From contig CANHJD010000004.1 of the NCBI GenBank assembly GCA_947461145.1, positions 1 through 40,004 of the forward strand: DNA of 40,004 nucleotides. Direction: 5' to 3'. The notes under the pieces were generated by a model. The model had not been told where the DNA came from. It was given only the letters and a program-made list of their open reading frames with translations, and ran no database searches. Below are positions 1 through 40,004 of the stretch, in pieces. Every line of letters starts with the position of its first letter. Position 1 is the first letter of the stretch. The DNA comes from Bacteriovoracaceae bacterium. Its GTDB lineage: Bacteria > Bdellovibrionota > Bacteriovoracia > Bacteriovoracales > Bacteriovoracaceae. A program made the position numbers and the translations under genes.

Positions 1-74
1 CGCATCATTGTCGACAAAGACTCGGATTTTCCTCACAATAGGAGGACATTTTAAACTGTTACTTGGAGATAAAT

Positions 75-1301
75 ATGGCAAAAATTAAAGTGGCCAATCC
101 TGTTGTTGAACTCGATGGCGACGAAATGACACGAATCATTTGGTCTTTTATCAAAGAAAAACTCATTACCCCTTACCTTGACGTAGATATTAAGTATTAC
201 GATCTAGGAATGGAAAATCGTGACAAGACTGATGATAAAGTTACGATAGAAGCTGCTGAAGCAATCAAAAAATATAATGTTGGTATCAAGTGTGCCACCA
301 TTACTCCGGATGAAAAGCGCGTTGAAGAATTCAAACTAAAACAAATGTGGAAGTCACCTAACGGCACCATCAGAAATATTCTTGATGGCACAGTTTTCCG
401 TGAACCAATCATCATCAACAACATCCCTCGCCTTGTTCCAGGATGGACTCAACCAATTGTTATTGGCCGTCATGCTTTTGGTGACCAGTACCGTGCAACT
501 GATACTGTGATTAAAGGTAAAGGAACTCTTAAAATGAGCTTTACTGGCGAAGATGGTAAGACTCAGGAGTGGGAAGTTTATAATTTCAAAGGCAACGGCG
601 TCGCTATGTGTATGTACAATACTGAAGAGTCCATTCGTGGATTTGCTCAGTCTTGTTTTAATATGGCACTCGTTAAGGGCTGGCCACTTTACCTTTCAAC
701 AAAAAATACCATCCTTAAAAAGTATGATGGACAATTCAAAGATATCTTCCAAGATGTTTATGAGAAAGATTACAAGAAGAAATTTGAAGCTAAAGGCATT
801 GTGTACGAACACCGTCTTATTGATGATATGGTTGCTTCTTGTATGAAATGGTCAGGCGGATTTGTTTGGGCCTGTAAAAACTACGACGGTGATGTTCAGT
901 CTGATACTGTCGCTCAAGGGTTTGGTTCTCTTGGTCTCATGACATCTGTTCTTCTTACTCCGGATGGAAAAACACTCGAAGCTGAAGCTGCTCACGGAAC
1001 AGTGACTCGTCACTATCGTCTTCATCAGCAAGGTAAACCAACTTCAACGAATCCAATTGCCTCAATTTTTGCATGGACCAGAGGTCTTCTTCACCGTGGA
1101 AAGCTTGATGGAAATAAAGAGTTGATCAGCTTTTGCGAAACTCTTGAAGCTGTTTGTATTCAGACTGTTGAAGAAGGAAAAATGACCAAAGATCTTGCTG
1201 CCTGTATTCATGGCGATAAGGTAACTGCGGACAAGTACCTCACAACAGAAGACTTCCTTGAAGCTATCAATAAAAACCTTCAGAAAAAAATTCAAATGTA
1301 A
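75..1301 (+). CDS. icd: NADP-dependent isocitrate dehydrogenase (eukaryote-type, homodimeric)
   Basis: Catalyses oxidative decarboxylation of isocitrate to 2-oxoglutarate with NADP+ in the cytosolic TCA cycle. The 408-residue product matches the IDH1/IDH2-like class, not the E. coli-type enzyme, in length and motifs: N-terminal [12 protein letters not shown], then [14 protein letters not shown], the substrate loop [32 protein letters not shown], and the C-terminal [12 protein letters not shown] and [13 protein letters not shown]. The reading frame opens with a TTG at 63, but GGAG at 65-68 sits six bases before the ATG at 75, and the family normally begins at MAKIKV. It stands alone and is followed directly by a strong terminator. 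Family assignment is firm. Confidence 0.96.
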
Positions 1302-1305
1302 TTAT

Positions 1306-1334
1306 AAAAGCCCCTTTTCGGAGGGGCTTTTTTT
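1306..1334 (+). terminator. Rho-independent terminator of icd
   Basis: AAGCCCC (1308-1314) pairs with GGGGCTT (1323-1329) around a TTTTCGGA loop and is followed by a T-tract. It begins 6 bases after the icd stop and ends just upstream of the ppx start. Confidence 0.9.
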
Positions 1335-1346
1335 GGTACCAACCTC

Positions 1347-2297
1347 ATGCCAAGCTTTATTCACAAGGCCCTAAATCGCGAAACTCTGGCGGCCATTGAT
1401 CTTGGCTCAAATGCTCTGCGTGCGAGTATTGCAGTTAAAACCACCGATGGCATTGAAGTTCTTAAAAATATCAGAGTTCCTCTTCGCTTAGGTGAAGATG
1501 TTTTTGCCTTGGGCAGAATCTCTGATGAAAAAATGCAATTAACTGAAGAGGCTTTTATCAGACTTCTTCATCTATTTACTGAATACAATGTCACAATGGC
1601 CGCTGCAAAAGCAACTTCGGCCATGCGAGATTCAAGAAATGGAGCTGAACTCATAAAGCGAATAAAACAATATACTGGAATTGAAATTGAGACCATTTCA
1701 GGAATAGAAGAAGCCAAACTCATCTTTTCTGCTGTTCAAGGCCAGATCTCCATGGAAAAGAAAACGGCTCTCATGATGGATATTGGAGGCGGGAGCACTG
1801 AACTTATTGTCGTTAAGGATAATCAAATTCTCGACGTTCACAGCTTTAATGTAGGAACTGTAAGACTACTAAGATATAAAAACCAGGAAGAACTAGAACT
1901 TAGAATCCGCCTGCAAGTCCAAAAGATGATTCGCTTCATTGAAAAACATCTTGGGAAAAAAAAGCCTGATCTCTTTATTGGAACAGGTGGAAACCTTAGA
2001 CGTATCGGAAAAATTAGAAAAAAAATTTTAGGAAAAGAAACTTCTCAAATGGCCCTTTATCGTGAAGTGGCCCATATGGATGAAATTCTCTTTAGTATGT
2101 CTTATGTCGATCGTATTCGAAGACTTGAGCTAGACCAAAACCGTGCTGATGTTATTTTACCGGCAATTATGCTAACGAAAATTCTCATGGATGAGCTAAA
2201 GATAGATAAAATTCATCTACCCAGAGTTGGTCTTAAAGAAGGGATTATTCTTTCCATGCTTTCTGAGATTCCAAAGAAATTTATTCTTAAAGACTAG
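1347..2297 (+). CDS. ppx: Ppx/GppA-family exopolyphosphatase, short form
   Basis: Predicted to release phosphate from polyphosphate, or to hydrolyse (p)ppGpp-related pentaphosphate, as an ASKHA-fold phosphatase. Visible motifs are the phosphate-1 loop AAIDLGSNALRASIAV near residue 15, ATSAMRDSRNG, ISGIEEAKLIFSAV, the phosphate-2 loop MMDIGGGSTELIVV near residue 147, and GLKEGIILSM at the end. At 316 residues it has only the two ASKHA domains and lacks the C-terminal HD-like extension of E. coli Ppx or GppA (about 500 residues). It converges on sixA and ppk: its TAG and the sixA TAG share the bases CTAG at 2294-2297. The neighbours make polyphosphate the likely substrate, but Ppx and GppA activities cannot be separated from sequence alone. 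Confidence 0.88.
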   Translation: MPSFIHKALNRETLAAIDLGSNALRASIAVKTTDGIEVLKNIRVPLRLGEDVFALGRISDEKMQLTEEAFIRLLHLFTEYNVTMAAAKATSAMRDSRNGAELIKRIKQYTGIEIETISGIEEAKLIFSAVQGQISMEKKTALMMDIGGGSTELIVVKDNQILDVHSFNVGTVRLLRYKNQEELELRIRLQVQKMIRFIEKHLGKKKPDLFIGTGGNLRRIGKIRKKILGKETSQMALYREVAHMDEILFSMSYVDRIRRLELDQNRADVILPAIMLTKILMDELKIDKIHLPRVGLKEGIILSMLSEIPKKFILKD

Positions 2298-2788
2298 TCA
2301 GTTACCACTTTCAAAAATTTTGGACTGATTAAAAGCTCTAAATTAAACCCTTCCCACATTCTTCCCTCTAAAACACAGATTCCACCTTTTTTAATGGTCA
2401 TAAAATCATGTTCTGGGTGTAGGGCCAACAGGCTTGCAATAACCGTAGTGAGATGGGGGTCATGGCCTACGAAGGCGTAACATCCATCGGCCGGCAAAAA
2501 TGAGATGTATTCAACCAGATGAAGTGGATCATCTAAAATATCCAAATCCCCCATCAGCTCAAGGTCAGCCTCTTGGTAATAATTCCAAAAAATTTCGGCC
2601 GATTGTATCGCACGAGCAAGTGGAGAGGAAAAAATCACATCTATTTTTTCTTCATATCTTTTAAAATGTTTGAAAGTTTTATTTAGACGTCTGATCCCCT
2701 CGTCGGTGAGAGTTCTTTCAAAGTCCGCATCTTGATTCAGAGAAAAATGACCTTCGGCCAATCCGTGTCTTACAAAAATTAATTTCAC
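2294..2788 (-). CDS. sixA: SixA-like phosphohistidine phosphatase (histidine phosphatase superfamily)
   Basis: A small single-domain member (164 residues) of the histidine phosphatase branch. It has the catalytic RHG box in FVRHGLAEG (residues 5-13), the arginine-containing FSSPLARAIQSAEIF around residue 54, and the second histidine in FVGHDPHLT. SixA proteins dephosphorylate phosphohistidine on signalling proteins. Here the gene follows ppk with a GTGA overlap (GTG start at 2788), so it is translationally coupled to a kinase that itself carries a phosphohistidine intermediate. A role on PPK or on phosphotransfer proteins is inference. The RHG family assignment is secure, the exact substrate is not. 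Confidence 0.85.
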   Translation of the reverse strand: MKLIFVRHGLAEGHFSLNQDADFERTLTDEGIRRLNKTFKHFKRYEEKIDVIFSSPLARAIQSAEIFWNYYQEADLELMGDLDILDDPLHLVEYISFLPADGCYAFVGHDPHLTTVIASLLALHPEHDFMTIKKGGICVLEGRMWEGFNLELLISPKFLKVVTD

Positions 2789-4911
2789 GTAATTACCTTT
2801 TCCCTATTAACTGTTTTATTCATGAGCTGAAGATGAGTTCCCTTCTCGGCATCATTATCTTTTGGAATCATTTGAGTATAACTTCCATCGTGATTTAGGA
2901 CCCATGCTTGGCGATTATCCAGAAGCATGACTTCAATGAATTCCCAAAGCTTATCTTTCAATTTATTATCATAAATGGGTGTAATTAGCTCCACTCGATT
3001 GTGAAGATTTCTATGCATCCAGTCAGCAGAGCCGATGAAAAACTCTCCTTCATGAATATTTTCACTACCATTAGCGAAATAAAATACTCTTGAGTGCTCA
3101 AGGAATCTTCCAATAATTGAAATGACCTTTATGTTCTCTGAAAGCTTTTTTATCCCAGGCTTAAGACAACAAAAGCCTCTAACGATTAAAATTATTTCTA
3201 CCCCTGCCATACTCGCTTCATAAAGTGATTCGGTAATGACTTCATCTTCCATAGAATTCATCTTGGCGATAATTCGCGCTGGCTTGCCAGCTTTTTTATT
3301 TTTTATTTCCTGTTGAATCTTATTCATGAAAGTCGATTTCATGTTTATGGGAGCAATTAGTAACTCATTATAATCTGTCTTAAGCGAACTACCAGTGAGG
3401 TAGTTAAACACTTCAATCACTTCACTACAAAGAAGTTGATTACAGGTCATTAGTCCAAGATCTGTATAAAGATTTGAAGTTTGAGAATGATAGTTCCCTG
3501 TCCCAATATGAGCGTAGCTCATTATTTCACCATCACTCTCTTTTCTAATAACAAGAGACGTTTTTGTATGGGTTTTAAGCCCCAAAATTCCATACACAAC
3601 ATGGACACCCGCATCTTCAAGCTTTTGGGCCCACACGATATTTCTTTGCTCATCAAAGCGCGCCTTCAATTCAACAAGTGCAACAACTTGCTTGCCTTTT
3701 TCAGCGGCCTTGATCAGATTCTTAATAAACGGAGAATTATCCCCAGTCCGATAAAGGGTCATTTTGATAGTTAAAACATTCGGATCATCGGCCGCTGCAG
3801 CAATAAATCTCTCTACGGTCCCTGAGAAACTTTCATAGGGATGATGAACGAGAATATCCCCTTGTCGAATCAGACCGAAGATATTGGGATTTTCAATAAA
3901 GCCCTTTGGAATGATCGGGGACCATGGTTTAAATTTAAGTTTTGGAAGATCAAGATCGACAATACTTTTTAAGATTGTAAAATCGATTGGAAAGTCCATT
4001 TCATAAATATCTTCATCTAAAATTTCTAAAGAATCTTTTAAGAAACTCGTCACACTTGGGTCAGTAGATTTATGAATTTCAAGCCTCACACATTCAGCAA
4101 GTCTTCTCTCTTTAATTCCCTCTTCTACAAGGATTAAAAGATCCTGCGCCTCATCCTCTCGATGATCGACATCAGCATTTCGTGACACCCGAAATGGAAC
4201 CGTCTGTTGAATCTCCATACCTGGATAAAGCAAATGAAGATTTGAGCGTACCAAAGTTACAGTGGTAACAAAACGGAATTTCTTTTCTCCTTCATGACGA
4301 GGCAGCTGAATAAGACCAGGTATCACTTCAGGAATTTTTACTCTCGAAAAGAGGATGGAATCTTTTTCGGGGTTCTTCAAAATAAGTCCTAAAGAATAGG
4401 ATAAGTTTGAAATGAAGGGAAAAGGATGTCCAGGATCGACGGAAAGTGGGGTCAAAACTGGAAAGATCTTACGCCTAAAATAACTATTTAAATTTTCCTG
4501 ATCTTCGTGACCAAGATCTTCAAAGTCGTAAATATAAATATCATTCCGTTCAAGTTCCGCAACAAGATCAAAGTAGATGATTCTTTGCTTTTCTAGGTCT
4601 ACGTTGATGTGCTTCCTGATGGCTATTAATTGTTCTTGTGGTGTTTGACCATCAACCGAGCGATGTGTGATTCCTGAACTAATTTGATGTTTCAGGTATC
4701 CGATCCTCTTCATCACAAATTCATCAAGATTTGACGAAAAGATAATAAGAAATCTCAACCTCTCTAAAACGGGGTTTCTTTTATCAGATGCCTCGTGCAA
4801 AACTCTTCGGTTAAACTGAAGCCAAGAGATATCCCTGTTGAGAAAGTGGTTTGGATCCACATTAAAATTGATCTTTTTAGGTTGCCGGCCATTGGTCCGT
4901 CTTTTGCGCAT
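2785..4911 (-). CDS. ppk: Polyphosphate kinase 1
   Basis: Reversibly polymerises the gamma-phosphate of ATP into inorganic polyphosphate. The 708-residue product covers the whole PPK1 family: N-terminal NRDISWLQFNRRVLHEA and FSSNLDEFVMKR, the middle ELKARFDEQRN region, the catalytic block AHIGTGNYHS whose first histidine (residue 468) matches the autophosphorylated histidine of E. coli PPK1, then LYTDLGLMT, and the second conserved histidine in LEHSRVFYF. It is the first gene of a two-gene operon with sixA. A near-perfect copy of the recurrent TGTC-N9-GACA palindrome lies 13 bases upstream of its ATG (4924-4940), so it may be part of that regulon. Polyphosphate usually supports stress survival and energy storage. 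Confidence 0.97.
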   Translation of the reverse strand: MRKRRTNGRQPKKINFNVDPNHFLNRDISWLQFNRRVLHEASDKRNPVLERLRFLIIFSSNLDEFVMKRIGYLKHQISSGITHRSVDGQTPQEQLIAIRKHINVDLEKQRIIYFDLVAELERNDIYIYDFEDLGHEDQENLNSYFRRKIFPVLTPLSVDPGHPFPFISNLSYSLGLILKNPEKDSILFSRVKIPEVIPGLIQLPRHEGEKKFRFVTTVTLVRSNLHLLYPGMEIQQTVPFRVSRNADVDHREDEAQDLLILVEEGIKERRLAECVRLEIHKSTDPSVTSFLKDSLEILDEDIYEMDFPIDFTILKSIVDLDLPKLKFKPWSPIIPKGFIENPNIFGLIRQGDILVHHPYESFSGTVERFIAAAADDPNVLTIKMTLYRTGDNSPFIKNLIKAAEKGKQVVALVELKARFDEQRNIVWAQKLEDAGVHVVYGILGLKTHTKTSLVIRKESDGEIMSYAHIGTGNYHSQTSNLYTDLGLMTCNQLLCSEVIEVFNYLTGSSLKTDYNELLIAPINMKSTFMNKIQQEIKNKKAGKPARIIAKMNSMEDEVITESLYEASMAGVEIILIVRGFCCLKPGIKKLSENIKVISIIGRFLEHSRVFYFANGSENIHEGEFFIGSADWMHRNLHNRVELITPIYDNKLKDKLWEFIEVMLLDNRQAWVLNHDGSYTQMIPKDNDAEKGTHLQLMNKTVNREKVIT

Positions 4912-4923
4912 AGTATTCCGAAG

Positions 4924-4940
4924 TGTCTAAAGTTTAGGCA
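4924..4940. promoter_or_regulatory. Palindromic motif copy 1 (TGTC-N9-GGCA)
   Basis: TGTC, then TAAAGTTTA, then GGCA, differing from the other copies by one base in the right half-site. It lies 13 bases upstream of the ppk ATG, in the 226-base gap between ppk and the divergent exported-protein gene. Confidence 0.5.
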
Positions 4941-5137
4941 TTAGGCCCAGGATCGTGAAAATATTAGTCGATTCCCAACTCTTATTTTATTAAGAGCTTG
5001 CTCTCAAGACAAGTAAATAACCCCCTGAAATAAATGCCATTCTTGTGCCCGAATAGTGAAGTTTTTTAGATGGGATACAGTTGGCATAGGACTCGCAAAG
5101 TACAAGGTAATCTAGTTTATTTTTATGGGGGTCTTTT

Positions 5138-6133
5138 ATGTCACGAAATCAACATTTTTTGGCCTTATTGCCACTTCTCTCAGTCTTAACAATGGCCCCA
5201 GCAGAAATTAAACCACAAGCAAACTATCGCTCTCTTGCCTCTGTTGAAGAAGTAAAACAGTCTGCTTATCCCAAATATGATGCAAGAGCAGAGAAAATTG
5301 ATCGCTCTCAAATTCAAATAAGCGCTGATCTTGATTTATCAGCTTTCTCCAAAAAGGGAGAGGACTTTCGCGAGAAACTACTTAAAGAGAGAAAAGAATA
5401 TAAAGTTGATGAGGTAAACAAGGAAGCCGTTGCTAGCCAGAAGAAAAGGATAGAAGACCTTGTGATAGGCATGGTTGAACTTGAAGAGAATGCAAGAACT
5501 CTCAAAGAGAAGAAGGTCTGGACAGAAATGGGTGAAGAGATTGCTCAGAAAACCATGGCCGAATTAAAGACGACCCTTGAAAGTTTATTACAGGATGAAA
5601 TTGAAAATGAAGTTATCGTCTTAAAAGATGAATCTAAGACGAAAGCACCTAGTTCCCTTTGTGACTTAGAAGAAAAGAATAAAATTCTTACTAAACAAGT
5701 AGAAGATCTTTTAGCAGAACAGAAAAGAATTCTAGAATCTATGACAGGAATGAGTAGCATGATGGTAGAAATGAACCAACGCCTCCAGCAAGCTCAACAA
5801 CCCTATTCCATACCAAGCTGGTTGATGGCCGGCTCCTTAGTTAATCCTCAGTTTCAGTATCCCTATATGGCGGGCCCAACCATAATCATGGTCACTAACT
5901 CTCAGGCCCCCCAGGCTGAAATGAATTTTATCGGAGGATCGAATCCACATTTAGGTCAGCAAAATTTTGATCAAAATATTCAATCTGGGCAGTATCAACT
6001 TGGCCCACAGATTTACCCTATTCAAAATAACTATTTTTCACCTGCTCCATTCTCGTCTCCAGTAATAAGTGATCCAAATTCATTTAATTTTGGCCAGGTG
6101 GGTATGGGCCAATTCTCCCCGCTGACAGTTTAA
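5138..6133 (+). CDS. Exported coiled-coil protein with Pro/Gln-rich tail, unknown function
   Basis: Not recognised. The 331-residue product begins with a probable signal peptide (MSRNQHFLALLPLLSVLTMAPA). From about residue 60 to 215 it is highly charged and heptad-like, with coiled-coil stretches (EEKNKILTKQVEDLLAEQKR) ending in MSSMMVEMNQRLQQAQQ. The last third is low in charge and rich in Pro, Gln, Asn and Tyr, as in a disordered or surface-exposed tail. A GGGGG Shine-Dalgarno run lies 6 bases before the ATG. It is a single gene with its own perfect terminator. A structural or envelope-associated role is possible but unproven. Confidence 0.75.
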   Translation: MSRNQHFLALLPLLSVLTMAPAEIKPQANYRSLASVEEVKQSAYPKYDARAEKIDRSQIQISADLDLSAFSKKGEDFREKLLKERKEYKVDEVNKEAVASQKKRIEDLVIGMVELEENARTLKEKKVWTEMGEEIAQKTMAELKTTLESLLQDEIENEVIVLKDESKTKAPSSLCDLEEKNKILTKQVEDLLAEQKRILESMTGMSSMMVEMNQRLQQAQQPYSIPSWLMAGSLVNPQFQYPYMAGPTIIMVTNSQAPQAEMNFIGGSNPHLGQQNFDQNIQSGQYQLGPQIYPIQNNYFSPAPFSSPVISDPNSFNFGQVGMGQFSPLTV

Positions 6134-6148
6134 ATCAACTTCTCCTCT

Positions 6149-6176
6149 ACGCTCACCAAGTGGTGAGCGTTTTTTT
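6149..6176 (+). terminator. Rho-independent terminator after the coiled-coil protein gene
   Basis: ACGCTCACCA (6149-6158) and TGGTGAGCGT (6161-6170) form a perfect stem followed by a T-run. It starts 15 bases after the stop codon. Confidence 0.92.
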
Positions 6177-6232
6177 CCTCATGAATAAAATTTTCTTTCC
6201 GAAAAGTCATTCAACCCAACTGCGAGGGGTGA

Positions 6233-6475
6233 ATGAAAGAATTAAAAAATCTTGATAAAGAAAAATTACTTATCCGAGCCTGCCATACTTGCACGAAACT
6301 TACTGAATCAACTTATGAAATCGAAAGATGCTCGCACTGCAGCAAAGCGTTCCTTCCCCTACGCTATTTTGAAAAAATTCACGACTTTAAAGGCGAAAGT
6401 TGGCAGAAACACTTCTCCCCAGCAGATGAGATGGAGAATGAAGATTTGATCAAAGGTCTGTTTGTTTTGTGGTGA
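6233..6475 (+). CDS. Small zinc-finger-like protein (two CxxC knuckles)
   Basis: An 80-residue cytosolic protein with no signal peptide. It contains CHTC and CSHC about 15 residues apart (residues 17-20 and 33-36), a typical four-cysteine zinc knuckle, followed by a charged, aromatic C-terminus. GAGGGG lies just upstream of the ATG. The gene is 19 bases ahead of recJ on the same strand, so the two are probably co-transcribed. Function unknown; a structural zinc site is the only inference the sequence supports. Confidence 0.7.
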   Translation: MKELKNLDKEKLLIRACHTCTKLTESTYEIERCSHCSKAFLPLRYFEKIHDFKGESWQKHFSPADEMENEDLIKGLFVLW

Positions 6476-6494
6476 TCTATGCTAGTTTCTAAGA

Positions 6495-8210
6495 ATGGAA
6501 CTTACATCAAACTCAACCACTTCTCCTCTACATCCAGTTCTTATTCGCCTTTTTAAAAAACGAGCTCTTACCCCTCAGGCCATTCAAGAAATGCTTTCTT
6601 GGAATCTTAAAGACATTCCGGATGTCACAAAAATGATAGATCTGCAGAAAGCCTCGGAGAGAATACTCAAAGCGATGAGTGAAAATGAGAAGATTGGCAT
6701 TTATGGTGACTATGATGTTGATGGCACCACGTCCTGCGCTCTGCTTTGGCATTTCTTTAATATGATTGGTATTGAAGTTGAAGTGTTTCAGCCTTCTCGA
6801 TTCATTGAAGGCTATGGAGTCCATGTTTCATCAATTGATAATGCAATTGAGAAAAATGTAAAAGTTCTCATCACAGTTGATTGCGGTATTTCTGCCACAT
6901 CAACTGCGGACTATGCTCAGGGTAAACTTGATCTGATAATTACTGATCATCATAAAGACGCTGCTCCTCATATTCCTCGCGCCTATGCAGTCATAAACCC
7001 CTGTCGCCGTGATGAGGCCGAAGATTCTACTCTGCGCACTCTTGCAGGGGTCGGAGTCGCTTTTGCCCTTGCTCTACAAATTAAAAATGATCTTTTAAAA
7101 ATAGGTAAAGAAACCCCGTCCATCTACTCGCTTTTACAATTTGTTGCCATTGGGACAATTTCTGATTTGGCACCAATGAGTGCGCTAAATTTGCGTCTTA
7201 CTCGTCACGGATTAAAGCAAATTCCTTCAACTCAGTATCCTGGTCTCAGAGCATTTTTCTCCCCCGAAGAATTAAATGTAAATTCTATTTCTAGCGAAAA
7301 GATTGGCTTCCATGTTGGGCCCCATATTAATTCTAAAGGAAGACTTGATCACCCTGAGAGGGCGCTCAGACAATTAATTGCTAAAGATTTCACTGAAGCA
7401 AGAGAACACTACTCTCACCTTGAACTCGCCAATAGAGATCGTCGCCTGATTCAAGCCGAAGTTTTTAGTGAAGCAAAAGAAGATGTCATCCAAGATTTAA
7501 ATGGCAATGAACTTCTCATCAATATGCTTTACCGGCCACATTGGCACGAAGGAGTAATAGGAATCGTTGCCTCAAAGCTAGTGGAAACATTTGAAGTTCC
7601 CGCTATTGTTTTCACAAATGCTGAGGAAGATGGAGTCATAAAAGCAAGCTGTAGAAGTGCTGGAGAATTAAATATCTTTGATCTACTTGATCAATGCAAA
7701 GAATTTTTCATAAAGTTTGGAGGCCACAAAGCCGCCGCTGGCCTTTCAATGAAGAAAGAAAACTATCTCCCCTTTAAAGCAAAAATGAATGATCTTCTGA
7801 TGGAGATTCCCCTCAACCTTAGGACCAAAACATCTAGTTTTGACATCGAAATTGGCCTCGAAGAAATTGACTCAAAACTGGTTAAAGACCTTGAAACCCT
7901 AGAACCTTTTGGTCCTGGGAATCAAAGACCTATTTTTCGCATGAAAAACGCCCAGATTTCATCTTACAGAATCATGAAGGATGCTCATGTAAGGTGGACC
8001 TTCAGCTCCCCTGGCGCTCATAAATCAACAATTCAGGGGGTCAGCTTTAATTATCTTGGAAAATGGAATGAACCAACCCCTGAAGAACTCTTTCAGCTTC
8101 AGGCAAAATCTGGCATAACAGTGCAGTTTACCCTGGGTATTAATCGATTCAATGGTAATGAGAGCATCCAGTTAATGGTTGAACGTATTATTCCTGGTCA
8201 GGTTAGCTAA
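6495..8210 (+). CDS. recJ: Single-stranded-DNA-specific exonuclease RecJ
   Basis: A 5'-3' single-strand exonuclease for recombination and mismatch or base-excision repair. The 571-residue length matches bacterial RecJ. The DHH-family metal motifs are in order: GIYGDYDVDGTTS (motif I, near residue 63), ITVDCGIS (II), IITDHH (III), NPCRRDE, LAGVGVAFAL and GTISDLAP (IV). The DHHA1 part follows with KASCRSAGELNIFDLL and the glycine-rich FGGHKAAAGLSM. The C-terminal OB-like region, including LEPFGPGNQRPIF, is intact. No strong Shine-Dalgarno is visible before the ATG at 6495, consistent with coupling to the small upstream gene. Confidence 0.96.
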   Translation: MELTSNSTTSPLHPVLIRLFKKRALTPQAIQEMLSWNLKDIPDVTKMIDLQKASERILKAMSENEKIGIYGDYDVDGTTSCALLWHFFNMIGIEVEVFQPSRFIEGYGVHVSSIDNAIEKNVKVLITVDCGISATSTADYAQGKLDLIITDHHKDAAPHIPRAYAVINPCRRDEAEDSTLRTLAGVGVAFALALQIKNDLLKIGKETPSIYSLLQFVAIGTISDLAPMSALNLRLTRHGLKQIPSTQYPGLRAFFSPEELNVNSISSEKIGFHVGPHINSKGRLDHPERALRQLIAKDFTEAREHYSHLELANRDRRLIQAEVFSEAKEDVIQDLNGNELLINMLYRPHWHEGVIGIVASKLVETFEVPAIVFTNAEEDGVIKASCRSAGELNIFDLLDQCKEFFIKFGGHKAAAGLSMKKENYLPFKAKMNDLLMEIPLNLRTKTSSFDIEIGLEEIDSKLVKDLETLEPFGPGNQRPIFRMKNAQISSYRIMKDAHVRWTFSSPGAHKSTIQGVSFNYLGKWNEPTPEELFQLQAKSGITVQFTLGINRFNGNESIQLMVERIIPGQVS

Positions 8211-8327
8211 CCTAAGAAGATTCTGGTACTTGGCCAAGGTTTTCAGAGTATTTTTTCTCCCAACAAATATTCCCATCCATTAGATTGATAAAAGTTATTT
8301 CTTTAACTTTTAAAATGGAGGTCAAAA

Positions 8328-8807
8328 ATGAAACATTTTTTAGCAACACTTGTCCTATCGACGACACTTTTGACGTCATTTGCAAGAGCAAATGATGAAA
8401 CACGACTTTGTAGCAATATTGTCAAAAGACAATTACCCATGTTGGAACATACTAACGAATTCGCTACAAATGACTTGGTACTTTTCTCTTTCTTCTCAAT
8501 GCCAATAATCCTTTTATTTCCACCTACGGCCGTAGTCGTTACTGCGCCGATATATTTTAAGGCCCGAGCAGTCATTAAAGTGAAAAATGCAAAAGACCTA
8601 TTAGCAATTTATGACGAAGCGGCAAATGAAGGTGGGAAAAAGACTAAGAAGCTCTATAGAAAGCTCTTAAAAATGCACCCTAGTTCGGAACTTACATACG
8701 AAGAATTTCTTGGGGCGATCCATGAATCAGATCTTAATGGAACTGATTGCCAAAAAGAGCTACCTAAGAAAAAAGATATCATTACGATTGTTGAAGCAGA
8801 CGCATAA
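8328..8807 (+). CDS. Small exported protein with a hydrophobic segment, unknown
   Basis: A 159-residue protein with a clear signal peptide (MKHFLATLVLSTTLLTSFARA, probable cleavage before NDE). A strongly hydrophobic stretch at about residues 50-75 (LVLFSFFSMPIILLFPPTAVVV) is followed by a Lys-rich helical C-terminal half and two cysteines, one near each end. GGAGG lies 6 bases before the ATG. It is monocistronic with a perfect terminator. Like the neighbouring small exported proteins it pairs a signal peptide with a hydrophobic core, but I see no real sequence match to them. No family recognised. Confidence 0.75.
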   Translation: MKHFLATLVLSTTLLTSFARANDETRLCSNIVKRQLPMLEHTNEFATNDLVLFSFFSMPIILLFPPTAVVVTAPIYFKARAVIKVKNAKDLLAIYDEAANEGGKKTKKLYRKLLKMHPSSELTYEEFLGAIHESDLNGTDCQKELPKKKDIITIVEADA

Positions 8808-8813
8808 GACTTC

Positions 8814-8843
8814 AAGTCCCTGGCCTAGCGCCAGGGACTTTTA
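8814..8843 (+). terminator. Rho-independent terminator after the small exported protein gene
   Basis: AAGTCCCTGGC (8814-8824) pairs with GCCAGGGACTT (8830-8840) around a CTAGC loop, followed by TTTTA. It lies between two convergent genes. The T-run is on the plus strand only. Confidence 0.9.
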
Positions 8844-8845
8844 TA

Positions 8846-10906
8846 CTAGAATTTAATTTTTGAACTTGAATAAAAGCCATTTAGATCAAAGAAATTTTTC
8901 CAATCAAGATTTAAAACATTTTCCCCATTTAGCAAAAAAGATTCAGGAATCAAATCAACTTCAAGTTTTTCAATTAAGGCGGAATTCTGCAAGAGAAGCG
9001 TATTTTTTTGTTTTAAAAGAGAACAATCAAATTTAAATTTAGTTTTTTGTTCAAATCGGTTGATATTACCAATAAATTGACGATTTAAGATAAGAGATAA
9101 TGAGCCTGAAACGGGTTTTTGCATGGGAATTTCAATCGAGCATTTTTTTTCAGTATTTTCCATCAAAGGATTTGAGGAGAAAGCTTGCGACATTAAATTT
9201 TCTTGAATCGTAAACGAAAGTGAACTGTCCACCTTCTTTAAAAAATCAGTAAAACCTTGAAGGGGAACTTGCTCACCGTCTTCTAAAATATCATTCTCTT
9301 GAACAAAATTGAGTACCTTTTTCTTATGTATACTTGGCGACTCCTCAAAAACTTTAGATAAACCGTAAGTTTCAAGAATATTCTCTGAATGACATGTATA
9401 AAAGCTTAAGCTCATTAGACCTGACGAAAGAGATCCAAAGTAGGTAGAAGGATATTGATTAAAAGTGGAATCAATCATTTTTTTATAATCACCAACAGAA
9501 TGGGTAATAATAATTAAATTGCCAACATTTGATTGTTGAAGAAGTTCTTTAACAGTATTAAGTGTATTCGAGGGGATAAGCTCCCATTTTAACTTAGTTG
9601 AGTTAAATAAGTTGAACTTTGAACTCAGACTCTTAAATTGATTCTCAATAATCAAATGCTGATCATAGAGAGATTCATTCTTAAATCCTTCAAGTTTTTC
9701 TTTTAATGAAACATAATATGCATAATCAAACTTTTTCTTAATCTTTAGTTGGCGACATTTATTCAAATCTTTTTGGCGGTACAATTTATTAAAAATTTTT
9801 CTTTGAGTTGATAACTCTTTTTGAAGCTCATTATAGGCATCCCAAGATCCAGCAGATTTCATTTTTATTATCAGATCCTCTGGAGGAGCAAGGGAAACAA
9901 TTATGTTTCTAAGTTTTGGAAGACTAGATGCATTTTGTTTAATAAATAATTCATCTGAGGTTAGAAGCACTTTTGTATCGGGCTTGGCCATAAAGCCAGG
10001 ATTCAATGTTGAAACTAGCGCCTCTCTAAATTCTTCTGCTTTGAATTTAGCTGTTTTGGATTCACTTACATTAAGAAGGTATTCACAAAAATTACCATCG
10101 GTAATTTCCTCACGCCATGGGGGTGGGGCCGTATCTGAGGCCTTACGACTTAGACTTGCTCCCCATTTTTGACCAAGATTGGCAGCATTAAAAAAAGCCG
10201 TTTTTGTTTTTAAAAAATTATTGCAGAAGTTTTGATCCTCTTTATTTAAATGGGTGCCCTCCGTACAAACTCTTAATATAAGGGCATTGACTAAAGGTAC
10301 TGCAAGCAAGGGAGCGACTATAGGATTGGAGCCTAGAGCAACAGAGTAGGCACGATAAAGAAAAAAATAGCCAATCGAGGTGATCCTTTTGTTTCCTAGA
10401 AGATCATTGACTCCCATTTGGGAAATCGTCGTCTCAGCTCCAGACTTAAACCCGACAATAAAACGAGCTAAAAAGCGTACAGGAAAGCTAAGAGTCAGAT
10501 TAATTACATTCGTTGTATGGGCTACGCCCTTAATACCGCCTTTGAAAACAGAATCAGTGGAGAGACAAAATTTTGTATAAAACTGAATTATTTCTGACTT
10601 AGGATCTTCAATCTTCTCAAGAGATTTAAGAAGCTTAAGGTGCTCTTTGAGAATTTTTCTCTCCCGACGAGACAACTCCTCGCCTTGTAAAGTGGCGGAC
10701 GTGTCTTCAATGGCTTCTTTGCTCATTTGTCTAAATTCATCGGCACTCAAATCACCAAGACTTTGTTTGGCCTCTTCAGCGAAATGACACCGAAAGGACT
10801 TTTCATGCAAATCAAATGAAGGTGTCTGCGCCCCACTGACGGTTGAATAGGCTACTGTCAAAATAATTGACAGTAACAAAGAAAATTTTCTCCAGTTTTT
10901 CAGCAT
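8846..10906 (-). CDS. Large exported protein with HS...TCHS putative cysteine-peptidase-like region (paralogue A)
   Basis: Family not recognised. The start was placed at 10906 because GGAAAGGA precedes that ATG and the product then opens with a signal peptide (MLKNWRKFSLLLSIILTV...SGA); an earlier in-frame ATG at 10948 would bury it. The product has 686 residues. About 110-230 is hydrophobic and may cross a membrane; 280-430 is charged and helical; then NLIIITHS (His469) and SLSFYTCHS (Cys505), 36 residues apart; the C-terminal 150 residues look beta-rich (SLSLILNRQFIG, FDCSLLKQKNTLLL). The last 250 residues align with the protein at 12521-13729. The strand-His and strand-Cys spacing resembles clan CD cysteine peptidases, but this is inference. 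It lies downstream of three small exported paralogues, behind a 15-bp hairpin. Confidence 0.78.
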   Translation of the reverse strand: MLKNWRKFSLLLSIILTVAYSTVSGAQTPSFDLHEKSFRCHFAEEAKQSLGDLSADEFRQMSKEAIEDTSATLQGEELSRRERKILKEHLKLLKSLEKIEDPKSEIIQFYTKFCLSTDSVFKGGIKGVAHTTNVINLTLSFPVRFLARFIVGFKSGAETTISQMGVNDLLGNKRITSIGYFFLYRAYSVALGSNPIVAPLLAVPLVNALILRVCTEGTHLNKEDQNFCNNFLKTKTAFFNAANLGQKWGASLSRKASDTAPPPWREEITDGNFCEYLLNVSESKTAKFKAEEFREALVSTLNPGFMAKPDTKVLLTSDELFIKQNASSLPKLRNIIVSLAPPEDLIIKMKSAGSWDAYNELQKELSTQRKIFNKLYRQKDLNKCRQLKIKKKFDYAYYVSLKEKLEGFKNESLYDQHLIIENQFKSLSSKFNLFNSTKLKWELIPSNTLNTVKELLQQSNVGNLIIITHSVGDYKKMIDSTFNQYPSTYFGSLSSGLMSLSFYTCHSENILETYGLSKVFEESPSIHKKKVLNFVQENDILEDGEQVPLQGFTDFLKKVDSSLSFTIQENLMSQAFSSNPLMENTEKKCSIEIPMQKPVSGSLSLILNRQFIGNINRFEQKTKFKFDCSLLKQKNTLLLQNSALIEKLEVDLIPESFLLNGENVLNLDWKNFFDLNGFYSSSKIKF
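10856..10872. promoter_or_regulatory. Palindromic motif copy 2 (TGTC-N9-GACA)
   Basis: TGTC, AAAATAATT, GACA, extended to an 8-bp stem over 10853-10875. It lies inside the signal-peptide codons of paralogue A, about 35-50 bases after its start. Its position inside coding sequence makes it the least certain copy. Confidence 0.35.
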
Positions 10907-10952
10907 CTTATATCCTTTCCAGGATAATACATGAAAGAACCATGCCAAATGA

Positions 10953-10985
10953 GAAAGGCCTTCTTCATCATGAAGAAGGCCTTTC
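10953..10985 (-). promoter_or_regulatory. Perfect 15-bp intercistronic hairpin
   Basis: GAAAGGCCTTCTTCA (10953-10967) and its exact complement (10971-10985) enclose a 3-base loop. It lies between the small exported gene ending at 11007 and the large gene starting at 10906. On the minus strand only a broken T-stretch follows, so it may be a leaky terminator or an RNA-stability hairpin. Confidence 0.75.
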
Positions 10986-11006
10986 GGAACAATGAGGAAC
11001 GTCAGT

Positions 11007-11507
11007 CTACTTAGTTAATGTTGAAACAAGATCGGTTAATTGGGCATCAGACAGATCAAGACTTTCTACTGATTCCAGAATTTCAGACTCAGAAAGAACA
11101 ACTAAAGAGTTACCTTCAGTATCTTTTGTCATTGCATACTGATCCAAGATTTTAGAAGCCAAGCTATCTAAGGCAGAAGCATCATCAAGGTATGGATAAC
11201 GGTTAAGAAGTGCCCCTTTCGTATTATTGAAATTCTTTACTGGCTTTTCATCCAACACGAACAATCCAGAGTAAAGAGTTTGCATACTGTAACCAGTATA
11301 AGTAAACCAAAATCCAAAAGGAATCATTGTCGCAAAACCAATATAAGGTATCAAATTATCCAAAGTCTCATACTTATGGTTTAAAACGAACTGGTCCGTT
11401 GCAGCAAGAATGAGAAATCCTGCCTTTGCCTCTTTTTTGGGAGCAGCTAAAGTTAAAAAAGAGACCGCTAGTAATCCAAAAAACAATTTTTTTAATAATG
11501 ATTTCAT
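11007..11507 (-). CDS. Small exported protein, tandem paralogue 1
   Basis: A 166-residue product. The ATG at 11507 was chosen because GGAG lies 8 bases upstream; the TTG at 11519 is not needed. It has a signal peptide ending KEAKAG, a hydrophobic region with one or two possible membrane spans (residues 55-90), then the family block GLFVLDE and NRYPYLDD, and an acidic C-terminus with VVLSESEILESVESL. It aligns with the next two upstream genes through FVLD, the YPxLD block and the VVLSEEEL-like tail, and is the most diverged of the three. Function unknown; the tail of acidic helices after a membrane-like core could be periplasmic. Confidence 0.75.
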   Translation of the reverse strand: MKSLLKKLFFGLLAVSFLTLAAPKKEAKAGFLILAATDQFVLNHKYETLDNLIPYIGFATMIPFGFWFTYTGYSMQTLYSGLFVLDEKPVKNFNNTKGALLNRYPYLDDASALDSLASKILDQYAMTKDTEGNSLVVLSESEILESVESLDLSDAQLTDLVSTLTK

Positions 11508-11519
11508 TTTGTTCTCCAA

Positions 11520-11996
11520 TTAAATGTTCTTAAGAGTAGGTTGTGTAAAATCAAGTCTGATTTTTTCTGCTAGAGCCGAATTAGTCACTGCTAAAACGTC
11601 TAAAACAGTACTTAAATCATCTACTGACACAACAACTTCCTTCAGTCCTTTTTCATTGAAGTCAACATTACTTGCATTATCCAAAACAATATGTGAAAGC
11701 TCGTCTACTAAATATGAATCTAGTTCTGGATACCTGTTGGCAATCATTTCATTTAACTTTCCAGATTCTAAATCCTTGTCCAGCACAAAAAGAATCGCTG
11801 CTATTGGATTTATTCCTTCTGACTGGATTCCCCAAAAAAATCCAGCTGAACTCAAAGTAAGTCCAATAAGTGGTCCGATGATTGTTGCAGTTGCACAACC
11901 AATAATAATGCCAGCGTTAGCATTTTGAGATGGAAGTGAAGCTGAGCCAAAAGTAATTGAAAGAGCAATAAGGGAACTTGATAATAATTTTTTCAT
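11520..11996 (-). CDS. Small exported protein, tandem paralogue 2
   Basis: A 158-residue product with signal peptide MKKLLSSSLIALSITFGSASLPSQ..ANAG, then a Gly/Ala/Ile-rich hydrophobic segment (residues 29-70), ILFVLDKD, ANRYPELDSYLVDEL, and a C-terminal VVVSVDDLSTVLDVLAVTN. CAGGAG lies 7 bases before the ATG. It is closest to paralogue 3: ANRYPELDSYL against SKNFPELESYL, and VLDVLAVTNSAL against VLEVLSMTNPEL. Only 12 bases separate its stop from the ATG of paralogue 1. No known family. The long antisense ORF over it is a shadow. Confidence 0.78.
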   Translation of the reverse strand: MKKLLSSSLIALSITFGSASLPSQNANAGIIIGCATATIIGPLIGLTLSSAGFFWGIQSEGINPIAAILFVLDKDLESGKLNEMIANRYPELDSYLVDELSHIVLDNASNVDFNEKGLKEVVVSVDDLSTVLDVLAVTNSALAEKIRLDFTQPTLKNI

Positions 11997-12029
11997 AAAT
12001 AATCTCCTGAGTGTTTTTTTTTAGTTTAA

Positions 12030-12524
12030 TTAATTCTCTAGAACTTGTTTTGTGAGTTTATTTCTTAACTCATCACCAAGCTCCGGGTTAGTCATAGAAA
12101 GTACCTCAAGAACAGGATTTAGCTCCTCTTCAGACAATACAACTTCTTTGTAACCATCAGCATTCAATTCAACTAAATTGGACTTTTCTCTTAAAAGTCC
12201 AGCAACCTCAGTAACTAAATATGACTCAAGTTCAGGAAAGTTTTTCGAAATCATCTTTTCAACATTGTTGGTTTCAATCTGCTCATCAAGCATAAAAAGG
12301 CCCCAACCCAGCCATGCCTTGTCTAAATTCTCAATCGTCCAGTAGATTGAAGTCACAGACAGACCGAAACCGCCAAACATTCCGGCAATTCCCAGTACAG
12401 GCCCTGCATAAAGCGAAGCCGTAGTCATAATAATAACGCCAGCATCTGCCTTTTTTGTTGTGATGGCCGTTGATCCAAATAGGATCGATAATGCGAGCAT
12501 CAAGTTAATAATTGTCTTTTTCAT
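12030..12524 (-). CDS. Small exported protein, tandem paralogue 3
   Basis: A 164-residue product with a signal peptide ending KKADAG, a glycine-rich hydrophobic region (residues 30-75, AGPVLGIAGMFGGFGLS), then WGLFMLDEQ, KNFPELESYLVTEV and a C-terminal VVLSEEELNPVLEVL. Its ATG overlaps the stop of the upstream large gene as ATGA (12521-12524), and a strong GGAGG stands before it, so expression is coupled to paralogue B. Membrane association is likely from the hydrophobic block. An immunity, lock or pore-like role beside the putative peptidase-like proteins is speculation. Confidence 0.78.
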   Translation of the reverse strand: MKKTIINLMLALSILFGSTAITTKKADAGVIIMTTASLYAGPVLGIAGMFGGFGLSVTSIYWTIENLDKAWLGWGLFMLDEQIETNNVEKMISKNFPELESYLVTEVAGLLREKSNLVELNADGYKEVVLSEEELNPVLEVLSMTNPELGDELRNKLTKQVLEN

Positions 12525-13729
12525 AGTTTTCCTCCAAAAGTTCCAATAGTTAATAAATGGTTTTCTCTGTTTTTAGATATAAATTCTTTGGTAGTAGCTA
12601 CCAAAGTGGCCTTCGAACTCGTGATTATCTTGATAGCGCTGATCTGTAATGGTTCCCGCTTAGCACTTCCAAGGTAATAAACTTTTATCGTATTTGAATT
12701 TTCAGAAACTAACCCACAGTCTATCTGTGTGTTTAGTGATAATGCTCCAATAAACTGGTCGTTTAAACTAATTACAACGTTGTCCTTTACTTCTGGGAGC
12801 TCAACTAAGACCGAACATTGTCTATCTGATTTTAAATTAATTCTCATTCCTGCTTCTGCAACGGCCAGCATACCTTTTACAGCAACTACAGGAACTTTAG
12901 TTGAATAGACTTCTTTAAATTCCTCTTGTACTTCAGGAAAGTAGTAATCTATTTTATGAGAGAGTTTTTTTATTTCGTAGTACTCTAGGACCTGTCTTGA
13001 ATGACAGCTATACATGATCACTTTTTTAATATTCCCTGGGAGGTTTGAGAACGCTCCTTTTGGAAAAATATTCTTTTTAGCGTCATAAATACGCCCTATT
13101 TCATCAGAATGAGAAACAAGCATTATCTGAGTGATTGATTTTGTCTTTTCAAGGGTTTTATACATTTCAAATAAGTCTGAAGACAGAACTATATTCCAAC
13201 CCTTCCTTGAAAAACGCTTTAACTTCTTCAAAAGAATATTCGTAGATTGAGCTTCTTTTTTATCATTCAATACATCTAAGTTTTTATTGTATTCGTTGAT
13301 ATAGTCACTCATTTGCTCAAAATCATTTGGATTATTCTTTACCACTTCTAAGCATGCATTTACGTCCTTCACGCCTCGTAGTTCAGAAATAATTGGAAGA
13401 TGAGCAATCTCGGCTTCGCGATTTTTTAAAGTTTCAAGAGCTTTAAAGTCAACAAGCGGTAATGGCAAATGAACAAAAATATACTTTGAGTCTTTAGAAG
13501 AGTTTTTTTGATTGTCTTTAATCTCTTCGTCTGCACCCATAAAACTAGCTTTGATGATCTTTTTTGGACGAAGGATGATTTTCCAAGTTAAGGACGTTGG
13601 GATCTTAGATTCTTTAGCTTCAGCAGAAAGAGTGATAAAGCTTTCACAAAATTCTTTGCCTGTTGCCCCCTGAGCAACTCCACAAGCAATAAGTAAAATA
13701 ATAAAAGCAGTAAAAACTCTGGTTCTCAT
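12521..13729 (-). CDS. Exported protein with HS...SCHS putative cysteine-peptidase-like region (paralogue B)
   Basis: First gene of the block, 402 residues, with signal peptide MRTRVFTAFIILLIACGVAQG. The central part has QIMLVSHSDEIGR (His207) and KKVIMYSCHSRQVLEYY (Cys242), 35 residues apart, each at the end of a predicted hydrophobic beta strand. The C-terminus repeats the features of paralogue A: a cysteine plus LVELP, VVISLNDQFIGAL, IDCGLV and NTIKVYYLG. It lacks paralogue A's hydrophobic N-terminal region. The alignment between the two is clear across about 220 residues. A caspase/CHAT-type fold would explain the invariant H and C, but no experimental family is recalled and a structural comparison would be needed. 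Confidence 0.78.
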   Translation of the reverse strand: MRTRVFTAFIILLIACGVAQGATGKEFCESFITLSAEAKESKIPTSLTWKIILRPKKIIKASFMGADEEIKDNQKNSSKDSKYIFVHLPLPLVDFKALETLKNREAEIAHLPIISELRGVKDVNACLEVVKNNPNDFEQMSDYINEYNKNLDVLNDKKEAQSTNILLKKLKRFSRKGWNIVLSSDLFEMYKTLEKTKSITQIMLVSHSDEIGRIYDAKKNIFPKGAFSNLPGNIKKVIMYSCHSRQVLEYYEIKKLSHKIDYYFPEVQEEFKEVYSTKVPVVAVKGMLAVAEAGMRINLKSDRQCSVLVELPEVKDNVVISLNDQFIGALSLNTQIDCGLVSENSNTIKVYYLGSAKREPLQISAIKIITSSKATLVATTKEFISKNRENHLLTIGTFGGKL

Positions 13730-13865
13730 TTAATTCACTGTCTCTGCTTGATGTTGGCCAAAAGCAAAACAGCTCCAAAACGGTTCCTGTTAATAATGTA
13801 AACAAAGTACTCGTTTTCTGGATCTGCATCAATTCAAAGTGACCAATCCTGTAACAATGGAAATG

Positions 13866-13886
13866 ACTGTCAAAACTTTAGACAGT
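13866..13886. promoter_or_regulatory. Palindromic motif copy 3 (ACTGTC-N9-GACAGT)
   Basis: A perfect 6-bp inverted repeat around AAAACTTTA; the core TGTC-N9-GACA is 13868-13884. It lies in the 238-base divergent gap between paralogue B (minus) and the lectin-like exported protein (plus), about 140 and 80 bases from their starts. Confidence 0.6.
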
Positions 13887-13967
13887 TATTTCTGGTTCAT
13901 TTGCGGTAAATAATTGAAAAGAACAGCCGATAAGAAGACAGACAATTTTTTGAAAAAGGAATCCAAT

Positions 13968-14504
13968 ATGAAGCTTCTTGTGTGTTTTATGTTACTCTCG
14001 ATAAGTATCCCAGCTTTCTCTAAATCTAAAACTTACACAATTCCCAAGGGGAAGCATTATTCGAAGGGTCTTCATTTTGGCTACTTTCATAATGAAATCA
14101 TGTCTATAAAAGCAAAGTTTAATAGTTCTGCAATTTATTCAACTGTTGCCTCTGGCAACCAAGCCGATATTAATAAACTTTATGGCTTCTCAGATTGTTG
14201 GAGTGCACACCATAAGAACTCAGCTCGCTTTGGCTGGAGATATCTTGATAACAAGCTAGAATTAATGGCCTATGTGTATTCTGGCAAACAACGCTCCTAT
14301 CTAAAACTTGGTGATCTTGAAATGGATAAATGGCAAGAAATGAATATTAAAGTCGATAGTGGCAAATACATCTTTAAATTTAATGGAAAGAGTTTTGAAA
14401 TGCCTAGAGGATGTAAAACGAAGAAGGCAAATGGTTATAAACTCTTTCCGTATTTTGGGGGAGATGAAACAGCTCCGCATGAAATTAAAATTGAAATTGA
14501 ATAG
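13968..14504 (+). CDS. Exported protein, possible lectin-like beta-sandwich
   Basis: The start was set at the ATG at 13968: AAAGGA (13955-13960) precedes it and a signal peptide follows (MKLLVCFMLLSISIPAFS). The 178-residue product has alternating strands and characteristic stretches INKLYGFSDCWSAHHKNSAR, FGWRYLDNKLELMAYVY, a WQEM strand and a final FPYFGGDETAPHEI. I have a general memory of similar unannotated proteins in Bacteroidetes but cannot name the family. A concanavalin-like sandwich is inference from the strand pattern and the closing DETAPHEI strand. The next gene starts 16 bases later, so the two are likely co-expressed. Confidence 0.72.
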   Translation: MKLLVCFMLLSISIPAFSKSKTYTIPKGKHYSKGLHFGYFHNEIMSIKAKFNSSAIYSTVASGNQADINKLYGFSDCWSAHHKNSARFGWRYLDNKLELMAYVYSGKQRSYLKLGDLEMDKWQEMNIKVDSGKYIFKFNGKSFEMPRGCKTKKANGYKLFPYFGGDETAPHEIKIEIE

Positions 14505-14519
14505 ATTTCAACTAATGCT

Positions 14520-15563
14520 GTGAAGAGGGCTGAATTATCAAGAATTAACTATATCAATATTGGCCTCATGGCCGTAAGTCTTGGGGCAGCTTTGGTTGCC
14601 CCATTTCACACATTTCTTTTTGCTTATGCTTTTTTAGGTCCTCTTCACTACCTTACTGAAATCAGCTGGCTACATGATCGTCAGTACTTTACAAATTCAC
14701 GACATGACTACTTTTTCTATCTCTTAATCAGTGCTTTAATCAGCCTGGATTTTATGGGTAGGGTCTTTCACCTTTTTCCAGCAGCAACCCAATTTGTAGA
14801 TGATCATAATCTGATTGTATGTTTAACCGCCTTTGCCTTTTTGGGAAGTCTTCCGCTTTTGTTCTCCAAAAGCATTCAGTTGAAAAGTGTTATCCTGACC
14901 CTTCTTTTCGCCTTACTCTATTTCTGGTTTATTCCTTCAATCGTTAATTCACATTTGTATTTTATAATTATTTCGCTACTCCCAACCCTGATCCACGTAG
15001 GAGTTTTTACCGGTTTATTTATACTTTTTGGGAGTCTGAAATCAAGGAGCAAAAGCGGTCTAGTTTCTTTCATTGTTTTTCTCATCTGCCCATTCATATT
15101 ATGGTTTCTGTCTCCCGAATATTTTTTACTACAAACTGACGAAGTAATAAGAGTAACCTATCTTTCAGATGGATATGGTTTTGGATTGTTAAATTATGAT
15201 ATTCTCACAAAATTTAATCTAAGCGACTCTGCTAAACTATCTCAAAGGGAGCTTATTTTTGAATCGAGAGAAGGTCTCCTGCTCATGCGGGTGATTGCAT
15301 TCTTATATCTTTACCATTATCTCAACTGGTTCAGTAAAACTGAAATTCTAAAGTGGCATCAGATACCTTTCAAAAGATTGATGATTATTCTTTGTCTCTG
15401 GGGCACTTCATGTGTACTTTATTTGATGGATTATTTTCAGGGGATGGTGGTACTTTTTTTTCTCAGCTATTGTCACGTATTGCTAGAATTTCCTTTGAAC
15501 ATCCATTCGATAATAGGAATCGGGAAAGAAAGTTATAAACTATTCAAACAAGGCCCACATTAG
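14520..15563 (+). CDS. Polytopic membrane protein, unknown
   Basis: A 347-residue integral membrane protein with about eight hydrophobic segments. The first is followed by FLGPLHYLTEISWLHDR, with a conserved-looking histidine, and later segments carry more histidines (YLYHYLNWFSK, SYCHVLLEFPLNIHS). The spread of intramembrane histidines resembles membrane di-iron or carotenoid-cleaving (Brp/Blh-like) proteins, but I cannot assign it. The start is GTG at 14520 with no Shine-Dalgarno; the nearby ATG at 14515 is out of frame and closes at once, so coupling to the preceding gene is likely. The stop codon lies inside the terminator stem. Confidence 0.72.
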   Translation: MKRAELSRINYINIGLMAVSLGAALVAPFHTFLFAYAFLGPLHYLTEISWLHDRQYFTNSRHDYFFYLLISALISLDFMGRVFHLFPAATQFVDDHNLIVCLTAFAFLGSLPLLFSKSIQLKSVILTLLFALLYFWFIPSIVNSHLYFIIISLLPTLIHVGVFTGLFILFGSLKSRSKSGLVSFIVFLICPFILWFLSPEYFLLQTDEVIRVTYLSDGYGFGLLNYDILTKFNLSDSAKLSQRELIFESREGLLLMRVIAFLYLYHYLNWFSKTEILKWHQIPFKRLMIILCLWGTSCVLYLMDYFQGMVVLFFLSYCHVLLEFPLNIHSIIGIGKESYKLFKQGPH

Positions 15564-15575
15564 TGTGGGCCTTGT
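15548..15575. terminator. Bidirectional terminator hairpin between convergent genes
   Basis: ACAAGGCCCACA (15548-15559) pairs perfectly with TGTGGGCCTTGT (15564-15575) across TTAG. It overlaps the stop of the membrane-protein gene and ends 8 bases before the cyclophilin stop on the other strand. T-runs are weak on both sides. Confidence 0.8.
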
Positions 15576-15582
15576 ATTAAAA

Positions 15583-16122
15583 TTAACTACGCTTAATTTC
15601 TAGTGACTGAATAACAACATCTGTCTTAGGACGATCCATGGCACCTGTAGGTGTATCACCAATTTTTTTCACAATGTCCATTCCCTTAGTGACTTTGCCA
15701 AAAACAGTGTGTCTTCCATCTAAGTGTGGAGTTGCGCCGAGTGTGATAAAAAATTGAGAGCCATTTGTACCAGGACCTGCGTTTGCCATAGATAAAATCC
15801 CTTCAGATGTATGACGAAGATTTTTATCAAATTCATCAGCGAATCTATACCCTGGACCACCTCTCCCTGAGCCTTCTGGACATCCGCCTTGGATCATAAA
15901 ACCACGTATTACTCGGTGAAAAATGAGACCATTATAAAATGGGCCTTCCTTAACTGTTGGTTGTCTTCCTTCGGCAAGATTAACAAAATTCCAAACGGTT
16001 TCTGGGGCTTCTTTTACATTCAGTTCAATTTCAAACTCTCCAAGAGTTGTCTTAAATACGGCAGTTAACCCGTTTACTTGCTCTTTGTAATCGACCTTGT
16101 CTTTTTTCATCATTCCAAACAT
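15583..16122 (-). CDS. Cyclophilin-type peptidyl-prolyl cis-trans isomerase
   Basis: Catalyses cis-trans isomerisation of X-Pro bonds during folding. The 179 residues include every cyclophilin hallmark: FHRVIRGFMIQGG, the catalytic arginine in FHRV, MANAGPGTNGSQFFIT and HLDGRHTVFGKV. No signal peptide is seen, so the protein is probably cytosolic. AAGGAG stands 6 bases before the ATG. It lies downstream of the lipoprotein gene on the same strand with a 9-base gap, so it is probably co-transcribed with it. The exact Ppi paralogue cannot be named from sequence. Confidence 0.95.
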   Translation of the reverse strand: MFGMMKKDKVDYKEQVNGLTAVFKTTLGEFEIELNVKEAPETVWNFVNLAEGRQPTVKEGPFYNGLIFHRVIRGFMIQGGCPEGSGRGGPGYRFADEFDKNLRHTSEGILSMANAGPGTNGSQFFITLGATPHLDGRHTVFGKVTKGMDIVKKIGDTPTGAMDRPKTDVVIQSLEIKRS

Positions 16123-16131
16123 AACTTCTCC

Positions 16132-16848
16132 TTATGGCAAAATTAATTCATTGTTCGTTTTATTTTCAGTTTCAAATATATTCAATTTTATATTGGGACC
16201 AATAAGTGCTGAGATTTCTAAATGGAGGCCAGCAAGCAATTCATTTTTACTTGAATAAGGACTGAGCCACTCTCCTGTGATTAAATAGAAACCAACTCCG
16301 TCCAGTTTTTCCTGAGTCAACCACTGATTTAAACTTTGATTTGAATGACAACTGCTAAAAAGAATGGGAAGTTTTTGATCAAACCGTCCAGACAGAGCGA
16401 GTGCCTTCAACTCTTCAGGCTTTATTGCTTCAAACCATATAACTTCTACCTCACTAACGATAGGAAGATTAAGATGTTTCACACCACTTCTAACTTGCTC
16501 AAGAGTTGAATTAAAAAAGCTCGCTTCTTCCATCGGTTTTAAAAAGTGTTTTGAGGAAGAGCGAAAATATATTTCAAGACGATCATTATACTGAGCTTGC
16601 AACTCAATCATTTGTGAATAATTCAATTGATAGGTTTCTTTAATCTTCGGAAAATCTAAATAATGAAAAGAGCTGACCTTTAAACAATTCCCTTGTGAAG
16701 AAGCATTGGCCCAACTTGGAAGCTCGGCCAAAAAAAATTGCTCGCTTCCGGAAGTCCGATAAATCGAACTTTCATCCATATCTTTTTTTAAAGTACTGCT
16801 GCCGCAGCTAATGAGCGTCAGCAGGACTAAATAGCTTAAAGATTTCAT
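16132..16848 (-). CDS. Lipoprotein with an SSCHS motif, unknown
   Basis: A 238-residue lipoprotein: signal peptide MKSLSYLVLLTLIS followed by the lipobox cysteine at residue 15 (LISCGSS). The mature part is mixed alpha/beta, with a hydrophobic strand PILFSSCHSNQSL (Cys167) that resembles the CHS strand of the two large exported paralogues, but no matching HS strand lies 35 residues before it. Its start lies 41 bases inside the end of the upstream gene, so it is translationally coupled; AAAGG precedes the ATG. Function not recognised. Confidence 0.75.
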   Translation of the reverse strand: MKSLSYLVLLTLISCGSSTLKKDMDESSIYRTSGSEQFFLAELPSWANASSQGNCLKVSSFHYLDFPKIKETYQLNYSQMIELQAQYNDRLEIYFRSSSKHFLKPMEEASFFNSTLEQVRSGVKHLNLPIVSEVEVIWFEAIKPEELKALALSGRFDQKLPILFSSCHSNQSLNQWLTQEKLDGVGFYLITGEWLSPYSSKNELLAGLHLEISALIGPNIKLNIFETENKTNNELILP

Positions 16849-18103
16849 TCTCTATACCTTTTAATTGTTGCAGATCTTTTTCCCAAGCGTTTTTAGTATT
16901 AGGCAACGCTGAATCCATCGAGAAGAAGCCTTTCTCCTGAGGTATAAGAAGTATTTCTAGTTTTGATTTTTGCATCTTATTTGCAACTAAAACTCTATCG
17001 ACCCCAATAGTCTTTAACTCTAGAAGATTGTTCTCAGGTTGACGTAATCCTTTGCGAAAATCAGGTTTTTCAAGTGTCAAAAAAAGTCTTCTCTTATCTA
17101 TTAATTGATCTATTGCTGTCGCATTATGACCAGAGAAGAAGACCAATCGAGGAATAGGCTCAACAGGTTTTAGGACTTTTGCCTGAACAAAATCATCTAG
17201 ACTTTGCCATTCTCTGAGCTTCAGATGAAAAGTATTTATCTCATGCTGAAATTCATTATCCATTTCATTGAGTAGAATCTTTAATTCATTAACTGCAGAG
17301 GTCTCTCCCTCATCAATAAATTTTTCATATGGAATGGCTTCCTCGCTCACAACAAACAATCGGGAGCGCTCATCTTTTAACCACTCTTTCAAGGATGTGA
17401 TAATTTTAGCACTTAAAGCCTCTGATCCGATAAGTGCTATCTCTCTTATTTCATGGTCATTCGCTTTTAACTCTTCAAAAATTTTTAAAGCTTCTAGTCC
17501 ATAAGAAACATGATCGCTAGAAACTCTCCCCTCTCCTAGAGCTCTACCAGTCACTGAAATTGACGGGCAAAAAATGGCTTTACGTAGATCTAGAACGAGA
17601 TCAAAGTCTTCATACATTTCAATATTTTTCTGCAATGAATCGACTAGCTCTTTTGAAAGTCGCTCAAAAGTTTCTGGATTCGTTGCCTCTTGCTCTTTAA
17701 TAAACTCTTGGGGATTAACTTGGTAGACTAAACGGAAGAGGTCAAAAAATCTTGATTTATGATCAGGGGTTTCTTCCTGGGAAAGATATCTTTTTGCGAT
17801 ACTCACAACTTCGTGAGCCTTTACCTTATGCTCTTGGCCCAACAGATTCACAAGGGGTTCATAATAATTTTTTTTCCAATAACTGAAATTGAAAGTTGAT
17901 TGCGATTTGTAGGGTGCGCCTATCCCTTTAAGTAGCTCGAGACCAGATTCTGAAGTATAAGCTGCCTCAGAAAGAAAATTCTCAAAATGGGCTTCAATGG
18001 CCTCTTCCTCGGCATTAAACCAAGTCAATGAAGCGCCATGGAGATGGAATCTCAGGGCAGCTTCAAGCGCAATTGGGGAAGAACCAAGTATGGCTAGTTT
18101 CAT
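16808..18103 (-). CDS. Rossmann-like protein, unknown
   Basis: A 431-residue cytosolic protein. It opens with MKLAILGSSPIALEAALRFHLHG, a strand-loop-helix like an FAD/NAD Rossmann start but with GSSP in place of GxGxxG. A second similar unit occurs near residue 220 (IREIALIGSEALSAKIITSL), the layout seen in two-dinucleotide-binding oxidoreductases. The C-terminal third has RLVFFSGHNATAIDQL and otherwise resembles nothing I know. The start abuts the T-tract of an upstream hairpin (18105-18130) whose 3' arm carries the only plausible Shine-Dalgarno, so translation may be regulated. The lipoprotein gene overlaps its end by 41 bases. Confidence 0.72.
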   Translation of the reverse strand: MKLAILGSSPIALEAALRFHLHGASLTWFNAEEEAIEAHFENFLSEAAYTSESGLELLKGIGAPYKSQSTFNFSYWKKNYYEPLVNLLGQEHKVKAHEVVSIAKRYLSQEETPDHKSRFFDLFRLVYQVNPQEFIKEQEATNPETFERLSKELVDSLQKNIEMYEDFDLVLDLRKAIFCPSISVTGRALGEGRVSSDHVSYGLEALKIFEELKANDHEIREIALIGSEALSAKIITSLKEWLKDERSRLFVVSEEAIPYEKFIDEGETSAVNELKILLNEMDNEFQHEINTFHLKLREWQSLDDFVQAKVLKPVEPIPRLVFFSGHNATAIDQLIDKRRLFLTLEKPDFRKGLRQPENNLLELKTIGVDRVLVANKMQKSKLEILLIPQEKGFFSMDSALPNTKNAWEKDLQQLKGIENEIFKLFSPADAH

Positions 18104-18104
18104 A

Positions 18105-18130
18105 AAAAAAGACCTCTTTAAGAGGTCTTT
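18105..18130 (-). terminator. Terminator abutting the next start codon
   Basis: On the minus strand AAAGACCTCTT and AAGAGGTCTTT form an 11-bp stem (18108-18130) followed by a T-tract that runs directly into the ATG at 18103. It follows the PilZ gene, which ends at 18164. The 3' arm contains AGAGG, the only Shine-Dalgarno-like sequence for the downstream gene. Confidence 0.85.
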
Positions 18131-18163
18131 ATCTTAGCAAAAAACTTTCAAGAGGGCGAAGAA

Positions 18164-18628
18164 TTATAGGAAGTAAACCTTACTCTCACCCTTATCTAGA
18201 CAAGAATATTCAGCATATTGGTAAATAAACTGAATAAAGTGAGAAAGGGCCTGAAAACTTGGAAGAGTTGTGTCGAACTCCCCGCCAAGTCGTAACCATG
18301 CATCACCATCTTTATCGATATATTCAGTAGCGTGTCGAACTGTTACCACGGCCGGCAAATATGAACCTTTGGTGAAAAAAAGCTTCAGAGTTACCTCTGT
18401 CCCAGACTTAAACTGATTTTTTGCTTTTAGACTGAAAGGGAGTTGAAATTGGCACCCTTCTTTTGAGATATCAACAAGCTTAATAGGAAAGCTAGAGCCC
18501 TGCTCATCGACAACGGAATAAACACCAAGAAATTCTTGGAAAACAACGCGCTCAAAGGTGCGTCTCTTTTGCTCGATACTTTCTTGTCTTTTTTTACCGA
18601 AATCTACTACTTTTTTATCATCAGACAT
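18164..18628 (-). CDS. PilZ-domain protein (probable cyclic-di-GMP sensor)
   Basis: A 154-residue cytosolic protein. A basic N-terminus (KKRQESIEQKRRTFERVVF) precedes a beta-barrel with LVDISKEGCQFQLPF, the D-x-S-x-x-G element of PilZ, and WLRLGGEFD for the last strands. PilZ domains bind c-di-GMP through an RxxxR switch plus DxSxxG. Here the N-terminal arginines (QKRRTFER) could supply the switch, though their spacing is not canonical. GAGGAG precedes the ATG. It is monocistronic, with an adjacent terminator. Binding is inferred from the family. Confidence 0.8.
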   Translation of the reverse strand: MSDDKKVVDFGKKRQESIEQKRRTFERVVFQEFLGVYSVVDEQGSSFPIKLVDISKEGCQFQLPFSLKAKNQFKSGTEVTLKLFFTKGSYLPAVVTVRHATEYIDKDGDAWLRLGGEFDTTLPSFQALSHFIQFIYQYAEYSCLDKGESKVYFL

Positions 18629-18743
18629 GGATTCTCCTCTGGTCTAGTCATCAACCTATCGGAAGATGCTCATACGACCTGAGAAAAATTCTGAAAATCA
18701 TGGGGACTAGGCAAAACAAGACCGACAAGACTAATCAGGATTA

Positions 18744-19535
18744 TTAAAGAACAACCCTTTCTAGATCACTGATTTTTTCTGGCGCCATTAACTGGTGGGC
18801 CAATTTTTCAAAATGATCCGTTAGATCCGTGATGCAAACACGAATTGTTCTTGAACCAGAACTTCTTGGGATGATATGGTCCTTAAAAAGCCCTTCCAAC
18901 TCATTGGCCAACACGTCCCCAGACTCAACCAAGCTAACGTCTTCCCCCAAAACCCTTTTAAGGTCTGAACGAATAACTGGGTAGTGAGTGCAACCAAGAA
19001 TGACTGTTGAAATGTGTCTTTTCTGAATATCAGCAAGATATTTTTTTGCCACCATTTCCGTAATTGGATCATTGACCATGCCCTCTTCAACTAATGGAAC
19101 AAAGAGTGGACAGGCCTGCTCAGTAACTTCGACTCTCGGATTAAGACGCTTGAGAGTGTCTCGATACGCATGCGATCTGATGGTCGCGGAGGTTCCGAGA
19201 ACAGCAATTTTATCATCCTTACTCGTTGCAATCGCCGCAGCTGATCCAGGACCAATCACATTTAGTAATGGAATCGATTCATAGTCCGAATCCTCTAAAA
19301 AGACGGTGGAGGCAGAGTTGCAGGCAATAATAATGGCCTTAACATTTTGCTCTTTTAAAAAAGCAAGGATCTGAAGGCCGTAGCGCCGAATTGTTTCCGG
19401 CGACTTATTTCCATACGGTAATCGGGCAATATCACCCAGATAGCAAAATGATTCATGAGGAAACTTTTGAGAAAGAACTTTTAGGACCGTAAGTCCGCCA
19501 AGACCAGAATCAAAAATACCAATTGATTTATTCAT
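18744..19535 (-). CDS. murI: Glutamate racemase
   Basis: Interconverts L- and D-glutamate to supply peptidoglycan. The 263-residue enzyme shows IGIFDSGLGGLTVLKVL at the N-terminus, the first catalytic cysteine in IIIACNSAS, LGTSATIRS, and the second catalytic cysteine in VILGCTHYP. Three in-frame starts (GTG 19541, ATG 19538, ATG 19535) follow one another; AAAGG at 19545-19541 best suits the ATG at 19535. The upstream SDR gene ends at 19538, so the genes overlap and are coupled. Confidence 0.95.
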   Translation of the reverse strand: MNKSIGIFDSGLGGLTVLKVLSQKFPHESFCYLGDIARLPYGNKSPETIRRYGLQILAFLKEQNVKAIIIACNSASTVFLEDSDYESIPLLNVIGPGSAAAIATSKDDKIAVLGTSATIRSHAYRDTLKRLNPRVEVTEQACPLFVPLVEEGMVNDPITEMVAKKYLADIQKRHISTVILGCTHYPVIRSDLKRVLGEDVSLVESGDVLANELEGLFKDHIIPRSSGSRTIRVCITDLTDHFEKLAHQLMAPEKISDLERVVL

Positions 19536-19537
19536 CA

Positions 19538-20572
19538 TCACCTTTTGGTAAGTATGTCTCTGAGTTTAGCAACTTTTTCCAAATTTTTCAAAAGCTCAGG
19601 AGAAAGAAGACCCGACTGAGTAAGAAGCTTATCTGAGAGAAGGACCTTTAAAAAATCTTTTTCCCACAATGGAGGATAATGGCTTTTAGATGCTGCTCGG
19701 GCCAAATCCATGGCGAGCCTTAGGTCCTGTGGTTTTATGTCTGGAAATTCTTTTAATGCTTTTTTATCAGTCACAATTGTTGGATGCTCTAAACTCTCGG
19801 CGAGTTTTTTACCTACACTTGCATATTCAGGAATGGCGTAGTCCAAGGCCTTAAGCAAAACCTTAGATTCAACTTGAGGAATTTTAACTTTTTTTCTTTT
19901 GAGACCTGCAAGCTCAGCATAAAGATCTAAAAGCTCACCATAAGTGGCAACGTCAGTTCCACCGATTTCATAGATCTCATGACCAGTCCCCTTCTTAAGA
20001 AGTGCTGTCTCAAGATATTTAAGCAAGTCACCCAGTGACATAGGCTGACAAGGTTGATCCAAAAGATCGAATTGAGGTCTAAAAGGAAATCTTTCAGTAA
20101 GGGCCTTTATCATTTCGAATGAAAGTGACCCCTCGCCTAGAATAATACTGGCCCTAAATTCAATAGTATAAAGTCCACTCGCCGCTAAGATGGCGCCGGT
20201 AAGATGACGGCTCCTCAGATGAGGCGAGAGATCAAGGCCAGCAGGGCCCAGACCACCCAAATAGATTAGCGAAGCTCCAGTAGGTCGGACCCAATTCACA
20301 AAATTTACTGCAGCACTAGCTTCAAGATATTCAAACTTTGAACTTCCCTCTTTCAAACCATGGACGAGATAGTATGCGCTCTCAATGGCATCAAGTTCTG
20401 GCAAACTAGATGGATTAAGAAGGTCGCCTTCAATCCAATTAACTTTTTTTGATGGCTGAGTTACATTTTTTAGTGAACGGACAAGGGCCGTGACTTCATG
20501 ACCACTTTCTATCAATTGAGCAATGAGTGCTTTACCAACAAACCCGTTTGCCCCTGTAACTAAAATTTTCAT
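19538..20572 (-). CDS. NAD(P)-dependent SDR-type epimerase/dehydratase-like protein
   Basis: A 344-residue extended-SDR protein (atypical, NmrA-like). It starts KILVTGANGFVGKALI, the nucleotide-binding GxxGxxG, then the second-strand basic end LVRSLKN and WIEGDLLNP. A canonical YxxxK is not seen where expected; YLVHGLKEG and YLGGLGPAG occupy the usual positions, as in complex I assembly or isoflavone-reductase-like atypical SDRs. It overlaps the upstream paralogue by ATGA with AAAAGG upstream. Substrate unknown. Confidence 0.85.
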   Translation of the reverse strand: MKILVTGANGFVGKALIAQLIESGHEVTALVRSLKNVTQPSKKVNWIEGDLLNPSSLPELDAIESAYYLVHGLKEGSSKFEYLEASAAVNFVNWVRPTGASLIYLGGLGPAGLDLSPHLRSRHLTGAILAASGLYTIEFRASIILGEGSLSFEMIKALTERFPFRPQFDLLDQPCQPMSLGDLLKYLETALLKKGTGHEIYEIGGTDVATYGELLDLYAELAGLKRKKVKIPQVESKVLLKALDYAIPEYASVGKKLAESLEHPTIVTDKKALKEFPDIKPQDLRLAMDLARAASKSHYPPLWEKDFLKVLLSDKLLTQSGLLSPELLKNLEKVAKLRDILTKR

Positions 20573-21948
20573 GTAATAACCTTTTGTTCAGAAATAACAA
20601 TCCACTTGAGATGCTCCTCAAATGACTTCATCACAAACAGATGAATGATGGCTTGAGTCCATCTGTAAATATACCAAGGCAAAGCTGGTCGAAACTCATG
20701 AATTGCCGCCATAACATATTTTCGATCGAGCACTTCCCTAAACTCCAACCGTCCTCGAACTTGCTTACCAGATAACAATCCCCCAACAATATACAATAAT
20801 TGTCTATCTGGTGAACTCCTCTCAAGGCTTTTTTCCAAAACAAGAAGCTTAATCGCTGGATCAATAAGATAAAAGCTACATCTCTGCCCATCTAAATGAA
20901 CTTTCACAATCGAAGAAAAAAAAGTGGGCAACCAGTTAAAATATTCTGCAGCCACCCAATTGGCATCTTTCCCACTAGGAAGAACCATTCGCTGAATTGA
21001 ACGTACATCTTTTTCAACCGGCACATGACCTTTGAAAGACAAATTAGGCGCTTCTGTAAGTGAAGTCGCAAGTGCTTCATCGAGGCTCGTTGAAAGATCA
21101 TTCGGGTACGGCCAAGCATATTGTTTTGAGGCAAGCATTTGATGCTTTAAACTTAGTACAAGAGGATAAACAAGTTTTCTCGGCACCCCTGTGACAAGTG
21201 ATACCCAGAAACGTGATAGAGAGAGTGGAATTATATTTAAAGTAAATAATTTGCTCTTTCGCCTTATTTTTTCTCCGGCCTTAAGGATTAATCCTTGATA
21301 GGTCACAATCTCAGGCCCGCCGATATCATAAATACTATTCTGCAAAGAAACTTCTTCTAAAACTCTTCTTAGAACTTTAATGACATCTTTTAAGGCGACT
21401 GGTTGGGAAAGTGTTCTGGTCCATGCGGGACAAATCATAATCGGAAGACGCTTAATAAGACGCTCAAGAATTGTAAAGGAAGAACCATTGGGTCCAATAA
21501 TAAGACCGGCCCTCAGAACGGTGGTTTTTATTCCAGAGGCACGAAAAGTTTCCTCAACTTCGAGCCGGCTACGTAAGTGCCATGACAACTCTTCACCAGG
21601 TGGAATCATTCCTCCCAAATAAATAATGTGCTCAAGATGATTTTCTCTGGCCGCCCTAACAAAATTATCTGCCATGATAAGATCAAAGTCGTAAAAGGTT
21701 CCTTGAGAAAGAGAAGCCGAAGGTAACATCGAGTGAACCAAGTAATAGGCAGAATCACACCCTTCCATGGCATCTGTAATATCTTTAAGAGAAAAGAGAT
21801 CGCATTTTTTCCACTGAATACGTGGATGTGCGGAATCTCTGAAGCTTCTAGAAAGTCCAACGATCTCAATCGACTCATCTTTTAACAAATTTTCAATTAA
21901 AGCATGCCCAATGAAGCCACTGGCGCCAGCAATAAGAATTTTTCTCAT
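20569..21948 (-). CDS. SDR-type NAD(P)-binding protein with C-terminal DUF2867
   Basis: A 459-residue fusion. Residues 1-300 are an atypical SDR with RKILIAGASGFIGHALI, KCDLFSLKD, SAYYLVHSMLP and YLGGMIPPGEELSWHLRSR. The last 150 residues (SFYLIDPAIKLLVLEKSL, LLYIVGGLLSG, RGRLEFREVLDRKYVMAAIHEF, LPWYIYRWTQAIIH) match the DUF2867 arrangement commonly fused to such SDRs. It shares the N-terminal half with the next gene downstream, so the pair looks like a tandem duplication in which one copy keeps the extra domain. AGGG precedes the ATG. Substrate unknown. Confidence 0.87.
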   Translation of the reverse strand: MRKILIAGASGFIGHALIENLLKDESIEIVGLSRSFRDSAHPRIQWKKCDLFSLKDITDAMEGCDSAYYLVHSMLPSASLSQGTFYDFDLIMADNFVRAARENHLEHIIYLGGMIPPGEELSWHLRSRLEVEETFRASGIKTTVLRAGLIIGPNGSSFTILERLIKRLPIMICPAWTRTLSQPVALKDVIKVLRRVLEEVSLQNSIYDIGGPEIVTYQGLILKAGEKIRRKSKLFTLNIIPLSLSRFWVSLVTGVPRKLVYPLVLSLKHQMLASKQYAWPYPNDLSTSLDEALATSLTEAPNLSFKGHVPVEKDVRSIQRMVLPSGKDANWVAAEYFNWLPTFFSSIVKVHLDGQRCSFYLIDPAIKLLVLEKSLERSSPDRQLLYIVGGLLSGKQVRGRLEFREVLDRKYVMAAIHEFRPALPWYIYRWTQAIIHLFVMKSFEEHLKWIVISEQKVIT

Positions 21949-21992
21949 TTAAACCCTAGCGAATGTTTCATCGAGTGTAGCATAATCAAGCA

Positions 21993-22757
21993 ATGATTTT
22001 GATGAGAATTTTGCCAGGAGTTTTGAAAGAATTAGTTAAGCACGTTCCAACTGTGCTCTTTGAAGTAGTTGAGTGGAAAATTCTTGCGTCAGAGCTTCCA
22101 AAGCTCTCAAGACGACTCCTCAATAAAGAGGGCTATCCTGAGTTATTTGACCAGCAAGCGAAATTTCTTGGTCCCCTCAATATTCATCTAGTTACAGAGC
22201 TTTCCCCCCAAAAAGATGTTCAAAACAAGCAGATGCTGGCCCAAAACATCCTTGCGTTGTACTTTGCCCAGCTTCTCTCCCCGCAGGGTTTCTTCCTGGA
22301 TTTGGGACCAACTCACTTTGAAATGAAAAATAACGGACTGCATTTTGCCCCTTCGGGACTTTGGACAAAGTTTGATCAGACTTTTTCTAAAGGCCTCAAA
22401 GACATTTATGATGGGTTTTATTTAGAAGATGAAGATCTTTTTCATAAAGGCCTTATTGAATCTGGGCTAACTTCAAATAAATGGCCGTCAGAAGACAGAC
22501 TGAAATTGGCTGAACTTTTCAAATCTCATTTTGGAGCATCCTTAACATCTGAAATGTCTTTTGATCTTAAAACATTCAAAGCATCATTTTTCAAAATTGC
22601 CGATTTCATGTTAGAAAAGAAAGTGACTATTTCAACAGATTTTTTATATCTCGGAATAGGACTCATAACCCTCTACTCAAGCCTTGAAAGTTTGGGCGAA
22701 AAAGTTAATGTTAAGGAAGTGTATTTGAATGTTATGAGCAAACTACAAGCTCAGTAA
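21993..22757 (+). CDS. Unknown protein, possible degenerate AarF/UbiB-like kinase fragment
   Basis: A 254-residue helical protein without signal peptide; the ATG at 22002 (MRILPG) is an alternative start. The segment ALYFAQLLSPQGFFLDLGP and what follows up to GLIESGL has the rhythm of the AarF/ABC1 region around DPHPGN and DFG, but the catalytic residues are absent: DPHPGN appears as DLGPTH and DFG is lost. It overlaps the end of the HAD gene by 15 bases (22743-22757). The match is pattern recognition only; a profile search would settle it. Confidence 0.6.
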   Translation: MILMRILPGVLKELVKHVPTVLFEVVEWKILASELPKLSRRLLNKEGYPELFDQQAKFLGPLNIHLVTELSPQKDVQNKQMLAQNILALYFAQLLSPQGFFLDLGPTHFEMKNNGLHFAPSGLWTKFDQTFSKGLKDIYDGFYLEDEDLFHKGLIESGLTSNKWPSEDRLKLAELFKSHFGASLTSEMSFDLKTFKASFFKIADFMLEKKVTISTDFLYLGIGLITLYSSLESLGEKVNVKEVYLNVMSKLQAQ

Positions 22758-23390
22758 CTTTCTTGCTTCGGTAAAATCTGGTATTATTAAATTTGTCATC
22801 GCAGTAAGTTCTTCTGGCCTATGGGAAGTAGCCACTCCAACAATGGTACATCCTGCACGTTTTCCAGACTCAAGGCCAGCAAGAGAGTCTTCAAAAACAA
22901 CGCACTCCCCAGATGTAAGTTTTAATTTTTCAACGCACATGAGGTAGACTTCAGGGTCTGGTTTACCCCTTGAAACTTGCGGACCATCAACAATGACATG
23001 AAAATACTTTCGTAGTAAGAGTTTATCTAATGTAAAATTAACATTGCTAGTTGGTGCAGAGGTCCCAAGGGCAACTTTAAAATTATTTGAGTGCAAAAAT
23101 TCAAGAAAATCAATGAGGCCAACATGCGGCTTCATATGTTTTTCATATAAGCGCTGGTAATGAGACTCCTTTTCCCATGCAAGACGCTCAACCTCACTTT
23201 GAGTAATCTCTCCAAAAATCATGCGAAATAAATCCGCATTTGTTTTACCATTAAACTTATTGCGATATATCTCAGCATTTAGTGGAAAATTATATTTTGC
23301 CGCAAATTCCATCCAGGCCTGAAAATGATAATGATGATTATCAACGACAACTCCGTCCATATCAAAGATAAAGCCTTTAAATAAATTCAT
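22743..23390 (-). CDS. HAD-superfamily phosphatase (beta-phosphoglucomutase-like)
   Basis: The start was set at 23390, where AGGTGG precedes the ATG and the catalytic motif follows at once; the longer frame to 23483 would add an unlike N-terminus and run into the divergent acetyltransferase gene. The 215-residue product has motif I FIFDMDGVVVD, motif II GTSAPTSN, the motif III lysine in SRGKPDPEVY, and motif IV VFEDSLAGLESG. The helical cap after motif I places it with the pgmB and phosphoglycolate or sugar-phosphate phosphatases. Exact substrate not determinable. Confidence 0.9.
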   Translation of the reverse strand: MNLFKGFIFDMDGVVVDNHHYHFQAWMEFAAKYNFPLNAEIYRNKFNGKTNADLFRMIFGEITQSEVERLAWEKESHYQRLYEKHMKPHVGLIDFLEFLHSNNFKVALGTSAPTSNVNFTLDKLLLRKYFHVIVDGPQVSRGKPDPEVYLMCVEKLKLTSGECVVFEDSLAGLESGKRAGCTIVGVATSHRPEELTAMTNLIIPDFTEARKLLSL

Positions 23391-23453
23391 GATTAACCAC
23401 CTAAAATAAAAAAATATATTACTCTTTAAATTTAAAATGACTATTATGATTCT

Positions 23454-23984
23454 ATGATAGAATTTCGGACTGCTGCTCTCCAAGATGCAAAGGAAATCGC
23501 CAAATTAGTCAATTCGGCTTATAGGGGTAACCATTCCCGATTAGGATGGACAACAGAGGCCGACTACCTTGATGGGCAGCGAACTGATGAAGATGCGATT
23601 AAAGAATTAATTTTAACTACCAATAACCAATTTGAATTGGCAGTTGAAGAAAACACAAAAAGAATCATTGGTAGTATACATTTGAAAAGCGAGTTTCCTG
23701 ACACTCTTTATTTTGGAATGCTTACGGTTGAGCCAAGCATTCAAAATCAAGGACTGGGTAAAAGTCTTATCGAGCACACAGAAAAAAAAGCAAAAGCTCT
23801 GAAATTAAAAAAAATTCGTTTTACTGTTATTCCTCAAAGACACGAGCTAATCGCTTTTTATGAGCGTAGAGGCTATAAAGAAACCGGTCGATTTGAAGAA
23901 TTTCCCGTCCAAGATCCAAGATATGGCATTCCGAAAGTTTTAGGACTTGTCCTAAAAGAGTATCAGAAAGATTTATCTCAGTGA
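23454..23984 (+). CDS. GNAT-family N-acetyltransferase
   Basis: A 176-residue acetyl-CoA-dependent acetyltransferase. Motif A is VEPSIQNQGLGKSLIEHTE (Q-x-x-G-x-G) at about residues 95-113 and motif B is FYERRGYKETGRF near residue 140. The opening IEFRTAALQDAKEIAKLV is the usual GNAT first strand and helix. The Shine-Dalgarno is weak. Divergent from the HAD gene. Target (protein, amine or antibiotic) unknown. Confidence 0.9.
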   Translation: MIEFRTAALQDAKEIAKLVNSAYRGNHSRLGWTTEADYLDGQRTDEDAIKELILTTNNQFELAVEENTKRIIGSIHLKSEFPDTLYFGMLTVEPSIQNQGLGKSLIEHTEKKAKALKLKKIRFTVIPQRHELIAFYERRGYKETGRFEEFPVQDPRYGIPKVLGLVLKEYQKDLSQ

Positions 23985-24002
23985 CTGTAAAATTAACACT
24001 CC

Positions 24003-24019
24003 TGTCAAATTTTTAGACA
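24003..24019. promoter_or_regulatory. Palindromic motif copy 4 (TGTC-N9-GACA)
   Basis: TGTC, AAATTTTTA, GACA, in the gap after the acetyltransferase and 76 bases upstream of the outer-membrane-like protein gene. A possible -35 TTGCAT and -10 TATGGT pair with an 18-base spacer follows downstream of it. Confidence 0.55.
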
Positions 24020-24095
24020 CTTTCAACTTATCCCTCTGTATTTGCATTCAATAAACACCTCAAAATATGGTCTCCTGCTTGCATGATTCATTTAT

Positions 24096-25214
24096 ATGAA
24101 AACTATCACAGCAGCAGCAATCCTCTTCTCAGTTAATGCTTTCTCACAAAGCATGTCTCAAATCGACCTTAAAACAATTTGCCTAGGCAAGCATGAGATT
24201 TCAAATAGTGTACCCGTTGAAGACAGAGCAATTTCTTTAAAGATGATGATGCTAAATGAAAAGAAGTTAGTTGTTGCAGACAAAGGATTTTGCAGTGAGT
24301 TTCTCAAACAACAAACAGAAATTGAAGTTAAAGAGACGATTTCAAATATAGACAACGGCGTGAAAACTGAAGTGACAAATAATTGCATAAAAGATGAGAA
24401 CAATAAAGACAAATGGAAAGTTCGTCTTTATGCGAGCCATTCCTTCACTAATTACTTTAATAGCGACATTACTTTTAAGTCCTCTCGTTATAATGTTGAA
24501 ATAAAAGATTATGAATGGTCGGAAAGAAGCTCACGAGAATTTTTCTCACCAAAAACTTTTCTCGCTAAAGGTCACAATCCTTTGCAGATTATAGATGAGC
24601 CTACGAATACTTTTACTGTAAGTATTGAAAAGAATGGTAATGAGTTTTTTCTTTCAGCATTCCATCCAAAGTTTTACCAGAAGGTCGATCAAGTGAAATA
24701 CATGAAAGGAACAATTGACGGGACGCCTGTTGATGGCATCGCCCCAATCAATAAACCCTTTGATGGATACAATCAAACTCCAGGAGAGAGTGAGCTTGTT
24801 AGAAATCAGAATACTTATGGCGAAATGAATTTTGAAGTTGGTTACGGACGACGTTTTAAATTAGTAGACACCGACTTTGGCTCTATCAGCTACATCCCAA
24901 GCATTGGCATGGGTGTAATGATTGGAAATAACTTAAACGTAATGGTCAAAGAGAACGCGTGGTGGGATTTTGATGAGCACTCTGAGGGCTTTAAACTCCA
25001 AGGAGTTGGGGGCAGTATAAAAAACAGAGTTGAGTTCAACTCCAAGAACGAAAGATTCGGTTTATTTTATGAAAATAAAATTGCTTATTTCCATCAAGAG
25101 CATGGATTCTTTGATGGGACTCAATCGTACAATTTAGGATTCAACAGTAATAATGTTGGTCTTAAATTTATGATCTACAATCCAACAAAAAAGAAATCTC
25201 TCCCCCGAAGATAG
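24096..25214 (+). CDS. Exported protein, possible outer-membrane barrel, unknown
   Basis: A 372-residue product with signal peptide MKTITAAAILFSVNAFS. The N-terminal part has an isolated cysteine pair and charged residues. From about residue 230 alternating polar/hydrophobic strands with aromatic girdle residues (NFEVGYGRRFKLV, SYIPSIGMGVMIG, FGLFYENKIAYF, YNLGFNSNNVGLKFMIY) suggest an outer-membrane beta-barrel. It does not end in the typical aromatic residue; the tail is KKKSLPRR. Its terminator lies inside the coding end of pckA. Family not recognised. Confidence 0.68.
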   Translation: MKTITAAAILFSVNAFSQSMSQIDLKTICLGKHEISNSVPVEDRAISLKMMMLNEKKLVVADKGFCSEFLKQQTEIEVKETISNIDNGVKTEVTNNCIKDENNKDKWKVRLYASHSFTNYFNSDITFKSSRYNVEIKDYEWSERSSREFFSPKTFLAKGHNPLQIIDEPTNTFTVSIEKNGNEFFLSAFHPKFYQKVDQVKYMKGTIDGTPVDGIAPINKPFDGYNQTPGESELVRNQNTYGEMNFEVGYGRRFKLVDTDFGSISYIPSIGMGVMIGNNLNVMVKENAWWDFDEHSEGFKLQGVGGSIKNRVEFNSKNERFGLFYENKIAYFHQEHGFFDGTQSYNLGFNSNNVGLKFMIYNPTKKKSLPRR

Positions 25215-25220
25215 CGATAC

Positions 25221-26777
25221 TTACAGGAGGTGGGAATCCACCTCCTTTTTTATTTCAAATCTCTGAAAATTATTGTCCAATTTATCTCTTAAATCGTCCG
25301 CCACCCGCAAGTAATCTCCTTGATTAGGCCAGAGTTCCATTGGATTTAACATGTAGCTTTCAACCCCTTTAATTTCTGATGGTATCTGCAAATTAAAAAT
25401 GGGATCACGGTGAAAATCCAGCTTCTCAACTTGTCCGGACTGAATTGCTCTTACACATTTTCTCGTGAATTGAAGCGGGAACCTCTTTCCTATACCTTGG
25501 GAACCGCCATACCATCCAGTATTAAGCAGCCAAACACTAATATTTTTTGAGGCTAAAAAACTTCTAAAAAGTTCACTATAATCTTCAGCTTTTCTAATCA
25601 TAAATGGAGCTCCAAAACACTTTGAGAAAGTTGTCTTAATATCTCTTCCGCCCATTTCAGTTCCAGCGAGCTTAGCAGTATACCCAGATAAGAAATAATA
25701 AATCGCTTGATTTTTATCTAATAAACTTACTGCCGGCAAAACACCTTTAGCGTCTGCGCTCAGGAAAAAAATATTTTGAGGAACCCCGGCCTTACCATCC
25801 GGAACATACTGATCTAATTTTGACAGGGAATAAGTCGCTCTTGCATTCTCAGTAACGGTTTTATCAAAATAATTTGGCTCTCTAGACTTCATGTCAAGAG
25901 GTACATTTTCTAAAAGTGACCCAAAATGATTGGCGAGTTTGAAGATCTGAGGTTCTGATTTTTGAGTCAGGCCGAAGGTTTTTGCGTAACACCCTCCTTC
26001 GAAATTGAAAACTCCTTGGTCAGAAAGCCCTATTTCGTCATCACCAATTAATCTTACTCCCTCGTCTGTCGCCAAAGTTGTTTTACCGGTACCAGACAAA
26101 CCAAAAAAAAGTGAAACATCTCCTTCTGTATTAATATTTGCTCCTGAGTGCATTGGTAAAACTCCAAAGTCAGGTAGCAGTGTACTTAAAATAGTAAATA
26201 CAGCTTTTTTTATTTCTCCAGAATAAGCCGTTCCAAAAATAATAATTTCTTTTGTCTCAAAACTAATGGCAATCACAACGGGAGATTTAAGACCATATTC
26301 TTTCCAGTTAAAATCAAGATCTGGGTGATGATAGATAGTAAATGTACCTAAAGGGGGCTCCGGTAATGGATTACGAAAAATAGTCTTACAAAATAAAGCA
26401 TGGGGAGCAGAAACACTGATAAATCGAAGTCCGAGAGAGAATCTCTCATCAGCACAGGCCGATTTCTCTACAATATAGGAATGTGGCTTAAAGAAGTTAA
26501 TATTTCTTAAAAAGTCTTCTTTTAATTGATAAAAAAAACCTGCTGATAACTTCTGACTCCCACCCCAATCGATAACCCTATTACTATAACTATCCGATAC
26601 AATATATTTATCTGTGGCAGATCGCCCCGTATATTTACCAGTATGAATCACAAGACTACCGAGGGAGCTTAATTTACCTTTATTTTCCATTATCGATTTT
26701 TCAACTAACAAAGACACAGATGAATTAACTTCTAAAGGAACCTCTCCAGAAATAATTGAATTCCACCAGTTCCACAT
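25221..26777 (-). CDS. pckA: Phosphoenolpyruvate carboxykinase (ATP)
   Basis: Decarboxylates oxaloacetate to PEP with ATP in gluconeogenesis. The 518-residue enzyme carries HTGKYTGRSATDKYIV, MHSGANI, the kinase P-loop GLSGTGKTTLA, the metal-binding GDDEIGL, FEGGCYAKT and FLSGYTAKLAGTE, in family order. A purine-rich GGGGGG precedes the ATG. Its last codons contain the terminator hairpin of the convergent gene. In a predatory or amino-acid-using bacterium such a gene fits growth on peptides, but that context is inference. Confidence 0.96.
   Translation of the reverse strand: MWNWWNSIISGEVPLEVNSSVSLLVEKSIMENKGKLSSLGSLVIHTGKYTGRSATDKYIVSDSYSNRVIDWGGSQKLSAGFFYQLKEDFLRNINFFKPHSYIVEKSACADERFSLGLRFISVSAPHALFCKTIFRNPLPEPPLGTFTIYHHPDLDFNWKEYGLKSPVVIAISFETKEIIIFGTAYSGEIKKAVFTILSTLLPDFGVLPMHSGANINTEGDVSLFFGLSGTGKTTLATDEGVRLIGDDEIGLSDQGVFNFEGGCYAKTFGLTQKSEPQIFKLANHFGSLLENVPLDMKSREPNYFDKTVTENARATYSLSKLDQYVPDGKAGVPQNIFFLSADAKGVLPAVSLLDKNQAIYYFLSGYTAKLAGTEMGGRDIKTTFSKCFGAPFMIRKAEDYSELFRSFLASKNISVWLLNTGWYGGSQGIGKRFPLQFTRKCVRAIQSGQVEKLDFHRDPIFNLQIPSEIKGVESYMLNPMELWPNQGDYLRVADDLRDKLDNNFQRFEIKKEVDSHLL
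25226..25251 (+). terminator. Rho-independent terminator of the outer-membrane-like protein gene, inside pckA
   Basis: GGAGGTGG (25226-25233) pairs with CCACCTCC (25238-25245) around GAAT, followed by a T-run. It lies within the C-terminal codons of the convergent pckA gene. Confidence 0.85.
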
Positions 26778-26898
26778 TTGAACCCCCCTGATTCGTGAAA
26801 TATTATTCTCGCTTTAACCAACATGCTAGTTTTAGAGCATTAAAAAATGGTCCAAGAATTGCTTTAATTTTCTTGTGACAATTATCAGCGGAGGAATT

Positions 26899-27147
26899 AT
26901 GCAGCGTTGTGAAAATTGTGGAAACAGTTATGCAAAAGTATTTAAGGTCATAATGAACGGTAAAGAGCATAAATTTGATTGTTTCGAGTGCGCCATACAA
27001 AAACTTGCACCACATTGTACGAGCTGTGGGACAAGGATCATCGGTCATGGACTTGAATCAGGAGATCAAATGTTTTGCTGTGCTGGATGTGCGAGAGCTT
27101 TTGGCATTGAAGAATTAGTCGATCATATAGCATCATCAGGGGGGTAA
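26899..27147 (+). CDS. Small multi-cysteine zinc-ribbon protein
   Basis: The start is set at 26899, after GGAGGA; the extra eight residues of the longer frame are not needed. The 82-residue product is MQRCENCGNSYAK, then HKFDCFECAI, LAPHCTSCG, GHGLESG and FCCAGCARAFG: four CxxC pairs, so at least two zinc sites. It matches a widespread bacterial family that I recall annotated as prokaryotic metallothionein-like or zinc-ribbon, with the GHG near the centre. Probable role in metal binding. Its end overlaps the convergent universal stress protein gene by 12 bases (27136-27147). Confidence 0.82.
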   Translation: MQRCENCGNSYAKVFKVIMNGKEHKFDCFECAIQKLAPHCTSCGTRIIGHGLESGDQMFCCAGCARAFGIEELVDHIASSGG

Positions 27148-28029
27148 AATGAAGATGTCCCCTGAATAAAACTCAACCAGTCGTCTCGTCTCTGAGCCAA
27201 CAAGAAATTTCTCTATAAATGTTTTATGATGCTTTTGTATTACAATTAGGTCCACCTTCTTTTGATCTAAGATTTTTATCAAATGAAAGGCTAATCGCTT
27301 TTCTTCACTCATTTCAATAATTATCTCAGGACAAAACTTTGAAGGGAGGCTCTCTTCAATTTTCTCCCTCATTTTATCCTGTATATTTCTTCGTTCAAAA
27401 TCAGAAAGAGTGAGAGGAGCCATATCCTTCTCGTAGGCCGTTTGATTAAAAAAATCAGAGAAACTTTTGCGCCAAAGTGAAATTATTGCACTAGGAGCAG
27501 AAAACAAATTCGAAAGCTCAAAAGTAGACTGTAAAATTCCATGAACTGACTCGGTTGTGTCAACGAGGCCAGCAACTTTTAAAGGTTTTTTAGCATTTTT
27601 AAATAACATTACTGGTATAGACGCAAGTCCAATAACATTACTAGCGAAGCCTCCAACAAGAAATGAGGACTTCCCTTTCCCAGTGTGACCTAGAATCAAG
27701 ATATCTGGCTTGAACTGTGAAATTACATTTTCGAAACTTGATTTTAAATCCCCTTTCACAATACTCCCAGTGGTCTTTGCCTCACAATCTCTGATTTGCT
27801 CAAGCATCACCCTTTCAAGAAATGCCTGACGCTGTTTTTCAATTTCTAAATTTAAATATTCCTCTTTTTTACCATTATCAACCCAATCCCATTGAAAAGA
27901 GAATTCAGCAAAATGGACAATATGCATAGTCCCACGACCAAGTTTTCTTAACTCTTCTGCCGCAATAAGCGCCTTACTAGACATCTCCGAAAAATCAGTG
28001 AAAAACAGAATCTTTGGGTTTATTTTCAT
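27136..28029 (-). CDS. Universal stress protein, tandem two-domain
   Basis: A 297-residue UspA-type protein with two domains. The first opens KILFFTDFSEMSSKALIAA and carries LGHTGKGKSSFLVGGFASN, the G-2x-G-9x-G(S/T) signature of the ATP-binding subgroup. The second, from about residue 150, lacks the glycine motif (VDLIVIQKHHKTFIEKFLVG). It is the last gene of the stress operon; AAGGAA precedes the ATG and 8 bases separate it from the BON gene. Usp proteins are induced by starvation, hypoxia or damage. Confidence 0.92.
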   Translation of the reverse strand: MKINPKILFFTDFSEMSSKALIAAEELRKLGRGTMHIVHFAEFSFQWDWVDNGKKEEYLNLEIEKQRQAFLERVMLEQIRDCEAKTTGSIVKGDLKSSFENVISQFKPDILILGHTGKGKSSFLVGGFASNVIGLASIPVMLFKNAKKPLKVAGLVDTTESVHGILQSTFELSNLFSAPSAIISLWRKSFSDFFNQTAYEKDMAPLTLSDFERRNIQDKMREKIEESLPSKFCPEIIIEMSEEKRLAFHLIKILDQKKVDLIVIQKHHKTFIEKFLVGSETRRLVEFYSGDIFILPP

Positions 28030-28037
28030 ACCATTCC

Positions 28038-28415
28038 TTAATAAAGATCATAATCATCGAAATCAAATGAATAACCATTCTTTAAAAGTTGTAATTGATT
28101 ATCTACGTCAATGACCCCTGAAATTCGATCAAGACATTTATCCACTTCCTTTTTCATATCGCGATTTCTTACAAATCCTGATAAATGGACAATTCCCTTG
28201 CTCACAATGACTTCAATCTCAGAGGCATCGATTTTTGGATTAAATGTTAAACTAAGGCAGACTTCCTCTTTTAGTCTTTTGTCAGGATTATAGTTTTTGG
28301 GTCCTATTCCAACAAAACTCAAATCATGTGGTCTCTCGAATTCAACACCACTTATCTCATAAGTATTTTTCTCAGCATAAACACCTTCATCTTCGTTGTA
28401 GTACTTTGGACACAT
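28038..28415 (-). CDS. BON-domain protein
   Basis: A 125-residue protein with no signal peptide seen. Residues 60-110 (ASEIEVIVSKGIVHLSGFVRNRDMKKEVDKC, ISGVIDVDNQL) form a single BON domain, a phospholipid- or lipid-interface-binding fold. The remainder is acidic, ending FDFDDYDLY. AAAGGAG precedes the ATG. It sits between the erythromycin-esterase-like and Usp genes in the same operon, a neighbourhood typical of stress islands. Exact role unknown. Confidence 0.85.
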   Translation of the reverse strand: MCPKYYNEDEGVYAEKNTYEISGVEFERPHDLSFVGIGPKNYNPDKRLKEEVCLSLTFNPKIDASEIEVIVSKGIVHLSGFVRNRDMKKEVDKCLDRISGVIDVDNQLQLLKNGYSFDFDDYDLY

Positions 28416-28426
28416 AATAGGCTCCT

Positions 28427-29743
28427 TTAAAATCGAGTTCCAAATGGATAGGTTTCTGGATATTTATTAGGATCGAACTGATTCCGAATCGGATTTAATG
28501 AGTGCGTGCGATCAATGAAAAGAAATGCATCATAACGATCAATTAGGTTGCTGGGGACATAATTTCTTCTATGATCTGCATCTGGATCATAAACAACACC
28601 AACAGCTCGTTGATCTATTGAGCAATTTAGTGATGATTTATGTAAATCCTTGTTAAAAATAGACAAAAGATTTGGAGATTTTAAATCAATAGAAATTCTA
28701 TGGAATTGATCCTCTAGGCTTCCTTGTTTAGCTTCTGGCAAAATAAATATTTGATCTGCTCCATTCCAAGCGTCCGCAGCAAGTACCTCACCTGAAAAAG
28801 TTCCAAACCCAACAAGTGAAACATTTTCTTGACCAAAGATCTCTCGCGCCAGTCCACCAAGATTAACCTCACCCCTCAAACTCATGTCAGTAGCCCGATA
28901 ATCTCCAATATGTGAATTATGCGCCCAAACAATACCTTTAGATTGCTGACCATAAAACTGAAACAAGGATTCGAGCGTTTCTACCATATGATTATCTCGA
29001 ACATTCCAGGCGAGATCTTCTCCGAAGGCCATGGATCGGTAATAATTTTCGGCATTAGTTACGATCTTAGCATTTTGAACAATTTGTAATCTTTCTGATT
29101 GGTTTTCAGCTTGCTGCAACATCTTATTTTCTAATATGTCTCGAAGGGCAGAAACAACTTCACGTTTGCACCCTTCTGGAGCTTTAAATAATTCCCTTGC
29201 GTAATTCATTTCATCACGTCCAAAAGAGCCAAGACATGCATAATACTCTTCAACCTTAAGCGCCAAGCCTGGATTAATTTTTCGAAGTGTTTTTATGACC
29301 TGATCAATCGAATCAAACATTGAGTAGACATCAAGACCATAAAATCCAATTTCTTTTTTATAATTACTATTATGGTGTTTGAGCCACTCAATCAATTCAA
29401 TCATTTCTGTATTTGCCCACATCCAAGTTGGCCACCTATTGTATGAGGAAAGAGCTTCAAAAGAAGTTTGAATGCTTTTATCCAAGATAAAGGTATTTAT
29501 AGATTGAGAAAGCGGCCAGTCACCTTCAACCGCAATAAAATTAAAATTGTGATTTGCTATTAAATCCTGAGTTATTAAACTGCGCCATTGATAAAATTCT
29601 TTTGTCCCATGAGTTGACTCTCCAAGCATAACAATTTTAGATTCAGACACCTTATCCACTAATTCTTTAATATCTTGAACACCCTTTAGAGGTTTCGTTA
29701 CTGATTTCAAATCAATAGCATAATTATTTTCATATTTTTGCAT
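28427..29743 (-). CDS. Erythromycin-esterase-family protein
   Basis: A 438-residue alpha/beta protein of the erythromycin esterase fold. The metal-free hydrolase residues are visible: MLGESTHGTKEF (histidine and glutamate), AVEGDWPLS, and VWAHNSHIGDYRATD. Chromosomal copies in stress clusters usually are not antibiotic-resistance genes and hydrolyse unknown esters. AAGGAGG precedes the ATG at optimum spacing. Operon neighbours are Usp and BON genes. Confidence 0.92.
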   Translation of the reverse strand: MQKYENNYAIDLKSVTKPLKGVQDIKELVDKVSESKIVMLGESTHGTKEFYQWRSLITQDLIANHNFNFIAVEGDWPLSQSINTFILDKSIQTSFEALSSYNRWPTWMWANTEMIELIEWLKHHNSNYKKEIGFYGLDVYSMFDSIDQVIKTLRKINPGLALKVEEYYACLGSFGRDEMNYARELFKAPEGCKREVVSALRDILENKMLQQAENQSERLQIVQNAKIVTNAENYYRSMAFGEDLAWNVRDNHMVETLESLFQFYGQQSKGIVWAHNSHIGDYRATDMSLRGEVNLGGLAREIFGQENVSLVGFGTFSGEVLAADAWNGADQIFILPEAKQGSLEDQFHRISIDLKSPNLLSIFNKDLHKSSLNCSIDQRAVGVVYDPDADHRRNYVPSNLIDRYDAFLFIDRTHSLNPIRNQFDPNKYPETYPFGTRF

Positions 29744-29758
29744 GAAACCTCCTTCGAA

Positions 29759-30208
29759 TTAATGCGATTTCATTACGAGGACATTTGCCTTTGAATTTCG
29801 TACTTGGTATTGAATGAAGCTTCTAATTGATAAATGGTTCTTTTTCCCACTTGCGAGTATAACTAACTGAGCACCAACTTTCTCGGTGTAATCTGAAAAT
29901 GATTTTTTAGGGTTTGTGTCAAATAAGCATTTTGCAACGATTGGATGGTTACAGCTCTTTGGAAGCAATTCAGAAGCAAGTTGATTCATTTTCAAAAGGA
30001 TGGAATGTTCGATAACAAGTTTCATCTCCCCAGATGGATAGACTGGGACTTGAATATTCTCGCTCAAAGAATAATTATGAAAACTCGAAATATGCACGAG
30101 ATGAATTTCGACGTCCCTAAGAAACTCCAAATGTTTCAGGTCTTTCCAAGCTTCTTCTGGATTGTCCTTAAAATCAACTCCAATAGCAACGACTTGAATT
30201 TTCTTCAT
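29759..30208 (-). CDS. Universal stress protein, short
   Basis: A 149-residue single-domain Usp. The strand KIQVVAIGVDFK starts it and the end VEIHLVHIS and LVILASGKKNH keeps the fold, but the ATP loop is degenerate: no G-2x-G-9x-G. It therefore belongs with the UspA-type that do not bind ATP, or has decayed. It starts as an ATGA overlap with the next upstream Usp gene. Confidence 0.85.
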   Translation of the reverse strand: MKKIQVVAIGVDFKDNPEEAWKDLKHLEFLRDVEIHLVHISSFHNYSLSENIQVPVYPSGEMKLVIEHSILLKMNQLASELLPKSCNHPIVAKCLFDTNPKKSFSDYTEKVGAQLVILASGKKNHLSIRSFIQYQVRNSKANVLVMKSH

Positions 30209-30651
30209 TTCTCAGGCCTCAAGACTAAGATATTTGTAGCTGATTTTTTTATCATATCATTGGCAAATGAACTCTCGAAAAGACCTAGCCTCTGTCTGGT
30301 TGCAACGATTAAAAGATCAATCTTTTTTTGATCAACATAATTTCTCATTTTACTATTTATATCCGTATCAAAAAGACATTGATAAATAACTTTTCCAACG
30401 TGGCCATATGGCAGGAATCCTTTTGCCATTGTCTTCATTTTTTCAAGGACTGCATCTGACAATTCTTTTTCATTAAAAGAAAAAGGAAAGGAGACATTAA
30501 ATGAAAGACCATCTCCGTAATTAAGAATCCTAAAAATATGTACGATGTGAATTTCAGAATCATTCATCCACTCCATTTTCCTGAGGGAAGAAAATATCTC
30601 CTCAGGTAAACTGGTATCAACTGCGATTAATACTTTTTCAGGAAATGCCAT
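30205..30651 (-). CDS. Universal stress protein, short
   Basis: A 148-residue single-domain Usp starting MAFPEKVLIAVDTSLPEEIF with HIVHIF and LLIVATRQRLGLF. It resembles its downstream neighbour (VIYQCLFDTD against VAKCLFDTN), so the two are tandem duplicates. The nucleotide loop is absent. GAGGAT precedes the ATG. It is the first long gene of the operon; a 38-codon ORF lies 27 bases upstream. Confidence 0.87.
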   Translation of the reverse strand: MAFPEKVLIAVDTSLPEEIFSSLRKMEWMNDSEIHIVHIFRILNYGDGLSFNVSFPFSFNEKELSDAVLEKMKTMAKGFLPYGHVGKVIYQCLFDTDINSKMRNYVDQKKIDLLIVATRQRLGLFESSFANDMIKKSATNILVLRPEK

Positions 30652-30678
30652 TTCATCCTCATGATTTAAAAAACTTCT

Positions 30679-30795
30679 TTAGAATTTATTTGGATGACGA
30701 ATCCTTTTACTTTTTTTAGATTCATCCCCCTTCATACGAAATCTTCTATTTCCTTTTGGCTTATCATCTTTTTTTTCTTTCTTTTTAATTATCAT
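30679..30795 (-). CDS. Very small basic ORF (38 codons)
   Basis: An ORF of 38 codons on the minus strand, reading MIIKKKEKKDDKPKG then NRRFRMKGDESKKSKRIRHP. It is almost all Lys, Arg, Asp and Ser, very basic and likely disordered or nucleic-acid binding. A strong GGAGG lies 6 bases before the ATG, and it is 27 bases ahead of the Usp operon in the same direction. No family recognised. Chance cannot be excluded at this length, but the spacing and Shine-Dalgarno favour a real gene. It fills the otherwise 313-base gap between the Usp gene and the regulator. Confidence 0.5.
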   Translation of the reverse strand: MIIKKKEKKDDKPKGNRRFRMKGDESKKSKRIRHPNKF

Positions 30796-30936
30796 TTGCG
30801 CCTCCATTGATCATAAATTTAGGATACGAAAGGAAGATAGAAAATGACTTATGACACTCTTAAGGTTTCAAGCTTATTTTCAATAAGTTAGTGTAGAAAT
30901 CATAAAAGACTCTGTTTTAGACTAAGTGAATATTTT

Positions 30937-30950
30937 TTGATGCATACGAA
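30937..30950. promoter_or_regulatory. Weak FNR-like half-site
   Basis: TTGAT-N4-ACGAA, differing by two bases from TTGAT-N4-ATCAA, 14 bases upstream of the FNR-like gene ATG. It may be autoregulatory, but only one half-site is good. Confidence 0.25.
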
Positions 30951-30964
30951 AAGAGTATTCTTCA

Positions 30965-31681
30965 ATGAAGAAAGGAAGCATGCCAATGAAGTTAAATCAA
31001 AAATGCCTCTGCACAAATTGCAATGTATTCTCCTCCAGTCTATTTTCAAGACTTGGAAATGAAGAGGTTAAAAAATTACATGAGCTTAAAACTTTTCATT
31101 TCTTCAATCGAGGTGAAATCATTTTTCATCAAGAGAGCCCATGTCTTGGAGTTTTCTGCATGGAGTCCGGTAGCGTGAAGCTGTACACTCAAGAGGAAGA
31201 TGGTAAAGAAATAATAAATAAAATTCAAAAAGGTGGAGATATTTTGGGTCACACAGGCCTTTTTGGAAAACAACAATATATTGAAAGTGCCAAGGCTCTC
31301 GAGCCAACGAAGTGCTGCTTTATTGATAGTACGTCTATGAAAGAAGTCCTAGCGAACTCCTCAACTTTAATGACTGACTTAATTTTGAAAATGAGTCAGG
31401 ACCTAATAGAATCAAATGCAAAGACTGCTGACATGGTGAGAAAAAATGTAAGAGAAAGACTCGCTACCTACATTTTAAAAATGTCTGAAACTACAGGAGA
31501 ATCTCAGAATTTTAAACTCCAACTCTCTAGGGAAGAGATGGCCTCCCTTTTGGGGACAGCACACGAAACTGTCATTAGGTGTATTAGTGAATTTAAAGAA
31601 CTAGGTTATATCGCAGAAAAAAATAGAGTTCTTTATGTTTTAAAAAAAGACAGCCTTCAAAATCTTAGTCGGTATCATTAA
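30965..31681 (+). CDS. Crp/Fnr-family transcription regulator, FNR-like
   Basis: A 238-residue regulator. Residues 14-19 are CLCTNC in the region where FNR holds its Fe-S cysteines; further cysteines lie around residues 61, 67 and 118-119. A cyclic-nucleotide-like beta-roll follows (FNRGEIIFHQESP, GSVKLYTQEEDGKEI, GGDILGH), then the HTH REEMASLLGTAHETVIRCISEFKELGYI. The helix residues ETVIR match the FNR recognition helix, which reads TTGAT-type sites. ATGs at 30965, 30980 and 30986 are all possible; GAAAGGA best suits 30986. It is divergent from the Usp operon and is the best candidate for its regulator. An oxygen sensor is likely but unproven. Confidence 0.85.
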   Translation: MKKGSMPMKLNQKCLCTNCNVFSSSLFSRLGNEEVKKLHELKTFHFFNRGEIIFHQESPCLGVFCMESGSVKLYTQEEDGKEIINKIQKGGDILGHTGLFGKQQYIESAKALEPTKCCFIDSTSMKEVLANSSTLMTDLILKMSQDLIESNAKTADMVRKNVRERLATYILKMSETTGESQNFKLQLSREEMASLLGTAHETVIRCISEFKELGYIAEKNRVLYVLKKDSLQNLSRYH

Positions 31682-31757
31682 CAAAAAAATAAAACGCTCA
31701 GGAATTAAACATGTTTTCTCCACTTTTAAAAATAGGGAGATGAGGTAATATTTATGA

Positions 31758-32990
31758 ATGAATAAACTTACATTATCACTTATATCTATCTTGGTCTTTT
31801 TTAATCAAAATGCAATTTCTAAAGAATCGAACTATATTGATTATTTTAATAAAATTTATGCAAAGCAAATCTACATAAAAAACTTTGAAGATTTCCAACA
31901 GCAACTTATCGAAAATGGATTTACTGATAAAAAATGGATCCAGTACACCCTTTATCAAAATGGTTTAAGAAAAAATGAAATAGATGCTCTGAAAGAGCCT
32001 CGGATGATCTATTTACCAGTGCCTAAAAAATCTAAGATTCCAGAATTTAAAAAGAATTTAAACGATAAAAACAAGCTTGTCTGTACCCTTTTAAGTCCTG
32101 ATGATTTAAAGAAAAATGTTAATTACAAAACTCTTTATCCAGACTTTAAAAGCTATGTCTTTTCTCGAAAATTAACTAATGCTAAAGTTGGCACGACAGA
32201 GGAAGTTCTTCTACAGGATAAATTCTATTATGAGGATCTTAGCAGATGGGTTGCTTTTACTGATACAATCAACAAGGATTCTGATCGGCCAAGTGAAGGA
32301 TACTTTTTACCCCCATGCTATGAAGAAATTATAATTAAAAAAGTAAAAGCTCCTGAAGTTAAAAAAGAGCCAGAGGCAAAAAAAGAGCCTCCAAAAGAAC
32401 GAAACGAAACATTTTTTGGTCAATTATCTCTAGGAAATGTTGTAATTAAATCGAATGACGATCTTAATTCAAAATTTGACCTCTCATTTTTGAAAATGGG
32501 TCTATCGATCCAAAAGCCAATTAATAAGTTTAATTACAGAATGGGTATCGCAGTAAATAACTATATCTCAATCAAATTTACATCGGATAACACTTCAAGC
32601 TCGGCAAATAAAATTAAGTATTATTTTGATTACCTATTCGGAGTGAGTAAACAAGAAGATAATCACTACTTAACACTTCAATATGACAATCTTAACTATT
32701 TGCTGAATATAAATAAACCTAATCAGGTTAATTTGAATCCTGTTAGGGTTGACCGCTTAAACTTACTAGATGCATATTCCTTAAATAACGATTATGCCGT
32801 TCTTGGTGGGATTGCTTATTTCCCGAGCCTATTTTCAAAAGCCGATGGACACGAGATTAGTGTGGGACTAAGAAGAACATTTTCTAAAGCACTCTCTTTT
32901 TCTGCTCTCTATTTCAGAAATAATATCACTAAGGACAGTATAACTAATACTGCAAATGGATTTGTTATAAATAGCATTTATCAATTTTAG
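31758..32990 (+). CDS. Exported outer-membrane-like protein with K/E/P linker, unknown
   Basis: A 410-residue product with signal peptide MNKLTLSLISILVFFNQNAIS. An N-terminal soluble part (about residues 25-195) with two cysteines is joined by a linker of KxPE repeats (VKAPEVKKEPEAKKEPP, about 197-214) to a C-terminal barrel-like region with alternating strands. It ends SIYQF with a C-terminal phenylalanine, as expected for BAM-inserted barrels. The Pro/Lys/Glu linker may cross the peptidoglycan or periplasm. GAGG lies 12 bases before the ATG. The YceI gene begins 5 bases after the stop. Confidence 0.72.
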   Translation: MNKLTLSLISILVFFNQNAISKESNYIDYFNKIYAKQIYIKNFEDFQQQLIENGFTDKKWIQYTLYQNGLRKNEIDALKEPRMIYLPVPKKSKIPEFKKNLNDKNKLVCTLLSPDDLKKNVNYKTLYPDFKSYVFSRKLTNAKVGTTEEVLLQDKFYYEDLSRWVAFTDTINKDSDRPSEGYFLPPCYEEIIIKKVKAPEVKKEPEAKKEPPKERNETFFGQLSLGNVVIKSNDDLNSKFDLSFLKMGLSIQKPINKFNYRMGIAVNNYISIKFTSDNTSSSANKIKYYFDYLFGVSKQEDNHYLTLQYDNLNYLLNINKPNQVNLNPVRVDRLNLLDAYSLNNDYAVLGGIAYFPSLFSKADGHEISVGLRRTFSKALSFSALYFRNNITKDSITNTANGFVINSIYQF

Positions 32991-32995
32991 GGGTT

Positions 32996-33952
32996 ATGCT
33001 TAAACTTTTATTTCTTTTTTTTTGCCTTCAACTATTTGCCTCGACCTATGAAGTAAATAAGGATCATACCCAAATACATTTTAAAGTCCCCTACATGACC
33101 CTATCTGAAGTCCAAGGAAGTTTTAGGGAATTTAGGGGGTCCATGGATTTTGACCCTCAGAACATGATTCTTAAAAATCTATCTGCAGAAATCCAGGCTT
33201 CCTCGGTTGATACTCAAGACAAAAGAAGAGACTCGCATCTGAGAAAAAGTGACTTTTTTTATATTCAAAATTTTCCTATTATTCGATTTGAATCAAACAA
33301 AATACTTAAAAAATCAAAAAGTATCTTCATCGCAAATGGCATTCTCGAAATTAGAGGAATTAAACGCGATATTAAACTTGAATTAGAATATAAGGGCCAG
33401 AAAAAAGATCATGTTCGAAAAGAAAGTATCTTTTTTAAGGCGACAACTCAAATCAACAGGAAAGATTTTGGGATCGTTTGGAACAAAAGCTTGGACAATA
33501 ATGAGTACCTTCTTGGCGACACCATCACACTTGAAATAATGATTCAGGCTCAACCTCAAGGGAGAAAAACTCCTTTTTCGGCTCATTTTATTCCCTCAAA
33601 TGATGCTCTAGAAAAATATGCAAAATTGAAGCGAGGCCAAATTCCAACTCCTTACTCTCCATTAAAAACAAACGATTTAAAAAATGAGAAGGCTGTTCCC
33701 CTACCGACATCAAAAGAATACAGGAAAGATATAAATCACACCGATTCACTTCCTTGGAAAAAATTGCTTGGAGGATTTATTGGCTTCTGCGGCCTCATAG
33801 CTTTAAGTTATTTTATAAAATTAAAAATGGTTGATTTTTTTAAGGAAAAATATCATTCCGAAACAAGCCTTTACTCACTCTTCGGAGATTTTCTTGTCAT
33901 TATGTTAACCCTTGCTTATACAGTTTGGTTTTTTCAACTCCTGTATTCATAA
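32996..33952 (+). CDS. YceI-family protein with two C-terminal membrane segments
   Basis: A 318-residue product. It has a signal peptide (MLKLLFLFFCLQLFAS), a YceI lipocalin-like barrel at about residues 18-188 (YEVNKDHTQIHFKVPYMTL, GSMDFDP, LRKSDFFYIQNFPIIRFES, GILEIRGIKRDI), then a spacer and two hydrophobic segments at about 255-272 and 296-316. YceI proteins bind isoprenoid lipids. Most are soluble and about 190 residues, so the anchored extension is unusual. AGGGG precedes the ATG. It is co-transcribed with the upstream outer-membrane-like protein. Confidence 0.87.
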   Translation: MLKLLFLFFCLQLFASTYEVNKDHTQIHFKVPYMTLSEVQGSFREFRGSMDFDPQNMILKNLSAEIQASSVDTQDKRRDSHLRKSDFFYIQNFPIIRFESNKILKKSKSIFIANGILEIRGIKRDIKLELEYKGQKKDHVRKESIFFKATTQINRKDFGIVWNKSLDNNEYLLGDTITLEIMIQAQPQGRKTPFSAHFIPSNDALEKYAKLKRGQIPTPYSPLKTNDLKNEKAVPLPTSKEYRKDINHTDSLPWKKLLGGFIGFCGLIALSYFIKLKMVDFFKEKYHSETSLYSLFGDFLVIMLTLAYTVWFFQLLYS

Positions 33953-34120
33953 CCTACTCCTTTAATTGGCAGTTTGAGTTTTAAATAGACTTCAAAAAAG
34001 TCACCATCTTATACTTGAATGAGATTTCAACTATTTCTAGCCTCTCTTAAAAAAGTCTTCGGCTAAAATCAGGCAAATGCTAATATGAAAAGATATGCTT
34101 AATTGCTGGTTGGAGCTTAG

Positions 34121-34375
34121 ATGAATTATTTTTTTCTTTCACTACTGGTTTTGTTCAGCACCTCAGGATATGCATCCATTTATCAAGGTACAGTTAAAAT
34201 CAAAGCTTTCACTTCTCAACCTGAGCAGGCACAATCGAATTGTCATGTTCTTTCTCCAGTCAAAGATTGTGAAGGCCATATAGCACTGAGTGGATTTATT
34301 GGTAGATGCAATAGCACAGTAGCTTGTTTCCAAATTTCTTGTATGGATACAAGATGCACAGTTAAAGGACCTTAA
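34121..34375 (+). CDS. Small Cys-rich exported protein
   Basis: An 84-residue protein with signal peptide MNYFFLSLLVLFSTSGYA. The mature part of about 66 residues holds six cysteines, which could form three disulfides in the periplasm. GGAG lies 6 bases before the ATG. Its stop overlaps the stop of the convergent gene by four bases (34372-34375). No family recognised. A 168-base gap with no visible gene or strong terminator precedes it. Confidence 0.6.
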   Translation: MNYFFLSLLVLFSTSGYASIYQGTVKIKAFTSQPEQAQSNCHVLSPVKDCEGHIALSGFIGRCNSTVACFQISCMDTRCTVKGP

Positions 34376-34719
34376 TCTGAAGGAATCTGTTTGTAACTTT
34401 CATCACTATATCCAGGCCAAGTTTTTTCAATGTAGCCAGGTATAAGATCATTTTTAGGAGCTTCCTCAGCTTGATGTTCGGGTTCTGAAAATGGGGTGAT
34501 ATAAAAAATGGAGTTTGCCGGAAATAGGGTGTCGACGGCTTCCTCTTCTTGCGGACAAACGCACTCAGCTGGTTCTGTAGGGACTTCTTCTTTAGGAATC
34601 TCCTCCTCTAGGGTGGTTTCTTCTGGTAAATTATCTTCAACAGGCGCTTCCTCTTGGGCGAATAGATAAAGAGAAAAAAACAATAAAATAAGAAGAAATA
34701 TTTTTTGAGCAGTTCTCAT
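34372..34719 (-). CDS. Exported Glu/Pro-rich protein
   Basis: A 115-residue product with signal peptide MRTAQKIFLLILLFFSLYLFA. The mature region is dominated by acidic Pro/Glu repeats (EEAPVED, EETTLEEEIPKEEVP), one CVC pair and a shorter Trp/Tyr tail. Probably disordered and periplasmic. No strong Shine-Dalgarno. It is divergent from the Cys-rich gene at 34804. Function unknown. Confidence 0.6.
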   Translation of the reverse strand: MRTAQKIFLLILLFFSLYLFAQEEAPVEDNLPEETTLEEEIPKEEVPTEPAECVCPQEEEAVDTLFPANSIFYITPFSEPEHQAEEAPKNDLIPGYIEKTWPGYSDESYKQIPSD

Positions 34720-34803
34720 GTGCTACAATCTAACTCACATGAATGACTTTCGTTACCTAAACAATCCTTAATAATGACCGATAAAACAAGAACAATACCA
34801 TTT

Positions 34804-35433
34804 ATGAAAAAACTCATCTTACTTGGTTTTTATCTAGTCTCATCGTTCACATATGCTGAAACAAACTTGAGTCCCTCAAGTATGATGGGCCAAGGATGCA
34901 AAGATCTAGATCGAAGGAGCTGTAAGAGCGAGATTACTGGTCATTGTGAAGCTGTATATCTTGCTTCAAAAAAGGCTTCGCTAAAATGTAAAAATATCTC
35001 AAAAGAGAATGTTAAAAATGTATGTGGGGATAAAAACGCTAAAATATTCAAATCAGAAACAGAATGTATTGGGGTCAAAACAGATCAAAAGAAGTGTCCC
35101 AAAAATTTGAAATCCATCACCCAAGACAGCGTAAAACTACTTTACTCATGCCCCAATCTACACAAAAGTCTTTGTAAAAAAATTTGTGGTGCTAGATATA
35201 ACCATTCGGAAGTCAGAGAATTCTACCAAACAGACAGACAACCTGGAGTTATTTGTTTGGATACATCAAATGAAGAAATCAAAGCTGGAGAACATTACAG
35301 CAAAGATCCTGTAAGAACAAAATGTACTGAGATTCATTCTGGGATCTCAAGCTGGTGCATTGGTTATAATTATGAAATTGGTACTGTAAAGCTCGGAGCG
35401 TTTTTTAAGTGTGGGGGCAAAATCCGACCTTAG
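34804..35433 (+). CDS. Cys-rich exported protein (14 cysteines)
   Basis: The start was set at the ATG at 34804, since the signal peptide MKKLILLGFYLVSSFTYA begins there; an earlier in-frame ATG at 34774 has no better Shine-Dalgarno. The 209-residue product has 14 cysteines in its mature part, an even number that fits seven disulfides. Spacing such as CKDLDRRSC, GHC and SLCKKIC is irregular, with no repeated knot that I recognise. Nearest neighbours are also exported. Function unknown. Confidence 0.65.
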   Translation: MKKLILLGFYLVSSFTYAETNLSPSSMMGQGCKDLDRRSCKSEITGHCEAVYLASKKASLKCKNISKENVKNVCGDKNAKIFKSETECIGVKTDQKKCPKNLKSITQDSVKLLYSCPNLHKSLCKKICGARYNHSEVREFYQTDRQPGVICLDTSNEEIKAGEHYSKDPVRTKCTEIHSGISSWCIGYNYEIGTVKLGAFFKCGGKIRP

Positions 35434-35504
35434 CTTTTTGCTATCCCCAAAATCTGGTAATTCGGTCTTTTGCCGATTGTGAGTTTAAATTTATCAGGAG
35501 TTGT

Positions 35505-36854
35505 ATGCAATTCGATCTCAAGGACTTAGACTCCGAAAGAGTCATAAGACTAAAATCTGGAGATACTGTTGGACGAGGTGATTCCACACATCGCTTTACC
35601 GAAACGACTAAACTTAGTCGAACTCATTTCCAATTCAGCATCGAAGGAGACAACCTTTTTATCCTAGATCTGAATTCTCGAAATGGAACTTTTGTAAATT
35701 CTAAAAGGATTGAAAGCAACAAAAAATTCAAGTTAGAGAATGGTAGCATTATAATTGCAGGAGATAAGAAATTTATTTGCAATTTTATAAACTCTAATCC
35801 CTCTACATCATCAAAAATATTAACGACTCCATCAAATCCAAAAATTTCAAGTGATCCTACTGCTTCAAACATCTCAAGACCAAATCCACTCCCGCCTAAA
35901 ACATATCACTTCAGTTTCAAAGCTAGTGACTCCGAATTATTATTAATGATGATTAAAAATATTATTTTTATTATACTTACATTTGGTTTTTACATACCCT
36001 ATGCGAGGACAAATATCAGAAAATTCATCTGGAAATCTACTTCGCTTAATTCTACTCCATTCTTATTCAAAGGGGATCCAAGCTCTTCACTAAAGGCCTA
36101 TGGTGTTTTACTTTTGATTATGATTGGAATGAATGTGATAAATACAGGAATTTCAACTTATGTTGTGAGGGGCAATCTCTTGCTTTCAATTGTTCATTCT
36201 CTTTTGACTTCTGCAGGATTATTTATTTTCTTTATTTGGGCAAGATACGGTGCTTACTCTTATCTCGTAAACAATACAACTTATCGCTCGGTGAGTTTTA
36301 ATGTCAAAAAAGGTGGCTCAAAGGAACATTTAAGTGCCTCCATCTTGGGTTCAATTCTTACTGTCTTCAGCTTTGGAATCTATTATCCGTTTATGGCGAG
36401 TAATTTGGATAAAATTCGTTGGGGTAAAACTCATTTCGGTACTTCAGGTTTTAAATATGATCCTGACAGTAAAGAATTTGCGATCACTTGGATAAAGGGA
36501 ATCTTGATGACTCTTTTCACTCTAGGAATATATTATCCTTGGTTTGCTGTTTCAATTCATCAATATAAAATGTCTCATTTAAAGTTTGGACTTGCAAAAT
36601 TCTCCTCTTCCGCCAAAGGCTCAGAGTATTTAATGATTTGTATTAAATCTTTTTTACTACTAATAGTGACCCTAGGCCTTGCAGCCCCATTTGTTTTTAA
36701 TTTGAATCTAGCTTATTTCTTGGAACACACATCGATTAAAGGGACTATTAATTTTGATGAAATAGTTGAAGCAGCAAAAGTTAAGCATAAAGGCTCTTTC
36801 ATTGAGACTGCCGCGGATGTCTTAGATCTAGATCCTGACATTGGCATCCCATGA
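35505..36854 (+). CDS. FHA-domain protein fused to a DUF898 membrane region
   Basis: The start was set at 35505 after AGGAG; earlier frame codons would add an unlike leader. The 449-residue product begins with an FHA domain at about residues 5-100: GDTVGRGDSTHR (GR), LSRTHFQF (SxxH) and DLNSRNGTFVN (NG), all the residues that contact phosphothreonine. A Ser/Pro linker follows, then from about residue 133 several membrane segments with FILTFGFYIPYART, FSFGIYYPFMASN and FTLGIYYPWFAV, the repeated signature of the DUF898 (YjgN-like) membrane family. The fusion would couple phosphothreonine recognition to a membrane module. Ser/Thr kinases are not seen nearby. Confidence 0.85.
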   Translation: MQFDLKDLDSERVIRLKSGDTVGRGDSTHRFTETTKLSRTHFQFSIEGDNLFILDLNSRNGTFVNSKRIESNKKFKLENGSIIIAGDKKFICNFINSNPSTSSKILTTPSNPKISSDPTASNISRPNPLPPKTYHFSFKASDSELLLMMIKNIIFIILTFGFYIPYARTNIRKFIWKSTSLNSTPFLFKGDPSSSLKAYGVLLLIMIGMNVINTGISTYVVRGNLLLSIVHSLLTSAGLFIFFIWARYGAYSYLVNNTTYRSVSFNVKKGGSKEHLSASILGSILTVFSFGIYYPFMASNLDKIRWGKTHFGTSGFKYDPDSKEFAITWIKGILMTLFTLGIYYPWFAVSIHQYKMSHLKFGLAKFSSSAKGSEYLMICIKSFLLLIVTLGLAAPFVFNLNLAYFLEHTSIKGTINFDEIVEAAKVKHKGSFIETAADVLDLDPDIGIP

Positions 36855-36972
36855 TAGCTGGTTTTTTTATGATAAATCACAATTCCACTGGCATTATTTC
36901 TCACCAATTTGCCAAAATTTAATTCCTAGACAGGATGGTCTTGATTTGATTTTACATGAGAAGTAGATTTAA

Positions 36973-37000
36973 AAAAATAAGGCCTCCCGAAGGAGGCCTC
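36973..37000 (-). terminator. UUCG-tetraloop terminator
   Basis: On the minus strand GGCCTCC-TTCG-GGAGGCC (36981-36998) closes with a C(UUCG)G tetraloop and is followed by TTATTTTTTT. It terminates the small exported protein gene at 37020. Confidence 0.92.
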
Positions 37001-37019
37001 AGCACTATTTTTTTTGAAA

Positions 37020-37382
37020 TTAACGACAATCCATAAAAAAGATTAAGCCGGCGTGAGCAAGACGTGCAGATTTCTTATTGGCCGCAATAACAAGAATGGC
37101 CGCTTCATCAACTGCACCACCAGAAGCGCTGTCTGGGTATCGGGCAGCTGAAAGAACAAGTTGAGTTTTCTTATCACTAAAAAATGTTGGCAACATTACT
37201 TGCATTTTTTTAGAAGTGTTATCCATTTCAATAATTTTAATAGATTGGTCACCCTTAGCATCGGATACAACTTGTACTTCGCTTAGAGCATCACCGTAAG
37301 TTGTACAAGAAAGGAGTACTTTATCTTTTGCAAGAGCGTTAAAAGAAAGTACAGCAAGGGCAATAAAAAGAATTTTTTTCAT
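37020..37382 (-). CDS. Small exported protein, unknown
   Basis: The start was set at 37382: GGAGG lies 7 bases upstream, and the longer frame to 37394 would put the Shine-Dalgarno inside the coding part. The 120-residue product has signal peptide MKKILFIALAVLSFNALA and a mature part of alternating strands with one cysteine near each end, so a single disulfide is possible. Monocistronic, with a UUCG terminator. Copy 5 of the TGTC-N9-GACA palindrome lies about 100 bases upstream. No family recognised. Confidence 0.72.
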   Translation of the reverse strand: MKKILFIALAVLSFNALAKDKVLLSCTTYGDALSEVQVVSDAKGDQSIKIIEMDNTSKKMQVMLPTFFSDKKTQLVLSAARYPDSASGGAVDEAAILVIAANKKSARLAHAGLIFFMDCR

Positions 37383-37480
37383 AATTTCCTCCATTAGGTA
37401 TAAAGACGATATCAGTTATTTGTATTGGCCTATTCTATCCGACTTAAAAAAAATTGCCGTTTGATTTGAAAAATAGAAAA

Positions 37481-37503
37481 GGGTGTCGAAATTTTAGACA
37501 CCC
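37481..37503. promoter_or_regulatory. Palindromic motif copy 5 (GGGTGTC-N9-GACACCC)
   Basis: The strongest copy: a 7-bp perfect inverted repeat around GAAATTTTA; the core TGTC-N9-GACA is 37484-37500. It lies in the 213-base divergent gap, 102 bases from the minus-strand start at 37382 and 93 from the plus-strand start at 37596. Confidence 0.65.
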
Positions 37504-37595
37504 ACCTAATTAGAGGTCTTTTTTTCACAGGCAATAGTTAAAATTTTAGAAAGAATCTAAAATTACTTTAAACGATCACACTTTAAGGGCTCAAA

Positions 37596-37961
37596 ATGAA
37601 AAAGTTATTCCTTCTTGCCTTGATTTTAGCATCGACTTCAAGCTTTGCGGGCCATCACTTTCAGTGCTTTCAAATGGTAGGTCATGCTAGAACTGCCGAC
37701 TCCATGTTTTTATTGATTCCTCAGATGGATGATTTAACCTCTGGAGCGATTTTTGCTTTCGAGGAAGAAAGTGTCCCTTCGATAGATTATAAATTTATTG
37801 ATCAAAAACCACTCCTATTGAAACGTCGATGGCTCCACATGGAGGCAAATGATGGTTCAATTCTTAAAATTCAATCTGCTGGCAACGTAAGGATGATGAA
37901 AATAACTGAAAGAGATAATAAAACTGTTAATTTTCAATGTTTCATTGAAACATCGGTTTAA
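37596..37961 (+). CDS. Small exported protein, unknown
   Basis: A 121-residue product with signal peptide MKKLFLLALILASTSSFA, followed by a mature part of alternating strands with cysteines near each end (FQCFQMV and FQCFIETSV), so the N- and C-terminal strands could be joined by a disulfide. AAGGGC precedes the ATG. It resembles its divergent neighbour in size and layout, but I see no clear sequence match. The TGTC-N9-GACA palindrome is shared between the two promoters. Function unknown. Confidence 0.7.
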   Translation: MKKLFLLALILASTSSFAGHHFQCFQMVGHARTADSMFLLIPQMDDLTSGAIFAFEEESVPSIDYKFIDQKPLLLKRRWLHMEANDGSILKIQSAGNVRMMKITERDNKTVNFQCFIETSV

Positions 37962-38000
37962 TTCTAAGAAGAAGGTTGAGAATAGGGCTTTTCACATAAA

Positions 38001-38037
38001 TGGCGCACCCGAGTGGAGGATTTCGCAACCACCTGCC
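38001..38037 (-). repeat. tRNA 3'-end-like remnant
   Basis: Read on the minus strand, this stretch has a GGTGG/CCTCC pair around a TTGCGAAAT loop like a T-arm, and ends GGTGCGCCA like a tRNA acceptor arm. No D-arm or matching 5' acceptor half lies upstream of it. The first 11 bases (AAATGGCGCAC, 37998-38008 on the plus strand) recur at the 3' end of the tRNA-Arg at 39856-39866. Confidence 0.4.
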
Positions 38038-38085
38038 TTGAGGAGGGCCATGAGAATGATTTAACCGATTGTTTTTACTGCTAGG

Positions 38086-38114
38086 TTGACTTTGTTCACT
38101 CTTGGTGTTACACT
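38086..38114 (+). promoter_or_regulatory. Promoter of the relB/relE cassette, with a candidate operator
   Basis: TTGACT (38086-38091) and TACACT (38109-38114) with a 17-base spacer: a near-consensus sigma-70 promoter 24 bases before the relB-like ATG. GTGTTACAC (38105-38113) is an odd palindrome over the -10 and could be an autoregulatory site. Confidence 0.75.
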
Positions 38115-38137
38115 AAAGAAACACCGGGAGCACCGCC

Positions 38138-38365
38138 ATGCCTACAGCCAAAAAACGTGTCAATCTCACTATTGAAGATGACCTCTATCAAGACTTCGAA
38201 GCCTTGAAAAATCTTCGTAATGAGTCTTCCATATCAAGTGTGATTTTAGACCTGGCCAAAGAAGCATTGGAAATAAATGAAGATCTTTATTATGCAAAAA
38301 TTGCTGAAGGGCGCTTGCATGAAAAAAGGTTTTCTCATGAGACGACCTGGTCTAAGAAGAAATGA
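38138..38365 (+). CDS. relB: RelB-like antitoxin (ribbon-helix-helix type)
   Basis: A 75-residue protein. KKRVNLTIEDDLYQDFEALKNLR is a typical RHH strand-helix DNA-binding start, and the later ALEINEDLYYAKIAEGRLHEK resembles the toxin-binding tail of RelB/DinJ antitoxins. Its end overlaps the toxin ORF as ATGA, the usual organisation of antitoxin-first pairs. It has its own promoter at 38086-38114. Antitoxins of this type bind the operator alone or with the toxin. The exact RelB/DinJ subgroup is not assignable. Confidence 0.87.
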   Translation: MPTAKKRVNLTIEDDLYQDFEALKNLRNESSISSVILDLAKEALEINEDLYYAKIAEGRLHEKRFSHETTWSKKK

Positions 38366-38643
38366 CAATGTCCTCTCATTCCAAATGGACAATAAGTTAT
38401 GTCCAATCTGCCATGGATGACATTACTTCCCTTGATGGCTCAGCTAAAAAAATAATCAAGAAGGCTATTGAAGAAAAACTCATGGTAGATCCTCTCAAGT
38501 TTGGTCATCCTTTGAGAAGAAATTTATCTGGTCTGTTTAAACTTCGTGTCGGCGACTATCGAATCATATATCAAATTCATGAGCATGAAGTATTAGTCGT
38601 CGTAGTTAAAGTGGGCCATAGAAGAGAGGTCTATGAAGATTAG
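38362..38643 (+). CDS. relE: RelE/StbE-like toxin
   Basis: A 93-residue RelE-superfamily mRNA interferase. KWTISYVQSAMDDITSLDGSAKKI is the N-terminal strand and helix, MVDPLKFGHPLRRNLSGLFKLRVGDYRIIYQI the central strands, and VLVVVVKVGHRREVYED the final strand with the R and Y residues expected at the active side. Toxins of this family cleave ribosome-bound mRNA. The next gene starts 11 bases before its stop. It is probably functional; no truncation is seen. Confidence 0.9.
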   Translation: MTMSSHSKWTISYVQSAMDDITSLDGSAKKIIKKAIEEKLMVDPLKFGHPLRRNLSGLFKLRVGDYRIIYQIHEHEVLVVVVKVGHRREVYED

Positions 38644-39367
38644 TCTCTTTTTAATTTTGGTCTTTTCTTTTTCGGCCCAAGCATCTCCTCCGCCTTGCAC
38701 AGTATGGCAGGTTAAGGTCCGTGCACATCCAGTTAAGAAATACAAGCGTAAGGATGGCGCGGAATATTCAAAAGCTACAAGGGAAGAGCATTGTAGAGAC
38801 AAATTTCCAACAGTCACTCATTGGCAAGATAGGTTTCTTAATATCACGCCGAATGGCTGGCCTGAATCAAGAGAAAAATTCAAATATTGGAGTCAGGCAG
38901 ATAAAGAAGCTGTTCTAAAAGCTTTAAGTGTTCAACCTCGGGTACTTAGAGAACTCTCTGCGAAGCTTGTGAGAGGAGTTGTTTCAAATTCACCAAAAAA
39001 TCCAGGTACGACAGTTAAAAATATAGACACGATTGCTCTCTACGATGTGTTTTTTACTTCGACCAATCAAGATAGGATCTTAAGTCACGAATTATCTCAT
39101 CTATATCTACATGGACTAGACCCAGAAAAATTAACTTCTCTTGTAGAAGAACTCGGATGGCGACAAAAAATGTTGAGTCGTGAACTTATTCGACTAAAAG
39201 ATGCACCTAGATTAAAACAGGATTCTGATCAAAGTATTACAGAAGATATTGCAAATCATTTGGAAGATTTTCTCTCTGATGAGATTGGTTTGCGTAAGAA
39301 ATTCCCAAAAAGACATGAACTAATCAAAAGGCTTGTTCCTTCTGATTTCAAATTGGAAAAACCATGA
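38633..39367 (+). CDS. Exported HExxH metallopeptidase-like protein
   Basis: A 244-residue product with signal peptide MKISLFLILVFSFSAQA, so it is periplasmic or secreted. It has ILSHELSHLYLHGL, a zinc-binding HExxH (HELSH) with the typical hydrophobic flanks, and a downstream ITEDIANHLEDFLSDE whose glutamates could supply the third ligand of a gluzincin-type site. Metallopeptidase activity is inferred from HELSH. It starts inside the toxin gene (38633 against stop 38643) and overlaps the lipoprotein gene by ATGA, so it is part of one operon with the toxin-antitoxin pair. Confidence 0.75.
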   Translation: MKISLFLILVFSFSAQASPPPCTVWQVKVRAHPVKKYKRKDGAEYSKATREEHCRDKFPTVTHWQDRFLNITPNGWPESREKFKYWSQADKEAVLKALSVQPRVLRELSAKLVRGVVSNSPKNPGTTVKNIDTIALYDVFFTSTNQDRILSHELSHLYLHGLDPEKLTSLVEELGWRQKMLSRELIRLKDAPRLKQDSDQSITEDIANHLEDFLSDEIGLRKKFPKRHELIKRLVPSDFKLEKP

Positions 39368-39855
39368 AAATATTCATTCTATTATTGCTTCTTTTAATTG
39401 GGTGTAGCTCTTATGGAGAGAACTCGCAAGACAACCTTTTGATCTTTCAATCAGTATGGAACTCTAAGGACATTGGTGGGGCCCTTGAAAAAATAAACGG
39501 CCTACACAAGATAGAAGAAGATGCTGATCATGAAGTCTATGGTCTTGGGGATAGAATAAAAATATTCTCCCTATCGATTAGCGTACTGAAAAAAAATAAA
39601 AAAATTGTTTCCATCGTTGCTCCAATCAATAAGGGCGAAGAGGTTCCTTCACGCCTCATTAAAGAAAAACTGAAAGCCGATGATTGGAAGACATTTGAAC
39701 ATCCTGTAAAGGGTGTGGACTATCTTAAGTCTGATATCACTGAGTACAGTGAGAAACTTGGCATCGGGTTCGCCTATGATAAGTTGGATAAGAAAAAGAA
39801 AACACGAATGATTTATTGGGGAGTTGAGCCGAAGAAAATTCAAACAATTCTTTGA
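39364..39855 (+). CDS. Lipoprotein, unknown
   Basis: A 163-residue lipoprotein with signal MKIFILLLLLLIG and lipobox cysteine in LIGCSS. The mature part is charged alpha/beta (KINGLHKIEEDADHEVYGLGDRIKIFS). It is coupled to the metallopeptidase-like gene by an ATGA overlap and is the last gene of the four-gene cassette, ending just before the tRNA. It may localise or inhibit the peptidase, which is speculation. No family recognised. Confidence 0.75.
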   Translation: MKIFILLLLLLIGCSSYGENSQDNLLIFQSVWNSKDIGGALEKINGLHKIEEDADHEVYGLGDRIKIFSLSISVLKKNKKIVSIVAPINKGEEVPSRLIKEKLKADDWKTFEHPVKGVDYLKSDITEYSEKLGIGFAYDKLDKKKKTRMIYWGVEPKKIQTIL

Positions 39856-39858
39856 AAA

Positions 39859-39935
39859 TGGCGCACTGGACAGGAGTCGAACCTGTGACCTACCGATTAG
39901 AAATCGGTTGCTCTATCCAACTGAGCTACCGGTGC
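39859..39935 (-). tRNA. tRNA-Arg(UCU)
   Basis: A complete 77-base cloverleaf on the minus strand. Acceptor GCACCGG pairs CCAGTGC with one C-A mismatch at pair five. The D-arm is GCTC/GAGC. The anticodon arm ACCGA-TTTCTAA-TCGGT carries TCT in its loop. The T-arm is ACAGG-TTCGACT-CCTGT. The 3' CCA is encoded. The 3' end is the likely insertion site of the neighbouring cassette. Confidence 0.95.
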
Positions 39936-39944
39936 GCTTAGTCC

Positions 39945-39971
39945 GTTATACAAAAAACCCATTGATTCCAA
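39945..39971 (-). promoter_or_regulatory. Possible tRNA promoter
   Basis: On the minus strand TTGGAA (39971-39966) and TATAAC (39950-39945) are 15 bases apart, slightly short of ideal, starting about 10 bases upstream of tRNA-Arg. Not certain. Confidence 0.35.
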
Positions 39972-40004
39972 GGGGTTTAAGTTTTAGAACAATTAGGGCT
40001 CAAC

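Follow-up and report, generated by a model that had tools for sequence, protein, structure and literature searches.

Prokaryotic caspase homologues (Peptidase_C14, orthocaspases) have a His-Cys pair and, by prediction, a fold class in common with the two large proteins described here, and in some of them a lone helix at the N-terminus is possibly a signal peptide (excerpt of PMC3501461). The CHAT or caspase-like CRISPR proteases (SAVED-CHAT, TPR-CHAT) differ from our two proteins, which are exported, contain a predicted PLAT-like domain and lack a Pfam CHAT match. In bacterial gasdermin systems, the gene for a caspase-like protease adjoins that for a membrane-active protein (PMC9079055), a likeness to the present block, although here both proteins are exported and the small one appears to combine a hydrophobic, Gly-rich part with a soluble one. 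The fold class is already known; the pairing of an exported caspase-like large protein with a small partner was not described in the literature searched, which lay mostly outside subscription journals. To our knowledge, caspase-like enzymes of bacteria that have their substrate close by all act in the cytoplasm.

The window, i.e. the whole stretch of 40,004 nt analysed, stems from a Bacteriovoracaceae genome (2.65 Mb, 212 contigs, estimated completeness 86%). As the earlier note had described, it contains five co-oriented genes on the minus strand, the B stop and S1 start overlapping as ATGA:

12521–13729, minus strand: B, 402 aa, exported
12030–12524, minus strand: S1, 164 aa, small exported partner of B, start overlapping the B stop (ATGA)
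11520–11996, minus strand: S2, 158 aa, second small exported partner, B module
11007–11507, minus strand: S3, 166 aa, small exported partner, A module
8846–10906, minus strand: A, 686 aa from the ATG, open frame to 10948
12282–12299, minus strand: LFMLDE motif of S1, closing the hydrophobic part
11775–11792, minus strand: LFVLDK motif of S2
11247–11264, minus strand: LFVLDE motif of S3
13109–13111, minus strand: His207 of B, end of predicted strand 199–208
13004–13006, minus strand: Cys242 of B, directly past predicted strand 236–240
9500–9502, minus strand: His469 of A (ITHS), aligning with His207 of B
9392–9394, minus strand: Cys505 of A (YTCHS), aligning with Cys242 of B
10953–10985, minus strand: hairpin in the S3–A gap, 15 pairs, loop of 3

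Hydropathy revealed the claimed signal-like hydrophobic N-terminal stretch in all five proteins, and the proposed kinships within the block held up: A and B align C-terminally over 272 columns at 21% identity (6e-10 as a single comparison), HS, [ST]CHS, QFIG and DC included, and S1–S3 are paralogues with 23 invariant columns in their alignment and 36% and 28% identity to S1. At the far end of the block, A converges with a 159-aa gene (8328–8807), and the gap between the two contains another hairpin at window positions ~8813–8842 (AAGTCCCTGGC...GCCAGGGACTT), perhaps a two-way terminator.

No family could be named before, nor did A, B or S1–S3 match anything above curated cut-offs in Pfam and NCBIfam; for S1–S3, the missing Pfam match is to be read with the proviso that Pfam coverage of bacterial gasdermins may be lacking. 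Searched with E values as high as 1, PADLOC anti-phage models hit none of eight proteins, the block's five included, and neither Peptidase_C14 nor CHAT of Pfam returned a row for A, B or 19 relatives. Weak rows, e.g. DUF4347 on residues 11–32 of B (0.024), were rejected, as they sit on the signal-like stretch.

Fold and spread of the large proteins

Caspase-like features went unmentioned in the first reading of the sequence. In the structural model of B, residues about 79–300 are predicted to form an alpha/beta domain of caspase-like topology and residues 304–398 a PLAT-like beta sandwich; A has an extra N-terminal half in front of the His/Cys block and beta domain that it shares with B. A PDB sequence search with the beta domain gave one weak match, to a carbohydrate esterase (0.52). 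In clan CD, the catalytic His and Cys stand directly after strands 3 and 4 of the central sheet (excerpt of PMC4626109), and His207 and Cys242 of the modelled B are placed likewise, at the end of predicted strand 199–208 and after strand 236–240. Cys242 is conserved in 37/37 strong homologues and His207 in 35/37, 35 of these 37 divergent proteins retaining both. A and B are predicted to be exported caspase-fold (clan CD-like) cysteine enzymes, nearest to CHAT proteins and caspases, and we infer that both are catalytically active.

Peptidase_C14 proteins occur in 10/114 genomes of the phylum (loci L171–L184), with none in the source genome, and align poorly with the large family, A and B themselves staying below the C14 cut-off. 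A profile comparison of the family against 13 C14 proteins was not significant; its controls were reversed profiles (≤0.5%) and column-shuffled ones, of which one of 20 per query reached 99%, making the control poor. By eye, several C14 proteins of L171–L184 start with a signal-like stretch.

Profile comparison did tie the large family (96.7%, 3.5e-10) to solo exported caspase-like proteins with an SHG...C block (L115–L118, L125; 222–381 aa), whose His, Asp and Cys are in register with it and which have no accepted motif-bearing small partner adjacent. At L116, a 128-aa exported neighbour with a motif match at its end lies 580 bases away. The L118 protein scored 13.7 bits (0.052) against Peptidase_C14, under the cut-off of 21.4, and in a PDB sequence search the solo family picked up six rows of the Wzz type besides one designed protein.

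Across the order, B matched in 14/129 genomes and S1 in 4/129, the source genome counted in both cases. The large-family profile, built from 19 C-terminal domains with invariant His, Asp and Cys in block one and Cys, Asn and Cys in the second, found members in 24/129 genomes of the order and 38/368 of the phylum (threshold E ≤ 0.001, counting remote types), that is, a patchy spread. The phylum search yielded at least 53 large matches, with at most seven candidates scored per genome; counts of strong homologues use the 37 with E ≤ 1.3e-30. At L130:2443–2901 (G096:C41), a 152-aa open frame aligns with B at the N-terminal end (5e-10) and diverges thereafter, a truncated second copy of B; it is adjoined by the same regulator pair as several B-type modules (see below).

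Small partners and their pairing with large genes

Motif positions in 41 small proteins were picked by eye, so that the Leu found in all 41 is partly a matter of choice; the next residue is Asp in 31/41. Before the motif, mean hydropathy is 1.1 and Gly makes up 15%; behind it, net charge averages –8, G073s and G304s being non-acidic exceptions. Small proteins of the S1–S3 type hence run from a hydrophobic, Gly-rich mature N-terminal part through a Leu-Asp-type motif to an acidic soluble part, and are predicted to lie in or at a membrane, perhaps with the motif near its surface. A remote large type (e.g. LGHP...MTCHES) at L120, L122, L123 and L124 is followed by another exported gene; the small neighbour of this type ends in an LLSLLTLEGEE-like tail and has its soluble part before the hydrophobic one.

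To score adjacency, we used a relaxed rule (small, exported, same strand, hydrophobic stretch plus an acidic motif such as LFVLDE), relaxed because a strict form missed S1; it sometimes reports a motif site other than the intended one, e.g. in S3. Such a neighbour accompanies 30/37 strong large homologues (a count that includes the two in the window), compared with 6/99 other genes of ≥250 aa at the same loci (Fisher 1e-17, only a guide, as the rule was set after inspection and the loci are related). Adjacency thus extends to other genomes, a point that the earlier note had proposed to check. The strict rule gave 19/37 vs. 2/99, an intermediate one 23/37 vs. 2/99, and signal plus size only 30/37 vs. 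20/99. Sixteen weaker large matches comprised four with an LVLDE-type neighbour, four with a neighbour ending in an LTLEGEE-like motif, one with a doubtful 93-aa neighbour, five with none, and two unjudged fragments. Small and large distances correlate (r 0.69 over 29 pairs, r 0.52 over 22 thinned pairs), partly because both track species.

Seven of the 37 are unpaired. Four lie at contig edges (G099:C10, G105:C31, G053:C72, G307:C569), the end of a small gene being visible at the last of these, and G308:C77 keeps His and Cys. G313:C29 and G315:C1, one clade within the paired group, have lost the His; the G313:C29 contig stops 23 bases past the gene, leaving the downstream side outside view, so that only one case fully shows His and partner lost together. 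Conversely, small genes mostly standing without a large partner, the outcome named earlier as evidence against an evolving system, were not what we found: 368 genomes held four partnerless small-profile sites (leaving a G367 row inside an 840-aa frame out of the count), two at C11 of the source genome and one each at G310:C13 and G326:C190, the latter two being:

L167:3812–4366 (G310): orphan small gene, no large neighbour
L169:2798–3379 (G326): orphan small gene, no large neighbour

The source-genome orphans are S1-like and S2-like paralogues (L037, i.e. G000:C11:15000–24000, at 4241–7099), again with no large gene; their neighbours are a TPR/winged-helix-like gene and one encoding an exported GGGG protein, a regulator pair that has a second example at 1653–3381.

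The conserved dyad, export and pairing point to an enzyme that has a partner of its own, and a substrate is preferred because caspase-like enzymes have been found to act on their neighbours (PMC9079055; excerpt of PMC7935541). A and B would each be exported together with their own co-encoded small exported protein, which would insert in or at the membrane with its motif close to the surface; the large enzyme would then cut it at or near the Leu-Asp-type motif, both the cleavage and its site being presumptive. To this reading, of the small protein as dedicated partner of a caspase-fold enzyme and most likely its membrane-located substrate, we assign a probability of about 0.38 rather than 0.40, as joint loss of His and partner was fully seen just once. 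A strict cut after Asp that frees the C-terminal part is disfavoured, since the Asp is not invariant and the remote type's small protein ends at the motif.

That the same motif persists while the soluble part is relocated in the remote type would also suit a structural complex, in which a large pseudo-enzyme or binding protein has the small one as its membrane anchor and His and Cys serve folding or binding. The residue after the His is Ser, Ala, Thr or Val rather than Gly in 15/22 proteins, and a PLAT-like domain could bind lipid or a partner; yet retention of both His and Cys in 35/37 divergent proteins seems to exceed the needs of binding, and we consider such a complex rather unlikely.

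Two modules of separate ancestry

The earlier note had pictured one large gene duplicated at the ends of the block and one small gene triplicated between them, a history that the trees do not support. A and B fall into separate supported groups. Members of another family, f22, occur in the S1 group (90/79) and also in the S2 group, which is weaker (67/86); S3 clusters with the protein encoded next to G310's A homologue (99/99). On this small-protein tree, we reject a local triplication. The A homologue in question, G310_C18A (43.6% over 691 columns), has an S3 homologue (43%) directly upstream, forming an S3–A pair at G310:C18 (L095), and the same genome carries a B-type gene plus a small gene on a different contig.

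The order B-S1-S2 recurs in all six named B-module loci, all from MAGs (Bacteriovoracaceae bacterium, two of Bacteriovorax stolpii, Bdellovibrio sp., Bdellovibrionales bacterium, Proteobacteria bacterium), with the B/S1 overlap in five. At L132, S3 comes next after S2, and there the contig (of G099) ends. The tree groupings thus indicate two older modules, [B S1 S2] and [S3 A], which are now adjacent and look as if they had been joined in this lineage.

Hairpins, neighbouring genes and alternative roles

A simple terminator scan did not list the S3–A hairpin at 10953–10985, which the earlier note does not mention either. Its L095 counterpart has a T run behind it, in the manner of intrinsic terminators, and the window has a weaker one; the hairpin may terminate transcription, which makes a single five-gene transcript less likely. 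Among small/large pairs with gaps of ≥30 bases, 10/12 contain a hairpin, compared with 5/33 other gaps (p 5e-5), and none was found in pairs with shorter gaps. Such hairpins could lead to more small than large protein, and the small protein is presumably in excess in many modules, albeit not generally, given the hairpin-free shorter gaps and the B modules with the large gene first.

An excess might be expected if the large protein were an exported protease directed at other cells or the cell's own envelope, with the small membrane protein giving protection as an inhibitor or immunity protein: the small gene often comes first with a hairpin behind it, several loci have two small paralogues per large gene, and the four orphan small genes persist without a large one. 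This seems doubtful to us, because in B modules the large gene leads and the small one is coupled to it by overlap (five of the six named loci), and because small and large distances vary together, whereas immunity sets often evolve fast.

Several B-type modules have two further genes beside them: one encodes a TPR-like protein, whose C-terminal part weakly resembles response-regulator DNA-binding domains (both below cut-off), the other a small exported GGG protein. The TPR gene is single-copy and module-adjacent in the four f22 genomes searched (E up to 1e-5); it adjoins B in G092, as does a broken copy in G096, and in G099 a cut copy lies on the module's contig with other genes intervening. 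The source genome has five copies, none near the five-gene block, and at the same E limit no copy turned up in G103, which lacks a B module. Plasmid origin was considered and dismissed, B having no tblastn match in a plasmid collection.

Directly upstream of B at L133, positions 5150–5995 encode an exported 282-aa protein with a C-terminal Por_Secre_tail of the type IX kind (3.3e-10); by eye, a window protein on the opposite strand (13914–14504) resembles it and lacks the sorting domain. Clan CD includes transamidases, and this sorting domain might hint at a transamidase or sortase-like role of the kind known from some clan CD enzymes, the large protein attaching the small one or further exported proteins to the envelope. 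We regard this as very improbable, since by eye the small proteins have no common sorting-like end and the similar window protein has no Pfam match.

Returning to cleavage of the small partner, a more far-reaching version is an exported counterpart of the caspase–gasdermin principle: the enzyme would cut its partner at the membrane surface and the freed Gly-rich hydrophobic part perforate or remodel a membrane, possibly the prey's, each module keeping matched partners. We consider this quite unlikely. Should the substrate reading be true, the block would represent a family of extracytoplasmic caspase-fold enzymes with genetically linked partners, in a phylum known for its bacterial predators. 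The pair is small and testable, and may offer an entry point to several nameless protein families.
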